Assembly: GCF_024814355.1 (NCBI RefSeq)
Contig: NZ_JANUXV010000001.1
Coordinates: 248,001 to 312,000 of the forward strand
Direction: 5' to 3'
Source: Gleimia sp. 6138-11-ORH1
GTDB lineage: Bacteria; Actinomycetota; Actinomycetes; Actinomycetales; Actinomycetaceae
DNA: 64,000 nt
The position numbers were made by a program, and so were the translations under genes. How positions within the stretch are numbered: the first letter of the stretch is position 1; each line of letters begins with the position of its first letter. The notes under the pieces are model-generated. The model was given only the letters and a program-made list of their open reading frames with translations. It ran no database searches and was not told the DNA's origin. Of this stretch, positions 1-64,000 are shown piece after piece.

Positions 1-1448
1 ATTTCATAATCGCGTTCTGCCTGGAAATAAAGCCGATTCAGCCTGCCAATCTCTTCAGCGCACTGAACTAACTCACTTCTTTTTTGATCAGCTTTGCGAC
101 TACTTTCTAAACGGCGTTCTACCTCAAGCAGTTCCTTTTCAATAGTTTGTTTAGTGGCTGCACTTTCTTTCAAACTTGCAACAGTTTCAGCAAACCGTTT
201 TAAAGGTTCATCTGCTGCTGCCAACTTAGTTTCATGCGTCGTTATCAAGGCATCCAACTCAGTACATTTACTAACCTGCGCCTCTAACTGAGTTTCTTTT
301 TCTAATAGGTTTCGGTGTTGATTAAGTTGCCGAGTCTTTTCCTTCAGCTGCTGGGACAGCTCAGCTTCCTTAGCTTCAGAATCTATAAGTAGTCGCTTAA
401 GATCGACTTCTTTTACATCCAAAGCTAAGTTGAAGCGGGTCGAAACCTCAGAGAATAACTGTGATAATTTAGCCTGTGACTCTTCCACCCGAGTTAAAAC
501 TGCTACCACCGGGTTAGCTTCCTTAGCTAACTGAAGCTGGTGACGCAAAACTTCCATTTGCTGACTTTGCTTTTCTAAAGTCACCTTCTCAGCAGAGATT
601 TCCGCGAACTCATCCAGCACCTGCTGATACAGACTAACTTCTTTAAGAAGTAACTTAACTTCAGCCACAGCAGTTTCAAAATGCTCTTTTTCAGCTTTGA
701 AAGAAGCCGCCTTGGCTTCCAAAGAATCTAACCGGCTTTGGGAAGCAGGCAAAAGCTCAGATAAAGCCAGCTCAGAGGTATCTGCAACTAAAATCCTACT
801 GGTGAGAAAAGAAGCTTTAGTTACAAGCAATTCATAATCAGCCTTAGCCTGCTTAGCTTTATCTTTCAAACACTCAGTAAAACGGTCAAACTCTTGAGTT
901 CTGAAAATCTGCTGCAAAAGCTGCTTACGACTATCTGGGGTGGCCCGCACAAACTGTGCAAACTTCCCCTGCGGTAACACAACTGTCTGTAAAAACTGCT
1001 GGGATTCAATCCCTAAAAGCTGGGGGATAAGCGCATTAACTTCCGCAGGTTTTGCTCCCAGTGGCTCGCGTCCCACAATTTGATCATCAACTAAGCTAAC
1101 TTTTTCTAAAACAGCAGTGCCAGCAGTTGCATTTTTATTCCCTGGCTTACGATACCGAGGCGTGCGCCGCACCAAATAGGCACCCGAAGGCACTTCAAAC
1201 AAAAGCTCCGCGTAACTGGCCGTATCTTTAGACGCAAAATTTGAACGTAAACGCTGCGCAGAAGAAGTCTCTTTAAGCGGGCTTTCCCCATAGAGAGCAA
1301 AAAGAATCGCATCAATAATAGAGGATTTACCCGAACCGGTAGCACCGCGCAACAAAAATAAGCCAGAGGCTTCAAAATCAGCAAACCGAATCCGATACTC
1401 TTTTGCAAACGGCCCTAAAGCTGCAAAATTTAGCTCAATCAATCTCAT
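1..1448 (-). CDS. sbcC: Nuclease SbcCD subunit C, N-terminal part (gene cut by window edge)
   Basis: SbcC is the SMC-like ATPase of the SbcCD double-strand nuclease, which trims hairpins and DNA ends. About 482 codons are visible and the frame stays open to base 1, so the C-terminal part lies outside. The start reads MRLIELNFAALGPF, followed by a Walker A GATGSGKSS (residues 35-43) inside an ATP-binding cassette, a QTVVLPQGKFAQFV Q-loop region, then a long polar stretch rich in Glu, Lys, Leu and Ala that looks like the coiled-coil arm. Its ATG overlaps the sbcD stop by four bases (ATGA), so the two are translationally coupled. Confidence 0.9.
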   Translation of the reverse strand, partial: MRLIELNFAALGPFAKEYRIRFADFEASGLFLLRGATGSGKSSIIDAILFALYGESPLKETSSAQRLRSNFASKDTASYAELLFEVPSGAYLVRRTPRYRKPGNKNATAGTAVLEKVSLVDDQIVGREPLGAKPAEVNALIPQLLGIESQQFLQTVVLPQGKFAQFVRATPDSRKQLLQQIFRTQEFDRFTECLKDKAKQAKADYELLVTKASFLTSRILVADTSELALSELLPASQSRLDSLEAKAASFKAEKEHFETAVAEVKLLLKEVSLYQQVLDEFAEISAEKVTLEKQSQQMEVLRHQLQLAKEANPVVAVLTRVEESQAKLSQLFSEVSTRFNLALDVKEVDLKRLLIDSEAKEAELSQQLKEKTRQLNQHRNLLEKETQLEAQVSKCTELDALITTHETKLAAADEPLKRFAETVASLKESAATKQTIEKELLEVERRLESSRKADQKRSELVQCAEEIGRLNRLYFQAERDYE

Positions 1449-2659
1449 AATGCACCTTCTTCAATCCGAAGTTGCTCCCAAATTTCGTTAATCGTTGCCT
1501 GTTCAACAGCAGTTAGTTCTCTGGCTAACGCCTGGGTGAAAAAATGCTGAGAAACCTCAGCCGGCCCCAGGCTAGTATGCGAAACAGTAGTTTGAGACTT
1601 AAAACTTCCGGTAGCCACATACCGAATCTGCATTACATTAGGCAGTAACTGTTTGACTTTTGCATAGAGATTCTCCGGACGAACCGGATCAGTAATCTCA
1701 ACCGAGTAAAACACAGGTTCCGCAGAAGAACTCTTTGCAGCTAACTCTTCAACCTGCGCTAAAGTACCTTGGAAAGAAATTAGCTTATACGGTTGCGGCA
1801 CAGGAATCTCACTAATTTCAACTTGCTGCTTAGATCCACGCGCAGAAACTTCCAACCGCGTAACCGACTTTTTATCAGCGCCCTCGGAAAAAGAAAACGG
1901 AAGCGGAGAACCCGCATAACGCACGCAGTAATCACTTTCTGCATCTGCCGGAAACAGTGTCTGAGGGCGGTGCAAATGCCCACAGGCCACATACTTAATC
2001 TTCCTTGAAAGATCCCGGAAAGTCTCCACCGCGATACTTTGCACCCCCCCAACAGAAATATCGCGTTCAGATTCCGAAGTAAGTGAACCAGCCACAAAAG
2101 GATGAGCCACCACAAGGCCAATCCCCGCGCGAGAAGCAATATCAGTAAAAATCCGCTGCGCAGCCGCCGAATTAACCGCCTGATGAGAACGACCCACCGG
2201 CTCCCCAGAAACCTCATCAGTAAAATAAGCACGCGCCAAATCAGGTTCCAAATAGGGAATTGGATAAATATTCACAGTACCGTCTCCACCAGCATCAGCC
2301 GGATCACGTAAAACAACCGGCGTCCCCACCTGCGCATACTGCGAAAACACCGTTACCTTATCCGTGTACAGACTTTTCCCATACCCCAGGCGTGCCGCCG
2401 AATCGTGATTACCCGGAATCAGAATAACCTGGGTTAAAGCAGCTAACTGCGCTAACGTATCATCCATTAACGCTAACGCCGAAACCGGAGCAATCGATCG
2501 ATCAAAAATATCCCCGGCAATCACCACCGCAGCAGGAGCCTCTTTACGCACCAAATCAACGAAAAAACGCAAAAACTCAGCCTGGTACTTCTCTAAAGAA
2601 ACTCCGTGCAGCACCCGCCCCAAATGCCAATCAGCAGTGTGTAAAATCTTCATACCCAT
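1445..2659 (-). CDS. sbcD: Nuclease SbcCD subunit D
   Basis: This is the metallophosphoesterase (Mre11-like) nuclease subunit that partners SbcC. The metal-binding motifs appear in order: D10-x-H12 (ADWHLG), GD at 49-50 (AGDIFDRS), GNHD at 83-86, and a GHLH motif about residue 233. The length of 404 residues is in the normal range. The ATG of residue 3 (start 2653) gives the more usual N-terminus MKILHTADWH and could be the true start. It is the first gene of the sbcDC pair and ends in an ATGA overlap with sbcC. Confidence 0.93.
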   Translation of the reverse strand: MGMKILHTADWHLGRVLHGVSLEKYQAEFLRFFVDLVRKEAPAAVVIAGDIFDRSIAPVSALALMDDTLAQLAALTQVILIPGNHDSAARLGYGKSLYTDKVTVFSQYAQVGTPVVLRDPADAGGDGTVNIYPIPYLEPDLARAYFTDEVSGEPVGRSHQAVNSAAAQRIFTDIASRAGIGLVVAHPFVAGSLTSESERDISVGGVQSIAVETFRDLSRKIKYVACGHLHRPQTLFPADAESDYCVRYAGSPLPFSFSEGADKKSVTRLEVSARGSKQQVEISEIPVPQPYKLISFQGTLAQVEELAAKSSSAEPVFYSVEITDPVRPENLYAKVKQLLPNVMQIRYVATGSFKSQTTVSHTSLGPAEVSQHFFTQALARELTAVEQATINEIWEQLRIEEGAL

Positions 2660-2708
2660 ACTCTAAAACCTACCGGTGACAAGAAAATAAAACTAAACCC
2701 AAGAACGC

Positions 2709-3758
2709 TTAAGAAAACACTTCCCAAGGTTTTTCCTGCGCAGACTTTAAACTCACCAACAAACGACGCACCGACTGCAAACGCAGCTGCCTAAAAGCTC
2801 TCTCAGCCTCAGAACCAGACTTAACCCACAGATCCAGACCACACTCAGGAGCATCCTCCAAATGAGTACAACCACGCGGACAATCTTCAATCGCCGCAGA
2901 CAACTCTGGCAAAGCAGCTACCACCGTATCCGGCTCCACATGGGCCAACCCAAAGCCGCGCACCCCCGGCGTATCAATAATCCACCCCCCGGCAGGTAAA
3001 GGAAGCGCCAACATATTAGTAGACGTATGCCGCCCCCGCCCAGTCACCTGATTAACATCCCCGGTAAGACGTTCAGCCTCAGGTAAAATCGCATTAATCA
3101 AAGTAGACTTACCCACCCCAGAATGGCCAATCAGCACTGAAGTTTGCCCGTTAATTAGCTCCAAAAGATCACGGTAACCCAACTCATGAGGATCCCCCGG
3201 AAGATTAGAAGAAATCACCGTAGTCACGCCCAGTGCCTCACACAGTTCAATCACATTATCCGGATCACCTAAATCAGCTTTAGTTAAACACACAATCGGA
3301 CGCATCTTCGCATCATAGGCAGCCACCAAACACCGGTCAATAAAACCCGGGCGCACCGGCGGATTAGTCATCGCAGTAACAATCACCAAGTTATCGGCAT
3401 TTGCCACCATGGTTTTTTCTCGCCCCACCGTATCAGCGTCCTCACCACTGCGGGCCAAAACTGTTTCTCTAGGTTCAACCATGACAATCCGCGCCAACGT
3501 ATCCTTACGCCCTGACAAATCACCATTTAAGCGCACGCGATCACCTACCACAATCGCGCCGCGACCCAGCTCTCGGGACTTAACCGCCATTAGCTTCGTA
3601 TCCTCAAGCAACACATGGTAACGTCCTCGATCAACAGAGAAAACGAACCCCACCGGACAGTGAGAATAATCAGGACGAATCTTTGTCCGGGGACGAGAAC
3701 CTTTCCCAGGACGCACTTTAACGCGCATATCGTCAGTACCAATGTCACGTCGGCTCAA
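2709..3758 (-). CDS. rsgA: Small ribosomal subunit biogenesis GTPase RsgA
   Basis: RsgA is a circularly permuted GTPase that checks maturation of the 30S subunit. An OB-fold region comes first (about 35-95), then the permuted G motifs: G4 TKAD at 159-162 before the P-loop GHSGVGKST at 211-219, then DTPG in IIDTPGVRGFG. The C-terminal zinc site is Cys-x3-Cys-x-His-x6-Cys (CPRGCTHLEDAPEC). The start overlaps the end of aroA by 14 bases. The aroA-rsgA pair beside an ECF sigma gene is the arrangement known in Mycobacterium. Confidence 0.94.
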   Translation of the reverse strand: MSRRDIGTDDMRVKVRPGKGSRPRTKIRPDYSHCPVGFVFSVDRGRYHVLLEDTKLMAVKSRELGRGAIVVGDRVRLNGDLSGRKDTLARIVMVEPRETVLARSGEDADTVGREKTMVANADNLVIVTAMTNPPVRPGFIDRCLVAAYDAKMRPIVCLTKADLGDPDNVIELCEALGVTTVISSNLPGDPHELGYRDLLELINGQTSVLIGHSGVGKSTLINAILPEAERLTGDVNQVTGRGRHTSTNMLALPLPAGGWIIDTPGVRGFGLAHVEPDTVVAALPELSAAIEDCPRGCTHLEDAPECGLDLWVKSGSEAERAFRQLRLQSVRRLLVSLKSAQEKPWEVFS

Positions 3759-5301
3759 GGGAGCCTCCTTTATCTGCCTCAGGTGAAGTAGGGGATGATC
3801 CTAGAATAAATCCCTCCCACAGGTGAGGGAAATTCGGAAGAGTTTTTGCAGTTGTCGCCACGTTTTCAACTAAAACTGGATATTTTAATCCCATTAAAGT
3901 AGCAAACATAGCCATGCGGTGATCCTGATAGGTTTTCAAAACAACCGGCTTATCCCAACTAGAAATACGCTCAACCGGAGGAATCACCCGCAAGCAAGCT
4001 GCTTTCACCTGGCAGCCTATTCCCAATTTGTTTAGCTCATTGGCTAAGGCTTGCAACCGGTCAGTTTCATGACCACGCAAATGCCCCACCCCAGTGAAAG
4101 TAGTTGGGTGCGGTAACTGCGTAGCTAAAGCAACAGCCACAGGAAGCAACTCCCCAAAATCACTTAAATCAATAGTTTCCTCACCCACGGCAGTACCAGT
4201 AGAACCAGGAGAAACCAAAAGAGTAGTGGCGGATAATGCTGACTTAGATTTTTGAGCAATCAACCCAAAATAAGGCAAAATCTCTAAAAATGCGTCACCT
4301 GGCTGGTAAGAAACAGCCGGCCAATTCGCGATTGTCACCGGCCGTTTCGTAAAAGCGCTGGCAGCGATGAAAACCATTGCCGTAGTGGTATCCACTTCAA
4401 TAGCCCGCATCAACTGAGCAGGGCACGGCAAGCCAGTGCGCACAGACGCCACCAAAGTTCTTTGCGCTCGCGGCTGCGGGGAGGAACTATTTGCAGTTTC
4501 TAAAACGGCGTTAATCCCGTAGGCATTAAGTTCCGCAATAGTCATTTCGATATGCGGGATCGAGGGCGGATATACAGAGGTAATCGTTAGATCGTGACCA
4601 GGGGGATAAATGAACGGCAAGCCCAGTAAAAGAGCTGAAAAGAACTGTGAGGAAGCCTGAGCATCTACGGTCAGCTTAGTTGGAAAACTAGTGATTGGAC
4701 CGCAAATCGTAAACGGAAAGGTAGCTTCACCATGAAAGTCTATTTTTGCTCCCAGTTCGGAAAGCACCTGCAGTAGTGGCTTAAGGGGGCGCTGGTTGGC
4801 CTGGGGGTCTGCTGTGAAAGTAATCGGAATTTGAAATCCGGCGGCTATCATCGGAAGAAAACGCATCACAGTTCCTGCTAAACCGCAGTCGATAGTCACA
4901 GTTTCTTCCAAAGAATCTGGCTTTATCGGAGTGACTTCAACCAGCCCATCAGAAAGCTCAGTAAACTTTGCTCCCAGTTTCTCTAAACCGGCTTTCATTA
5001 AAAGCGTATCGCGGGCCCACAGCAGATTAGTTAGCTGGCTGGGGGTGGCACTTAGTGCCGCCAGCAGTAAAGCGCGGTTAGTTTGTGATTTAGAACCGGG
5101 AATACTAAGGGCTGGGGCAGTGGTTGAAAAAAGCAAAGATCGGTCAGTTAATTGTTGTGAATCGTCACTTGCCTGTGCGGTTAAGCGCGGGGCTGGCCAG
5201 AAAAAATCCGAAGCTGTTTCAGGCGGAAAAATGGATGTAGATTCAGCGGGAACTGGTGAAGTTTCCGCAGTTCCCGCTGAAAAAGAAAGAGATTTTGTCA
5301 T
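3745..5301 (-). CDS. aroA: 3-phosphoshikimate 1-carboxyvinyltransferase (EPSP synthase)
   Basis: AroA makes EPSP from shikimate-3-phosphate and PEP in the aromatic amino acid pathway. Family motifs are clear: PGSKSQTNR at 68-76, the GLAGTVMRFLP loop (the LGNAGT region), NQRPLKPLL, the QASSQFFSALL segment, DFGELLPVAVAL, and DHRMAMF near the C-terminus. At 518 residues it is longer than the usual 430-450, mostly because of an unconserved Ser/Pro/Thr-rich N-terminus of about 35 residues. No good ribosome binding site stands at the normal distance from this ATG (AAGGAAG is about 17 bases away), so a later start is possible. Confidence 0.94.
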   Translation of the reverse strand: MTKSLSFSAGTAETSPVPAESTSIFPPETASDFFWPAPRLTAQASDDSQQLTDRSLLFSTTAPALSIPGSKSQTNRALLLAALSATPSQLTNLLWARDTLLMKAGLEKLGAKFTELSDGLVEVTPIKPDSLEETVTIDCGLAGTVMRFLPMIAAGFQIPITFTADPQANQRPLKPLLQVLSELGAKIDFHGEATFPFTICGPITSFPTKLTVDAQASSQFFSALLLGLPFIYPPGHDLTITSVYPPSIPHIEMTIAELNAYGINAVLETANSSSPQPRAQRTLVASVRTGLPCPAQLMRAIEVDTTTAMVFIAASAFTKRPVTIANWPAVSYQPGDAFLEILPYFGLIAQKSKSALSATTLLVSPGSTGTAVGEETIDLSDFGELLPVAVALATQLPHPTTFTGVGHLRGHETDRLQALANELNKLGIGCQVKAACLRVIPPVERISSWDKPVVLKTYQDHRMAMFATLMGLKYPVLVENVATTAKTLPNFPHLWEGFILGSSPTSPEADKGGSLEPT

Positions 5302-5325
5302 TTGGAAGTTTCTAAAACGCTTCCT

Positions 5326-5811
5326 TTAGACGGTAGGGGTTTCTTTGAGCTGGTTTAAGGTTTGGCGCTGTTGTTTCCAATTCGATAAACGCCAAGATGC
5401 CGAGGGCGCCCCTTTACGATCAAAAGCAGCAAAAACTAAGCCACCAAAAACAGCTCCGTACCGTTCTAATCCGCGTCGGTACTGGTTTCGTTCAGTCTTA
5501 TCAGCAGCAGTCCAAACTGGGTTTTGGACAACTGCAATCGGAATAGCTGTGCAAGCTAAAAGCGTGGCGCAAGTGCGTGGAGCTTTCCCTAAGACTAAAC
5601 CAGCCGCAGCGGTAACTGTTGCTACTCCAGCTAAGCGAGAAAGCTGGGTGGCCTGTTCTTTACTTACTTCGGGAAGTGTCGAACCCTTAACAGATTTTAA
5701 GGTTCGCTGGAGTTTTTGCCCGTGAGATTGGGGATTTTGGATGGCGTCGATGCCATCTACAAGGAAAGGTAACGCCAGGAGCGTGCGTGCGGTAAAACGT
5801 AGTAAACTCAT
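5326..5811 (-). CDS. DoxX-like small membrane protein
   Basis: This 161-residue protein has an N-terminal hydrophobic segment (LLRFTARTLLALPFLVDGIDAI) and at least two further hydrophobic stretches (about 65-85 and 88-105), matching the DoxX/SURF4-like pattern. The family is linked to thiol or redox homeostasis in actinobacteria, and the divergent neighbour is a thiol-stress sigma factor; a shared role is inference. A TAAAAT hexamer ends six bases before the ATG (5818-5823 on the complementary strand), and no Shine-Dalgarno site is present, so the mRNA is probably leaderless. Confidence 0.7.
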   Translation of the reverse strand: MSLLRFTARTLLALPFLVDGIDAIQNPQSHGQKLQRTLKSVKGSTLPEVSKEQATQLSRLAGVATVTAAAGLVLGKAPRTCATLLACTAIPIAVVQNPVWTAADKTERNQYRRGLERYGAVFGGLVFAAFDRKGAPSASWRLSNWKQQRQTLNQLKETPTV

Positions 5812-5838
5812 GCTTTTATTTTAGCGTGCTTAAAGCAG

Positions 5839-5866
5839 TTGCGTGAGAGGAAAAATCGCGTAGGCT
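5839..5866 (+). promoter_or_regulatory. Probable promoter of sigH (leaderless)
   Basis: TTGCGT (5839-5844) and TAGGCT (5861-5866) are separated by 16 bases, a good housekeeping-type promoter. A start site seven to nine bases downstream would fall on the ATG at 5875, leaving no leader. The divergent doxX-like promoter lies in the same 60 bases. I do not see a clear GGAAT/GTT sigma-H type promoter here. Confidence 0.5.
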
Positions 5867-5874
5867 AAATATTG

Positions 5875-6459
5875 ATGAATCTGGAAGATAGACAGTTACG
5901 CGAACGTTTTGAAACGGAAGCGCTCCCGCTGATTGAACAACTCTATGCAGCGGCTTATCGACTTACCAAGAATACAGTTGATGCGCAGGATCTTTTACAA
6001 GACACCTATATGAAAGCATTTAGTTCCTTTCATACTTTCGCTGAAGGAACAAACTTAAAAGCCTGGATGTATCGGATTTTACAAAATGCTTTCATTAACC
6101 AGTACCGGCGTAAACAACGGCGTCCTTTAGAAGTAGATACAGAAAATACTACCGACTGGGAAATGTATCAGGCCGCTTCGCACGATCCCACGGGATTGCG
6201 TTCTGCGGAAGCTGAGGCATTTAGTTCTTTAACAGATGAGGTAGTGGTCAAAGCATTAGAAGAGTTACCCGTTTCTTACCGAGAAGCAGTGATTTTAGCT
6301 GATGTTGAAGGGTTTTCTTACCGGGAGATTGCGCAGATAATGGGGACACCTACCGGCACGGTCATGTCGCGGATTCATCGTGGCAGAGCTCTCCTGCGGA
6401 CTCGCTTAGCAACCTATGCGCGCACCCAGGGAATACAAGTTGTGAAAGAGGAAGTATAA
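5875..6459 (+). CDS. sigH: ECF RNA polymerase sigma factor, SigH/SigR type
   Basis: This group 4 (ECF) sigma factor very likely controls the thiol-oxidative and heat stress response. Region 2 runs from [15 protein letters not shown] through [11 protein letters not shown] to [16 protein letters not shown]; region 4 has [20 protein letters not shown] followed by the helix-turn-helix [25 protein letters not shown]. The SigR/SigH assignment rests on these motifs and on the next gene, a zinc-type anti-sigma factor that starts directly after the stop. I place the start at ATG 5875; a TTG three bases upstream is also possible. No ribosome binding site is visible, in line with a leaderless transcript. 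Confidence 0.9.
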
Positions 6460-6717
6460 ATGGGATACCTGTCTACGTGTACAACTTGTGAAGAGTTGGA
6501 AGAATTACTTTTCTTACTTGCGGATGGCGAACTGGATGCACAAACCCAAGAGCGGCTGCAAGTCCACCTTAGTGAGTGCGCTCATTGTAAAACGCTTTTC
6601 GATGTGGAGGTGCATTTGCGGGCTTTGTTAAAAGACTGTTACCGCAAAGAAGTCCCTGCTGATTTAGAAGCTCAGATTAGAAACCAGATCCGGACAGTGG
6701 AAGTTAAACGAGACTAA
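6460..6717 (+). CDS. rshA: Zinc-binding anti-sigma factor, RshA/RsrA type
   Basis: This 85-residue protein starts on the base after the sigH stop codon. It carries the zinc anti-sigma signature His36-x3-Cys40-x2-Cys43 plus Cys7 and Cys10. In the RsrA/RshA family these residues hold zinc in the reduced state and release the sigma factor on disulfide formation. It binds the SigH product of the upstream gene; the tight coupling suggests balanced synthesis of the pair. No membrane segment is present, as expected for the cytosolic form. Confidence 0.88.
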   Translation: MGYLSTCTTCEELEELLFLLADGELDAQTQERLQVHLSECAHCKTLFDVEVHLRALLKDCYRKEVPADLEAQIRNQIRTVEVKRD

Positions 6718-6886
6718 AATTTAGCTTAAACTTTATTTTGCTTTTGTGAGTTAGGAAAGAACTTGCGGTTTCTTTTTGCTGCCGATTGTCATTGCCGGGT
6801 GAATATGTGAAAATAGGAGAGTTGTCTGCAGTTTTCGAACTGTAGTTACTGAATCTTGAATAATAAAGTATTTACAGGAGCCAGAT

Positions 6887-6961
6887 ATGAGCAAGCGAGG
6901 CCGTAAGCGTCGTGCCCGTCGTAAGAATGGTGCAAACCACGGTAAGCGTCCAAACGCATAA
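6887..6961 (+). CDS. Ribosomal protein bL37 (24 residues)
   Basis: A 24-residue, extremely basic peptide begins MSKRGRKRRARRKNG and ends NHGKRPNA. This matches the small actinobacterial large-subunit protein bL37 described from mycobacterial ribosomes. An AGGAG ribosome binding site stands six bases before the ATG (6876-6880). Its place directly after the sigma/anti-sigma pair is the same as in Mycobacterium. It is followed by a strong terminator. Confidence 0.85.
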   Translation: MSKRGRKRRARRKNGANHGKRPNA

Positions 6962-7004
6962 GTGGTTGACAGTCCAATCGGATTGTAAGACAAAAAGCTA
7001 AATC

Positions 7005-7045
7005 AAGTCTGGGAGTTTCTAAAAGAAACTCCCAGACTTTTACGT
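7005..7045. terminator. Bidirectional intrinsic terminator
   Basis: A perfect 16-bp inverted repeat (7005-7020 and 7024-7039) with a three-base AAA loop is followed by TTACGTTT. It separates the plus-strand sigH cluster from the convergent minus-strand gene ending at 7070 and can serve both. Confidence 0.85.
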
Positions 7046-7069
7046 TTAAGCTTAACTGCGTGAAAAGGC

Positions 7070-8044
7070 TTAAGATAATCGATCGTAAGTGCGAAAAGCC
7101 TCTAATGCTTCACCCACCTGGGCTACGTGGCAAGCATTGAAAATCCGCTGTAGTAGCTGCTGTGATTTAAAGGGGAAACCGGGAGGAACCGGGTGAGGTA
7201 CCTGGGTTGAACCATTCATGAAGTTAAAGATATTCTCTACCGCAGTGTAGTCTGGTATCTCATAATTGGGTTGGAAAATCTCTAACTCTGCTTTAAGTAC
7301 TATGGATTCATTCAAAGCGTCCTCGTAAAACGCGGTACTGGGCTGCACCTGCGCATAACAAGCTAAAGCATCCGGTGTGCCACTTCGCAGTAAAGCAGCC
7401 ACATAATAGGCATAACTTAACTGTTCTGCAGTTAAAGAGACTTCAAAAAGGTCAGCCAGAAGCTCCATCTGTAACTTAACGGGAGCATCACTTTGCCAAG
7501 CAAAAATAGCCCGCAAAGCAGCCGTGTCAGCATCTCCGGGCGCTAAAAGATTCGCCTGCTCAACAAGGTTAAAAGCGTAAACTAAAGGATCTTTCAGATG
7601 AGGGAACTTTCCCAGCGCACATTGATTCGCTAACCATAGTCTTCCGCGCACCGCAATGTCAGGAATTCTGACAAAAGGTATCTCTGCGCAGATACTGGTG
7701 TGCTGGGAAATTAGTAACCTAGCTGCCAGATTCTCACAGTAAAGCGGGATTGCCTTTAGCTTACTTAGATCACCGGTCTGATCTAATTCTGTGAAGAATT
7801 CATTTATCACTGGGAATTCCACAGCGATACTTTCTAAAGCTAAAGTACATTGGTCGAAGCAAGCTTCGGGATCTGTTTCCAAAAGTTCAGTGGCAGTATC
7901 AAAAGGTTCATCCCAACGCTGATCTTCTGCCTTAGTTTGCCAAATAAACAGGTCTTGAAAAGTCTTTGCCGCGGTGATTTCTTGTATCCAGTAGGGAAGT
8001 TCAACTGCAAAGTACGCGGTTAGATCTGGAAGCTGGGAGCTCAT
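7070..8044 (-). CDS. Uncharacterised soluble protein, coupled to an SGNH-like gene
   Basis: I do not recognise this 324-residue protein. It is acidic, rich in Leu, Ala, Phe and Tyr, without signal peptide or clear membrane segments, and looks mostly alpha-helical (possible helical-repeat fold). The start at ATG 8044 (MSSQLPDLTAYF) is chosen because it overlaps the upstream stop as ATGA; a longer frame to 8098 would run into the upstream gene. Two-gene operon with the SGNH-like protein suggests a joint function. It ends before the shared terminator at 7005-7045. Confidence 0.72.
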   Translation of the reverse strand: MSSQLPDLTAYFAVELPYWIQEITAAKTFQDLFIWQTKAEDQRWDEPFDTATELLETDPEACFDQCTLALESIAVEFPVINEFFTELDQTGDLSKLKAIPLYCENLAARLLISQHTSICAEIPFVRIPDIAVRGRLWLANQCALGKFPHLKDPLVYAFNLVEQANLLAPGDADTAALRAIFAWQSDAPVKLQMELLADLFEVSLTAEQLSYAYYVAALLRSGTPDALACYAQVQPSTAFYEDALNESIVLKAELEIFQPNYEIPDYTAVENIFNFMNGSTQVPHPVPPGFPFKSQQLLQRIFNACHVAQVGEALEAFRTYDRLS

Positions 8045-8631
8045 TCTAACGCTTCTAACCCAATCCACTGATACCAGCCACAGTGCAGGATAATCCACGC
8101 CATTAATCCATAACCGGTTTGAGAGGGCATTTGCTGCGGGGAAAGACTGAGATCATCATGCCATTGACTGTGATTGATTAAGGGCTGGAAAGTATTGATG
8201 TAGGTAATCGTGCGGCGTTCACATACTTCAGAACCGGCTTTGGAAAGCTCTTGCAGATGGCGCATGTCGAAAGCACGCAAAGGTGGCGGGCCAATAACCA
8301 GGGGTTTAATTTCTTTTTGCAGGGCAGTATCTAGGATATTTGCAAGATTTAAACGGGTTCGCGCCGCAGAAATACCTGCTTCTAAATCGGCTTTCCCCAG
8401 TTGCACAATTAGATAGTTTTCAGTTTCTACACTGAACCTACGGAAACATTCTTGCTCCCAGCGGGCACTTAACGCGGTGGTAGTTTCTGCGGGAACCGCA
8501 AGTGGGAAAACCTGCATATCTGCGGGTTGTTTGGTGCGGGCTAAAACTCGGCCCAGCCAACCCATTCCCCGAGCATCTCCCATCCCGGAGATAAGTTCGT
8601 CTCCAACTACACAAATCCGTTTCGCTGGCAT
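8041..8631 (-). CDS. SGNH/GDSL-hydrolase-like protein, probably inactive
   Basis: The 196-residue chain has the SGNH/GDSL layout: N-terminal ICVVGDELISGMGD (block I position), YLIVQLGKADL (block III position), VIGPPPL, and the C-terminal PSQTGYGLMAW that usually follows a catalytic Asp-x-x-His. Here block I reads GDE rather than GDS, and the His before the final block is absent (QQMPSQ). As far as I recall the GDE form is common in the actinobacterial branch, so loss of the nucleophile may be ancestral and loss of the His newer. AAGGAGG stands before the ATG. The gene is coupled to the unknown gene downstream. Confidence 0.72.
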   Translation of the reverse strand: MPAKRICVVGDELISGMGDARGMGWLGRVLARTKQPADMQVFPLAVPAETTTALSARWEQECFRRFSVETENYLIVQLGKADLEAGISAARTRLNLANILDTALQKEIKPLVIGPPPLRAFDMRHLQELSKAGSEVCERRTITYINTFQPLINHSQWHDDLSLSPQQMPSQTGYGLMAWIILHCGWYQWIGLEALE

Positions 8632-8670
8632 TTTTCCTCCTTAGACTCTTTTGCCAGTTTACGTCTTTTG

Positions 8671-8729
8671 GATAAAAAATCTGGTTCGCCGAGCTAAAGA
8701 AAGAGAATCTTTATTAGGGCGAACCAGAT
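8671..8729 (-). terminator. Intrinsic terminator of kgd
   Basis: Arms 8679-8690 and 8718-8729 form a perfect 12-bp stem. Read on the minus strand it is followed directly by six T residues (8674-8679). It lies 57 bases after the kgd stop. The 27-base loop contains a smaller possible hairpin. Confidence 0.75.
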
Positions 8730-8785
8730 TAGGGGCAGAAGTAATGGCTTTACTAGCAGGTTAGGTTACTCTTTACAGGTTTAAC

Positions 8786-11700
8786 CTAGCGGCTAAATGC
8801 TTCTAACCGAAGCTGTTCAGCCTGGTACTTATGTAATGCCATTGTCCCTGCCGAAGGTGAAGCTGCTGCCGGTCTGGAAACAACTTTTACGGGACGTCCC
8901 AGTTCTGGGAATAGGTTGAGAGCTAAGAACGGGTAGGCTCCTTGGTTCTTTGGCTCGTCTTGTACCCAGAACAATTCGGCTTGCGGGTAGTTGGCAAGTT
9001 CGTTTAATAGGGCCTCGGTAGGAAGCGGGTAGTATTGTTCCAGTCTAATAATGGCGGTTGCAGTATCTGCTAGGCGCTGCCTTTCTTTAACTAACTCATA
9101 GTAGAGGCGGCCCGAGCAGAGAATTACACGATCAACCGCTGCAGGCTGGTTCTTAATATGCGCATCTACTTCTGGGATAACCGGTTGGAATCCTCCGCTG
9201 GTGAAGTCAGCTATTGCGGAAACTGCTTCTGGAAGTCTTAGTAACTGTTTCGGAGTGAAGACAATTAGTGGTTTCCGAGGGCGCTTGTAGGCTTGGGTGC
9301 GTAGCATATGGAAGTGGTTAGCGGGGGTTGAAGGTTGTACTACCCACATATTTTCTTCCGCGCAAAGCCCTAGGTACCTTTCGATTCGGGCGGAGGAATG
9401 GTCTGGTCCCTGCCCTTCGTAGCCGTGGGGGAGCAGGAGCGTCACTGAAGAACGCTGCGCCCATTTTTGTTCGGCTGAGGAGATGAATTCATCTAGGACA
9501 GTTTGAGCGCCGTTAGCGAAATCGCCAAACTGTGCTTCCCACAGAACCAGGGCTTCGGGGCGTTCCACAGAGTACCCGTATTCAAAAGCAAGGGGGGCGT
9601 ATTCCGATAGGGAGGAGTCGTAGATTTCAAATGGGGGCTGTCCTTCAACTAGGAAGTTAAGTGGAGTCCATTCGGAACCGTTTGTGTAGTCGTGTAAGGT
9701 AGCGTGGCGCTGTACGAAAGTGGCGCGGCGGGCATCTTGGCCAGACATGCGCACGGGAGTTCCTTCCATCAGCAGTGAGCCAAAGGCTAGAAGTTCGCCA
9801 AAGCCCCAGTCGATATTTCCCTGGCGGGTCATTTGCTGGCGTTTTTCAAATAGTTGCACCATCTTTGGGTGGGGGGTGAAGCCAGCTGGAATATTGACGT
9901 GTGCGTCACCGATTCTTTCGATCATTTCGGTGGTGATAGCTGATTGCCAACCGATGACCAGTCCCTGTCCTAAACGTTGGGATTCGGGTTGTTCTAATCC
10001 GGCTACAGTTTGCTCAGATTCGGGGGCGTGCCCGTTATTTTGGCGAGTTTCAGAGAGGATCTGATTCAGCAGGTCATTATATTCTTCGAGGGCGGCGGCT
10101 GCGTCCTCGGCAGTAATATCTCCACGTCCAATTAGGTCTGCGGTGTAGGCATCTCTGGTGGTGGGGGTGCGGCCGATTAAGTCGTACATGACTGGTTGAG
10201 TCATCGATGGGTCGTCGCCCTCGTTATGCCCGCGTCTGCGGTAACAAACCAGGTCGATAATGACGTCTTTGTGGAAGGCTTGGCGGAACTCTAAAGCAAG
10301 TTTGCCAACTCGGACAACCATTTCTGGATCATCGGCGTTTACGTGGAAAATGGGTACTTGCAGGCCTTTTGCTAAGTCGGTGCAGTAGCGGGTGGATCTC
10401 CCGGAGGTGGGGCTGGTGGTAAAGCCAATTTGGTTATTGACAATTACGTGTAGGGTTCCCCCGTTGCGGTAGGCCTTGAGTTGGCTCATATTTAAGGTTT
10501 CGTAGACAACGCCTTGGCCGATAAAAGCAGCGTCACCGTGAATGAGAATGGGGAGCACTGGATAGTCTGGTTCGTTTAGTTTGTCGTGCTTTGCCCGCAC
10601 GATGCCCTGTAGGACTCCATCAACTGCTTCTAGGTGGGAGGGGTTGGCAGCTAAGGAAACTTTCGTGGCGTACCCGTCTGTGGCAGAGAAGATTCCTTCT
10701 GTCCCAAGATGGTATTTCACGTCTCCTGATCCTTGGACGGTGCGCGGATCGTGGTTTCCTTCAAATTCGGAGAAGATTTGGGCATAGGATTTGCCGGCAA
10801 TATTCGCTAGGACGTTTAGTCTGCCTCGGTGGGCCATCCCAATGGCTACTTCAGCAATGTTAGAGTGTGCCGCTACCCAAACGATTCTATCTAAGAGAGG
10901 GATGAGGGATTCCCCGCCTTCTAAGCTGAAGCGTTTTTGTCCAATGTACTTGGTTTGTAAAAAGTGCTCGAAGGCTTCAGCTTTATTCAGCATAGTCATA
11001 GTATGCCGTTGAGTTTCTAAGGTGGGTTTCATCCAGGGGCGTTCAAGTTTATCTTGCATCCAGTGGCGTTGTGCCGGGTCTTGGATGTGCATGTACTCTA
11101 CGCCGACGGTGCGGGTGTAGCTTTCGCGGAGCTGCTGGAGGATTTCCCGCAAAGTCATGGTTTTTCGCCCTCTGAAACCGTTTACGTCGAAGGTGCGGTT
11201 TAAGTCCCAGACGGTAAGCCCGTAGTGGGATATGTCTAGGTCTGGGTGGCGGCGAATCTTGTAGGCCAGGGGGTCGGTGTCAGCTGCCAGGTGTCCGCGG
11301 GAACGGTAGGCGTGGATAAGCTGCATGATCCGCCCGGAATTTGCTTCGCCGATCCGCTGGAGGTCTTGCTGCCAGCCGTAGGGGGAGTAGGGTACTTTCA
11401 TGGAGTCAAAGACTCGTTCATAGAAGTTTTCTTGTCCGGTTAGTTTTCTTACGACGGTGCGTAAGAGTTCGCCGGAGCCGGCTCCTTGGATGACGCGGTG
11501 ATCGTAGGTGGAGGTAAGCGTCATGATTTTACCGATGGCCATTTCAGCTAGGCGCTCAGGTGAAGCTCCTGCCCATTCTGCTGGGTACTCTGTGGCGCCC
11601 ACGCCGATGATTAGTCCCTGACCCTGCATTAGGCGAGGAACTGAATGGGTTGTTCCGATTGTGCCGGGGTTGGTGAGGGTGACAGTTCCTCCGGTGAAGT

Positions 11701-12436
11701 CGGATGCAGCTAGTTTTCCGGTGCGTGCCTTTACTACCAGTTCATCGTAGGCGCGCACGAATTGGCTGAAGTTAAGGGTGTCTGCGTCTTTTAGGACAGG
11801 AACTAAGAGGGTGCGGGTGCCGTCTGCTTTAGGTACATCAATAGCTAAGCCGAAACCTACGTGGGCTAAGTGCTGTATTGCGGGTTTCCCATTTTCGTCA
11901 AGCGTGTAGCGGACATTTAGGGAGGGTGCTTCGGTGAGTGCTTCAACCAGGGCGTATCCAATTAGGTGGGTGAATGAGACTTTGCCGCCGTGGGAGAGTG
12001 CCAGGTAGGAGTTGATGAGTTCGCGGTTTTCGATCAGGAGTTTCGCAGAAAGTTGTCTCACACTGGTTGCGGTGGGAACTTCTAAAGAGGACTCCATATT
12101 TTTGGCAACTGTGCGGGCGATGCCTTTGAGGGCTTCGGTGGAGTCTGCGCTACTTAGGGCGCGGGGATTGAGTTGTTGTCCGGTTTGGCGCGCGTAGGGG
12201 GAGGTGGCTTCAGCAATGGCTGAGCGAGGGCGGGGAGGAAGGTCAGAGCGGGTTACGTCGATAATGTTAGCTGCGCTGTTTGCCTCGCTGTTTTCATCTT
12301 GGATAGGAGCGTAGGGGTAGTCGTGTGCCGGGGAGACGACTTCTTTGGGTTTTGGAAGGTGAGGAGCTACGTAGGTGGAGGGGGGAGTTGGAGGGGGAGG
12401 GGTGGTTCCGAAGGGAGAGAGGTTTGGCTCTTCCAT
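8786..12436 (-). CDS. kgd: Multifunctional 2-oxoglutarate decarboxylase/dehydrogenase (E2-E1 fusion)
   Basis: Kgd is the actinobacterial fusion of an E2-type acyltransferase domain with the thiamine-diphosphate E1 of the 2-oxoglutarate dehydrogenase complex (TCA cycle). After a Pro-rich N-terminus of about 100 residues without a lipoyl domain comes the E2 core (GGTVTLTNPGTIG, LIIGVGATEYP, YDHRVIQGA), then E1 with AMGMAHRGRLNVLA-like IGMAHRGRLNVL, VKYHLG and CYRRRGHNEGDDPS. At 1216 residues it has the expected length for this family. The Pro-rich region follows the start MEEPNLSPFG, and GGAGC is a fair ribosome binding site. The gene stands alone, with its own terminator. Confidence 0.95.
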   Translation of the reverse strand: MEEPNLSPFGTTPPPPTPPSTYVAPHLPKPKEVVSPAHDYPYAPIQDENSEANSAANIIDVTRSDLPPRPRSAIAEATSPYARQTGQQLNPRALSSADSTEALKGIARTVAKNMESSLEVPTATSVRQLSAKLLIENRELINSYLALSHGGKVSFTHLIGYALVEALTEAPSLNVRYTLDENGKPAIQHLAHVGFGLAIDVPKADGTRTLLVPVLKDADTLNFSQFVRAYDELVVKARTGKLAASDFTGGTVTLTNPGTIGTTHSVPRLMQGQGLIIGVGATEYPAEWAGASPERLAEMAIGKIMTLTSTYDHRVIQGAGSGELLRTVVRKLTGQENFYERVFDSMKVPYSPYGWQQDLQRIGEANSGRIMQLIHAYRSRGHLAADTDPLAYKIRRHPDLDISHYGLTVWDLNRTFDVNGFRGRKTMTLREILQQLRESYTRTVGVEYMHIQDPAQRHWMQDKLERPWMKPTLETQRHTMTMLNKAEAFEHFLQTKYIGQKRFSLEGGESLIPLLDRIVWVAAHSNIAEVAIGMAHRGRLNVLANIAGKSYAQIFSEFEGNHDPRTVQGSGDVKYHLGTEGIFSATDGYATKVSLAANPSHLEAVDGVLQGIVRAKHDKLNEPDYPVLPILIHGDAAFIGQGVVYETLNMSQLKAYRNGGTLHVIVNNQIGFTTSPTSGRSTRYCTDLAKGLQVPIFHVNADDPEMVVRVGKLALEFRQAFHKDVIIDLVCYRRRGHNEGDDPSMTQPVMYDLIGRTPTTRDAYTADLIGRGDITAEDAAAALEEYNDLLNQILSETRQNNGHAPESEQTVAGLEQPESQRLGQGLVIGWQSAITTEMIERIGDAHVNIPAGFTPHPKMVQLFEKRQQMTRQGNIDWGFGELLAFGSLLMEGTPVRMSGQDARRATFVQRHATLHDYTNGSEWTPLNFLVEGQPPFEIYDSSLSEYAPLAFEYGYSVERPEALVLWEAQFGDFANGAQTVLDEFISSAEQKWAQRSSVTLLLPHGYEGQGPDHSSARIERYLGLCAEENMWVVQPSTPANHFHMLRTQAYKRPRKPLIVFTPKQLLRLPEAVSAIADFTSGGFQPVIPEVDAHIKNQPAAVDRVILCSGRLYYELVKERQRLADTATAIIRLEQYYPLPTEALLNELANYPQAELFWVQDEPKNQGAYPFLALNLFPELGRPVKVVSRPAAASPSAGTMALHKYQAEQLRLEAFSR

Positions 12437-12587
12437 GGGGGCTCCTTTGCGCGTGATGATACGTCCCAGGGGGATTCTTTGTAATTAGTTTAGTTTGTTT
12501 ATTTCTTTTTCGTGGGGTTATTTAGCGATGTGATACAGATAAAAATGTTTTTGGAGATTTTTATTTGACGAGGGCGCCACCCTTAAC

Positions 12588-12610
12588 GATAATGAGAATG
12601 ATAATCATTA
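12588..12610 (+). promoter_or_regulatory. Fur/Zur-type metal box
   Basis: The 23 bases GATAATGAGAATG... through ATAATCATTA closely match the classical Fur-family box (GATAATGATAATCATTATC), with an inverted TGATAATCA core. It sits 19 bases before the ATG of the surface-anchored protein gene and about 150 bases from divergent kgd. In actinobacteria proteins of this surface family accompany zinc ABC transporters and are often Zur-controlled, so Zur is the likelier regulator; Fur cannot be excluded. Confidence 0.6.
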
Positions 12611-12628
12611 AGTTGTGGGGATGAAGAA

Positions 12629-15487
12629 ATGCGAAAACTATCGAAAACTCTTTCAACACTAACTGCAGTAGGAGCCCTTACCCTAACCTCAATCGCTGCC
12701 CACGCAGCGCAAACTCCAGAACCCCCAACCTATTCAGAGAACCACAAATACGTTTACTCAAGAACTCACGTAGATGCCCCTAAAGTCTACTGGGATCCAG
12801 TAAATCAACGTTTCCAACTACTTACTAACTACGCAACGCGAAATAGCGCCGGGGAAATAGACGAACACACAATCCCTATCGACTACGCCCTTAACTGGGT
12901 AGGAAAAGGCTGGCGCGGACGAACCCCAGCCCACATCTTCCAAGTCCCCAACCACCCCAGCTTGGCACACCTGGGAACTGCGGGCACAATCCTCTACGCC
13001 TCCCCACAAATCGCCGGATCCTACAACACTCCGATTTGGGCAGGCCTGGGCGCCGACTCACAAATCCCCACCGAACAATTCAGAGACGGAGAATTCTCCC
13101 TCAACCTAATTGGAATCGACGGACCAGGTAAAGTTGAATACTTCATTACCGGGCCATCAGGGGAACTAGTACGTCGCCTATTTTCCTCACATGACACCAA
13201 GTACCGGGAAACTCTCTTACAGCCAGCCCAGCACACCCACAACTTCACGACCTTCTCTAAACCAGGCACCTACCGGATCTACTTCCAAGCCTTCGCCCGC
13301 GACAAAGTAGGCAATCCAATTGTCTCCCCACCTCAGGTACACGAGTGGAGAGTAGGCGGAAATGACCCGCGCCTAAAAACTCACTTGAAGGATTTTAGAA
13401 AAGCATTCCAAAGTGCACCGGTTTCAAATCATCGAAACAGCACCCCAAGTTTCCAAATGCTCCCCAAAACACCTGAGCGTTACGAAAATCCCGGAGACCA
13501 GTACTACACTGACTTCAAATTCACTACCGGAAACCCGGCAGATTCAGGCACCTTAGTAGTAACTATTGACGGGTTTGAACTAATCCAACTCCCCGTAGAA
13601 AACGGAATCGCTACCGGCTCAGAAATGCTCGGCGATGAAACTGCTAACTATCAAGCCATCTTTATCCCGGCGGGGAGCGCTCCAACTGGACGTTGGGTGA
13701 GTGAACAGTTCAGCTATCAACGGACCCAACCAGGAGTAGAACAAACTCAAGAAACCAGTGAAATTGCGCCAGAAAACGCGCTAAACCCAGCTCCCGTATA
13801 TCCACTACAAGCCACAGAACTAAATGATCTTCAAGTGGATATGGAAATTACCCCAGTAGCTGACCAACCCGGAAAATACCTGGTAAAAATCGCCGGAAGA
13901 GACCCGAAATTTAAAGGACACGTCAGAGGCGGATTCAAAGAAAAACCCAAGCAATTCCATTTCGACTGTTTCTTAGATGCCGATTTAGTTGCCGGATCCT
14001 ACCAGCGAGTACATGATTTTTCCTACTGCCAAAAAGACTTCCACCTGTCTTTAAATATCAGTCCATTCCCCTCCATTAACGCGAAGGGAACTACCTACAC
14101 GCAACAGGTAGACCTCACACAGGGAACCACCGCAACTTTCAGCTTAGAAAAACAAAGCTACACTAAGGACTTCCCCTCATTTGACCCTCCGAAAAAAGAG
14201 GAAGTACCGGGCGACCCCTTAGACAAGGAACCACCCCAGCAACCCCAGCCCCCCAAAGAGCAACCTCAGGTGCCCTCTCCAGGAAATCCTGAACTAAAAC
14301 CTCCCATCGATAAAGGAGGCAAAGCAGGTAGCGAAATTGGGAAACCAAAAACTCCAGAAAAAGGAAAAGGTGCAGGAGACTCAGCCAACCCTAAGGAAGC
14401 CGAACTCACCCTCACCAAAGGACACCTAGATATCAGCGCAAAACAAAACGCAAAAGAGCTGGGCATAATTATTAAAGACGACACTTTAGAACACGCTTCA
14501 CAAACACGAATTCCCCGCGAACCAGAAACCATAACCCTATCGGTACCGCGGGCAGCCAAACAAACCCGAACCACTGAACAAGGTGAAGCACGCTTTGACT
14601 TCCTAGGAAAAATTGGAGAAACCTTCTACCTTTTACCTGAAGTACAAGACAACCAACTTCTCTGGCCCGGATTTTCAACTGAAGAAATTGACTACCAGAA
14701 CTACCCAGAGGGACTAGACTTTGTAATCACCCCGCTGGATACCCCCGCAGAAGGTAAAGCGGTTGGCTTCAGCGTGGACCCATTTGCTGACGCAGACCAA
14801 AGCGTAACAACTTTCTTCGACACAACCAAACCTGGAAAATACCGGCTACAAACCACCGAACCAACCCATCGACACCTAAACTGGCTCTTTACCAAAGCAG
14901 GTACCTATGAACTGGCAGTACAGCTTTACAGCGGTACTCGCCCGCTTGGAAAACCCTCCCACCTGAAATTTCACGTCGATACAGTGCAAAAACAAATAGA
15001 CAAATCTGAAAAAGATCACTCTAAACTCGGAAAAGAACCCCTCAAATCGCCCTCGGAAATGGACGCACCCAATCGAGAAAAGCCTCAGCTGCCCATAGAT
15101 ACCAACTTAGGGCAAGCACCCACAGTCAATGGTGCCCCTCCGGCAATTACCAATAATGCCCCCCAAAACATTATTAGCCAAAGCCAACTACCAAACGCGG
15201 CCCAACCAATAGTGGGAAGAAACCAGGCAAACACGCCTAACGCCACAACCCAAAAACAGCCAACCCCACAGCCGCAACCAGCTGAACTAAACTCTGCCAG
15301 CGAGAGTGCTTCAGCACAAGAAACCCAGGGAATTACACCGGCAAAGGATCCTTATGCCGCTAACCCCACCACCTTAAATGCGCGTGATTGGGCGGCTATT
15401 GGAATCAGCCTCAGCGGTGTACTCCTCTTACTGGCGGGCCTGATTTTAATCTATCTCAAATCAGCTAAACCCAAAATCAAACCCTAA
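12629..15487 (+). CDS. Large secreted surface protein with actinobacterial anchored-repeat domains
   Basis: The 952-residue protein has a signal peptide with likely cleavage after AHA (about residue 27), then a domain at about 35-245 (HVDAPKVYW, SLNLIGIDGPG, HTHNFTTFSKPGTYRI) and a second at about 600-795 (LTKGHLDISAK, LLWPGFSTEEI, HRHLNWLFTKAGTYEL). These match the surface-anchored repeat family (choice-of-anchor M, TIGR03769 type) known beside metal ABC transporters. Pro/Gln-rich linkers lie at about 520-590 and 830-910. The end has a transmembrane segment (about 921-942) and a basic tail, but no LPXTG, so it is probably held by the membrane helix. A Fur/Zur-type box precedes it, which suggests metal control. 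Confidence 0.8.
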   Translation: MRKLSKTLSTLTAVGALTLTSIAAHAAQTPEPPTYSENHKYVYSRTHVDAPKVYWDPVNQRFQLLTNYATRNSAGEIDEHTIPIDYALNWVGKGWRGRTPAHIFQVPNHPSLAHLGTAGTILYASPQIAGSYNTPIWAGLGADSQIPTEQFRDGEFSLNLIGIDGPGKVEYFITGPSGELVRRLFSSHDTKYRETLLQPAQHTHNFTTFSKPGTYRIYFQAFARDKVGNPIVSPPQVHEWRVGGNDPRLKTHLKDFRKAFQSAPVSNHRNSTPSFQMLPKTPERYENPGDQYYTDFKFTTGNPADSGTLVVTIDGFELIQLPVENGIATGSEMLGDETANYQAIFIPAGSAPTGRWVSEQFSYQRTQPGVEQTQETSEIAPENALNPAPVYPLQATELNDLQVDMEITPVADQPGKYLVKIAGRDPKFKGHVRGGFKEKPKQFHFDCFLDADLVAGSYQRVHDFSYCQKDFHLSLNISPFPSINAKGTTYTQQVDLTQGTTATFSLEKQSYTKDFPSFDPPKKEEVPGDPLDKEPPQQPQPPKEQPQVPSPGNPELKPPIDKGGKAGSEIGKPKTPEKGKGAGDSANPKEAELTLTKGHLDISAKQNAKELGIIIKDDTLEHASQTRIPREPETITLSVPRAAKQTRTTEQGEARFDFLGKIGETFYLLPEVQDNQLLWPGFSTEEIDYQNYPEGLDFVITPLDTPAEGKAVGFSVDPFADADQSVTTFFDTTKPGKYRLQTTEPTHRHLNWLFTKAGTYELAVQLYSGTRPLGKPSHLKFHVDTVQKQIDKSEKDHSKLGKEPLKSPSEMDAPNREKPQLPIDTNLGQAPTVNGAPPAITNNAPQNIISQSQLPNAAQPIVGRNQANTPNATTQKQPTPQPQPAELNSASESASAQETQGITPAKDPYAANPTTLNARDWAAIGISLSGVLLLLAGLILIYLKSAKPKIKP

Positions 15488-15550
15488 ACGTGAGCGAAAT
15501 CTAACGCTCCAAAGTGCGAAAGTACGTAAAAATTCGCTAGGCTAACATTT

Positions 15551-15643
15551 ATGAACAATTCTGAGCCGTCTCGAAGTACCGGGCGACCCCAAACGCAAAG
15601 CAGGCATACTCTAACTATCCAGGAGGTGTACCGTGCTCTATGA
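15551..15643 (+). CDS. Possible leaderless upstream ORF (30 residues) before the CNNM gene
   Basis: An ATG at 15551 lies seven bases after a TAGGCT hexamer (15538-15543), so a transcript could begin at this codon. The frame runs 30 codons (MNNSEPSRSTGRPQ...) and stops at TGA 15641-15643, overlapping the GTG start of the next gene (15633) by eleven bases. This geometry suggests a leader peptide whose translation feeds into the downstream gene. I have no family match; coding is inferred only from position. Confidence 0.35.
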   Translation: MNNSEPSRSTGRPQTQSRHTLTIQEVYRAL

Positions 15644-16967
15644 TCTTCTAATGATTGCAGTGGGGATCTTCCTAACTTTAGGAACCGCTCTTTTCGTAGC
15701 TGCAGAGTTCTCATACGTAGCGTTAGATTCTGCTTCCCTCGAAGCACGCGTCGCCGCCGGAGATAACCGCGCAAAGCAGATTCTCTCTGCCGTGAAAAAC
15801 CTCTCCACCCAACTATCGGGCGCTCAGGTGGGTATCACCCTCACTACCATCCTACTGGGCTACACCACCCAGGTAACGCTTACCGATATGTTTGGGCGCC
15901 TCTTGGGCTGGACCGGTCTTAGCACCTTTTTAGCAACCACGCTGGCGGTAATCATCGCGATTATCATCATTAACGGTGTTTCAATGCTTTTTGGAGAGCT
16001 AATTCCTAAGAACCTGGCCCTGGCAGCTCCGGTCAAAACCGCTGGTTTAGTCACTCCCTTACAAGCAGCTTTCACTAATCTCTTTTTGCCGCTGATTAAA
16101 ATCCTCAACGGCACTGCAAACCGGATTTTGCGGGCCATGGGAATCGAACCAATGGAAGAACTATCTTCCGCCCGATCCGCTTCAGAGCTGGCTGCACTGG
16201 TACGGCACTCTGCTGAAGAGGGGACTTTAGATACCTCAACAGCAACACTTTTAACTAAATCTATTGCCATCGCTGAACTTACCGCTTCAGACGTAATGAC
16301 TCACCGAGGGCGGATGGAATACCTTAAAGAATCAGCCACCGCCGCTGAAGTAGTTGCCTTAGCGAAGAAAACTGGACACTCACGGTTCCCCATCGTGGGC
16401 GATGATTCTGACGATATTTTAGGATTCGTTTCCCTCAGACGCGCAATCTCTGTGCCGTTTGCCAAACGGGCAGAAGTATCTGTCCTCTCTTCCTCACTGA
16501 TTTCCCCGCCCCCTCGGGTGCCAGAAACCCTGGCTTTAGCACCCCTTTTAGTGGAGTTAAGAGATCAGGGCCTCCAAATTGCCGTGGTGGTTGACGAATA
16601 CGGGGGAACTTCTGGAATCGTTACCTTAGAGGACGTAGTTGAAGAAATCGTCGGTGAAGTTGCTGACGAACACGATCTGCGTCGTTACGGGATTCGCCGC
16701 ACTAAAGACGGAGCTTGGAAAGTGCCGGGAACTTTACGTCCCGACGAACTATTAGAACGCACTGGAATCCGCGTCCCTGATGAAGGACAGTACGACACTT
16801 TAGCTGGACTAATGATGTATCAGCTTAAACGCGTTCCTGAACTGGGAGATACCATTCAAATTGGTGAAGCCGAAATGGAAATCACTCGCATGGAAGGGCG
16901 CCGAGTCGAAGAGATCAGTGTTAAAGAAGAAATCTTTGACGAAAGTGCTGAGCAGGAGCAATCATGA
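15633..16967 (+). CDS. CNNM/CorC-type transporter (HlyC family), first of a pair
   Basis: This 444-residue membrane protein has an N-terminal DUF21 domain with three to four helices (first [21 protein letters not shown], with [13 protein letters not shown] after the third), a CBS pair ([11 protein letters not shown] ... [35 protein letters not shown]) and the C-terminal CorC/HlyC domain. The family includes Mg2+/Co2+ efflux or import proteins once annotated as hemolysins. The start is GTG, chosen because AGGAGG stands six bases before it. It overlaps the second paralogue by four bases, so the two may form one heteromeric complex. Confidence 0.88.
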
Positions 16968-18007
16968 GTGCAACCACCGGAATTATTATCACTATCTTAC
17001 TGCTGCTCATTAACGCATTTTTCGTAGCTGGCGAATTCGCAGTAACTTCCTCCCGCCGCGCGCAGATTGAACCTTTAGCAGAAAACGGAGTCCGCGGCGC
17101 AGATAAAGCCCTTTGGGCAATCGAACACGTATCTTTAATGCTCTCAATTTGTCAGCTGGGAATCACAGTAGCCTCCACCTCTTTGGGGGCAGTAGCTGAG
17201 CCGGCAATTGCCCACTTAGTGGAAGAACCACTTCTGGCATTAAATCTTCCAGCCGGGTCAGCCCACGTAGTAGGCTTTACAGTTGCACTGGCGATTGTGC
17301 TTTACCTACATATCGTTTTTGGAGAAATGGTTCCAAAAAACCTCTCTGTATCTATGCCTGATAAAGCGTTGCTCTGGTTGGCACCTCCCTTAGTGGCAAT
17401 CGGTAGAGTCCTTAAACCAGTTATTCTCTTTATGGACTGGATTGCTAACTGGTTCGTGCGCGGATTCGGATTTGAACCTAAATCAGAAGTTGCTTCTGCT
17501 TTCACAGTGGAAGAAGTAGCAAGTATCGTGGAACTTTCCACTGCGCAAGGAACTTTACATGACGATCTGGGATTGCTTTCAGGAACTTTAGAATTCTCAG
17601 AAGAATCTGTAGCCGATACGATGGTGCCCACGGCTCAGCTTGTGTCGTTGGCTCATGACGTTAGCCCCGCAGAAGTTGAACGAGAAGTCGCCCGTACAGG
17701 TTTTTCCCGCTACCCAGTTATTTCTGAAACTGGAGCTTTACAAGGGTACCTGCATATTAAAGACGTGCTTTATGCCACGGGGGCAGAAAGAGAAATGCCG
17801 ATTCCCGCCTGGCGGATCCGTGACCTACCTCCGGTAAATGGTGAGGATGAAGTTGAAGAAGCCCTGCGTGAAATGCAGCGGTTGGGAACCCACTTAGCTG
17901 AAGTTTACAAGGACGGTGAAAGTGTGGGCGTTCTCTTTTTAGAAGATATCTTGGAAGAACTGGTTGGGGAAGTACACGACACGCTACAGCGTGATCAACT
18001 TCTGTGA
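16964..18007 (+). CDS. CNNM/CorC-type transporter, second of the pair
   Basis: A paralogue of the preceding gene, coupled by an ATGA overlap. It shows the same DUF21 membrane domain (IIITILLLLINAFFVAGEFA; FGEMVPKNLSVSMP) and CBS pair (VADTMVPTAQLVSL; VGVLFLEDILEELVGEV). At 347 residues it ends just after the CBS domains and lacks the CorC/HlyC domain that closes the first protein. Such long-short pairs are common in actinobacteria; divalent cation transport is known for the family, the substrate here is not known. Confidence 0.87.
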   Translation: MSATTGIIITILLLLINAFFVAGEFAVTSSRRAQIEPLAENGVRGADKALWAIEHVSLMLSICQLGITVASTSLGAVAEPAIAHLVEEPLLALNLPAGSAHVVGFTVALAIVLYLHIVFGEMVPKNLSVSMPDKALLWLAPPLVAIGRVLKPVILFMDWIANWFVRGFGFEPKSEVASAFTVEEVASIVELSTAQGTLHDDLGLLSGTLEFSEESVADTMVPTAQLVSLAHDVSPAEVEREVARTGFSRYPVISETGALQGYLHIKDVLYATGAEREMPIPAWRIRDLPPVNGEDEVEEALREMQRLGTHLAEVYKDGESVGVLFLEDILEELVGEVHDTLQRDQLL

Positions 18008-18134
18008 ATGGGTGAGACTATCCACAACTGCTGTCTCGGGGTAGAAAAGCGAAGCAAATCGATATAAATTTGTTATACGGCGAAGCTAACTGAGCTGTCA
18101 CCCTAAAAGACTAAACTATAGGATTCAGATACAC

Positions 18135-19013
18135 GTGAGTGAAGCAAAAAACGTAAAATCTCCATTTCCTACGCGGCGAGAACTGCGAGCTAAGGCAGAA
18201 GAAGATTTACGTACTAGCCAGCTAGCGGCAGTGCAAAAACGTCCCGTTGAACGGAAGCGTGGAGTTGGTTCATTTCTGATAAGAGGTGGTCTGCTAAGCG
18301 CCCTGTTGATGGCTACAGTAGTAGTCCCAGTAAGTGGCTACGTGGGCCCACAATCAACTATCACTATTCCCGCTAAAGCCGTGATTTCCACCGGCTCAAT
18401 GCGTTCTTGGGCAGACTTCAACCCGATAGCAGCTTCAGATACCGCTGATTTTAAACGAGTTTCCTCAGCTGCCAGCAGAGTTAGAGTCCGCACTCCTTTA
18501 GAAATTCGTTCCTGTGCTGATAAACCGGTGACAGCTAACGGGGATCGGCCAGTAGAAAAAATTGCCACCGTGAATTGGCCAGTTTATAAAGACTCTATTA
18601 TTGTTGCGTCCGCCTACGGTCCGCGATTCATGCCTGGGATTGGCGGTTATAACGTCCACACCGGCATTGATTTAGCAGGCCCCGTGGGAACCCCAATCTA
18701 CGCGGTAGCTGATGGGGAAGTAATCGAATCTGCCAATAACTCGATGGGCTACGGCTACCTGGTAGTGATTGAACATACCGACACGGACGGCACCATCTAT
18801 CGCAGCGCCTACGCGCATATGTATCCGGACCAAGTGCTGGTGAAAAAAGGCGATAAGGTTAAAGCTGGGCAACATATTGCGGGGGTAGGCTCAAATGGTT
18901 GGTCAACCGGCCCGCACCTGCATTTTGAAATCCGCGACACTAAAGGTGGCTTTACCGATCCTTTCGTTTGGTTAGAAAAACACGCCGCCACTCAACCCGG
19001 GGAAGGCTGTTAG
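18135..19013 (+). CDS. Membrane-anchored M23 (LytM-type) peptidase
   Basis: The 292-residue protein has a basic cytosolic N-terminus, one membrane helix (about 49-70, a signal anchor), a spacer and a C-terminal M23 domain. The zinc and catalytic residues are complete: His175 and Asp179 in HTGIDLAG, His228 in AYAHMYP, and His261/His263 in GPHLHFE. An active peptidoglycan endopeptidase outside the membrane is therefore likely. It begins with GTG. The GDPD gene follows two bases after its stop, so they are co-transcribed. Confidence 0.88.
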   Translation: MSEAKNVKSPFPTRRELRAKAEEDLRTSQLAAVQKRPVERKRGVGSFLIRGGLLSALLMATVVVPVSGYVGPQSTITIPAKAVISTGSMRSWADFNPIAASDTADFKRVSSAASRVRVRTPLEIRSCADKPVTANGDRPVEKIATVNWPVYKDSIIVASAYGPRFMPGIGGYNVHTGIDLAGPVGTPIYAVADGEVIESANNSMGYGYLVVIEHTDTDGTIYRSAYAHMYPDQVLVKKGDKVKAGQHIAGVGSNGWSTGPHLHFEIRDTKGGFTDPFVWLEKHAATQPGEGC

Positions 19014-19014
19014 C

Positions 19015-19782
19015 ATGTACCAGCTTGGCCCAAATCAAACACCTATTGTCATTGCCCACCGCGGTGGTGCGCTGGTAGCCCCAGAAAACTCTTGGGAATC
19101 CCTGCAATACTGTTATGAAAATGATTTTAACTACGTAGAAACTGACGCGCACCTCAGCGCTGACGGAGAAGTAATTTTAGTTCACGATCCGGTATTAGAT
19201 CGCGTCTCAAACGGGACAGGTTTAGTTGCTAACCATACTTGGGATGAACTAAGTCGTCTTCGGATTAAGGACTCGGAAACATCTTTCGTCCGCTTAGCAG
19301 ACGCGTTAGAAACCTACCCAGATTTGGCTTTCAACATCGACGCTAAAGAGGATGAAGTTTCCTTAGCAATGGTTGATGTAATCCTTGCAGCCAAAGCAAC
19401 CGAGCGGGTTTGCTTAGCCTCATTCAGCACGGCACGCCTATGGGATATTCGCAGCTACGCTCCCGAAATTGCCACCAGCTTAGGGCAAACTGAAGCGGCT
19501 TTACTGTGGACCGGGGCGAACCTCACGATTCCAGCAAGGAAACTTCGTATTCCGGGGCCAGCAGAATCAGTGGTGGCTGCCCAAGTGCCACTTAAAATGG
19601 GACCATTGAAAGTTATTGACCGTAGATTCGTTGCCTATGCTCACCAGCAGGGAATCGCAGTTCACGTCTGGACACTGAACACGGAAGCAGAAATTTTACA
19701 GGCACTTCAAGCAGGAGCGGATGGAATTGTCACCGATGATCCACAGCTGGCTACTCAGGTGATTGCTAAGTTCACCGAATAA
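19015..19782 (+). CDS. Glycerophosphodiester phosphodiesterase
   Basis: GDPD enzymes cleave glycerophosphodiesters to glycerol-3-phosphate and an alcohol. The catalytic signature is present: IAHRGG with His15-Arg16, Glu42 and Asp44 in VETDAHLSADG, and His57 in LVHDPVLDR. The end keeps the barrel motif VHVWTLNTEAE...GADGIVTDDP. There is no signal peptide, so it acts in the cytosol, in lipid turnover. It follows the M23 peptidase gene with one intervening base. Confidence 0.92.
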   Translation: MYQLGPNQTPIVIAHRGGALVAPENSWESLQYCYENDFNYVETDAHLSADGEVILVHDPVLDRVSNGTGLVANHTWDELSRLRIKDSETSFVRLADALETYPDLAFNIDAKEDEVSLAMVDVILAAKATERVCLASFSTARLWDIRSYAPEIATSLGQTEAALLWTGANLTIPARKLRIPGPAESVVAAQVPLKMGPLKVIDRRFVAYAHQQGIAVHVWTLNTEAEILQALQAGADGIVTDDPQLATQVIAKFTE

Positions 19783-19861
19783 GGTGAGCTAAACCCCTTT
19801 TGTTTGGTTCTGTGTTTACAAGCTGATGGTGTTAAACTGAAGTAGCTGTATAACAGTACCG

Positions 19862-19934
19862 GCCCCGATAGCTCAGTGGATAGAGCGTTTGCCTCCGGAG
19901 CAAAAGGTCGCAGGTTCGAATCCTGTTCGGGGTA
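19862..19934 (+). tRNA. tRNA-Arg (anticodon CCG)
   Basis: A full cloverleaf folds: acceptor 19862-19868 with 19927-19933 (G1-U72 wobble), D stem GCTC/GAGC, anticodon stem TTTGC/GCAAA around loop CTCCGGA (anticodon CCG, reads CGG), and T arm GCAGG-TTCGAAT-CCTGT. The discriminator is A; CCA is not encoded. The arginyl-tRNA synthetase gene is 2.8 kb downstream, probably by chance. Confidence 0.95.
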
Positions 19935-19999
19935 CGAAAATCAGCGTTGGTCGTTTTATATGATCAACGCGATTTTATTACTATTCAGGAGTGGTAGTT

Positions 20000-21037
20000 A
20001 TGCCGATATTTGACGAAAAAGCTGCCAATGCAGCAGAAATTCTTGCTGAGATAGATCTTTTCGTTGCAAATAGTCCACATGGAATGCTGATGCAATCTCC
20101 CGCATGGGCGAAAGTAAAAGCCAACTGGAACGCCGATTACATCTACCTTCGAGATGAAGCAGGAAAAATTTCTGCAGTGCTCTCTATCATTTCCATCAAA
20201 CAAGCAGATGGAACGGTTTTCATGTACGCCCCACGCGGCCCAGTCTGCGATTTACGCGATACTGAAACAGTCCAAGAACTGTTAGCTCAAGCAGCTGAAG
20301 TAGCGCAGCAAAGGGGCGGCTTCCTCCTAAGAATCGACCCTGAGGTAGCCTACGAAGAAAATTTAGTTAATACCTACCGAAATCTGGGATATGTAGTGCG
20401 CAGTCGGGAAATCGAAGATCCCAAGGCATTTTCAAACCCCCGTTGTAATATGGTTTTGGACCTTAACGGAAAAACTCACGCTGACTTTTTAGCAAACCTC
20501 AATAAGAAAGTCCGTTACCGGATTAGGCGCACCTACACCGATGGTTTAACAACTAATATCTACGGGCCAGAATCAGAAAATTTTGTCGCCTACTTAGACC
20601 AGTTTTATGCGCTAATTGTCGAAATGGCAGCTCGTCAAGGTATTTCTCACCGCCCTAAAGCCTACTTCGAGGCTCTTTTTGCGGCGTTCCCATCGACTCG
20701 GCTTATCCTTACGCTAGACCCCGCTGGAGAGCCAATCTCAGCAGCAATTCTTACTTGTTATAATCGGAAAGCATTCTACATTTACGCGGGAACTTCTACT
20801 CGAATGAGAGAGCTTTCCCCCTCTTTGCAAACCAATAATGAGGGGATCAAATATGCGATTGAAAATGGCTACTTAGAGTATGATATGGGAGGCGTGTTCT
20901 CTACCGATCCGGCAAATGGACTTTACCAGTTTAAACGTCAGCTTTGTGGTGAAACTGGATTAAGAGAACTCATCGGCGAAATCGACGTAGTTTATAATCA
21001 AGCAGATTATGACAAATACATTTCCAAACAGGGATAA
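20000..21037 (+). CDS. FemAB/FemX-like peptidoglycan bridge aminoacyltransferase
   Basis: The 345-residue protein matches the FemX/FemAB fold (two GNAT-like domains): an N-terminal segment ending MLMQSPAWAKVK, YAPRGPVCDL, the basic LNKKVRYRIRRTYTDG, FYALIVEMAARQGI, and the C-terminal GGVFSTDPANGLYQFKRQLCGE. Such enzymes add amino acids from aminoacyl-tRNA to the peptidoglycan stem peptide to make the interpeptide bridge. The amino acid is not deducible. I chose ATG 20000 because AGGAG (19987-19991) stands eight bases before it, rather than the GTG at 19991. Confidence 0.86.
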   Translation: MPIFDEKAANAAEILAEIDLFVANSPHGMLMQSPAWAKVKANWNADYIYLRDEAGKISAVLSIISIKQADGTVFMYAPRGPVCDLRDTETVQELLAQAAEVAQQRGGFLLRIDPEVAYEENLVNTYRNLGYVVRSREIEDPKAFSNPRCNMVLDLNGKTHADFLANLNKKVRYRIRRTYTDGLTTNIYGPESENFVAYLDQFYALIVEMAARQGISHRPKAYFEALFAAFPSTRLILTLDPAGEPISAAILTCYNRKAFYIYAGTSTRMRELSPSLQTNNEGIKYAIENGYLEYDMGGVFSTDPANGLYQFKRQLCGETGLRELIGEIDVVYNQADYDKYISKQG

Positions 21038-21074
21038 AACGGATCACCCATCCGTTATTGAAAGGTAAAGATAG

Positions 21075-22142
21075 ATGACTGAAAAAGTCAGAAAATCGGG
21101 AAATAACCCGTTACTAAACCTTACGCTAACCGTAATTTTAGTAGTTTTGATCGGGTATTTGCTGCAAATCGGTCAAGCTTTTATCCTTCCAGTGTTAGCT
21201 GCTTTCATTTTCGTAATTATTTTTAACGAATTGGATAAAGCACTTACCCGCATCCCCTATGTTGGTAAACTTCCCTCACTAATGCGGAAAACAATCATTT
21301 ACATTGGCTTCCTTGCATTATTAGCAGCTCTCATCTCTCTCTTTACCGTGACGATCCAAGAACTAATCGTCAATTCGAACGTGTACCAAGAAAACCTAAT
21401 CCAACTTTTCAACCAGCTTACTGACACATTCGGAGAAGAGTATATTCCAGATTGGAACCAACTCAGTGCCAGAATCTCCAACTCCTTCAGACTCCAGACC
21501 TGGTTACTGTGGATTGCCGGTCAGGTAAGCGCTGCCTCAGGTACGATCTTCCTGGTAATTGTCTACATTGCTTTCCTCTTAGGAGAACGCGTAACTTTCG
21601 CAGCAAAATTTGCAGCTGCTTTCCCCAACCCTGAAAAAGCTGCTCGCGTAAAGGAAATCCTCGAAGCCGTAAACACTAAAGTTGGACAATACCTGGGCGC
21701 AAAAACTTTCATTAACGTTATCCTCGCCCTAGTTTCCTACGTGATTATGCTGGGCTTCGGCTTAGACTACGCAGCCTTTTGGGCGCTGCTAATCGGCCTA
21801 CTAAACTACATCCCCTACATTGGTTCAGCATTCGGTGTGCTCTTTCCGGTAGCCTTATCCATCGTTCAATTCGTCTCCTGGCCATGGACTATCGCTCTGG
21901 CTATCGCCCTCTTACTTGCCCAAATCATCATGGGGAACTTTGTAGAACCAAAACTCATCGGACGCACCGTAAATCAATCCGCTTTTGTAGTCCTACTTGC
22001 CCTGTCCTTCTGGGTAACTCTCTGGGGTCTTCCCGGCGCCATCTTAGCCGTTCCAATGACCTCAATCATAGGAATTATCCTGTCAGAATTTAAAGCCACT
22101 CGACCACTGGCAGTATTCATGTCCGAAGACGTGGAAGACTAA
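21075..22142 (+). CDS. AI-2E family transporter (PerM-like permease)
   Basis: The 355-residue integral membrane protein follows the AI-2E/UPF0118 pattern: two N-terminal helices, a pair of helices around residue 65-90, a soluble segment (about 90-145), then a C-terminal cluster with LGFGLDYAAFWALLIGLLNYIPYIGS and the final PLG...PMTSIIGIIL region. Members export small molecules or exchange Na+ or H+; the substrate here is unknown. It is preceded by GAAAGGT, a good ribosome binding site, and is likely an operon with the FemX gene 37 bases upstream. Confidence 0.9.
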   Translation: MTEKVRKSGNNPLLNLTLTVILVVLIGYLLQIGQAFILPVLAAFIFVIIFNELDKALTRIPYVGKLPSLMRKTIIYIGFLALLAALISLFTVTIQELIVNSNVYQENLIQLFNQLTDTFGEEYIPDWNQLSARISNSFRLQTWLLWIAGQVSAASGTIFLVIVYIAFLLGERVTFAAKFAAAFPNPEKAARVKEILEAVNTKVGQYLGAKTFINVILALVSYVIMLGFGLDYAAFWALLIGLLNYIPYIGSAFGVLFPVALSIVQFVSWPWTIALAIALLLAQIIMGNFVEPKLIGRTVNQSAFVVLLALSFWVTLWGLPGAILAVPMTSIIGIILSEFKATRPLAVFMSEDVED

Positions 22143-22211
22143 CCATACCCATACTTTAAGAAAACCCAAATAAACTATCTGAAACCAAAATAACTTCAAG
22201 AAAGGCAAGCC

Positions 22212-22661
22212 ATGGAGGTCCACATCGCCGCCGATCACGCCGGATTTGAACTGCGTGAACACCTCATCAAACACCTCACCGAAAAAGGGTATAAGGTGAT
22301 TGACCACGGAGCAACTGAATACGACGCCTTAGACGCCTACCCAACCATGTGCATTCCCTGCGCCGAAGCGGTAGCAAAAGACACTCACGCCCTGGGAATC
22401 GTTATCGGTGGCTCAGGTAACGGAGAACAGATCGCAGCTAATAAAGTAAACGGTGTGCGCGCCGCCCTCGCCTGGTCTGAAGCCACCGCCGCCTTAGCCC
22501 GCGAACACAATAACGCCAACGTAATCGCAGTGGGCGCACGCCAACACAGCCTAGCAGAAGCCACCCGCTTCATCGAAGTATTCCTAGAGACACCCTTCTC
22601 TAACGACCCCCGCCACATCGAACGCATTAACATGCTAAGCGACTACGAAACTAAGCGTTAA
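22212..22661 (+). CDS. rpiB: Ribose-5-phosphate isomerase B
   Basis: RpiB interconverts ribose-5-phosphate and ribulose-5-phosphate in the non-oxidative pentose phosphate pathway. The family motifs are IAADHAGFELRE at the N-terminus, VIDHGATEYDALDAYP, and IVIGGSGNGEQIAANKVNGVRAALAW. GSGNGE places it in the actinobacterial type, in which Glu rather than Cys is the catalytic base. The length of 149 residues is normal. AAGAAAGGC precedes the ATG. Confidence 0.95.
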   Translation: MEVHIAADHAGFELREHLIKHLTEKGYKVIDHGATEYDALDAYPTMCIPCAEAVAKDTHALGIVIGGSGNGEQIAANKVNGVRAALAWSEATAALAREHNNANVIAVGARQHSLAEATRFIEVFLETPFSNDPRHIERINMLSDYETKR

Positions 22662-22694
22662 GTCTAAAACTGCAAACTAAAGTAAGCGAAGAAG

Positions 22695-24374
22695 ATGACC
22701 CCACAAGATTTAGAACAACTAATCCACACCGTATTAGTCCAGGCAGCCCAAGCCCAAGAGATCGCACTAGCAGCAGCAGATATTCCCACTGAAATCGTGG
22801 TCGAACGCCCTCGGAATAAAGAACACGGAGACTGGGCAACCAATATCGCCATGCGCCTGGCCAAACCAGCTGGAACTAACCCACGGGCTTTAGCTGAAGT
22901 TATCTCTCAACGTTTAAAAGCAGAAACCGGGATTAAAGCCGTTGAAGTTGCCGGCCCAGGATTTATCAACATCACCTTGGACGCAGCTTCAGCCGGAGAA
23001 CTGGCTCGCACCATCCTCACCGCGGGAAGTGAATACGGAAAAAACCAATCCCAGGCAGGCAAACACGTCAATTTGGAATTCGTTTCTGCCAACCCTACCG
23101 GCCCCATCCACTTAGGCGGCGCACGCTGGGCAGCTGTTGGGGACACCCTAGCGCGCCTACTGGAAGCCTCAGGTGCCAAAGTCACCCGCGAATACTACTT
23201 CAATGACCACGGGGCGCAGATCGATCGGTTTGCTCGCTCCCTCTACGCCCGCGCCAAAGGAGAAGATGCTCCCGAGGACGGCTACGGTGGCCAATACATT
23301 GAGGACATCGCCAGCCAAGTAATCGCCGATGCTAAAGCTGCCAAAGAAGCAGACCCACTCACTTTGCCAGAAGCAGAAGCAACTGAAGTATTCCGCGCTC
23401 GCGGAGTGGAACTTATGTTTGCAGAGATTAAACGTAAGTTAGCTCAGTTCCAAGTAGAGTTTGACGTTTACTTCCACGAAGACCACCTGCACAACAACGG
23501 GGCAGTAGCAGAAGCGATTAACCGGTTGCGTGAACGCGGAGTAATTTACGAAGCCGAGGGCGCTACCTGGCTGCGTTCCACCGAATTTGGTGACGATAAA
23601 GACCGAGTAATTATCAAATCTGATGGGGACGCAGCTTATTTTGCGGGGGACATTGCCTACTACCTGAATAAACGTGAACGCGGAGCTGACCAGGTGGTAA
23701 TTATGCTGGGCGCTGACCACCACGGCTATATTGGCCGCATGTACGCTATGTGTGCGGCTTTTGGCGACCAGCCAGGTGATAACTTAGAGCTACTTATTGG
23801 GCAGTTAGTTAATCTAATGAAGGACGGCCAGCCACTGCGGATGTCAAAACGAGCCGGCACTATCGTTACTTTAGATGACCTGGTTGAAGCAGTTGGGGTG
23901 GATGCTGCCCGCTATGCACTGGTGCGCTCATCTATCGATCAGGGGATTGATATTGACCTGGATCTTTTAACTTCGCACAGTAACGATAATCCCGTTTACT
24001 ACGTCCAGTACGCGCATGCGCGCACCTGTAACGTAAGCCGGAATGCCGCTGAACACGGGGTAGTGAAAGAAGCTGGGTTTACACCCGCTGCTTTAGATCA
24101 CCCTGCGGATACGCAGCTTTTGGGTGCTTTAGCACAATTCCCTGCGATGGTGGCACAAGCTGCGCAGCTACGCGAACCTCACCGCGTGGCACGCTATTTA
24201 GAAAACCTGGCTGCTGCCTATCACACTTGGTACGCGCAGTGCCGAGTGACCCCGCGGGCAAATGAGGAAGTTGAAGCTGGCCACGTGGCTCGCCTGTGGC
24301 TGAATGACGCGGTGAAGCAGGTTTTGGCTAATGGCCTACAAATGCTGGGAGTTACTGCACCTGAGCGTATGTAA
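22695..24374 (+). CDS. argS: Arginyl-tRNA synthetase
   Basis: This class I synthetase charges tRNA-Arg. The HIGH-like motif is [17 protein letters not shown], the usual actinobacterial variant, and the KMSKS-equivalent is RMSKRAGT. The C-terminal DALR domain follows YYVQYAHAR. The length of 559 residues is normal. A terminator comes directly after it. In Mycobacterium the next genes are lysA, hom, thrC and thrB before rho. Confidence 0.97.
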
Positions 24375-24406
24375 GTGGTGTAACTGGCGTTTTGTTTGCA
24401 ACGCTT

Positions 24407-24455
24407 AAAGGTGGGTGGTTATAAACTATTTATAATCACCCACCTTTAGTTAAAA
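24407..24455 (+). terminator. Terminator after argS
   Basis: Arms 24407-24423 and 24431-24447 form a 17-bp stem with one G-T wobble and a seven-base loop. A weak T-rich end (AGTTAAAAA) follows. It separates argS from the two relic genes. Confidence 0.75.
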
Positions 24456-24523
24456 ACCAGTAGATGTCTTCAACACAGGCGAAGTTCGTCTTTGGAAAAC
24501 TAAATCCTAAATAAGGAAGCGTC

Positions 24524-25582
24524 TTGAAATTTTCCACGCAAATACAAGCTCAAATTGAGGCTCGCCACCAAGCAGGTGATTTCAATCTATTAGACGGAAA
24601 TCAGCTGGTAGCGTCTTTAGATGTGTGGGCCACACGTCTATATGAAGAGTTTTGGGACGGGTACGGTTTAGCTGGTGGGGAACTTTTCTTTGATGCGGAA
24701 CTATGCCCGGCAGATCGTGTCCTCGAAGCAATTGAGCAAAAGCAGATCGGTTTAAGTTTAGGCTTAGAAACACAGCTTAAACAGTTCGTTAATCGCAGTG
24801 GTTCCGGCGGTAAGTACTTACTTGACCTAAATTATCCACAGTTATTTGATTTAATTTTCCGCAGTGAACGCTTCACGCAGGAAAATACTAAGGTACATAT
24901 TTTTTCTTACGAGTATTTTATTTCGTTATGGAAAGAAGGCGCTTTTGCTGCCCATTTCAATGATCCTGATTCAATAAAACCTGAGGGACACTGGAAGTTA
25001 AAAACAGTAGTTTCTTCCTGGGCAAATAATCCGCAGTGGTATGAGTTTAAAGCTTTTTTGAAGCTGGGGCGGGTATGCGCAGGCAGGTTAGAACTACCCA
25101 TTTATGAGAGTGCGGATGGACAGAGTTCTTTAACTTTAGTTGTTGAAAGCTGGGGTAAATATCTGCCGGTAGAAAGTTATCATAGGCAAGCTGGTTTATT
25201 TCGTGATCTTTTAAAACTGGCGAAACTGGGTTTAACTAATTTTGATTTAATGTTTATTTTTGAAATGGGCGGGATCAGACAGTTAGAAGTAAATGCCTTA
25301 ATCGACCACACTGAAGCGGTGCGAGATCTGGCGGATCAGTTAAGAAAGTTCATGGCGAATAAAGACACGCGAAAAGCTGGGGTGAAAACTCCGCAGATCG
25401 GGTTTTTAGGAATCCCTGGGTGGGAAAGTGCGCCCTATGGTTTTGTTACTTCTGACGGAGTTGAGGTTGGCAGATTGGAGTCAGATTACCCGCTGTATAT
25501 CGTAGCGGGTGAGCAGTTAGAAGAAACAGATTATGCGACTAGCTTCGCGGAACTATTACGGGGTGTCGATGATGTTGATTAA
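24524..25582 (+). CDS. Uncharacterised protein, candidate relic of diaminopimelate decarboxylase (LysA-like)
   Basis: The 352-residue protein has no motif I recognise with certainty. By hand it can be laid over the LysA barrel in order: ELFFDAELC (53-61) over the YAVKA strand, with Glu59 in place of the PLP lysine; IGLSLGLETQLKQF (75-88) over the VDVVSGGE loop region; LTLVVESWGKYLP (203-215) over the GLHCHIGSQ strand with the His and Ser lost; and MFIFEMGGIRQLE (243-255) over the GGGFGI loop. It stands where relatives carry lysA. Start TTG is chosen for AAGGAAG seven bases before it. The frame is intact. The match is a manual reading and is uncertain; without it the protein is unknown. Confidence 0.5.
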   Translation: MKFSTQIQAQIEARHQAGDFNLLDGNQLVASLDVWATRLYEEFWDGYGLAGGELFFDAELCPADRVLEAIEQKQIGLSLGLETQLKQFVNRSGSGGKYLLDLNYPQLFDLIFRSERFTQENTKVHIFSYEYFISLWKEGAFAAHFNDPDSIKPEGHWKLKTVVSSWANNPQWYEFKAFLKLGRVCAGRLELPIYESADGQSSLTLVVESWGKYLPVESYHRQAGLFRDLLKLAKLGLTNFDLMFIFEMGGIRQLEVNALIDHTEAVRDLADQLRKFMANKDTRKAGVKTPQIGFLGIPGWESAPYGFVTSDGVEVGRLESDYPLYIVAGEQLEETDYATSFAELLRGVDDVD

Positions 25583-26450
25583 GAATGATTTAGTTAAGGT
25601 GACTTTATTTGGGGCGCTTTCTTTTGCATCGTTAAGTGGTGAAAAGTTAAGCGTGTCATTGAACCTGCCCAGTAGTTTCGAGTTGCGTGCAGTAGCGGGG
25701 GATAGTGAAATCCAAGTACGCGAGTTTGATGGAGATTTTCTGGCAAAATCAGGTGTGCAGATTATTCATCGGGCTGCCTACCGGGTTTTAGATTATTTGG
25801 GCGCACCGCACGTGGGGTTAGTTATTTCCGGGGAATCAAAGTGGGTATTACCCTATGGTGCAACCTATGATTCTGTGCTGGCAGTTGCGGGAACTTTACT
25901 GGCGGCGGGGTTGGCTCCGGCGAATATTTTGACGGAAGAGGAATTAATCGAATTGGCAGTGCAGTCAGGAGCCAATGCGGAGCTTGCGGTTGTGCTGGTT
26001 CGAGGAGCTGCGGCGCTGGTGTGGACGAAAGAAGCTGAACGCGGAGTACGCTACCTGCCTTTAGCTTTGGAAAAACGGCCGGCTACGCTGTTAGTTTCAA
26101 AGAATTTTTATGCGTTGGGTAGAAATGGGATTGAGTTTAGAGCATTGAATTTTGGTTTACTTACTGCGTATATGTCTGATTTAAGTACGGCTTTTACAAC
26201 TGAGATGCTTGCTAAAGCTACGGCAATGAGTGCTTCTGAGAATCATGCTTATGCGCCGGTTGCGAAACTGGTTGCCTATTTGCAAGAACTTGGCATACCG
26301 GCTTTGGCAAGTGCTGGTGGGGAAGCGGTGTTAGTTTTCGCTTCTTTGGATAGGGAATTAGTTGAGCAGGCTGAGGCAGCGGCTTGGCGGGTTGCTCCGG
26401 TTTCTTTTATGCCCGAGGGCGCTCAAATTGAAGCATCACTGCTGGCCTGA
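25569..26450 (+). CDS. GHMP-kinase-like protein, candidate relic of homoserine kinase (ThrB-like)
   Basis: This 293-residue protein lines up with homoserine kinase along its length. GALSFASLSGEKLSVSL (15-31) matches the PATSANLGPGFD segment; WVLPYGATYDSVLAVAGTL (92-110) stands at the ATP-binding P-x3-GLGSSAA motif, with the Gly/Ser residues gone; LTEEELIELAVQSGANAELA (121-140) stands at the EGHPDN region, also lost; GIPALASAGGEAVLV keeps the C-terminal GAGPTV-like strand order. Kinase activity is therefore unlikely. It overlaps the preceding gene by 14 bases and lies where thrB stands before rho in relatives. ATG 25569 or 25572 is the likely start. Confidence 0.6.
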   Translation: MMLIKNDLVKVTLFGALSFASLSGEKLSVSLNLPSSFELRAVAGDSEIQVREFDGDFLAKSGVQIIHRAAYRVLDYLGAPHVGLVISGESKWVLPYGATYDSVLAVAGTLLAAGLAPANILTEEELIELAVQSGANAELAVVLVRGAAALVWTKEAERGVRYLPLALEKRPATLLVSKNFYALGRNGIEFRALNFGLLTAYMSDLSTAFTTEMLAKATAMSASENHAYAPVAKLVAYLQELGIPALASAGGEAVLVFASLDRELVEQAEAAAWRVAPVSFMPEGAQIEASLLA

Positions 26451-26687
26451 GGTTATTTAGAGAGACTACTTTCACTTTCAAAAAGTACGGGAGAGCATTT
26501 AAGTGTGTTACACTGAAGAGTAACTCCATTTGAGTTATCTTCTAGCAAATGCTAGTTCTCAAACCGTTCCAAGTGCATTACTGGTTAAATCTACAGTTTG
26601 TAAGCCCGAACGGATTTGCCTGCTGTGAAGCAGAGCATGATTTAGAAACCTCTAGCCTTACTTGGGCTACATCAGTTAGGAAAACTG

Positions 26688-28526
26688 TTGAGCGAAAACG
26701 CAAATAAGAAGCGCCCCCTGTCAGCTATGCGTCTGCCTGAACTGCGAGAATTAGCAGTTGAACTGGGGATTGATCCAGCTAAGATGCGCCGCCCGGAATT
26801 GCAAGCAGCTATTCGCGATGCGCGGAGCGGAAAACCAACTTCTCAAAATACCCAGCCTGTGGCTGAAGTTACCTCACCAGAAGTTGAGGTAGCTCCTCCA
26901 GCTAATACGGAGGAAGAAACTGGCCGCAAACAGGAAGGCTTTAGTCGTCGCCGTCGCGATAAGCGTGAAACACGCGGCGCTAAAACAGCTATTGTAGAAC
27001 TTGATCTGCCCACCCCAGCTGTAGATCTCACCGTAGATCTGGGATTGGCCGCCCCTAAAGCGGAAACTAATGTAGATACTGAAATACCACGTAAGCGGCG
27101 TCGCCGGGCAGTTTCTGCCCCAACCGCATCCCCAGAAACTATTGTGATTGATGTTAAAGAAGAACTGGGTCTGGTAGAGAACACGGCGGCTGACGAAACT
27201 GAAAAAGTACCGGCCAGTGTTGATGAGATTCAACTTCCTTCAGCTGAAACTGAAGAGTATGAAGAAAATAATGAGCGTTCCAGTCGGCGTCGTTCACGTG
27301 AAGATCGCGATAATAGTCGGCGTCGGCGCGGACGTGACCGCAATAAGCGTCGGGAAAAAACCGATGCGAATGATGCAGAAACCCCCGTTTCTGAAGATAA
27401 CCTGGTGCAAATCGCAGGTATTTTAGATGTGCAAGAAAACCACGCATTTGTACGCACCTCAGGATATTTAGCGGGTCCAAACGACGTTTACGTTACTTTG
27501 GGAAATGTCCGTCGTTGGGGACTGCGTCCCGGTGACGCGGTAGTTGGTGCGGTTCGTCAGCCACAAGAAGGTGAACGGCAACGCCAGAAGTACAATGCTT
27601 TAGTTCGTTTAGATTCAGTAAATGGGCTAACTCCTGAACAAGCTGCGGTACGTCGTGAGTTCAACAAGCTAACCCCACTTTACCCAGTGGAACAGCTACG
27701 TTTAGAGACTACTCCAAAAGCTATCACTCCACGGGTGATCGATTTGGTATCCCCCATCGGGAAGGGGCAGCGTGGTCTGATTGTTGCTCCGCCTAAAGCT
27801 GGTAAAACTATTGTGATGCAGCAGATCGCTAACGCGATTGCGCAAAATAATCCAGAAGTTCACCTGATGGTCGTGTTGGTAGACGAACGTCCTGAAGAAG
27901 TTACCGATATGCAACGCACCGTTAAAGGTGAAGTGATCGCTTCGACATTCGATCGTCCAGCTGCAGATCACACGACGGTTGCGGAACTGGCTATTGAACG
28001 TGCTAAGCGTCTGGTGGAACTGGGTAAAGATGTAGTAGTGCTCTTAGACTCAATCACTCGTTTAGGACGCGCCTACAACTTAGCTGCCCCAGCTTCCGGT
28101 CGGATTCTGTCCGGTGGGGTAGATGCTTCAGCACTTTACCCACCTAAGAAGTTCTTTGGTGCAGCCCGTAACATTGAAGAAGGCGGCTCTTTAACTATTA
28201 TTGCTTCGGCTTTGGTTGAAACCGGTTCGAAAATGGATGAGGTTATTTTCGAAGAGTTCAAAGGAACTGGCAATATGGAGCTACGTTTGTCACGTCAGCT
28301 TGCAGATCGCCGTATTTTCCCAGCTGTGGATGTTAATAGTTCCGGTACTCGACGTGAAGAAGCCCTGTTCAAGAAAGAAGAACTGGCAATCATGTGGAAG
28401 CTGCGCCGCGTCCTCGGAAACTTGGAACAGCAGCAGGCATTAGAACTGGTTTTGGACAAGTTAAAAGAAACCCAATCGAATGCTGAATTCCTCATGAGTG
28501 TTGCCAAGACCACGCCGAAAGATTAA
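26688..28526 (+). CDS. rho: Transcription termination factor Rho with long Arg-rich insertion
   Basis: Rho is a hexameric RNA helicase that ends transcription. An N-terminal SAP-like segment ([16 protein letters not shown]) is followed by an insertion of about 190 residues, low in order, rich in Glu and Arg ([11 protein letters not shown] and similar). The cold-shock RNA-binding domain ([20 protein letters not shown]), Walker A APPKAGKT, and [14 protein letters not shown] then follow. Such insertions are usual in high-GC Gram-positive Rho and widen RNA binding. The start is TTG, with AGGA seven bases before it. A leader of more than 200 bases precedes it. Confidence 0.96.
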
Positions 28527-28579
28527 GCCACCTTTGAAAAAGGACTGGAAGATTTCCATATAGTATGGAAAAATTATGG

Positions 28580-28647
28580 ATTGGTTCCGGTTCACCACCG
28601 CGGAGCGCGTGTGGACCCGGCATCCTCGAATCCCTTAAGGAGAAACC
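28580..28647 (+). promoter_or_regulatory. Candidate bL31 mRNA leader element
   Basis: About 120 bases of leader lie before rpmE. They include a GC-rich stretch with CCGG (28587-28590) facing CCGG (28617-28620) and CAC/GTG pairs between, a possible hairpin. Leader RNAs of this kind are known for bL31 genes in actinobacteria, probably bound by the protein itself. The match is by position and composition only. Confidence 0.3.
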
Positions 28648-28860
28648 ATGAAAAAGGGTATCCACCCTGAATACACCGATACGAAGATTACCTGCACCTG
28701 CGGTAACTCTTTCGACACCCGCACTTCCATGAGTGTAGAAGAACTGCGCGTTGACGTTTGCTCTAACTGCCATCCTTTCTACACCGGTAAGCAGAAGATC
28801 ATGGACACCGGTGGTCGCGTGGCTCGCTTCGAAGCTCGTTACGGCAAGCGCCAGAAGTAG
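28648..28860 (+). CDS. rpmE: 50S ribosomal protein bL31 (zinc form)
   Basis: The 70-residue protein has the bL31 sequence [14 protein letters not shown] with a Cys-x-Cys (CTCGNSF) and Cys-x-x-Cys ([13 protein letters not shown]) zinc site, the C+ form. No CxxC-less paralogue is seen in the window. AAGGAG precedes the ATG by six bases. It lies between rho and prfA, the standard order, with a terminator after it. Confidence 0.96.
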
Positions 28861-28868
28861 CTTTACAC

Positions 28869-28915
28869 AACGGCGTCGCTTACCCTCAGATGAGGTTTGG
28901 CGACGCCGTTTTGTA
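28869..28915 (+). terminator. Terminator after rpmE
   Basis: Arms 28869-28879 and 28900-28910 form an 11-bp GC-rich stem; the loop holds a smaller CCTCA/TGAGG hairpin. TTGTATTCTTTT follows. A longer open frame of prfA begins inside it, which argues for the GTG start of prfA downstream. Confidence 0.75.
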
Positions 28916-28953
28916 TTCTTTTATCCCCCTTAAAAATTGTTGAAGGAAATCTC

Positions 28954-30060
28954 GTGAGCTCATACGCCACTCAGCTACAAGCAGTAGCCCCCCTACTTGA
29001 AGAATACGCTCAGGTTGAAGCTGCTTTGGCAGACCCAGAAGTACTGGCAGATCTTGGGCAGCAAAGAAAACTTGGAAAGCGATTTTCTGAACTTTCCGTC
29101 ATAAAAAAAGCAGCAGATTCTCTGGTGGCCGCGATTGAGGATGTGGCTGCAGCAAAGGAAATGGCTGCTGAAGACGCTAGTTTTGCTTCGGAAATTCCCG
29201 CTTTAGAAGAAGCCTTAGAAGCAGCCCACGCTCGTTTAGTGAAAATTTTAATTCCTCGTGACCCGGCTGATGCCGATAACGTCATCTTGGAAATTAAAGC
29301 TGGTGAAGGTGGGGAAGAATCTGCTTTATTCGCTGCTGAACTGGCTCGCATGTACACTCGATACGCTGAAACTAAAGGCTGGCGAGTTAAAGAACTTTCC
29401 TCTACCTACACTGGATTGGGTGGGGTTAAGGAAGTTTCTCTTTCGATTGCTTCGAAAACAGATGTTGCCGCCGAGGACGGTGTGTGGGCGCACCTAAAGT
29501 TTGAAGGTGGAGTTCACCGAGTGCAGCGAGTTCCCGTCACGGAATCCCAAGGGCGAATCCACACCTCTGCAGTGGGTGTCCTGGTTACTCCTGAAGTGGA
29601 AGATGATACTGACGAACTGGTTATTGAACCTAATGATCTGCGGATTGACGTTTTCCGTTCTTCAGGGCCAGGCGGGCAGTCAGTTAATACCACTGACTCG
29701 GCTGTGCGTATCACTCACTTACCTACCGGCGTAGTTGTTTCGATGCAGAACGAAAAATCCCAGCTACAAAATAAAGAAGCTGCTTTGCGCGTGCTCCGTT
29801 CCCGGTTAATCCAAATGGAACGTGAAAAGAAAGAAGCTGAAGCTTCCGCTATGCGCGCTTCACAGGTGCGCACAGTGGACCGTTCTGAACGAATCCGCAC
29901 CTATAATTTCCCCGAAAACCGGATTGCCGACCACCGGACAGGGTATAAGGCTTACAATCTTTCAACTGTGCTTGAAGGAGAACTGGAACCGGTGATTCAG
30001 TCTGCGATCGTCCTTGATGAACAGCGACGGATGGAAGCGGCTGGACAAGGAAACCAGTAG
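28954..30060 (+). CDS. prfA: Peptide chain release factor 1
   Basis: RF1 releases peptides at UAA and UAG. The catalytic GGQ loop is [17 protein letters not shown], preceded by [21 protein letters not shown] chose GTG 28954 ([10 protein letters not shown]) because GAAGGA stands six bases before it and the longer frame from 28897 starts inside the rpmE terminator. At 368 residues it has the normal length. It heads a run with prmC, tsaC, wecA and the atp genes. Confidence 0.95.
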
Positions 30061-30074
30061 TCCAAACGGTTTTA

Positions 30075-30929
30075 ATGGAATCAACGCAGACTCAACAACT
30101 GTTTTTAACCGCAGTGCAAAGATTACGTGCTGCGGGGATTGAAAGTGCCCAAAAGGATGCTACTGAACTATTCCAAGTAGTTATACAAGCCCCCCGTTAC
30201 CTTTGGAAAGAAACGGTTAGTGAAACTGAAAGAAAACAACTTGAAGAATTAGTTAGCCGCCGCGAAACCCGTGAACCACTTTTTTATATTCTGCAAAAAA
30301 TGTGGTTCTACGGTTTGGAACTTAACGCCCGTCCCGGGGTATTTTGTGTCCGTCCGGAAACAGAAATGCTTGTGGAAACAGCTTTGCAGTGGGTGAGAGA
30401 TAAAGGGATTGAATTTGGCAAGGCCCTTGACCTATGTACCGGAAGTGGAGCTATTGCACTGGCGTTAGACAGTCAGCTACCCAACTGGGAGGTCACTGGA
30501 GTTGAGGTATCCCCAGACGCCCTCGAAATTGCTAAAGAAAACCGCGAGAAACTAGGTTTAAAAACCGCTTTAGTGGCTGCAGACGCACTTGTGCTTCGCT
30601 CGGAATGGGAAAACAGTTTTCACCTGGTTGTATCCAACCCCCCTTATGTGCCGGTGCGGAAACTACCTGGAGAAACCGAGTACGAACCAAGTTTAGCTTT
30701 CTGGGGTGGGGGAGAAAACGGCATGGAAATCCCGCAGCAGATCATTGCAAATGCCTACCGGTATTTGCAACCTGGCGGCTTGGTGATTATGGAACACGAT
30801 GATACGCAGGGAGAAGCCACTCGGGAAGCAGCCAGCAAAGCAGGGTTTAGTGATATTTCAACCCAGCTTGACTTAAATGGGATCGACAGATTTTTAATCG
30901 CCCAAAAGCCGGTGGCTAACAAATCGTGA
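30075..30929 (+). CDS. prmC: Release factor glutamine methyltransferase
   Basis: PrmC methylates the Gln of the GGQ motif of RF1 and RF2. The SAM-binding motif is LDLCTGSGAIALAL, and the catalytic NPPY is in VVSNPPYVPV. The N-terminal helical domain is present. It lies 14 bases after prfA, its substrate gene, as is usual. Confidence 0.95.
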   Translation: MESTQTQQLFLTAVQRLRAAGIESAQKDATELFQVVIQAPRYLWKETVSETERKQLEELVSRRETREPLFYILQKMWFYGLELNARPGVFCVRPETEMLVETALQWVRDKGIEFGKALDLCTGSGAIALALDSQLPNWEVTGVEVSPDALEIAKENREKLGLKTALVAADALVLRSEWENSFHLVVSNPPYVPVRKLPGETEYEPSLAFWGGGENGMEIPQQIIANAYRYLQPGGLVIMEHDDTQGEATREAASKAGFSDISTQLDLNGIDRFLIAQKPVANKS

Positions 30930-30941
30930 GAGAATGAATCT

Positions 30942-31577
30942 ATGGAAATTATTGACTGTAAATCGGCGAAAACCACGGCTCTTAGTCAAACTCAACTAGA
31001 GGCTGTGGTAACCGCAATAAATACGAATCAGCCAATTGTTTTTCCAACTGACACCGTATATGGAATCGCTGGTAATCCGGGAAGTAAAGAAGCAATTGAA
31101 ACCCTCTTAGCAGCAAAGGGGAGAGGACGGCAAAAACCACCCCCGATTCTGCTTGCAAATGCCCAGCAGGTTACGAAAATCGCCAAAGACGTTCCCGCAG
31201 CAGCCTACCGGCTGATGGAAGCGTTTTGGCCCGGAGCTCTCACTTTGATTCTTAAATCCGGTGAAGAAGTAAAATACGATCTAGGAGATATGCCAGACAC
31301 GGTGGCCGTGCGTATGCCCGATAACCCAATCGCCCTGCAAATCTTAGCGAAGACTGGCCCACTGGCAGTGACTTCAGCTAATCTTACCGGTGCCCCGGCA
31401 GCTACTGACTGTCCGCAAGCGGTGACCTATTTTGCTGATAAGGTTGCTGTTTATGTCGATGGTGGGGCTACCGAGGGAAATCTACCTTCTACCATTGTTT
31501 CTTGTGTTGATGAAGTGAAAATATTAAGAAGAGGAAAAATAACGGACACTGAAATCTTTGAGGTGCTGCACGCATGA
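30942..31577 (+). CDS. tsaC: L-threonylcarbamoyladenylate synthase (Sua5/YrdC family)
   Basis: This enzyme makes threonylcarbamoyl-AMP from Thr, bicarbonate and ATP for the t6A37 tRNA modification. YrdC-domain motifs are IVFPTDTVYGIAGN, KGRGRQKPPPIL, WPGALTLIL, VAVRMPDNPIAL and LAVTSANLTGAPA. The short 211-residue form lacks the Sua5 C-terminal domain. It ends overlapping the next gene by four bases. Confidence 0.93.
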   Translation: MEIIDCKSAKTTALSQTQLEAVVTAINTNQPIVFPTDTVYGIAGNPGSKEAIETLLAAKGRGRQKPPPILLANAQQVTKIAKDVPAAAYRLMEAFWPGALTLILKSGEEVKYDLGDMPDTVAVRMPDNPIALQILAKTGPLAVTSANLTGAPAATDCPQAVTYFADKVAVYVDGGATEGNLPSTIVSCVDEVKILRRGKITDTEIFEVLHA

Positions 31578-32689
31578 GACTATATATTTTAGTATTTGCA
31601 GTAGCTGCCTTAATTACTTTTATTCTCACTGCAGTGGTTCGACAGATTGCCCTTGCTAAAGGGATTTGCGCACCGGTTAGAGATAGGGATGTCCACACTA
31701 CGCCGATCCCGCGTTTAGGTGGGATTGCGATGTCACTCGGTTTTACGCTGGCGATTTTAATCGCCATGAAAATACCTTACTTTTCGCCTGTTTTTGAAAA
31801 AGGGCAAATCTGGGGAGTTGTAATCGGAGTAATTGGTATCACCGTTTTGGGGGCGGTAGATGATATCTACGAACTGGACTGGATTGCGAAAATAGCCGGG
31901 CAAATTATTGTTGCAATGCTAATGGTATATTTCGGAGTGCAATTTATTTCCTTCCCTATTTTCGGGATAACTATCGGTTCTTCCACTATGTCTATGGTGG
32001 TGACGGTACTGATAATCGTCTCTTTGATGAATGCCGTGAACTTTGTAGATGGCTTAGACGGGTTAGCCGCTGGGGTAGTAGGGATAGGGGCATTAGCTTT
32101 CTTTGGATACAGCTATCTATTGACGGTAATTTCTGAAGCTCTTACTTTTGCCTCTACCGCTTCACTAATTAGCGCTGCCTTAGTAGGAATCTGCTTTGGT
32201 TTTATCCCTTATAACTTTCATCCGGCATCAATCTTTATGGGAGATGCGGGAGCTATGTCACTGGGAGTTTTAGTTGCCAGTGCGGGGATTATCGTGACTG
32301 GGCAAATTGATCCCAATATTCTTAATGCCCCCCAGTTATATTCCGCAATTATTCCTATTCTTTTGCCAATCTTGGTGGTGCTACTTCCCATTATTGATAT
32401 GCTGGCAGCCATTATCCGTCGCGTTTCCAAAGGGGCTTCTCCATTTGCCGCAGATAAACAGCATATTCATCATCAACTGTTGAAACTGGGACATTCTCAC
32501 AGTGCGGTGGCGCTGCTGATGTATCTGTGGACATTTTTAGTGACCGCCCCCGTTGTAGCTATTCTTATTTTCCCGTCCCACTACGTGCTGATTGCCACGG
32601 TGATTAGTTGGATAATCGGAATTTTCCTGACCCGGAAAACTCCTAGAATGATAGATAAGCTGACAGAAGAAAGGATGAAGCAGGAATGA
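31574..32689 (+). CDS. WecA/TagO-type undecaprenyl-phosphate sugar-1-phosphate transferase
   Basis: A membrane glycosyltransferase of the MraY/WecA family (371 residues, about ten helices) that starts polysaccharide or wall-polymer synthesis on undecaprenyl phosphate, usually with GlcNAc-1-P. The catalytic Asp pairs are in GAVDDIYEL and VNFVDGLDGLAAG; the loop motif KQHIHHQLLKLGHSHSA is WecA/Rfe-like. It overlaps tsaC and the next gene by four bases each. The gene stands at the place of the Mycobacterium wecA homologue before the atp operon. Confidence 0.92.
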   Translation: MRLYILVFAVAALITFILTAVVRQIALAKGICAPVRDRDVHTTPIPRLGGIAMSLGFTLAILIAMKIPYFSPVFEKGQIWGVVIGVIGITVLGAVDDIYELDWIAKIAGQIIVAMLMVYFGVQFISFPIFGITIGSSTMSMVVTVLIIVSLMNAVNFVDGLDGLAAGVVGIGALAFFGYSYLLTVISEALTFASTASLISAALVGICFGFIPYNFHPASIFMGDAGAMSLGVLVASAGIIVTGQIDPNILNAPQLYSAIIPILLPILVVLLPIIDMLAAIIRRVSKGASPFAADKQHIHHQLLKLGHSHSAVALLMYLWTFLVTAPVVAILIFPSHYVLIATVISWIIGIFLTRKTPRMIDKLTEERMKQE

Positions 32690-33126
32690 GTTCTTTAAAG
32701 TTGCTGGCAGCAGTTGAAAGACTAAAAAAGATTCTCCCTCTTGCCGCTGTCCTGATTGGCGCTCTCAGCATGTTAATAACTTGGGGGTTAGAAAAGTCAG
32801 TTTTGACTGCTTTAATCGCAACGGGAATCGGGATTGTTCTGGCACTGTTAAGTGGGTGGACATTAACGCTGGTAGCTCGGAACTCTAGTTTGCAGTTACT
32901 GGCCGTGGGGGCAGATTACCTAATTAAGATAGTTATCTTGATTTCTAGCGTGCTGATTGTCCAAAATGTCAGTGGATTAGACCGGCGTGTAATGGGCTTA
33001 ATTCTGGTTGCTAACATCTTGGTGCAGGCAGCTTTACAAGTGCGGATTCTAATGCAGGTGAAGGGCCCCGTAGTGGAACCAAATCTCCGTGTTCACGATG
33101 TGAATAAGGAAACTGACTCGCAATAA
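32686..33126 (+). CDS. Probable AtpI-like membrane protein
   Basis: A 146-residue protein with four hydrophobic segments, standing directly before atpB, at the place of the atpI-type gene of actinobacteria. Its sequence is poorly conserved, so the call rests on position, size and topology. AtpI is thought to help assemble the c-ring. It is coupled to the preceding transferase by an ATGA overlap. Confidence 0.6.
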   Translation: MSSLKLLAAVERLKKILPLAAVLIGALSMLITWGLEKSVLTALIATGIGIVLALLSGWTLTLVARNSSLQLLAVGADYLIKIVILISSVLIVQNVSGLDRRVMGLILVANILVQAALQVRILMQVKGPVVEPNLRVHDVNKETDSQ

Positions 33127-33269
33127 CTTTTCTGATAGTATGGTTCAGTTACTAAACTAAGTTTTTTTGGATAACAACGCAGGTTTACAAAATAGTAACC
33201 GTTACCAGGTAGTAGCTAATTAAAACCAAACCCAGGGGGTGTATTCTGTTCACCGCAACAGTTTCAACG

Positions 33270-34061
33270 GTGTTGGCAAAAGTAGCCGGTCTTGGCATTT
33301 TGCCGATGATTCCAGGTATGGATGACTTCTTCCCAGCACCTTTTGCCTTTGAGGGCACCATATTTGAAATGAACCGTCTGGTTTTAGTACGTTTAATTGC
33401 CGCTACGATGCTCATTTTACTTTTCAGTATCGGTGCCAGCCGCGCAAAGCTAATCCCTTCCAAAGGACAGATTATCTTAGAATCGATGATTCTATTTGTG
33501 CGGGATAATATCGCGATCGATACATTGGGAGATAAAGAAGGGCGTCGCTATGCGCCTGTTTTAACCATTATTTTCCTGGGCGTATTCTTCATGAACATTA
33601 CCGGCGTAATCCCGGGACTGAATATCGCGGCTTCTTCTGTTATCGCAGTACCTTTAGTTTTTGCGATTTTCAGCTACGTCACCTTCATTGTGGCCGGCAT
33701 TAAAAAGTTTGGTTTCTTCGGCTATTTCAAGTCCCAGCTTTTCCCCAGCGGGGTTCCCGCTTGGCTTTACGTCTTGCTCACGCCTATTGAACTGCTATCA
33801 ATCTTTATTATTCGCCCGATAACCTTAACCGTCCGTCTGCTTGCTAACATGATTGCCGGACACCTGATTCTTGCCCTGAGTTTCTTTGGAACGAATTACC
33901 TTTTCTTTGAAGCTGCTGGAGCATTGAAACTAGTAGGCGTAGTCACTTTTTCCGCCGGAATAGTTTTCACCCTTTTTGAGATTTTCGTAGCAGCACTACA
34001 AGCCTACATTTTCGCGATTCTCTCAGCCGTTTATATTAAGCTTTCTATCGAATCCCACTGA
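33270..34061 (+). CDS. atpB: ATP synthase F0 subunit a
   Basis: Subunit a carries the half channels for protons. The family motif with the essential Arg is RPITLTVRLLANMIAGHLILAL, and the C-terminal end is LQAYIFAILSAVYIKLSIESH. The start is uncertain: the listed GTG has no close ribosome binding site, but a strong AGGGGG (33234-33239) fits a CTG start at 33246, which would add eight residues. The remainder of the operon follows in order. Confidence 0.93.
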   Translation: MLAKVAGLGILPMIPGMDDFFPAPFAFEGTIFEMNRLVLVRLIAATMLILLFSIGASRAKLIPSKGQIILESMILFVRDNIAIDTLGDKEGRRYAPVLTIIFLGVFFMNITGVIPGLNIAASSVIAVPLVFAIFSYVTFIVAGIKKFGFFGYFKSQLFPSGVPAWLYVLLTPIELLSIFIIRPITLTVRLLANMIAGHLILALSFFGTNYLFFEAAGALKLVGVVTFSAGIVFTLFEIFVAALQAYIFAILSAVYIKLSIESH

Positions 34062-34128
34062 TAGAGAAATCTTCTGCGCAAAGCAGAAACTCCACACCTA
34101 CTTCAGAAAATCTGAAGCTTGACAGTAA

Positions 34129-34347
<219 letters not shown>

Positions 34348-34348
34348 C

Positions 34349-34900
34349 ATGTACTTTCCGCTAATTGCAGAACAAGCAGGTAAAGCGTCTTATCCGGTTT
34401 TATTCCCCCCGCTTTACGACATAGTTTGGCAGGCACTAGTGCTCCTTCTTATCGGAGGGGTTCTCTACCGTTATGCACTTCCAAAGTTCACTGCCATTCT
34501 CGACGAACGCGAAAAACAGATTGCTGAAGGATTAGCAGCTGCTGACCGAGCGAAAGATTCAGAGGCATTAGCAAAGCGCCGGGCAGAAGAAGCCCTGCAG
34601 GCTGCTCATGCTGAAGCAGGTAAGATTCGTTCTTCTGCTACCGAGGACGGTAAGAAGATCGTTGCTAAAGCCCGCCGCGACGCTGAAGCTGACGCTGCCC
34701 GCATTTTAGAAAATGCGCGACGTCAGATTTTAGCTGAACGTCAAGCAGCTGAAATCTCACTAAAATCTGAAATCGGTTTATTAGCAACGGAACTAGCAGA
34801 AAAGATCGTTGGCGAACATCTTAAAGATACCCAGCTAACCGCTCGGGTGGTAGATCGTTTCCTTGACGACCTTGAAGTAGTCCCAGTACAGGAGTCATGA
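34349..34900 (+). CDS. atpF: ATP synthase F0 subunit b
   Basis: A membrane helix near the N-terminus (IVWQALVLLLIGGVLY) is followed by a long charged coiled coil (EREKQIAEGLAAADRAKDSEALAK and onward), the stator of the F-type ATPase. I chose ATG 34349, one base after the atpE stop; the longer frame runs into atpE. The 183-residue length is usual. It overlaps atpH by four bases. Confidence 0.94.
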   Translation: MYFPLIAEQAGKASYPVLFPPLYDIVWQALVLLLIGGVLYRYALPKFTAILDEREKQIAEGLAAADRAKDSEALAKRRAEEALQAAHAEAGKIRSSATEDGKKIVAKARRDAEADAARILENARRQILAERQAAEISLKSEIGLLATELAEKIVGEHLKDTQLTARVVDRFLDDLEVVPVQES

Positions 34901-35715
34901 TGCGTGCAGCGAGTGAGAAAACTCTAAAAGCCGCTACGGCAGTTCTTAACCAGCAAATGTTGGGAACTGATGCAGATATGATGACCGTGGCTGAAAACCT
35001 CTTCGGACTATCTGACCTTACTCGGGATACAGCTGCCGTAAGAAATGCGTTGACTGATCCGGGAAGAAGTAGCGCAGATAAGCGAAACCTCACTCGCTCT
35101 CTGCTTGATTCAAAAGTTGCTGCACAAACCCTCCCGATTGTCGAAGAACTGGCTAGCGGTACCTGGTCACACCCCATGGACCTAGTCGAAGCACTCGAGA
35201 CATTGGGAACTGAAGCAGTCTTCACCGCGGCAGAAAAAGAAGCTAAATTAGCTGAAGTAGAAGAACAACTCTTTAGAGTAAATACCTTCTTAGCGGAGCA
35301 ACGTGACCTACGTATCGGTCTGTCAGATCTTGGGGTAGGTGGCCCGCATGAGAGAGCACATTTTGCAGCTCGTTTCTTTGCAGACCACCTCAACCAATAC
35401 TCTTCCCGCTTAGTAAGGCGCGCCGTAAGACTGTCCATTCACGGACGTCTACTGTCCCGTCTACGTCACCTAAGTGAAATGGCTTCACAACGCCGTAATC
35501 AAGTCCCAGCAGTGGTAACTGTCGCTCAACCTTTACAAGAGCAGCAACGCCAACGACTGGTGGCTAATCTAGAAAAACGCCTGAATCAAAAGGTCCTTCT
35601 TCATGAAGTAATCGACCCTGAGATTCTAGGTGGGATTCATATCCTCGTCGGTAACCAAGCGATTAACGCTACAGTAAGTTCCAACTTGGAGCAGGCAAAG
35701 CGTGCGCTTGCCTAA
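34897..35715 (+). CDS. atpH: ATP synthase F1 subunit delta
   Basis: The delta subunit ties the stator to F1. The 272-residue form with an N-terminal ADAEN-like helical region (LKAATAVLNQQMLG onward), and the C-terminal delta signature (HEVIDPEILGGIHILVGNQAINATV) is the longer actinobacterial type. The start overlaps atpF as ATGA. Confidence 0.93.
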   Translation: MMRAASEKTLKAATAVLNQQMLGTDADMMTVAENLFGLSDLTRDTAAVRNALTDPGRSSADKRNLTRSLLDSKVAAQTLPIVEELASGTWSHPMDLVEALETLGTEAVFTAAEKEAKLAEVEEQLFRVNTFLAEQRDLRIGLSDLGVGGPHERAHFAARFFADHLNQYSSRLVRRAVRLSIHGRLLSRLRHLSEMASQRRNQVPAVVTVAQPLQEQQRQRLVANLEKRLNQKVLLHEVIDPEILGGIHILVGNQAINATVSSNLEQAKRALA

Positions 35716-35760
35716 TAAAACGTATCCATACAGTAAAAAGAAACGGTAAGGAAAAGCTCA

Positions 35761-37389
35761 ATGGCTGAACTTTCTATCCGGCCCGAAGAAATCCGGGCAG
35801 CGCTGGACAGCTTCGTAGAATCATACACGCCGTCCGACACTGCAGCGGAAGAAATTGGTCACGTCACCCAGGCAGCCGACGGTATCGCACACGTCGAAGG
35901 TCTTCCGGGCGTAATGGCGAACGAACTTCTACGCTTTGAAGATGGCACTTTAGGGCTGGCCTCAAACCTTGACATCCGAGACATCGGTGTGATTATCCTT
36001 GGCGACTTCACCAATATTGAAGAAGGCCAAGAAGTACGCCGCACCGGCGATGTTCTTTCAGTGCCAGTAGGTGACGGCTACCTCGGGCGCGTCGTAGACC
36101 CACTGGGTAACCCCATCGATGGTTTAGGGGAGATCAAAGATCTTGAAGGCGTCCGCGCCCTGGAACTCCAAGCCCCCGGCGTTATGGCACGTAAATCCGT
36201 GCACGAACCACTCCAAACTGGTCTAAAAGCTATCGACTCGATGATTCCCATCGGGCGTGGTCAGCGTCAGCTGATTATCGGTGACCGTCAAACCGGTAAG
36301 ACCCAGATCGCCCTCGATGCCATTATGAACCAGCGTGAAAACTGGCTCTCCGGCGACCCCAGCAAGCAAGTGCGCTGCATCTACGTTGCCATCGGCCAAA
36401 AGGGCTCCACAATCGCTTCCGTAAAAGGCGCTTTGGAAGCAGCCGGCGCAATGGAATACACCACCATCGTTGCCTCCCCAGCTTCCGACCCAGCTGGATA
36501 CAAGTTCCTGGCACCTTACACCGGCTCCGCAATTGGGCAGCACTGGATGTATAACGGCAAGCACGTTCTGATTGTCTTTGACGATCTTTCCAAGCAGGCT
36601 GAAGCATACCGCGCTGTTTCGCTGCTTCTGCGTCGCCCACCGGGCCGTGAAGCCTACCCTGGTGACGTATTCTACCTACACTCCCGCTTGCTTGAACGCT
36701 GCGCGAAACTTTCCGATGAACTCGGCGGCGGGTCAATGACCGGCCTGCCGATTATTGAAACTAAGGCAAATGACGTTTCCGCCTACATTCCGACTAACGT
36801 AATTTCGATTACTGACGGTCAGATCTTCCTACAGTCCGACCTCTTCAACGCAAACCAGCGGCCCGCTGTTGACGTGGGTATTTCCGTATCCCGCGTGGGT
36901 GGGGCAGCCCAGGTAAAGGCAATGAAGAAGGTATCGGGTACTCTAAAGATTACTTTGGCACAGTACCGCGCCATGGCTGCTTTCGCCATGTTTGCCTCTG
37001 ACCTTGATGAAGCAACTAAGAAACAGCTAACCCGTGGTGAACGCCTGATGGCACTGTTAAAGCAGTCCCAGGCGAATCCATATTCAGTAGCGGAACAGGT
37101 TGTTTCCATCTGGGCTGGTACCAACGGTTACCTAGATGATCTGGAAGTTAATGACGTAGCTCGTTTTGAACGGGGACTATTGGATTACCTGGCTTCTAAC
37201 ACCGATGTGCTGGCAACTATTGAAGCTACCGGAAACTTAGAGAAAGAAACTGAAGAGGCAATGCGCACCGGCATTACTACCTACCTCAACTCTTTCTTAA
37301 AGTCTGAAGGATATGTTAAGTCAGACGAGTCTCGTGAAGTAGCAGCTGAACTTACTAAAGAACAGATCGTTCGCGGTAAGAAGGCCTGA
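35761..37389 (+). CDS. atpA: ATP synthase F1 subunit alpha
   Basis: The non-catalytic nucleotide-binding subunit. The P-loop is GDRQTGKT, and the family signature [14 protein letters not shown] is present. The length of 542 residues is normal. AAGGAAAAGC precedes the ATG. Part of the atpBEFHAGDC operon. Confidence 0.97.
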
Positions 37390-37391
37390 TA

Positions 37392-38297
37392 ATGGGCGGT
37401 AAACAGCGAATCTACAAACAGCGGATCCGCTCCACGCAAACTCTGAAAAAAGTTTTCCGCGCGATGGAGCTGATCGCAGCTTCACGTATCGGTAAAGCAC
37501 GTGACAAAGCTACTTCAGGGGCGCCATATGAAAAGGCGCTTACCCAAGCGGTGGCTGCAGTGGCGCTTCACGGTGACTTGGAACATCCGCTCACCAGTGA
37601 ACGCACTGACACGAACCGAGTAGCAGTTCTGACGGTGACTTCAGACCGCGGTATGGCCGGAGCCTATTCCTCAACTATCTTGCGTGAAACAGAACGCTTG
37701 ATGAACCGCTTAACTGACGCAGGTAAAGAACCAGTGTTATTTACCGCCGGACGTCGCGGAGCTTCTCATTTCCGTTTCCGTAACCGCGAGATCTATCGCG
37801 CCTGGGAAGGGGAATCGGACGCCCCAACTGAAGATACCATTATAGAAATCGCTGCTAGTTTGCTGGAGCTTTTCTTAGAAGAAGACCCGCAGAAAGCAGT
37901 TGGTGAAGTCTACATCGTCTTCACACGATTTAAGAATATGGTTTCCCAAGTTCCAGAGGTACGGCAAATGCTCCCACTGACCGTGGTAGATAGTGCGGAT
38001 ACTGAAGAAACCGACGACGAAGCAGAACTATTTCCTGAATATGAGTTTGAACCAAACGAGGGAACTGTTCTGGACGCCCTATTGCCTCTTTATGTCGAGA
38101 ATCGAATTCGCAATGCGCTGCTCCAAGCAGCTGCTTCCGAATTAGCTTCACGTCAGCAGGCAATGCACACCGCAACCGAAAATGCGGAAGATTTGATTAC
38201 TAACTACACTCGCTTGGCGAACTCGGCCCGCCAAGCAGAAATCACGCAAGAAATTAGCGAGATTGTATCGGGTGCCGACGCTTTGGCAAATGGCTGA
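37392..38297 (+). CDS. atpG: ATP synthase F1 subunit gamma
   Basis: The central shaft. The N-terminal coiled coil (RIRSTQTLKKVFRAMELIAASRI) and C-terminal coiled coil with IRNALLQAAASELASRQQAMHTAT...ARQAEITQEISEIVSGA are typical. An acidic stretch (EETDDEAELFPEYEFEPNE) in the middle fits actinobacterial gamma. It starts two bases after atpA. Confidence 0.95.
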   Translation: MGGKQRIYKQRIRSTQTLKKVFRAMELIAASRIGKARDKATSGAPYEKALTQAVAAVALHGDLEHPLTSERTDTNRVAVLTVTSDRGMAGAYSSTILRETERLMNRLTDAGKEPVLFTAGRRGASHFRFRNREIYRAWEGESDAPTEDTIIEIAASLLELFLEEDPQKAVGEVYIVFTRFKNMVSQVPEVRQMLPLTVVDSADTEETDDEAELFPEYEFEPNEGTVLDALLPLYVENRIRNALLQAAASELASRQQAMHTATENAEDLITNYTRLANSARQAEITQEISEIVSGADALANG

Positions 38298-39764
<1,467 letters not shown>

Positions 39765-39766
39765 AG

Positions 39767-40042
39767 ATGACTGCAGAACAGTTACTTAAAGTTGAGATAG
39801 TAACCCGTAAGGAAATCCTTTGGAGTGGTGAAGCCACTCACCTGATGTTGCCATCAGTGGAGGGCGACTTTGGGGTGCTGCCCAAACGTGAGCCTATTAT
39901 TGCTGTCCTCCGTGAAGGTATTATTCGCGTAGACTCGGTGGCTGAAGGTCGTTTAGAATTCGATGTAACCGGTGGTTTCGTTTCAGTCGATTCTGACTAC
40001 GTCACGGTTGTTGCTGAAGCTGGCGCGGTAAGAAATAACTGA
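39767..40042 (+). CDS. atpC: ATP synthase F1 subunit epsilon (short form)
   Basis: The 91-residue chain carries the N-terminal beta-sandwich domain (VEIVTRKEILWSGEATHLMLPSVEGDFGVLPKREPIIAVL) and ends directly after it (VTVVAEAGAVRNN). The C-terminal two-helix domain that inhibits ATP hydrolysis in other bacteria is absent, with a stop at the natural domain end. It starts two bases after atpD. Confidence 0.93.
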   Translation: MTAEQLLKVEIVTRKEILWSGEATHLMLPSVEGDFGVLPKREPIIAVLREGIIRVDSVAEGRLEFDVTGGFVSVDSDYVTVVAEAGAVRNN

Positions 40043-40070
40043 GCTGAAGAGGAAAGAGGAGGGATTAAGC

Positions 40071-40481
40071 ATGGATTTTATGATCACCGTGTTTAGCGTC
40101 CTGCTTTTCTTGGTTTTAGTTGTTGCCGTTGTGGGGCTCTATCTGGTATTGCGGATCCGTCACATTGGGAACATTGTGGGGACATTTGAGTGCTGGATTC
40201 GGGATAAACAAACCGACACTTGGACTTCTGGGATGGCGCGTTTTAAAGAAGATGAGCTGCAGTGGTTTCGTCTGGTTGGGTTTCGTCCCACTCCTCAGAT
40301 TCGCTTACCAAGGCGGGGAATGGTTATTTCGGTTCCGCAGAACTTCGGGAACTCTCCTTATGTGGAGATTGTGATTGAAGCTAACGGACAGAAAATCTAT
40401 TGCACTATGGCAACCCAGTGGTATAACGGTCTGGTTTCTTGGGTGGAATCAGAAGCACCTCAGCCGCGTAAACTGTTCTAA
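40071..40481 (+). CDS. DUF2550 family membrane protein
   Basis: A 136-residue protein with one N-terminal membrane helix (about 5-28) and a conserved soluble domain (FECWIRDKQTDTW, LQWFRLVGFRPTPQIRLPRRG). This is the DUF2550 protein that follows atpC in actinobacteria (as Rv1312 in M. tuberculosis). The function is unknown. AGAGGAGGG precedes the ATG by eight bases. Confidence 0.9.
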   Translation: MDFMITVFSVLLFLVLVVAVVGLYLVLRIRHIGNIVGTFECWIRDKQTDTWTSGMARFKEDELQWFRLVGFRPTPQIRLPRRGMVISVPQNFGNSPYVEIVIEANGQKIYCTMATQWYNGLVSWVESEAPQPRKLF

Positions 40482-40502
40482 CGATTACCTTATATTAAGA
40501 AA

Positions 40503-40536
40503 GAAAACTCGGGATATATCCCGAGTTTTCTTTTAT
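40503..40536 (+). terminator. Terminator of the ATP synthase operon
   Basis: Arms 40503-40514 and 40519-40530 form a perfect 12-bp stem with a TATA loop, followed by TTTTAT. This is a strong intrinsic terminator. Confidence 0.9.
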
Positions 40537-40585
40537 CTTTAGGGGGAACTTAAACCCTGGTTAGTAACGTGTTAAGGTGGAATAC

Positions 40586-41284
40586 GTGCGTATTGTGATT
40601 GCGAAGTGTTCAGTAGATTATTCTGGTCGTTTAGATGCTCATCTTCCCGAAGCCAAGCGGGTGCTGATGTTAAAGGGTGACGGCTCTGTTTTAGTGCATT
40701 CAGATGGGGGATCTTATAAACCGCTTAACTGGATGAGCGCGCCTTGTAACTTGCAAATTAGTGAGCCTTCCGCAGAAGAAAGTGCTGAAGGAATCAGCCA
40801 AATTTGGACGGTGCAAGCAAAGAAAACGAATGATTGTTTAGTTATCCGCCTAAGCGAAATTTATCTAGAACATAACGAAGAACTCGGGATTGATCCGGGG
40901 CTGATTAAAGACGGTGTTGAGTCTCACCTTCAAGAGCTTTTAGCTGAACAGGTAACTTCTGTTTTAGGGGCCAGTTGGACATTGATCCGCCGTGAGTATC
41001 CTACCGCCATTGGGCCGGTGGATTTGTTAGTTAGAGATCAAGATGGCAAACCGGTCGCGATTGAAGTGAAGCGTCGCGGGGGAATTGATGGGGTAGAGCA
41101 GCTTACCCGTTATTTGGAACTATTGGGGCGTGACCCGCTGCTTGACGGATTGCGGGGAATTTTTGCGGCGCAGGAAATTTCTAAACAAGCGCGTACTTTA
41201 GCTGAGGATAGAGGGATTAGCTGTTTAGTTTTAGATTACGATGCTATGCGTGGAATGGATGACGCTGAGTTTCGTCTTTTCTGA
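40586..41284 (+). CDS. nucS: Mismatch-specific endonuclease NucS (EndoMS)
   Basis: NucS cuts both strands at mismatches and serves mismatch repair in actinobacteria that lack MutS and MutL. The N-terminal domain ([19 protein letters not shown]) and RecB-like nuclease motifs are present: [18 protein letters not shown] and [11 protein letters not shown]. The C-terminal EFRLF matches the sliding-clamp-binding end of the family. I chose GTG 40586 (MRIVIAK) with AGGTGG five bases before it; the GTG at 40577 lies within that site. Confidence 0.95.
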
Positions 41285-41357
41285 CCCTCTTGGAATGGAT
41301 TGAGAATCATTTTAACTACCCAAAAGTCACGTGACAGAGAGTATATAAAAGAGGAAA

Positions 41358-42566
41358 ATGGAAGCTATGGAGACTAAAAAAATTTTACGAGGCCGTTTAG
41401 TAACGGATACAGAAGTTATTGCAGATGGCGCGTTGGTATTTACTGATCGGATTCTAAAAAGTGGGGTTGCCACTGAGATTCTTACAGATAGTGAACTGGC
41501 TTCTGCAGAATCGGTTTCTGGTTTTATCCTGCCTGGACTGGTTGATGTTCACTGCCACGGGGGAGGTGGGGAGTCTTTCCCAAATGCGGAAACTGCTGAG
41601 CAGGCTATGACTGCGGTTTTGGCGCATCGGAAGCAGGGGACTACGAGCCTAGTTGCCTCGGCGGTGACGGCTGCTCCGGAGGTTCTTAAAGCCCGCGCTG
41701 AAGTGCTTACTGACCTGTGTGAAAAAGGGGAGTTAGCAGGTATTCACTTTGAGGGGCCATTTGTTTCGCACGCTCGATGCGGGGCACAAGACCCTACTTA
41801 TATTATTGATCCGGATCCAAAACTTACTGAAGAGCTACTTGAAATTTGTAAGGGTTACTGTACTACGATGACAGTTGCTCCTGAGAAAGATTTGGCTTAC
41901 GGGGTGGGTTCGGTTGCTGAAGTTCTGATCGAGGGCGGTGCTTTGCCTTCTTGGGGACACACTGACGCTGGTCCTGACCATGTGCGGGCTGCTTTAGAAT
42001 ATTCACGTGAAAAATTAGCGCAGACTGCGCCTCGTTCTCCTAAAGCTACGGTAACTCACTTATTCAATGGAATGCGTCCGATTCACCACCGCGATCCCGG
42101 GCCAGTGCCTGAGTTTATTTCGGATGCTGCCAGAGACGGGGCTATTTTAGAAGTTATTGCTGATGGAGTTCACTTAGATCCTAAGATTATCCGTTCAGTT
42201 TATGAAACTATCGGTCGGGATGCTCTAGTCTTTGTTACTGACGCGATGGCTGCTGCCGGTATGCCGGATGGTAGTTACCAGTTGGGCCCTCAGGGCGTGA
42301 CGGTGAAAGATGGGGTAGCTCGCTTGACTGGGGGAGAATCTATTGCCGGAGGGACCTCTAGATTAATCGATCAGATTCGCCTATTAGTAACTGGTGGTTT
42401 GGTGTCTTTAGTAGATGCAGTTTACATGTCTACTGAGCAGGGAGCTAAGATTATCGGGGACGAACGAATTGGTAACTTACGGGCTAATTCTCATGCAGAT
42501 GTGCTGGTTATCTCTGATGATTTCCAAGTTGAGCGGGTTTATCGCCGCGGACTGGAAATCGTTTAG
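41358..42566 (+). CDS. nagA: N-acetylglucosamine-6-phosphate deacetylase
   Basis: NagA removes the acetyl group from GlcNAc-6-P in amino-sugar use and wall recycling. Amidohydrolase motifs are seen: LPGLVDVHCHGGGG, IHFEGPFVSHARCGAQ (metal-binding Glu), SWGHTDA, THLFNGM, and FVTDAMAAAGMPDG (catalytic Asp). GAGGA is two bases before the ATG at 41358 and eleven bases before a second ATG at 41367; the second may be the true start. No nagB gene is seen nearby. Confidence 0.93.
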   Translation: MEAMETKKILRGRLVTDTEVIADGALVFTDRILKSGVATEILTDSELASAESVSGFILPGLVDVHCHGGGGESFPNAETAEQAMTAVLAHRKQGTTSLVASAVTAAPEVLKARAEVLTDLCEKGELAGIHFEGPFVSHARCGAQDPTYIIDPDPKLTEELLEICKGYCTTMTVAPEKDLAYGVGSVAEVLIEGGALPSWGHTDAGPDHVRAALEYSREKLAQTAPRSPKATVTHLFNGMRPIHHRDPGPVPEFISDAARDGAILEVIADGVHLDPKIIRSVYETIGRDALVFVTDAMAAAGMPDGSYQLGPQGVTVKDGVARLTGGESIAGGTSRLIDQIRLLVTGGLVSLVDAVYMSTEQGAKIIGDERIGNLRANSHADVLVISDDFQVERVYRRGLEIV

Positions 42567-42589
42567 GAACGTTTAACTATAGATATATC

Positions 42590-42889
42590 GTGCGTAGATC
42601 TTCAAAACGACGTTACAGTAGTCCTCATCGCCCTCTTGAGATGGGGCGTTTAGCGTCGATGCCACGGGCGGTGCAGCGGCGCGGTGAGACTTTTCATGTT
42701 CAGTATGTTAGTACTGGAACGAAAACTTATGTGTGTCCTGCTTGCCCAGCGCCGATTCGACCGGGAACGTCGCATGTGGTGGCCTGGCGGATTGAGGGGG
42801 CTTTTGGGACTGATCTGGGAGTGGAGAGTCGGAGGCACTGGCATACAGACTGTTGGGAAAGAGATCTGGGGCGAAACCAGAGCTATTAG
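42590..42889 (+). CDS. Small conserved protein with zinc-site-like cysteines
   Basis: A 99-residue basic protein with a Cys-x2-Cys pair (CPACPAPI) and a later His-x-His-x2-Cys (HWHTDCW), probably binding zinc. A similar short protein is found near nucS in other actinobacteria, where it is annotated only as hypothetical or ATP/GTP-binding. The start is GTG. I know no experimental function. Confidence 0.7.
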   Translation: MRRSSKRRYSSPHRPLEMGRLASMPRAVQRRGETFHVQYVSTGTKTYVCPACPAPIRPGTSHVVAWRIEGAFGTDLGVESRRHWHTDCWERDLGRNQSY

Positions 42890-42954
42890 TAAAGTTTTAG
42901 CTGGTTTTAGCTAATGGTTTTACTTCTGCGTTTTGCTGTGCACACAACTGTTTT

Positions 42955-42995
42955 GAAAGACTGCGGATGTTTTGAAATGTCCGCAGTCTTTCTGT
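42955..42995 (+). terminator. Terminator before the envelope gene cluster
   Basis: Arms 42955-42967 and 42980-42992 form a perfect 13-bp stem with a twelve-base loop. The T tract is short. It closes the nucS-nagA segment. Confidence 0.7.
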
Positions 42996-43087
42996 GAGAT
43001 TACTGTTAATTTATGTCTTAACCTGGCACGGAAACGAATTTACGCATAGGCTAGACTTGAATATTAGTATTTTTAGGAGTCTCTACC

Positions 43088-44296
43088 TTGAAAAGCTTAC
43101 TTTCTCGTAACTTACTACCCTCGGTGATTTTGATTTGTCTGGGGTTGCTGGTCAGCTTAGTTAGCATTGCGACTTTGACTTTTGCGCGCCCACAGAGCCA
43201 GATCAATGCCACCATGGATACCCCAACCACACCCTATATTATGACTCGCGAGGGCGTTTTTGAACTTAGCGGAGGCGAGCCGATGACGATTACGGCAACC
43301 GCTAAGCCAGATCAGATGATTACTCTGGTGGTTGGTCGTAGTAAAGATATTCACGCATGGTTAGATGAATCTCCATATACGGAAGTTTCCGGACTGCAGT
43401 CTTGGGAGCGTTTACACGCTGAGAAATTTACCGGTAAAGTTTCTGAAACTGAACAGCCTGATCCGGTTAAAAGCGATATGTGGCTTGAGGTTATTCAGGG
43501 TGAAGGCAAAGTAGAGTACACGCCTAAGCCGGCAACTAAGGGAATGGCAATTCTTGCCACTGTTGATGGTAAAGAAGCTGCTCCGAAGCTTCAGCTGGCT
43601 TGGACTATGCCCGCTTCATTGATTTGGCGAGTTACTGCTTTAATTTTAGGTTTAGTGCTGACTTTAGCTGGGCTAACTCTACTGTGGTTATTCCGCCAAA
43701 ATAAAATAGGCTCTGAAAAGATTGTTCCAGAGATTCTTCAAGGTAGCCTGGCTGGGGAGATTACTGGCAGCGGCGCCTCCCTTGCAAGTGAGGATCTTGC
43801 AGATTCCACTGAGACTGATGGCAATACTGATGAGGATACTGCTTCTGAAGTTACGGAAGAAGAGCTTGCAGCGGAGTCTGAACCATTTACTGAACCGGAA
43901 CCATTTACGCAATCAGGTCCTACTGTAGAACCTGAACTAACTGTTGTAGAAGCAGAGAGTGAAGCTGACTTAGTAGCAGAACCTGAGCTTGAACCAGAAC
44001 CTGAGCTGAAAACTGATGCAGCGGCTGAAGTTACAGTACCTGAAGAACCTAAAGAATCTACTGTTGTTGAAGTACAGAAGCCAGAAGAACCTGTTGCGAA
44101 GGTAAGGCAGGCAGATATTTTGGAAACTGTGGTTGGCAAACGGTCAATCCGGTTCCCTTCTCGGCAGGCAATTAAAGAAGCGCGTCTACGCGGTGAAGCA
44201 ATTATCGAAGTTGATGGAAGAGCCTTCCAAACCGGTTTAATCCCCGTGGTTAAAAAGGTAAATGAGGTTGCTGAAGCAGAGTTAGAAGCGGAGTAA
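43088..44296 (+). CDS. Two-pass membrane protein with acidic tail, unknown
   Basis: The 402-residue protein has a first membrane helix (about 11-34), an extracellular domain (about 40-175) and a second helix (about 178-203). The cytosolic tail is rich in Glu, Pro and Val with repeated EPEPE-type units (about 260-340), followed by a basic patch (RSIRFPSRQAIKEARLRGE). I do not recognise it. The start is TTG with AGGAG eight bases before it. It forms a compact operon with a lipoprotein and a YbbN-like gene. Confidence 0.7.
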   Translation: MKSLLSRNLLPSVILICLGLLVSLVSIATLTFARPQSQINATMDTPTTPYIMTREGVFELSGGEPMTITATAKPDQMITLVVGRSKDIHAWLDESPYTEVSGLQSWERLHAEKFTGKVSETEQPDPVKSDMWLEVIQGEGKVEYTPKPATKGMAILATVDGKEAAPKLQLAWTMPASLIWRVTALILGLVLTLAGLTLLWLFRQNKIGSEKIVPEILQGSLAGEITGSGASLASEDLADSTETDGNTDEDTASEVTEEELAAESEPFTEPEPFTQSGPTVEPELTVVEAESEADLVAEPELEPEPELKTDAAAEVTVPEEPKESTVVEVQKPEEPVAKVRQADILETVVGKRSIRFPSRQAIKEARLRGEAIIEVDGRAFQTGLIPVVKKVNEVAEAELEAE

Positions 44297-44298
44297 AC

Positions 44299-45288
44299 AT
44301 GAAGAGAAGACAGTTCCTGGGATTATTCACCTTAACTGCAGCTGCCGGTCTACTGGCTGGTTGTGCGGACGAGGCTCCCCGCGTTGATAAGGTTCTTCCG
44401 CCAGCAGAAGAGGAAATTCCTAATCTGGACGCAGATCAGGTACGTTCAGTTTTAAATGAACTGACTAAGGTACTAACTAAAGCTGATGAAGCAAAGAATG
44501 CGGATCTTTTAGTTGAACGGGTTAAGGATCCTGCTTTAACTATGCGACGCGGTTACTACACGTTGGCTCAGAAAACGGATGCTAAAGTTCCAACTTTATT
44601 TATGGATCAGTCCACGGTGACTGTCACTAAGTCAGAAGAATGGCCGCGGGCGATTGTTCTGGGAACTGAGATTGTAGAGGGGGAACTGCCTTCTGTATTG
44701 CTGATTACTCAGGCAGATGCACGTTCACCTTATATGTTAGAAAGCTGGGCACGCCTTTTCCCATCTTCTAAACTGCAGACGATTAAGGTTTCAGAAGGAT
44801 CTCCGATTGTTAAAGTCGATTCTGCTGAGTACGTTGAAACACCTTTGAAAGCAATGCAAACTTGGGGTTCGCGTTTGAATAATGCGGAACTAGACCCGCA
44901 ACGCTATGCGCTGGACGATTTCACTAAGTTCTATTTAGATGAAAAGCAAAGTCTAAACGAGCAGGTAGTTAAAGTTGGTACAGTAACCTATCGCAATGTT
45001 TTAGTAGAGGATAGGATTACTGCCGTTAAGCTGGCAGATGGTTCTGCACTGGTCTTTGGCTGGTTCAATCAAGACCAGATTTATACGCGCACCGCAGAAA
45101 AAGGCGCTTTGAAAGTACAGGGAGTACACGCGGCGTTATTAGAAGGCGACGATGATGAAGTGAAGCTTAATGAGCCTGTAACAGCTTACTATACGGTTGC
45201 AGTTGCCATGGTTCTTCCCGTAGTTGGTTCGAAAGAGCCAATAAAGGTGATTGCTGCTGAACGTGTGCTTCGGGAAGTGAAACGCTGA
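44299..45288 (+). CDS. Lipoprotein of unknown function, possibly Tat-exported
   Basis: A 329-residue protein with a signal peptide and lipobox LLAGC (Cys about 22), so it is probably a lipoprotein. KRRQFLG before the hydrophobic core is a twin-arginine motif, suggesting Tat export. The rest is a mixed domain without motifs I recognise. It follows the membrane protein after two bases, so the two may work together at the membrane. Confidence 0.75.
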   Translation: MKRRQFLGLFTLTAAAGLLAGCADEAPRVDKVLPPAEEEIPNLDADQVRSVLNELTKVLTKADEAKNADLLVERVKDPALTMRRGYYTLAQKTDAKVPTLFMDQSTVTVTKSEEWPRAIVLGTEIVEGELPSVLLITQADARSPYMLESWARLFPSSKLQTIKVSEGSPIVKVDSAEYVETPLKAMQTWGSRLNNAELDPQRYALDDFTKFYLDEKQSLNEQVVKVGTVTYRNVLVEDRITAVKLADGSALVFGWFNQDQIYTRTAEKGALKVQGVHAALLEGDDDEVKLNEPVTAYYTVAVAMVLPVVGSKEPIKVIAAERVLREVKR

Positions 45289-45296
45289 GGTAACTA

Positions 45297-46202
45297 ATGA
45301 CTGACAATACGCAAATGCCCGCTGATACGCGAGGAGCAGTTTCTTTAGAAGGTTTTAATACTGCAAATACAACCTCAGCTGCGCACGCGAATGGCGGGGA
45401 AAATAATGCAGGTGCGGGAGTAGAGCTTCACGGGCCGATTATTAGAGAAATTGGTGCTGCTGATCTTACTGATTTAGTGGCTATTTCGGATAAACTTCCA
45501 GTGCTGGTGTATATCTACCAAGTGGGAGTTGCTCCCTGTGTGGAGCTAGAGCCTATTTTAGTTTCCTTAGTGGAAGAGCTGGCTGGAAAAGTTGTTTTAG
45601 CGAAGCTAGATATTGCTGCTCACCCACAGATAGCCCAGGCCTTGCAGGTGCAGAATGTGCCGGCAGTTACTGCGATTTTAAATGGCCGTCCACTACCGTT
45701 GTTTGCTGGGCTGCAGCCGCGTGAGAATGTGGTGGCAGTCTTTAATGAAGTATTAAATATCGCTAACCAATCTGGTTTAACCGGGCGGATGGTTGATATG
45801 AGCGCGGAGGAAGCTGAAGCGCAAAATCCTCTTTATGCTCCGGCGCGGGCTGCTGAAGACGCTGGAAATTTGGAACTGGCTTTACAAGAGTGGGAGTTAG
45901 TTTTAAAGAAGCAGCCTAAAGATCAGGTGGCGAAAGAAGCGTTAGCGCGTCTTAACCTGGTTTCACGTTTAAAAGACGATGCGAATACGGGGCCTTTGGC
46001 TGAAGTTGATTCCCTCTTTGCTTCCGGTGAAGTAGAAGCCGCGTTTGAGAAGTTACTTTCTTTGATTGCAGAAAATAAGTATTCTGCTCCTGAGGTTGCC
46101 GAATCTGCGCGGGTACGTATTTTGGAAATGTTCACGCTTTTAGGCAATAGTGACCCGTTAGTGCGGGCTGCCCGAGGGCGTTTAGCTACGGTTTTATTCT
46201 AA
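45297..46202 (+). CDS. YbbN-like thioredoxin/TPR protein
   Basis: The 301-residue protein has a thioredoxin fold (about 55-160: PVLVYIYQVGVAPCVELEPILVSLVEELAGKVVLAKLDIA; PQIAQALQVQNVPAVTAI) followed by helical TPR-like repeats (about 180-300). The active-site pair is reduced to a single Cys (APCVEL), as in YbbN (CnoX) co-chaperones. A role in protein folding under oxidative stress is suggested by the family, not shown. It closes the operon before a terminator. Confidence 0.85.
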   Translation: MTDNTQMPADTRGAVSLEGFNTANTTSAAHANGGENNAGAGVELHGPIIREIGAADLTDLVAISDKLPVLVYIYQVGVAPCVELEPILVSLVEELAGKVVLAKLDIAAHPQIAQALQVQNVPAVTAILNGRPLPLFAGLQPRENVVAVFNEVLNIANQSGLTGRMVDMSAEEAEAQNPLYAPARAAEDAGNLELALQEWELVLKKQPKDQVAKEALARLNLVSRLKDDANTGPLAEVDSLFASGEVEAAFEKLLSLIAENKYSAPEVAESARVRILEMFTLLGNSDPLVRAARGRLATVLF

Positions 46203-46249
46203 AACTTACGGCTGCTATTTTTCTGCGAAGTTTAATAGAGACATATTGT

Positions 46250-46293
46250 AGTGGTGGGGAGTTATCTATTTGATAACTCCCCACCACTTTTAT
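46250..46293. terminator. Terminator between convergent ybbN-like and glgB
   Basis: Arms 46250-46266 and 46272-46288 form a perfect 17-bp stem with a five-base loop; TTTTAT follows on the plus strand. It serves the plus-strand operon and may also stop glgB transcripts. Confidence 0.88.
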
Positions 46294-46302
46294 GATTATT
46301 GA

Positions 46303-48489
46303 TTATTTGACGGGTCTTAACCAGACTGCCCCCAGTGGAGGGACTCTCAGTTCAACTGAATGAGAGCGCCCATTCCAGGCAATTTCTTCTGCCTGTAATT
46401 GCCCGATATTGACAACTCCGGAACCACCGAATTCTTCCGCATCGGTGTTGAGTACTTCTTCCCAGTTTCCTCCAAAAGGTAGTCCAACGCGATAGCCTTC
46501 ATGAGGGTTACCGGCAAAGTTAGCGACGCAGACAATCACATTAGATTCACTGGTGTCTGTTACCTGATTGTTTTTACGAATATAGGAAATTAGATTGTGC
46601 TCTGAATCAGAACCATCGATCCACTCGTAACCGGTGTAGTTGTCATCCCAGAAAGCCGGGTTAGAGGTGTAGAGGTGGTTTAGGCGGGCAACCAGTTCAA
46701 ACACGCCTCGGTGAGCGTTGTCATCTAAATGCCACCAGTGGAGTGAATCAGCTTCATTCCACTCGGCTTCTTGGGCGAACTCCTGTCCCATGAAAAGTAA
46801 TTGCTTACCTGGGTGAGACCACTGGTAGGCTAAGAGCGAACGCAGTCCCGCCAGGCGACGCCATTTATCTCCCGGCATTTTATTGAGCAAAGAGCCTTTA
46901 CCGTGAACAACTTCATCGTGAGAGAGCGGGAGCACGTAGTTTTCAGAGAAAGCGTAGACTAGGCTGAAAGTTAATTCCCCGTGATGCCAAGAACGATTTA
47001 CGGGATCTTCTTGCAGATAGCGGAGCGTATCATTCATCCAACCCATATTCCACTTCATTCCGAATCCTAAACCACCTTGTGAAGTGGGGGCGGTGACTCC
47101 CGGCCAGGCGGTAGATTCTTCAGCAATCATAATGATTCCCGGGTGTACCCGGTAAGCTGTGGCATTGGCTTCTTGGAGGAAATCAATGGCGTCAAGGTGT
47201 TCGCGTCCACCGTATTGATTTGCCCGCCACTGTCCATCTTTTCTGGAGTAGTCTAGGTAAAGCATAGAAGCTACGGCATCAACGCGGAGTCCGTCGATAT
47301 GGAATTCTTCTAACCAGTAGAGGGCATTCGCAACTAGGAAGTTGCGTACTTCGCGCCGACCAAAGTTAAATACTAAGGTGCCCCAGTCGGGATGTTCTCC
47401 GCGCAGCGGGTCAGGATCTTCATACAGTGCAGTTCCATCAAATTTGGCAAGTGCCCAAGCATCTTTAGGGAAGTGTGCCGGTACCCAGTCCATGATTACC
47501 CCGATGCCTGCTTGGTGGAGGCGATCGATTAGGTAACGTAAATCGTCAGGGGTTCCAAAACGAGATGAAGGCGCGTAGTAAGAAGTCACCTGGTATCCCC
47601 AAGAACCGCCGAAGGGGTGCTCTGCTACTGGCATGAATTCAACGTGTGTGAAGCCCATGTACTGTAGGTAGGGGATCAGATCGTCGGCAAGTTGCCGGTA
47701 TCCGAGTCCTTGTTTCCAAGATCCTACGTGCAATTCGTAGATTGACATGGGCGTATTGTGTGGGTCTTTTTGGGCGCGGGATTGCATCCACTCTGTATCT
47801 TCCCACTGGTGGAATTGCGCGGTTACTACTGAAGCAGTAGCTGGCGGAATTTCGGTGGCGCGCGCCATGGGGTCAGCTTTTTGGAACCAGTTTCCATCGG
47901 GGCCACAGATTTCAAACTTGTAGCGGGCCCCTACCTGGACTTCAGGAATGAAAAGTTCCCAAACACCAGAAGCACCTAAAGAACGCATAGCTGCAGAGCT
48001 ACCATCCCAGTAGTTGAAGTCACCGACTACTCTGACTGCTTTTGCGTTCGGCGCCCAAACTGCGAAAGAAACTCCAGAAACTTCACCCAGTTCCCCTTGG
48101 TAATGGCGGACGCGAGCACCTAAAACTCTCCAGAGGGATTCGTGGCGCCCTTCTTGAATCAGATAGGTGTCTACCTCTCCGAGGGTGGGAATGAAACGAT
48201 ATGGGTCGTCTACATCAGCTGTCTGGTCACCGTAGGTAACGCGGATCCGGTAATCGGGGATTTCGATGAGGGGGAGAACAGCTTTCCAAATACCTGCCTG
48301 CTCATGGGTAGCTGGGTAAACCCCATTCTTAGTAACGATTTGGACGGCATCAGCAAGGTGTCGCACAGTTCGAATGGTGACAGCATTGTCTGAAAGGTGG
48401 GCTCCCAGAACAGAATGCGGATCGTGGTAGGTGGCTTTCGCAACAGCTTCAAGCACTTGCGGGTCGACGGTTACTTCGTTGTATGTCAT
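46303..48489 (-). CDS. glgB: 1,4-alpha-glucan branching enzyme
   Basis: GlgB adds alpha-1,6 branches to alpha-glucan. An N-terminal CBM48-like module is followed by the GH13 barrel (FMPVAEHPFGGSWGYQVTSYYAPSSRFG), with the nucleophile Asp in GLRVDAVAS, the acid Glu in IMIAEES, and HDEVVHGKGS. At 728 residues it has the usual length. It stands downstream of mak, about 100 bases on; the three genes make the GlgE pathway. Confidence 0.96.
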   Translation of the reverse strand: MTYNEVTVDPQVLEAVAKATYHDPHSVLGAHLSDNAVTIRTVRHLADAVQIVTKNGVYPATHEQAGIWKAVLPLIEIPDYRIRVTYGDQTADVDDPYRFIPTLGEVDTYLIQEGRHESLWRVLGARVRHYQGELGEVSGVSFAVWAPNAKAVRVVGDFNYWDGSSAAMRSLGASGVWELFIPEVQVGARYKFEICGPDGNWFQKADPMARATEIPPATASVVTAQFHQWEDTEWMQSRAQKDPHNTPMSIYELHVGSWKQGLGYRQLADDLIPYLQYMGFTHVEFMPVAEHPFGGSWGYQVTSYYAPSSRFGTPDDLRYLIDRLHQAGIGVIMDWVPAHFPKDAWALAKFDGTALYEDPDPLRGEHPDWGTLVFNFGRREVRNFLVANALYWLEEFHIDGLRVDAVASMLYLDYSRKDGQWRANQYGGREHLDAIDFLQEANATAYRVHPGIIMIAEESTAWPGVTAPTSQGGLGFGMKWNMGWMNDTLRYLQEDPVNRSWHHGELTFSLVYAFSENYVLPLSHDEVVHGKGSLLNKMPGDKWRRLAGLRSLLAYQWSHPGKQLLFMGQEFAQEAEWNEADSLHWWHLDDNAHRGVFELVARLNHLYTSNPAFWDDNYTGYEWIDGSDSEHNLISYIRKNNQVTDTSESNVIVCVANFAGNPHEGYRVGLPFGGNWEEVLNTDAEEFGGSGVVNIGQLQAEEIAWNGRSHSVELRVPPLGAVWLRPVK

Positions 48490-48586
48490 GTCCAGATTCT
48501 TCCCTGAATAGTTAGGTATTAAAAAATACTTTGTGTTGAAATTTTAGCCTTTTTTGGGCGTAGTTGGGTAATCTTCGATGAAGCGC

Positions 48587-49990
48587 TTAAGAGATTTCTC
48601 CAAAGCGTTTCAAAGATTGCTGCGGAATCCACTGCCAGTTAGGACGAAAAGCCGTTTCATACCGGTATTCATAGCAGGCTTTTTCAAACTCTAAAACGGT
48701 TAGTAGCTGTTTTTCGAAGTCAGAGATACCGTGGGGAAAATATCCAGCTAGAAAAGCCTCTCTGGTAGTTTCTTCCCACTTTCGAGCTTTTGAGCTTAAA
48801 CCATATTTAACGGCAGCAGCATAAGAAAAAGAACGGAGCATTCCGGCGCAATCTCTTAAAGCCAGATCGGCCTTATGTCTGGACTCTAACGGGCGGAGTG
48901 GTTCGCCCTCGAAATCCACAAATTTCCAGGGGAATTTATCGTTTGCAGGGGTGTGGAGTACTTGGCCTAAGTGGAAATCTCCGTGGATTAGCTGAGTGGG
49001 CAGAAGTGAAATGGGGTTTGCAATAGGTTCTTTCGGGGCAGTTATCGACTGCGCGGAAGGGCTTTTCAGCTGCGCGGAAGCGAATTCCAGTTGCGCGGAA
49101 GAATCTATTGCAGAGGATAAAGAAGCCTCTTTTGAAGTAAAGAGTTTTTCGCATAGCTTTGCTAAAGGCGCAGCCAGGGTTGTCAGAAATTCTGAATCTT
49201 GGGGTAGTTTAGCTTGCGTATATTGATATTCAGCTTGGATTCGATCAATAAGGTGGGTTAGGAAAAGGGGAGTGGTCTGTGTAAACGCAGCTGCTAAATC
49301 AACGTGGAGTTGCAAAGTTGCTGCCCCTAAAGATGCTGCTAAGCAGGAAGCAGCAGTATCTTCTGTAAAGAGCTTCCAAGCATCTTTTGCTTCGCTGAGG
49401 AACTCACTTAGAACGCTTAGCGTATAAGAAACTCCAGCAATTTCCACTACTGCGCTTCCATAAAAGCGTGGTATCACCTGGCTACCTGATTTGCTTAGGG
49501 CAGCCCCAACTTTTACTTCCGGATGTTCACCGGGAAATAATACTCGAATGAACTTTAATAGCAGCGGTTTAGAGAACTCTTTACTATAGAGCACTAAAGA
49601 AGTGTTAGATTGTTCTGCTCCTAGGGGCTTTACCGTTAAATCTTCAGGGGCAGTTAGTCCAGAAAGAGTTAAGAGAGCCTTAGCAAAAAGCGGGTGGGCA
49701 GAGGCTTCTACTACCGGGAGAGGGTTTCCTATTTCCGGGGCAGAGGCTTCTACTACCGAGAGAGGGCTTCCCATTTCCGGGGTAGAGGCGTCTACCGCCG
49801 GAGCTGAGCTATCTTGCGCCAGCACTGGAACAGGTAATATCGCAGTGCCGGCGCTTAAAAACAGCAGCCAGATTCCATCTGCTCCTAGCTTTTGCGCGTG
49901 GACTAAATCTAGACTCGCATTTTTGGGACACCAACGCTGCTTTTGGATCCAGGGCAGTAAAGTACGCCAGCTGAAACTAACTTCTGTCAT
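48587..49990 (-). CDS. mak: Maltokinase with repeat-bearing insertions
   Basis: Mak makes maltose-1-phosphate from maltose and ATP, feeding GlgE. The kinase motifs are LIHGDFHLGQVL (catalytic Asp) and FVDFEGEPLRPL. I chose ATG 49990 (MTEVSFSWRTLL), two bases after the glgE stop; the longer frame to 50044 enters glgE. Two low-complexity insertions come from tandem DNA repeats: one in the N-terminal lobe (a 14-residue unit with PxxVVEAS) and one in the middle (SAQLEFA-type units). Both keep the frame and probably form surface loops. Confidence 0.9.
   Translation of the reverse strand: MTEVSFSWRTLLPWIQKQRWCPKNASLDLVHAQKLGADGIWLLFLSAGTAILPVPVLAQDSSAPAVDASTPEMGSPLSVVEASAPEIGNPLPVVEASAHPLFAKALLTLSGLTAPEDLTVKPLGAEQSNTSLVLYSKEFSKPLLLKFIRVLFPGEHPEVKVGAALSKSGSQVIPRFYGSAVVEIAGVSYTLSVLSEFLSEAKDAWKLFTEDTAASCLAASLGAATLQLHVDLAAAFTQTTPLFLTHLIDRIQAEYQYTQAKLPQDSEFLTTLAAPLAKLCEKLFTSKEASLSSAIDSSAQLEFASAQLKSPSAQSITAPKEPIANPISLLPTQLIHGDFHLGQVLHTPANDKFPWKFVDFEGEPLRPLESRHKADLALRDCAGMLRSFSYAAAVKYGLSSKARKWEETTREAFLAGYFPHGISDFEKQLLTVLEFEKACYEYRYETAFRPNWQWIPQQSLKRFGEIS
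49050..49101. repeat. 21-bp tandem repeat inside mak (3 copies)
   Basis: The motif TGCGCGGAAG recurs at 49050, 49071 and 49092, giving a seven-codon period. It encodes the Ser-Ala-Gln-Leu-type stretch. The reading frame is kept. Confidence 0.75.
49701..49796. repeat. 42-bp tandem repeat inside mak (2.3 copies)
   Basis: Units at 49701-49742 and 49743-49784 differ at four bases; a partial third unit is at 49785-49796. The period is 14 codons, so copy number can change without a frameshift. It encodes a Pro/Glu/Val/Ser-rich loop. Confidence 0.85.
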
Positions 49991-49992
49991 TC

Positions 49993-52056
49993 TTACTGGT
50001 CGCGCGAGACAGCCAGCACGTGAGCAGTGCGAATTTGTGGGCAAAGTTCCACGAAATTACGTTCTCCCCACTGGTATTCTCTACCGTCTAACTGGTCTAC
50101 TACCGTCAAAAGTGGCCCAGAGGAAGTATGCTGACCAGTTTCGCCAAGTTTACCGAAGTCTAAGTAGACTTCTCCTTGCACCGTATTTTGAGGATCTAGA
50201 TTGACCACTACAATCACCGTGTCTGCCACACCGGTGGGCGAGTGTTTAGCAGGTACGTGCTTAGAGAAACAGATGAGGCGATCATCTGAAGTGGGGTGAA
50301 TAGTTAGGTTATGCAGTTGCTGCAGTGCGGGATGTTCCTTACGCGCTTGATTCAGCAAAGTGAGAAGGTTAGCGATTCCATAGTCACCAACTTTCTTCCA
50401 ATTCCGAGGGCGGTACTCATACTTTTCGTTATTATTTTGCTCTTCATAACCGGGACGAGGTTCTTTTTCAACAAACTCATATCCCGAATAGATCCCCCAG
50501 GTAGGAACCGCAGTGGCTGCTAAGACAGCCCGTAAAGCAAACATAGCGGTTCCTCCGGCGGTCATCTGCGGAGTAAGAATATCGTGAGTGGTTGGCCAGA
50601 ATGCGGGGCGCATCAGGTGGGAAGTTTCCTGCGAGACTTCTTGGAAATACTCTTCTAACTGTTCCTTAGTGGTGCGCCAGGTGAAATAGGTGTAGGACTG
50701 ATGGAATCCGATTGCCCCTAAAGTACGCATCATAGCTGGCTTGGTGAAGGCCTCCGCTAAGAAAATTACTTCCGGGTGAGTGGAACGAACTTCGGTAAGT
50801 AAACGCTGCCAGAAATTCAGTGGTTTAGTATGCGGATTATCTACTCTAAATAAAGTCACTCCGTGTTTAATCCAAGTGTAGACGACGTTGCGGATCGCCA
50901 GGTAGATTCCCTCTGGATCATTATCGAAGTTAAGCGGATAAATATCCTGGTATTTTTTCGGAGGATTCTCAGCATAGGCGATAGTGCCATCAGCTCGGGT
51001 GGTGAACCACTCAGGGTGTTCACTAACCCAGGGGTGATCGGGAGAACACTGCAATGCCAGGTCTAAGGCAACTTCCATTCCCTGCGCTTTTGCTTCTTTG
51101 ACAAAGTTATCGAAGTCAGCAAAAGTTCCTAAATCAGGGTGAATAGCGTCATGGCCACCTGAGTGGGAACCGATTCCATAAGGGGAGCCAGGGTCATTTG
51201 GGCCTGCAGTTAGCGTATTATTTTTTCCTTTTCGGTGCGTAGTGCCAATCGGGTGGATTGGGGTTAGGTAAATGACATCAAAACCCATGCCAGCAATACG
51301 GGGAAGTTCTTTAGCTGCTTCAGCTAACGTACCTGAGATCCAATTTCCAGCATTATCTTGGAATGCTCCGTAAGAGCGAGGGAAGATTTCATACCAAGAC
51401 CCGAAGAGGGCAAGTTTACGATCGACTTGCAACGGATATGAACGAGTTGATTGGCATAAGTCCCGCAGCGGGAATGCTTTGAAAATACGACGAACCTTTG
51501 TTGATAATCCGCCAGATAAGCGTCTTTGCGCGGTGGCAGTTTGGTCACGCAAATAGGTGATGGCTTCAGAAATAACTTCTTTTGCGGTGGAATCTAAGGC
51601 AAGTTCTTTTAAGGCTCGTGAAAACAGGCGGGCGCCTTCTTCCAACATGAGCTCTACGTCAGTTTCGGCAGCGATTTTTACAGAAGCGTCGTGCGCCCAA
51701 GTGGCAAAAGGATCAGCCCAGGTGTCGATATGGAAACTCCAATTTCCCGGGTAAGTGGGCAGAACCCAGGCTTCGTAACGGTCCAAACCGGGGGCTGTGT
51801 CATGCATACGGACTCTTTGATGTTCCACTCCGTGAGGATCAACTAAGACAGCTTCTGCAGCTAAAGCATCATGTCCTTCACGAAAAACTGTGGCTCGGAT
51901 CGGGAAAGCTTCATTCTCAGTGGCTTTTGCCGCCCACAAACCGCCCTCGATAACCGGGAAAATTTCGATTGCGGGAATCCGAGTAATCTGTGCTTGGGCG
52001 GGAACTAAATTTTTAGGAACAGTTTTCCGGATCGTGACCCGACGCTTAGTAGCCAT
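49993..52056 (-). CDS. glgE: Alpha-1,4-glucan:maltose-1-phosphate maltosyltransferase GlgE
   Basis: GlgE extends alpha-glucan with maltosyl units from maltose-1-phosphate. Its GH13 motifs include DVIYLTPIHPIGTTHRKGKNN, DLALQCSPDHPWV, FRVDNPHTKPLNFW (nucleophile Asp) and IFLAEAFTKPAMM (acid Glu), as expected for GlgE. I chose ATG 52056 (MATKRRVTI) with AAGGAGT eight bases before it, not the longer frame to 52125. Length 687, normal. It is the first gene of glgE-mak-glgB. TreS is not in the window, so the source of maltose is not shown. Confidence 0.95.
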   Translation of the reverse strand: MATKRRVTIRKTVPKNLVPAQAQITRIPAIEIFPVIEGGLWAAKATENEAFPIRATVFREGHDALAAEAVLVDPHGVEHQRVRMHDTAPGLDRYEAWVLPTYPGNWSFHIDTWADPFATWAHDASVKIAAETDVELMLEEGARLFSRALKELALDSTAKEVISEAITYLRDQTATAQRRLSGGLSTKVRRIFKAFPLRDLCQSTRSYPLQVDRKLALFGSWYEIFPRSYGAFQDNAGNWISGTLAEAAKELPRIAGMGFDVIYLTPIHPIGTTHRKGKNNTLTAGPNDPGSPYGIGSHSGGHDAIHPDLGTFADFDNFVKEAKAQGMEVALDLALQCSPDHPWVSEHPEWFTTRADGTIAYAENPPKKYQDIYPLNFDNDPEGIYLAIRNVVYTWIKHGVTLFRVDNPHTKPLNFWQRLLTEVRSTHPEVIFLAEAFTKPAMMRTLGAIGFHQSYTYFTWRTTKEQLEEYFQEVSQETSHLMRPAFWPTTHDILTPQMTAGGTAMFALRAVLAATAVPTWGIYSGYEFVEKEPRPGYEEQNNNEKYEYRPRNWKKVGDYGIANLLTLLNQARKEHPALQQLHNLTIHPTSDDRLICFSKHVPAKHSPTGVADTVIVVVNLDPQNTVQGEVYLDFGKLGETGQHTSSGPLLTVVDQLDGREYQWGERNFVELCPQIRTAHVLAVSRDQ

Positions 52057-52202
52057 AATACTCCTTTGGTAAAACTGAGACTTTATGAAACCGCGGTAAA
52101 GTGAACGCAAAAAGCCTGGGTTCATAAAGTATTTAGGAACTCTTTTCCCAGTGTACCGGGGAAACTAACCAGAAAGTTCCGCTTTAGGATTTAAGAATCA
52201 AA

Positions 52203-52360
52203 CTAAAAGGTATTTTCGCAAATAACTGTGCCATCTTCGTATTAGTAACGGAAGGTGACTTTCGGGCTGAGATGCGAATTTGGCGGAAAGTTTTTGGATG
52301 AATCGTTTTCTAAACACGCTCTCAAATAGCGTATTAGGTGCTTGAACTTCCCTTTTTAAG
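52203..52360 (-). pseudogene. Broken third copy of the small lipoprotein family
   Basis: On the minus strand one frame reads VQAPNTLFESVF, matching APNTLVYEYF of the intact neighbours. After a frameshift another reads PKVTFRY, a TAA stop, then YEDGTVICENTF and TAG (52203-52205). The matching end of the intact copies is PKVAFRYLDKDGNLIWERTF. The signal peptide and N-terminal half are gone; in their place lies the 18-bp tandem array. It is therefore a decayed paralogue. Confidence 0.8.
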
Positions 52361-52366
52361 GCTGAA

Positions 52367-52475
52367 GCAGAAAGCCCTATGCGTGGCAGAAGCCCTACCC
52401 GTGGCAAAAGTTCTGCCCAGTGCAGAAGCCCTACCCAGCGCAGAAGCCCTATGCGTGGCAAAAGTTCTGCCCAGC
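52367..52475. repeat. 18-bp tandem array, six units
   Basis: Six units begin at 52367, 52386, 52404, 52422, 52440 and 52458. The first has one extra base. Units are of two kinds, GCAGAAGCCCTA(TGCGTG or CCCGTG/CCCAGC) and GCAAAAGTTCTGCCCAG, arranged in a mixed order. There are no unique spacers, so it is not a CRISPR array. It lies between the broken and the intact lipoprotein genes. Confidence 0.88.
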
Positions 52476-52514
52476 TATCTTAGAAACCTCAGTTCCTAAG
52501 ATAGCTGGGCAGAA
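52465..52514. repeat. Perfect 19-bp inverted repeat, hairpin
   Basis: Arms 52465-52483 and 52496-52514 are perfect complements with a twelve-base loop. One arm includes the last unit of the 18-bp array. On the minus strand it follows the stop of the 52534 lipoprotein gene, so it may act as its terminator, though no T tract follows. Confidence 0.85.
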
Positions 52515-52533
52515 GCTATGAATAATGTTCTAA

Positions 52534-53073
52534 CTAGAAAGTTCGTTCCCAGATAAGGTTGCCATCTTTATCTAGGTAACGGAAAGCTACTTTTGGATCT
52601 ACAATCCCAGCTCTTTCCATTTCCTGTTTCCCAAGTTTACTTGCTTCCTCAAGTTGTTGAGCCGCTAGTTTATCTAAGCTCTCAGCAAATAGTTTTGCAT
52701 CTGGAACGTCTTTGAGGACGTATTCGTAGACCAGCGTGCTTGGAGCTTCAGCCTTGCCGCGCACGCTAATCAGATGATCTCCATCAGCCCCTAAGGAAGA
52801 TAAATCTGTGGAGTTGATTTGGTCAACCATTTTCTGAAGGAAAGGGTGAATCTCAGTAGCAGGATCCTTAACTTCCTTATTACTTTCAGAAGATGAATCC
52901 TTATCAGTAGCTTTGGTAGAGTCAGAGCTTGCAGTTCCACCCTTAGCTTCAGAGAGAGATTTAACCTCTTGAGAATCTCCGTTTGAAGTGGTGGAAGCAC
53001 CTCCACAAGCGGAAAGTGAAACAGTTAAACCTAACGCTACCGCAAAAAGAGGGAGTTTTTTAAATGCACGCAT
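52534..53073 (-). CDS. Small lipoprotein, DUF4854-like, copy 1
   Basis: The 179-residue protein has a signal peptide with lipobox LSAC (Cys about 23), a Ser/Thr/Lys/Asp-rich linker (about 25-70), and a C-terminal domain with APSTLVYEYVLKD and DPKVAFRYLDKDGNLIWERTF. This resembles DUF4854-type surface lipoproteins of Gram-positive bacteria; function unknown. The neighbour at 53170 has the same domain. The DUF assignment is from memory of the family pattern. Confidence 0.8.
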   Translation of the reverse strand: MRAFKKLPLFAVALGLTVSLSACGGASTTSNGDSQEVKSLSEAKGGTASSDSTKATDKDSSSESNKEVKDPATEIHPFLQKMVDQINSTDLSSLGADGDHLISVRGKAEAPSTLVYEYVLKDVPDAKLFAESLDKLAAQQLEEASKLGKQEMERAGIVDPKVAFRYLDKDGNLIWERTF

Positions 53074-53169
53074 TTTAAGTCCTTAATATCAAGTTGTTTA
53101 CAAAATAGTGGGTAACAACAGAAAGGTGAATAGAGTTTAGTCTGTGGATAGGTAGGTCTAAATCTTAGC

Positions 53170-53580
53170 TTAGAAGGTGTGTTCCCAAACTACCTTACCG
53201 GTATGGTCCAGGTAACGGTATTTAATTTTAGGATCTTCAATGCCTTCATTTTCAAAAGACTTCTTAATATCGGTAGCTACATCAGTGAGGGAAGTAATCC
53301 CGTAACGTTCAAGGTGAGCTTTAGCTTCCTCAATATCAACTGACTCCTTATAAAAGTATTCGTAGACCAGGGTATTTGGTGCTTCAGCACGAACTTTAAA
53401 GTCAGAAAGTTCTTCACGACCGGGTAAATCTTCGAGTTTAACATTAGCAGAAGCATATTCAACTCCAGCTTCGAGCCTTGGGTCGATTCCAGGAGTATTA
53501 CCCGCGCAGGCAGAAAGAGAAAGACCAATAGCCACTGCAGCCACACCAGTTAATACTTGACGAACTAACTTGTTAAACAT
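53170..53580 (-). CDS. Small lipoprotein, DUF4854-like, copy 2
   Basis: Paralogue of the gene at 52534: 136 residues from ATG 53580, lipobox LSAC, no long linker, and the same domain (APNTLVYEYFYKES; DPKIKYRYLDHTGKVVWEHTF). I chose ATG 53580 because AGGAG stands seven bases before it; a TTG at 53595 overlaps that site. Tandem duplication is evident, with a third copy in ruins downstream. Confidence 0.8.
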   Translation of the reverse strand: MFNKLVRQVLTGVAAVAIGLSLSACAGNTPGIDPRLEAGVEYASANVKLEDLPGREELSDFKVRAEAPNTLVYEYFYKESVDIEEAKAHLERYGITSLTDVATDIKKSFENEGIEDPKIKYRYLDHTGKVVWEHTF

Positions 53581-53744
53581 TACATTTCTCCTCAAGATTA
53601 TTTTGACTTTTACACCTAAAGTCTATCGTTAGCTTAAACTTTTGCAAGGAAAATGAGAGATTTTAAGAAAAAATGAGATAGTTAAGACATGGAATAAGCA
53701 TAGAAGTAAGGGCCCTTGAGAAATCAGAAAAGTTGGAAGTTTAC

Positions 53745-54506
53745 ATGAAAGAAAATAAACCCCCCGTAGAAGCTGAAACTAAAGTTACGCTCACCAATAA
53801 AAAAATCCTACTTATACTAGGAATACTTGCTACGGTAGTTGCATTAGTTTGGGGTGGAAGCATTTTATTCCTAAAACGGCAGAATATTTCTTTGCGATTT
53901 CCTCCGGCAGAAGCATTCGATCCAGCAGCTTATGCGCGTTTGCACCCAACCAAAGACGATCCTAACTCTGTTACTGCACGAGCAAAATCTCTCGGTTGCA
54001 ATCTTTCCCCAAAACCACTGGGCACTCCGGTGAGCTTTGAGGTAGACCGCGGTGAGTTAAAACTACCTATGCTGTCTTTAGGCTTAGACGAAACTGGTTC
54101 AGCTCCGGCAGCTCCACCACTTTCCCAAACCCACACCATCGGCTGGTACAATCAGGGCCCACAAATCGGTGCTTCTCAGGGCAAAGCCGTGCTAACTGGA
54201 CACACCTATTCAGATACGGTGGGGATTGGAAATCAACTTTTAGAAGGAATAGTTAAACCCGGCGATATCATTAAGATTACCGATGAAGAAGGCGCTAACG
54301 CCTGCTATCGTTACCGCGACCAAGTGCGGATTGAGGTAGCTACCTATAATCCAGATTCTGATTTAGTTTATGACAATGCAGGTAAACCACAGATCGCAAT
54401 AGTTGTTTGCGATAACTTTTCTGCCGCGACAAACGAATGGCTGGTACGGGAAGTTTTTTACGGGGATTTACTTACCAAAACAAACCTAGAAACTTTCGAC
54501 AAATAA
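53745..54506 (+). CDS. Class E/F-type sortase
   Basis: The 253-residue protein has an N-terminal membrane helix (about 21-42) and a sortase domain. The catalytic His is in LTGHTYSD, the Cys in VVCDNFSA, and the Arg in WLVREVFYG. Sortases link proteins to peptidoglycan. No pilin gene or LPXTG substrate is seen in the window. I chose ATG 53745, with GGAAG five bases before it, rather than the TTG at 53733. It is divergent to the lipoprotein genes. Confidence 0.82.
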   Translation: MKENKPPVEAETKVTLTNKKILLILGILATVVALVWGGSILFLKRQNISLRFPPAEAFDPAAYARLHPTKDDPNSVTARAKSLGCNLSPKPLGTPVSFEVDRGELKLPMLSLGLDETGSAPAAPPLSQTHTIGWYNQGPQIGASQGKAVLTGHTYSDTVGIGNQLLEGIVKPGDIIKITDEEGANACYRYRDQVRIEVATYNPDSDLVYDNAGKPQIAIVVCDNFSAATNEWLVREVFYGDLLTKTNLETFDK

Positions 54507-54541
54507 AAGTTATTCTTAAAATCCGTTGGCAGTAGCCAAAC

Positions 54542-54580
54542 GGGGCAGTTATCACTTACGATAACTGCCCCAGATTTATT
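54542..54580. terminator. Terminator between sortase and trpS
   Basis: Arms 54542-54553 and 54560-54571 form a perfect 12-bp stem with a six-base loop; AGATTTATTTT follows on the plus strand. The genes are convergent, so it may serve both. Confidence 0.75.
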
Positions 54581-54583
54581 TTC

Positions 54584-54609
54584 CCGAGGGCGCTACGCAA
54601 CGCCCTCGG
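54584..54609. repeat. Inverted pair of the CGAGGGCG octamer
   Basis: CCGAGGGCG (54584-54592) and its complement (54601-54609) form a 9-bp stem with an eight-base loop, just beyond the sortase-trpS terminator. It is the only place where two copies of the over-represented octamer face each other. Confidence 0.85.
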
Positions 54610-54619
54610 AAAGAAAAAC

Positions 54620-55726
54620 CTAATAGTAAGTCATCTGCATAGCTGCCAAAACATCCTGCAAAGTCTCTTCAGCTACCTCGTTAGCACGCTCATTACCGCG
54701 ACGCAGCACGGAAACTAAGTAATCGTGGTTGGCTTCTAACTCTGCGCGGCGCGCCCGAATCGGAGCTAACATATCGTTAATCGCTTCAGTGACAACCGCT
54801 TTCAAAACGCCGCCACCACCGTCACCGATCCGCTCAGCAATGTCTTGTGGAGCTTCACCATTAGCTAAAGAAGCTAAAGTAAGCAGGTTAGAAACTTCAG
54901 GGCGATTAACCGGATCAAAAGTAATTACCCGATCCGCGTCCGTCTTAGCTTTCTTAATGCGAGCAGCAGTTTCATCAGCGCTCATCCGCAGTTCAATCGT
55001 GTTACCGCGGGACTTGGACATTTTTTGCCCGTCTAACCCTAACACCAGCATCGCTTCAGAAAGCAGCGCTTCGGGACGCTTAAAAACAGGATGCTTAGGA
55101 TCAACCCGGCCGTATCGTTTATCGAAACGGTTCGCAATTAAACGAGCTTGTTCTAAGTGAGGAAGCTGGTCTTGGCCAACCGGCACCACGTTAGCGCGAC
55201 AAAAAAGAATATCAGCAGCTTGATGCACCGGATAGGTGAGCATCAAACCAGACATTGCCCGCCCATCAGTTGCTTCTAACTCAGATTTAACGGTGGGGTT
55301 TCGGTGCAGTTCCGCTTCAGTTACCAAAGAAAGGAACGGGAGCATCAACTGGTTTAATGCCGGCACCGCCGAATGATTAAAAATAACTGCTTTTTCCGGG
55401 TCTAAACCAGCCGCAATGTAATCTGCTAAAAGAGAGAAAACTCGTTCCTTTAACGGGCCCACTCCATCGCGGTCAGTAATCACCTGGTAGTCGGCAATCA
55501 GCTGCCAGGTTTCCACCCCACGCTGTTGTAAGAGAACCCGGTTACGAATCGTCCCGAAATAGTGCCCTAAGTGTAGGTGCCCAGTGGGGCGATCCCCAGT
55601 TAGTACCCGAAATCGCGTGGGATCTTCATCAATGGCTTTATCAATTTCCGCAGAACGCTGTAAGGCGCGTGCTAAAGACGCTGAGTCAGTACTGCGTTCC
55701 ATCTTTTCTGCATCAGAAATACTCAT
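54620..55726 (-). CDS. trpS: Tryptophanyl-tRNA synthetase
   Basis: A class I synthetase. HIGH motif HLHLGHYFG, KMSKS motif KMSKSRGN, and the Trp-specific GRAMSGLMLTYPVHQAADI-type segment are present. The length of 368 residues is normal. No ribosome binding site stands before the ATG; a TAGACT hexamer ends seven bases upstream (55734-55739), so a leaderless transcript is likely. Confidence 0.96.
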   Translation of the reverse strand: MSISDAEKMERSTDSASLARALQRSAEIDKAIDEDPTRFRVLTGDRPTGHLHLGHYFGTIRNRVLLQQRGVETWQLIADYQVITDRDGVGPLKERVFSLLADYIAAGLDPEKAVIFNHSAVPALNQLMLPFLSLVTEAELHRNPTVKSELEATDGRAMSGLMLTYPVHQAADILFCRANVVPVGQDQLPHLEQARLIANRFDKRYGRVDPKHPVFKRPEALLSEAMLVLGLDGQKMSKSRGNTIELRMSADETAARIKKAKTDADRVITFDPVNRPEVSNLLTLASLANGEAPQDIAERIGDGGGGVLKAVVTEAINDMLAPIRARRAELEANHDYLVSVLRRGNERANEVAEETLQDVLAAMQMTYY

Positions 55727-55860
55727 GAATAATAGTCTAGCGTTTAGGGAAAAATCTGAGTAGTTGAAGAAAACGTAAAAGAAGTGAGAGATTGAGCAAA
55801 CTCAAGCAAAATTAGCTACATATCATAGAGACCAGGCAAATAACACGTTAAGCTAGCAAC

Positions 55861-57147
55861 ATGGAAAAGAAGTACCCTAATGACACCTCCCAGCAAACCG
55901 GAGGAGAACACTGGAAGCGTAACATCAGCTTATTTCTAAGCGGACAATCCATCTCCATGTTCGGTTCTATGCTGGTCCAATTCGCGCTCATGTGGTACCT
56001 CACCTTAGAAACTAAGTCAGCTACTATCGTTGCCCTTTACGCTATCTTCGCGTTTGGCCCCCAGGGACTAATCACCCTCTTTGGAGGAACCCTGGCAGAC
56101 CGGCTAAACCGAAAACTCTTAATCGTAATCCCCGACGCAGTAATCGCAATCGCCACTTTAATCCTGGCAATGCTAATCGCAAACGGATACACCGACCTGT
56201 GGATTATCTTCACCGTGGTGACTATTCGCTCAATCGCCGCGGGAATCCAACAACCCGCAGTAACCTCACTTATTCCCGCCCTGGTTCCCCCCGGGCAGCT
56301 GCTACGCATAAATGGCATCCACACTTCTTTACAAAGCCTAATTGGCGTAGTAGCCCCCGCCGCAGGGGGAGTAATCTACGGTCTGGGCGGAGTAGAAAAA
56401 ATGCTTTACGTAGACGTAATCACCGCGATAATCGGAATCGGAATGCTATTTTTCGTTTCCATTCCAAAGCACATTAAACGTCGCAACCAAGCAGACTTCT
56501 ACACTGAACTCATCGGCGGAATCCGCTACACCGCTACACATCGCTTCGGACGCTGGCTCTTAACTGTCTACTCAGTAATGTTCATCCTCGCAGTTTCTCC
56601 CAGCTTCTTAGTCCCCCTATTCATCGCCCAAAAATTCGACGCTGGAGTGTGGGAACTAACCATCATCGAAACCCTCCTACACGTGGGGATTATCGTCGGT
56701 GGACTGGCCGTAGCTACTGTGCTGGCGCGGCGCTCGCGGATTAAACTACTTCTTTTAGGGGCTACCGCCGTAAGCATTCTAACTATGGTGATGTCCTTTA
56801 GCCCCCACGTTTGGTTTAGCTTCACCGTAATGTTCCTGGTAGGCTGCTTTGTACCCCTATTTGCCGGGCCGTCCATCACAGAATTACAAGAGCGGATTGA
56901 CCCTATCTACATGGGGCGGGTAATGAGTCAAGTGTCGATCGTTTTCATTCTCTCAATGCCACTGGGAATGGTAGTTTTCGGCCCACTCTCGGAATACTTC
57001 GGGGTAGGGAACATTATTCTAGCTGCTGGAGTCGCGTCATTTAGTTTTATCGTTTACGCGTTTGGATTCTCTGCTACCGGTAAAGCATCGTTACGCGGTG
57101 AACATCGCACCTGGCATAAAGTGGCAACTAAACCCGTAGAAGAATAG
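55861..57147 (+). CDS. MFS exporter (drug:H+ antiporter type), first of a pair
   Basis: The 428-residue protein has twelve hydrophobic segments and DHA3-type motifs (LFLSGQSISMFGSMLVQFALMWYLT; FGGTLADRLNRK). The subfamily includes MefA-like macrolide and siderophore exporters; the substrate is not deducible. A TAAGCT hexamer (55849-55854) ends six bases before the ATG and no ribosome binding site is seen, so it looks leaderless. A close paralogue follows 54 bases later. Confidence 0.88.
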   Translation: MEKKYPNDTSQQTGGEHWKRNISLFLSGQSISMFGSMLVQFALMWYLTLETKSATIVALYAIFAFGPQGLITLFGGTLADRLNRKLLIVIPDAVIAIATLILAMLIANGYTDLWIIFTVVTIRSIAAGIQQPAVTSLIPALVPPGQLLRINGIHTSLQSLIGVVAPAAGGVIYGLGGVEKMLYVDVITAIIGIGMLFFVSIPKHIKRRNQADFYTELIGGIRYTATHRFGRWLLTVYSVMFILAVSPSFLVPLFIAQKFDAGVWELTIIETLLHVGIIVGGLAVATVLARRSRIKLLLLGATAVSILTMVMSFSPHVWFSFTVMFLVGCFVPLFAGPSITELQERIDPIYMGRVMSQVSIVFILSMPLGMVVFGPLSEYFGVGNIILAAGVASFSFIVYAFGFSATGKASLRGEHRTWHKVATKPVEE

Positions 57148-57201
57148 AAAACCTGACTGGCTAAACCACTGATCTGGAACTATCTAACGACCTAGGAAAA
57201 A

Positions 57202-58464
57202 ATGACTGTAAACGAAACTAAAACCACGCATCATCCGCAGTGGAAACGCCATATCGCCCTATTTTTAAGCGGACAAGCTATCTCCTTATTTGGCTCTTCC
57301 GTAGTTCAGTTCGCAGTCATGTGGTACTTAACGTTAGAAACAAAATCTGTTTCAGTAGTAGCCTTATACTCGATTTTTGCTTTCCTCCCGCAGGGTTTAA
57401 TCACCCTCTTTGGGGGAACTTTAGCAGACCGCGTAAATCGGAAACTCCTCATCATCATTCCTGATATTCTCATCGCCGTAGCGACCTTAATCCTGGCTCT
57501 GCTAATGGCTAACGGGGTTAAAGACCTATGGATTATCTACCTGGTGGTAACTGTTCGTTCCATCGGTTCCGGATTCCAATCCCCCGCAGTCAGCGCTTTG
57601 ATTCCCACTATCGTGCCAGAAACAGAACTGCTAAGAATCAATGGGGTAAATGGAACTTTCCAAAGCCTCATGGGTTTAGCTGCTCCGGCAATGGGAGCTT
57701 TAATCTATGGGCTGGGTGGGATTGAAAAAACCCTTTACGTAGACGTAATCACAGCCATAATCGGAGTTTCCTTACTCTACATGATTCCACTGCAGGCAAA
57801 ACCACCCGTAAGAGAACAATCAGGATTCCTAACCGAACTATTAGAGGGACTACAGTACACTGCAAAACAGCCGGTAATCCGCTGGCTGATGACAGTTTAC
57901 CTGGTGGTGGTGCTTTTAATTATTGCTCCCAGTATTCTAACTCCGCTCTTAGCAGCCCAAAGATTTGATGCGGGTGTGTGGCACCTATCTTTGATTGAAC
58001 TCAGCTTTAACCTGGGCATGTTAGCTGGCGGAATTACTATCGCCACCGTGTTAGCCAAATACTCGGCAATGCGGATGACCCTCTACACAACCATTTTCTT
58101 TGGGGTATCCTCAATCGCGATTGCTTTTAGCCCTAACGTTTGGGTGATTATCACTTTGATGTTAGTAATCGGTTTCTTTGTGCCTATCTTTAGCGCTCCC
58201 GCTACAACGGAACTGCAAACCCAAACCGACCCGCAGTACATGGGACGAGTCATGAGCCAGGTATCCATCATCTTCACCTTAGGTATGCCCCTTGGGATGG
58301 TTGTTTTAGGACCTATCTCAGAGTACTTCGGGGTAGCGGCAGTTATGTCTGGAGCTGGCGTCCTCACGATCGTTTTCATTCTATTAGCTTTCTTTACAAC
58401 TAAAACCGGTAGAGGAATGTTGATGAAAAAAGCAACGCCCTCGGTAATAGCTTCTCCGCAGTAA
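57202..58464 (+). CDS. MFS exporter (drug:H+ antiporter type), second of the pair
   Basis: A paralogue of the preceding gene (420 residues, same start motif LFLSGQAISLFGSSVVQFAVMWYLT and FGGTLADRVNRK). The two resemble each other over their whole length, the mark of tandem duplication. A gap of 54 bases suggests one transcript. Whether they act singly or as a heterodimer is unknown. Confidence 0.88.
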   Translation: MTVNETKTTHHPQWKRHIALFLSGQAISLFGSSVVQFAVMWYLTLETKSVSVVALYSIFAFLPQGLITLFGGTLADRVNRKLLIIIPDILIAVATLILALLMANGVKDLWIIYLVVTVRSIGSGFQSPAVSALIPTIVPETELLRINGVNGTFQSLMGLAAPAMGALIYGLGGIEKTLYVDVITAIIGVSLLYMIPLQAKPPVREQSGFLTELLEGLQYTAKQPVIRWLMTVYLVVVLLIIAPSILTPLLAAQRFDAGVWHLSLIELSFNLGMLAGGITIATVLAKYSAMRMTLYTTIFFGVSSIAIAFSPNVWVIITLMLVIGFFVPIFSAPATTELQTQTDPQYMGRVMSQVSIIFTLGMPLGMVVLGPISEYFGVAAVMSGAGVLTIVFILLAFFTTKTGRGMLMKKATPSVIASPQ

Positions 58465-58514
58465 CCGCGGCGGGGAAGCGAAAGTAAACCGAAATACTAA
58501 CTAGGAAATAAAAC

Positions 58515-59345
58515 ATGTTGGCTGAGGAAAAACAAGCGGAAAATAACAATCCTTTCGGAGAAAAACTAGCCAAATGGGAAAGAATTACCCAATGGCCCTT
58601 AGCAATCGCCGCTCTGATCGTGCTGGCTCTATACGGGTACCAAGTGCTTTACAAACTACGCGGAAGTGCTTTAGAAAATGTTGAGTGGCTTTTGGTAAGT
58701 GTTTGGTTTATTTTCGTTGTCGATTACCTGGTGCGCTTGAAATTAGCAGAAAATAAATGGGGTTGGATACGCTCAAACCTTTTAGATTTAGCTTCTGTAG
58801 CCCTCCCATTTTTACGCCCCCTGCGTCTACTCAGACTGGTTACCTTAATTTCAGTGCTTCAACGCACTTCCGGCGAGGCCCTGCGTAACCGGATTATTTC
58901 TAATACCGTGGGGACTACACTTTTATTCGTAATCGTATCCTCACTCGCAATCTTAGATGTAGAACGCGACTATCCGGACGCTTCAATCACCACCTACCCG
59001 GATGCGCTTTGGTGGTCACTTGTCACCATCACCACCGTAGGATACGGAGATTACACTCCGGTTAGCCCCACTGGACGTTTCATCACCCTGGGGCTGATGC
59101 TGGGAGGAATCACCCTGATCGGTGTGATTACCGCATCTTTAGCTTCTTGGATTACAGACCGGGCAGCAGCGGATAATATTGCCGTTGAAGAAGAAACTAC
59201 AGAAAAAATCGAAACCCTCCAAAGTGGAATCAACACTTTGCAAACTACGATTAGCTCCCTCCAAAAAGAGATAGTTGCCTTAGAAACAACAATGACGCAG
59301 ATACGCGAAGAAATGAAAGAGCTACGAAAGAAAGACGAAAACTAG
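58515..59345 (+). CDS. Voltage-sensor K+ channel
   Basis: The 276-residue protein has the six-helix channel layout. The fourth helix holds a row of arginines (FLRPLRLLRLV), the selectivity filter is TVGYGD after an SLVTITT pore helix, and a C-terminal coiled coil spans about 225-276 (heptad-like KIETLQSGINTLQTTISSLQ). It should form tetrameric K+ channels opened by membrane voltage. It starts 50 bases after the second MFS gene. Confidence 0.92.
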   Translation: MLAEEKQAENNNPFGEKLAKWERITQWPLAIAALIVLALYGYQVLYKLRGSALENVEWLLVSVWFIFVVDYLVRLKLAENKWGWIRSNLLDLASVALPFLRPLRLLRLVTLISVLQRTSGEALRNRIISNTVGTTLLFVIVSSLAILDVERDYPDASITTYPDALWWSLVTITTVGYGDYTPVSPTGRFITLGLMLGGITLIGVITASLASWITDRAAADNIAVEEETTEKIETLQSGINTLQTTISSLQKEIVALETTMTQIREEMKELRKKDEN

Positions 59346-59402
59346 CCCCACAGGCAAAAGCGGTTACAGCAGGTAAACTAAACTCACCTAAGCTACGTAA
59401 AC

Positions 59403-60233
59403 TTAAACGGCCACGCCGAAAAGATTACCTACCAAATAGGTAAGCCCCATAGCGAAAGCTCCGCCGGCAACTAAGCGAATAGTTGCTTTCAGACGATTAG
59501 CTTTACCCAACCAAGCAGAAATATAACCAGTTAAAGCTAAAGCCATAATAACTGCTCCGAATGTCGCTGGAATCCGCACAGTCGCGGGCATTAACAGCAT
59601 GGTAAGGAACGGGAGTAAAGCCCCAATCACAAAGGCCACAAAACTTGAAAACGCTGCCGCCCAAGGGGAAGTGAGATCCTCAGGGTCAATCCCATGCGCA
59701 ACCGTTAAATGCGCCCGCACAGGATCTTTAGCCGATAGTTCTTTAGCCACCTGAACTGCGGTAGCCTGACTTAATCCCTCAGCTTCCCAAAGCTGTGCTA
59801 ACCGGCTTTCTTCTTTTAAAGGGTCAGCATTTAAAGCCAGAGTCTGCGATTTAACCAACTGCCGTTCAGTATCAAGCTGAGTAGACACAGACACGTATTC
59901 ACCCACCGACATTGATAGAGAAGCAGCCACAATCCCCGCCGCCCCAGCTAACGCAATCGCAGCTGTATTAGTCGGATCCACGGCAGCTACCCCCACCACT
60001 AAACCTGAGATGGAGACAATCCCATCATTGGCCCCTAAAACTGCGGCACGCAACCAATTTAGGCGAGCAGAAATAGAAGAACCAGTTTCTGCGGGAACCC
60101 TTGTCTGCACCTCATCTAAAGGCGTTTTACGGGCACACCCCAGCGGTTGCGAGTTCACCCCAGCAGGGGGCTTTACAGTTGGCCCAACCAGGGGTTCAAC
60201 TGCGGGAAAAAATACGCTCTGAGTAACTACCAT
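59403..60233 (-). CDS. VIT1/CCC1 family Fe/Mn transporter
   Basis: A 276-residue protein of the VIT family, which carries Fe2+ or Mn2+ across membranes. The motifs are RAAVLGANDGIVSISGLVVGVAA, GIVAASLSMSVGEYVSVSTQ and DPEDLTSPWAAAFSSFVAFVIGALLPF, with five membrane segments. The first 45 residues are Pro-rich and not conserved, so the start may lie downstream. A DtxR-like box stands 57 bases upstream. Confidence 0.92.
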   Translation of the reverse strand: MVVTQSVFFPAVEPLVGPTVKPPAGVNSQPLGCARKTPLDEVQTRVPAETGSSISARLNWLRAAVLGANDGIVSISGLVVGVAAVDPTNTAAIALAGAAGIVAASLSMSVGEYVSVSTQLDTERQLVKSQTLALNADPLKEESRLAQLWEAEGLSQATAVQVAKELSAKDPVRAHLTVAHGIDPEDLTSPWAAAFSSFVAFVIGALLPFLTMLLMPATVRIPATFGAVIMALALTGYISAWLGKANRLKATIRLVAGGAFAMGLTYLVGNLFGVAV

Positions 60234-60289
60234 ACTTCCACTTTAAAGCGTATTTCCGGGCTTTTCTAGCAAGGAAAGCATACCCTTAC

Positions 60290-60308
60290 GATGGTTTGGC
60301 TAACCAAA
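60290..60308 (-). promoter_or_regulatory. DtxR/IdeR-like box upstream of the VIT gene
   Basis: The 19 bases GATGGTTTGGCTAACCAAA match the DtxR/IdeR consensus (TTAGGTTAGGCTAACCTAA) at 14 of 19 positions and contain the palindrome TTTGG-N4-CCAAA. It lies in the divergent region between the VIT transporter and the hydrolase gene. Metal control of the transporter is inferred. Confidence 0.45.
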
Positions 60309-60450
60309 ACAAGTAGAAAAAATTGGGGGTTTTCAGGCGCCCTCGGGAAAGAAAAATTCCCGAAAATAGGGTTGAATAACCGAAAACCACCCCGAAACTT
60401 AGGTTAAAGCGCGTTAAACTTGAAAAGACAACCCCACCAAGGGAGGAAAA

Positions 60451-61425
60451 ATGAAGAAAACCCTGCTAACTGTAGCCCTGGGAGTATCCGCCTACGGAAC
60501 CTACGGGAAACTCAAATACGGTCAGTCCGCCACCAGTTTCCTGCTGGAAAAGAGCTTCCGCGCCTCTGGGTATAAGGATCGGATGCGTGCGGAAGACCCC
60601 GAAAAATTCGGTGACAGTTTCACGCAGGCTCCCGACCTGGATACTTTCCCCGCGCGACTTTTGCGAGTTAGTAAGCACCGCGAATACCAGGTGGAGGGAA
60701 TGCAGGTATTTTCTTGGCTGGAAGAAAACTCCGGGAAAGTAATTCTCTATTTGCATGGTGGGGGTTATGTACACCGCGCTTCACGTTTGCATTATTTGAT
60801 GATTAACCGGATTGGGAAATTAACTAACAGTAAAATCGTGTTCCCCACCTATGGGCTGGGGCCGCGTAACTCGCTATTTACGGAACTGCCGAAGATTTTA
60901 GTGCTTTACCAGCAGCTTGTCAGTGAACGAGGCGCGCAAAATGTGGTGGTGATGGGAGACTCGGCGGGAGGGGGATTGGCTGTTTCCTTACTGCAGGCGC
61001 TGCGGACAGAACAGTTGGCGATGCCCGGGCAAGCTATTTTACTTTCCCCCTTTGTTAATGCGGCGATGGACCATTTCCAAACCCCGTACTATGATGCGGT
61101 GGAGCCGATGATTTCGATTGCTGCGCTGATTCGCGCCGGGCGCTGTTGGGTGGGGGAGTACCATGATTTAACTGACCCGCTGATTAGTCCGGTTAATCTG
61201 CCGGTAGAAGGTGTCTGCGGGTTCCCGAAGATAACCAGTTTTGTGGGCACCCATGAGGTGTTTTTCCCGGATATTCGCGATTTTCACGGGTTGCTTTCGC
61301 GCGGTGGGGTGGACAATCAGCTGATTGTGGGGGAGCGGATGATTCACGCTTACCCGGTTTTTCCAACTCCCGAAGGGCGGGCGGCGCAACTGCAGATTGC
61401 GAAGCTGATTAACGCGGGGGATTAA
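60451..61425 (+). CDS. Alpha/beta hydrolase (HSL-type esterase)
   Basis: The 324-residue protein has the oxyanion motif LHGGGY, the nucleophile in MGDSAGGGL, and a later conserved Asp and His region (FPDIRDFHG; RMIHAYPVF). It is of the hormone-sensitive-lipase type; the substrate is unknown. The N-terminus is hydrophobic (TLLTVALGVSAYG), perhaps a membrane anchor. GGGAGGA precedes the ATG by five bases. Confidence 0.87.
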   Translation: MKKTLLTVALGVSAYGTYGKLKYGQSATSFLLEKSFRASGYKDRMRAEDPEKFGDSFTQAPDLDTFPARLLRVSKHREYQVEGMQVFSWLEENSGKVILYLHGGGYVHRASRLHYLMINRIGKLTNSKIVFPTYGLGPRNSLFTELPKILVLYQQLVSERGAQNVVVMGDSAGGGLAVSLLQALRTEQLAMPGQAILLSPFVNAAMDHFQTPYYDAVEPMISIAALIRAGRCWVGEYHDLTDPLISPVNLPVEGVCGFPKITSFVGTHEVFFPDIRDFHGLLSRGGVDNQLIVGERMIHAYPVFPTPEGRAAQLQIAKLINAGD

Positions 61426-61467
61426 ACCCGGACAGTTGGGAGCTGGGTTAAGAAGGGGGCGAGTTTA

Positions 61468-61950
61468 GTGTGGGCGCTGGCAGTTTTTGCGGGTTTATTT
61501 ATCTGGCACGAGGTCGATGAGTACCGGGTTTTAGTGCCTTGGCTGAGGGCTAATCAGCAGCGGCTTCCCGCGCGAGTTGCGCGAATGCGGATGAGTGAAC
61601 GGCAGTTCGGGCTGATAGCTTTTGAACAACTGCTGTTAGTTTTTCTTATCGGTGGGTTAGCGCCGCAACTTTGGTTGAAGGCTATGGTGGTTGCCTATTT
61701 GATACACCTGTTTTTGCACTGCGCGCAAATGTTGTATTCCTGGGTGAAGGGTTATTTTTTGCCTTTATATTCGGTGGTTTTCCAAGTGCCTTTAATAGTT
61801 GTTTTGCTGTGGTTCATGCCACCTCACCTGCTGGCGGAGCCGGCAGATGGAGTTAGTTTAGGGGCAGCTAGTTTTGTTCTGGTGCTGGTAATGTTTGGAA
61901 ACCTGGCGGTAATGAACCTGGTAGCGCGAAAACTAATTCCTGAAGTTTGA
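61468..61950 (+). CDS. HXXEE-domain-like membrane protein
   Basis: A 160-residue protein with four hydrophobic segments and the motif HEVDE in the first (about residues 13-17), near the HXXEE pattern of a small membrane family of unknown function. The start is GTG. GGGGGC is the only purine-rich site nearby. It follows the hydrolase by 42 bases. Confidence 0.6.
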   Translation: MWALAVFAGLFIWHEVDEYRVLVPWLRANQQRLPARVARMRMSERQFGLIAFEQLLLVFLIGGLAPQLWLKAMVVAYLIHLFLHCAQMLYSWVKGYFLPLYSVVFQVPLIVVLLWFMPPHLLAEPADGVSLGAASFVLVLVMFGNLAVMNLVARKLIPEV

Positions 61951-61962
61951 TGTGGGGCTTCG

Positions 61963-63414
61963 TTAGGGGCGTTTTTGGAAGGGGCGCCCAGGGGGTATTG
62001 AGGCGAAATGTGGTTTGAGTTTCCGCCTATTTTTAAAAGCTGTGGCTTTCTCTTCTTCTTCTTCTTCTTGGGCCACTGCAATGGAGTTTTCGATCATACC
62101 CCACAAATCTTGGAGTATCTTGTGTACTTTTTTCTTCACCTCATCTTGGAGAAGCTTTTTCGAAAGCCACCAGCTAAGTAAGTATTCGCAGAGCAATAAA
62201 ATAAAATGTAATAACGTGAATAGGGTAAATGCTATCCAATCCATTTCAAGTTCTGAAAATAAGAAAAAGTAAGCCGGCAAATAGAGAGGGTATAGTAGGA
62301 AAAACGCTTTGAAAATCGACCAGGGAAGATGCTTTCCAGATAGGATCTTCGCTAACGTTTTGAAAGAAGAATCTATTAATCCAGTAAAGAGAACTAAACT
62401 TAGTGCATAGCGGAAGACGCCAAACATCAAATAGAATTTGAACACAGGCCCTCTAAAAGCTGGATCTAGAAAACACCAAGTGAGTAGAAAATTTAGTATT
62501 GCCACTAATACGAATACCGGAATGTTGAAAATGAGGTTGTAAAGAAACGCGGATTGAACAGGAGATTTCTTCTTTAGTCTTTCCAAAAAATCACCTGTTT
62601 TAGAAGGTGAAAAAATAGCATCTAGATTTTCTATTAAACCTAATGTGCCGTTTAAAGAAACTTGATGGGATTTTAAAGTCGTAAAGCTCTTATATTCTGA
62701 GTTTTCTATTATCGAGTAATGTGAAAATACGAGAGCGATAACAATGTATAACATTACAGCGATAAAGATCCCTACCCAGTCCCTATGGATTGGTGCAGCG
62801 GCAGGAAAAAACCACATATGAAAGACTGTCAAAAGAAGATATACTTCAAAAAATAAAACGCTGGAGCGTATAATAATTCCTAGATAGTCATGTATGCCCG
62901 CGCCAAGCTTAGCGAGGTCTTTCAGTTTATTTTTGATTTCCGGTTTCTGTATATCTTTTAGTAGTCGCTTTAAGTCTTCCTCAGAAGGGGAAGAACCCGC
63001 AGGTATTTCTTTGGGAAGGTAAGTCTTGCCTCTAAATATTTCAGCAATATTTAGCTGTAACTTTTTAAGAGTTTCTGTGCTTTTTTCCCTTAGATTTTTT
63101 AGGTAGTCTAATCCCACAAGAATAGCTAGAAACACAAGGAACAATTCCGCTAAGGTAAAGAAAGTTTCTAAATTAAGATAATTAGACCTGAAAAAATCTC
63201 TATTGTTAATAAGCGTAAGAGTGTCGATTGGTTTAGCAACAGGGAACATAGAAATGAAATTGTATTGGAGTGTTCCCAAAAACCAAAGTGATGGAGCGAT
63301 AATAAGTGTGCCGATCAAAAACCCAATAAATCTCTCCCAAACATCCTTGCGATGTGTTTTAGAATCAACATCTGCAGGTTTCGCTGGTGAATCAGCTTGC
63401 TTATCAGGGATCAT
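61963..63414 (-). CDS. AT-rich multi-pass membrane protein, unknown
   Basis: I do not recognise this 483-residue protein. It shows about seven hydrophobic segments, a Lys/Glu-rich cytosolic stretch (about 110-165) and a C-terminal run of six Glu encoded by a (CTT)6 tract on the plus strand (62052-62069). Base composition and codon use are clearly AT-richer than in the neighbours, which suggests foreign origin. It is convergent with the HXXEE gene, with only 12 bases between them. Confidence 0.75.
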   Translation of the reverse strand: MIPDKQADSPAKPADVDSKTHRKDVWERFIGFLIGTLIIAPSLWFLGTLQYNFISMFPVAKPIDTLTLINNRDFFRSNYLNLETFFTLAELFLVFLAILVGLDYLKNLREKSTETLKKLQLNIAEIFRGKTYLPKEIPAGSSPSEEDLKRLLKDIQKPEIKNKLKDLAKLGAGIHDYLGIIIRSSVLFFEVYLLLTVFHMWFFPAAAPIHRDWVGIFIAVMLYIVIALVFSHYSIIENSEYKSFTTLKSHQVSLNGTLGLIENLDAIFSPSKTGDFLERLKKKSPVQSAFLYNLIFNIPVFVLVAILNFLLTWCFLDPAFRGPVFKFYLMFGVFRYALSLVLFTGLIDSSFKTLAKILSGKHLPWSIFKAFFLLYPLYLPAYFFLFSELEMDWIAFTLFTLLHFILLLCEYLLSWWLSKKLLQDEVKKKVHKILQDLWGMIENSIAVAQEEEEEEKATAFKNRRKLKPHFASIPPGRPFQKRP

Positions 63415-63605
63415 AATACATCCAATGTTAAATGCTTAGAAAATAAAACTGATAACAAACTAAGAATAATCCCGTCAACTTTATCAGGCAAGCACCCAAT
63501 AACACTGGGTTACATAACTTAAAAAGCTCCCCTAACCCACACTTTACGAGTGGTTTAGTTGGTAATATGACCTTAAAGCAGATGAAGGCAAAGGACACGG
63601 TGAAG

Positions 63606-63734
63606 ATGAGCAATCAGAGGAAACCGAAGCGTTACGGGTTATTGCATTTTGCTTTTGACGCATTCTTAACTTTCATCACCAGCGGGTTTTGGCTAATCTG
63701 GATCTTCGTCCGCGAAATGCGCCGCGAAAAATAA
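63606..63734 (+). CDS. Small membrane protein (42 residues)
   Basis: The frame MSNQRKPKRYGLLHFAFDAFL...SGFWLIWIFVREMRREK has a basic N-terminus and one hydrophobic segment (about 12-35), with basic residues at both ends. The His...Thr-x-Gly-x-Trp pattern resembles small actinobacterial membrane proteins. AAGGA stands ten bases before the ATG; a GTG at 63600 is a possible alternative. Not seen in longer annotations because of its size. Confidence 0.6.
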   Translation: MSNQRKPKRYGLLHFAFDAFLTFITSGFWLIWIFVREMRREK

Positions 63735-63736
63735 GA

Positions 63737-64000
63737 TTAACCGTCACAACTATACGCGTACAGCCAATCCCGCTTAGGAAACCACGGCCAGCAACGATTC
63801 ACCCGATGAGTGTACTCAACATAAGTGCTCCCAAACTTTGCAAGTAACCACTTTTCCTCAGTGTGCTTTAACAAAACCGTTAAGAAACCCCAATATAAAA
63901 ACGGCAGCCACCAAACCCAAAAATTCGCTAACCCCAGTAAAATCCCACAGTTAACTAACAGTACCCCCGCATAAAGCGGGTGACGCACCCAAGCGTAAAA
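63737..64000 (-). CDS. ICMT-like methyltransferase family protein, C-terminal part (cut by window edge)
   Basis: The visible end contains WVRHPLYAGVLLVN, the signature of the isoprenylcysteine carboxyl methyltransferase/PEMT-like membrane family, followed by a membrane pair and EEKWLLAKFGSTYVEYTHRVNRCWPW. The frame stays open to the window edge, so the start and N-terminal half lie beyond it. The usual substrate in bacteria is unknown. Confidence 0.8.
   Translation of the reverse strand, partial: FYAWVRHPLYAGVLLVNCGILLGLANFWVWWLPFLYWGFLTVLLKHTEEKWLLAKFGSTYVEYTHRVNRCWPWFPKRDWLYAYSCDG

Follow-up and report, generated by a model that had tools for sequence, protein, structure and literature searches.

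A probable pseudogene in a tandem lipoprotein gene trio of Gleimia and the 18-bp minisatellite beside it

In Gleimia sp. 6138-11-ORH1, the third gene (by position) of a tandem trio encoding DUF4854-type lipoproteins has probably become a pseudogene, and the 18-bp tandem array that adjoins its remnant is in the same reading a bystander, namely an ordinary minisatellite. The locus lies in a stretch of 64,000 nucleotides (hereafter the window, to which coordinates refer unless another contig or locus is named), where a divergent sortase gene on the plus strand is followed by lipA, lipB, a hairpin, the array, the remnant and glgE, all but the sortase gene being on the minus strand. As a whole, the case fits best with the ordinary erosion of a gene family together with an ordinary minisatellite.

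The two intact lipoprotein genes and their neighbours

The first gene of the trio, lipA (53170-53580, minus strand), encodes a short form of 136 aa and scores 31.3 bits against PF16146 (DUF4854), above the curated cut-off of 28 bits. The second, lipB (52534-53073, minus strand), encodes 179 aa with a long low-complexity linker; it scores 27.5 bits alone and 28.5 bits together with its frame neighbours, at which the profile search marks it as over the cut-off, and it shares 44% identity with each of two tandem genes in a congeneric genome, G008. Both proteins carry SLSAC after a hydrophobic N-terminus, at residues 21-25 in lipA and 19-23 in lipB, which we take to be a lipobox-like motif, and C23 is invariant in a five-row alignment. 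With a hydrophobic signal and a lipobox cysteine, both products are predicted to be bacterial lipoproteins. An AlphaFold2 model of lipB built from five sequences is confident from about residue 72, behind a disordered linker, and reaches a pLDDT of at least 90 at 77 of the 179 residues. The closest fold match of the modelled domain is PA3611 (3npd; Z 9.4, rmsd 3.1, 103 aligned residues), followed by the pilotin EpsS (6i2v; Z 8.3, rmsd 3.9, 99 aligned), both of which are small secreted or lipid-anchored proteins; Foldseek returned no match at E 0.001 or below with this domain, the lowest E being 6.9e-3. The shared fold would thus tell us nothing firm about function, and a literature search for DUF4854 found no paper. 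Elsewhere in the same genome (C1:402183-402407, or L021 1501-1725), a fourth DUF4854-like lipoprotein scores 16.8 bits, below the cut-off, and is 57% identical to one on contig C14 of G008.

The sortase gene (53733-54506, plus strand) is Class-F-like, with 30.3 bits against PF04203 (cut-off 26.6) and 56.3 bits against NF033748, which is under the cut-off of 166; at the same position, G008 and a second congeneric genome, G005, have open frames with similar C-terminal ends. On the other side of the locus, glgE (49993-52056, minus strand; start codon picked by likeness to G008) has the GlgE domains, is present in 11 of the 11 genomes of the genus, and serves as the downstream syntenic anchor. A putative maltokinase gene contains two internal tandem arrays, at 49049-49101 (21-bp period, score 71) and 49696-49795 (42-bp period, score 165), and the open frame at its position measures, from stop to stop, 489 residues in the window, 484 in G008 and 354 in G005.

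The remnant and its open counterparts in sister species

The remnant of the third gene (about 52203-52365, minus strand) corresponds to a C-terminal half only. In tblastn searches, two parts of lipA align with it in different frames: residues 59-87 in frame 0, at 52279-52365, and residues 89-136 in the next frame, at 52206-52340. The latter alignment contains a TAA, and the stop lies at 52203. None of 1000 dinucleotide shuffles attained the best score of 27.7 bits (maximum 22.3). The homology to lipA and lipB was found by tblastn only, and a Pfam search with the ORF at 52198-52461, which holds part of the remnant, returned no family at E 0.1. The remnant is about 70 nt short of the corresponding part of lipA. 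Furthermore, when the N-terminal parts of eight lipoproteins were compared with the region 52366-52533, no match rose above chance level (E 0.49 or worse), leaving the signal peptide, the lipobox and approximately 100 N-terminal residues of a lipB-like protein without a counterpart above chance; the third copy lacks about 300 nt of coding sequence at its N-terminal end. A deletion has taken the start, the signal peptide and the N-terminal half of the gene, which has also been shortened internally, shifted in frame and given a stop codon; the comparison shows these lesions but not their order.

The initial annotation had described two intact DUF4854-like genes followed by a third with a frameshift and a TAA, and the PF16146 scores and tblastn frames agree with it. 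It had also proposed that finding the third gene complete at this place in another strain would reveal a sequencing error here. A complete copy is indeed present, at the level of sister species only, and it indicates no error, for about 300 nt are absent rather than one base. The species is represented by a single assembly, which leaves some room for a sequencing or assembly error, but such an error is extremely unlikely to account for a third copy that has lost about 300 nt of coding sequence and is in addition shortened internally, shifted in frame and interrupted by a stop; in particular, a one-base error cannot explain the third copy, because the whole N-terminal half is missing.

Of 59 genomes searched at the protein level, the own genome included, lipB-like genes were found at E 0.001 in four, i.e. 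the own genome, G005 and G008, both of the window's genus, and G014, a marginal case (9.1e-4) from another genus. G005 and G008 each have three tandem matches, none with internal stops, and both trios sit between trpS/sortase and glgE, the same place as in the window. The three open genes at this place imply that one copy decayed in the window's lineage, in keeping with the earlier proposal of a triplicated family with one decayed copy. The eight other congeneric genomes gave no match to lipB at E 0.001. Their best matches to the window's glgE are 71-76% identical, as against 92% in G008 and 85% in G005. The DNA upstream of glgE was examined in seven of these eight (G002, in which glgE is split over two contigs, was left out), and in none of the seven did tblastn at E 0.01 find a lipoprotein gene or a sortase gene of the window's type; in six of the seven, no more than about 0.4 kb separates trpS from glgE, and G003 has a 2.3 kb gap at glgE with no lipoprotein or sortase match. 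PF16146 was found at E 0.001 in 3 of 200 genomes of the family (the own genome, G008 and G095), a count that is a lower bound, since the profile misses the divergent copies of G005. A search of genome contigs with lipA found no relative. The sortase gene and the lipoprotein trio (53733-54506 with 52203-53580) form a block between trpS and glgE in three congeneric genomes. The simplest reading of these distributions is that the block was gained in one small clade, and that one copy was subsequently lost in the lineage of the window.

Which ancestral gene decayed is a separate question. By position the remnant is the third gene; by the tree, the identity of the decayed ancestral slot is not certain. 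The tree partner of lipA is G008_a (support 98/96), and that of lipB is G008_c (83/84), not G008_b, so the tree would also allow that it is the second gene, rather than the third, that is missing, or that conversion took place. The remnant itself, placed in the tree on 48 columns, has a branch of 4.77, and none of the six inner branches is well supported. The position of lipB in the tree is suggestive of a chimeric gene, and would fit an unequal recombination or gene conversion of lipB with lipC that rearranged the trio, the remnant being the half left over; the lipB sites that match only G008_b (25) and only G008_c (26) are also mixed along the gene. On the other hand, mosaic tests on lipB detected neither a significant breakpoint (max-chi permutation p 0.45) nor significant clustering (runs test p 0.20), and we consider this alternative unlikely.

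The hairpin and the 18-bp array

Behind lipB lies a hairpin (52465-52514, minus strand) that begins about 20 nt past the lipB stop. Its arms (52465-52487 and 52492-52514) are 96% complementary over 23 nt, including 19 contiguous perfect pairs, and 71 nt fold with -40.2 kcal/mol (z-score -8.4). Such a stable stem directly behind a gene is what is expected of an intrinsic terminator. The tail contains four T, and a terminator scan that looked for at least 5 T in 8 did not list it; despite this weak T-tract, a lipB terminator is the most likely role of the hairpin. Long intergenic hairpins are ordinary in the sampled genome: 34 with perfect arms of at least 14 bp, that of lipB included, were found in a sample of 384 kb made up of the window and 16 further stretches.

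The array (52367-52464) has a period of 18 and a TRF score of 87, which was reached by none of 1000 dinucleotide shuffles of the spacer 52060-52533 (maximum 64); it is thus, as expected of a minisatellite, a head-to-tail repeat beyond chance. Including the overlap with the hairpin, it comprises six units of two types, one represented by two identical copies and the other by four variants. The 18-bp array of two unit types in place of the N-terminal half, together with the perfect 19-bp inverted repeat, had been noticed in the initial annotation, and both descriptions stand. The period continues to about 52474, overlapping the foot of the hairpin by 8-10 nt, and, read along the transcript, the first array unit starts within the 3' arm; the array would therefore probably have grown there by slippage, whether earlier or later than the deletion. 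The 5' side of the hairpin also resembles the array units (p 0.01, 300 shuffles), as does the lipB end taken as a control (p 0.04), and no such likeness was detected in the middle of the stem (p 0.75) or in the remnant (p 0.61); a seeding of the array by both arms may be entertained at most tentatively. Two other origins were considered and rejected. When the array and hairpin (52340-52535) were compared with the whole own genome, only seven short matches, of E 0.99 or worse, appeared besides the region itself and its own inverted arm, so that a copy of a dispersed repeat family is rejected at that sensitivity. Nor is the array what remains of the third gene's low-complexity linker, since it abuts the remnant inside the domain (at lipA residue 59) and its frames are, by eye, unlike the acidic linkers. 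The linker-coding part does contain tandem repeats in the second gene of G008 and in the third gene of G005.

Arrays of this kind are common in the genome. In the 384 kb sample, 43 have a score of at least 50, compared with 2, 1 and 1 in three shuffled copies, and the window's array is near the median, 19 of the 43 being higher. Open frames of at least 120 aa contain 20 of the 43, and two of the 43 are those inside the window's putative maltokinase gene. Among spacers of at least 50 nt, as delimited by a crude ORF mask, 13 of 169 have an array, as do 3 of the 22 of 350-700 nt, the window's being counted in both cases. The glgE loci of G008 (L022, 14 kb) and G005 (L023, 15 kb) have four and two arrays, respectively, and six further glgE loci of about 16 kb (a congener's, L043, and five under other organism names) have 0, 0, 2, 0, 1 and 0. 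In G008, with all three lipoprotein genes open, one array (score 66) lies between the hairpin after the second gene and the third gene, and two more (221 and 63) lie beyond the third gene. Also behind the third gene of G008, a hairpin-like element appears by eye to be duplicated, and there is a 52-bp array whose unit looks self-complementary (L022 8960-9060 and 9122-9257).

These observations bear on the suggestion, made in the initial annotation, that repeat growth broke the gene, i.e. that its N-terminal half was lost through slippage or recombination involving the hairpin and array. The hairpin, array and remnant are contiguous without spare bases, and the period of the array enters the foot of the hairpin, both of which would be expected if this had happened; that the array exactly fills the space between hairpin and remnant speaks against a bystander and would also fit a single event. 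However, arrays are common in the sampled genome, and that of G008 between the hairpin of the second gene and an open third gene means that array growth needs no broken gene, so that an array next to a broken gene says little about cause. The suggestion is thus not supported, and we regard it as improbable, about as much so as the recombination of lipB with lipC. We prefer to view the array as a bystander, associated with relaxed selection or with the same instability of this locus: the leftover spacer would have come to lie directly behind the lipB hairpin, and an 18-bp minisatellite would have grown there by ordinary slipped-strand replication, starting from the foot of the hairpin or close to it, as the 8-10 nt overlap suggests. 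The order of the deletion and the growth of the array cannot be read from one genome.

It is very unlikely, in our view, that the array and hairpin together form a selected regulatory element, e.g. a reinforced terminator or an RNA stabiliser behind lipB. The predicted fold of the array RNA is somewhat stronger than that of shuffled sequences (z -2.7), 4 of 200 of which do equally well, but repetition itself can presumably raise folding scores; no other copy of the array in the genome is better than E 0.99, and the gap between the second and third genes of G005, only 22 nt, is too short for such an element. What could further favour it is that 6 of the 34 long hairpins lie within 100 nt of an array, compared with 1.9 expected (p 0.005); within 50 nt the numbers are 4 and 1.5 (p 0.048), and within 10 nt 3 and 1.2 (p 0.12), where the window's case is counted at each distance, the three distances were chosen after it had been seen and spacer structure is uncontrolled. 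This excess of arrays near long hairpins, weak and post hoc, is the sole lead beyond the ordinary. A window-like arrangement was noted at L128 402-496, where an 18-bp array, apparently built (by eye) from the end of the adjoining open frame, lies between the apparent end of that frame and a hairpin with 20-bp arms. That minisatellites of the genus arise preferentially at the hairpin feet of long-stem terminators, through template switching from one arm to the other, and then erode or displace the next gene downstream, is a conjecture that we hold to be quite unlikely, ranking below the two routes to gene loss by repeat growth or recombination and above a selected element. Judged by their titles, none of the 15 papers listed, of 129 matching a literature search on repeats, terminators and pseudogenes, concerns the arrangement of the window; among those listed, the ones that are bacterial and related in kind are one study of Wolbachia tandem-repeat markers and one on spacers and pseudogenes of Buchnera.

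Comparison with known systems

The locus serves mainly as a small, clear-cut instance of a gene family undergoing erosion, the same position still being occupied by open copies in two sister species. If arrays do start at the feet of terminators, the birth of bacterial minisatellites could be tested well in this genome, where arrays and long hairpins are both dense. With one genome per species compared, the array shares with bacterial minisatellites and VNTR loci its short tandem units, diverged copies, position in a spacer and apparent local growth. The lipB hairpin has the strong stem about 20 nt after the stop codon that is characteristic of intrinsic terminators; it differs in its short T-tract (four T), which falls short of the scan consensus. 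The modelled lipB domain resembles AspS-type pilotin lipoproteins and PA3611 in fold only, the sequence identity being 7-10%. Finally, lipA and lipB share with DUF4854 lipoproteins the domain and the lipobox-like SLSAC; they differ in scores that are near or barely over the cut-off, and in their organization as a tandem trio beside a sortase gene and glgE, which is found in three congeneric genomes only and of which the third copy is dead in one.
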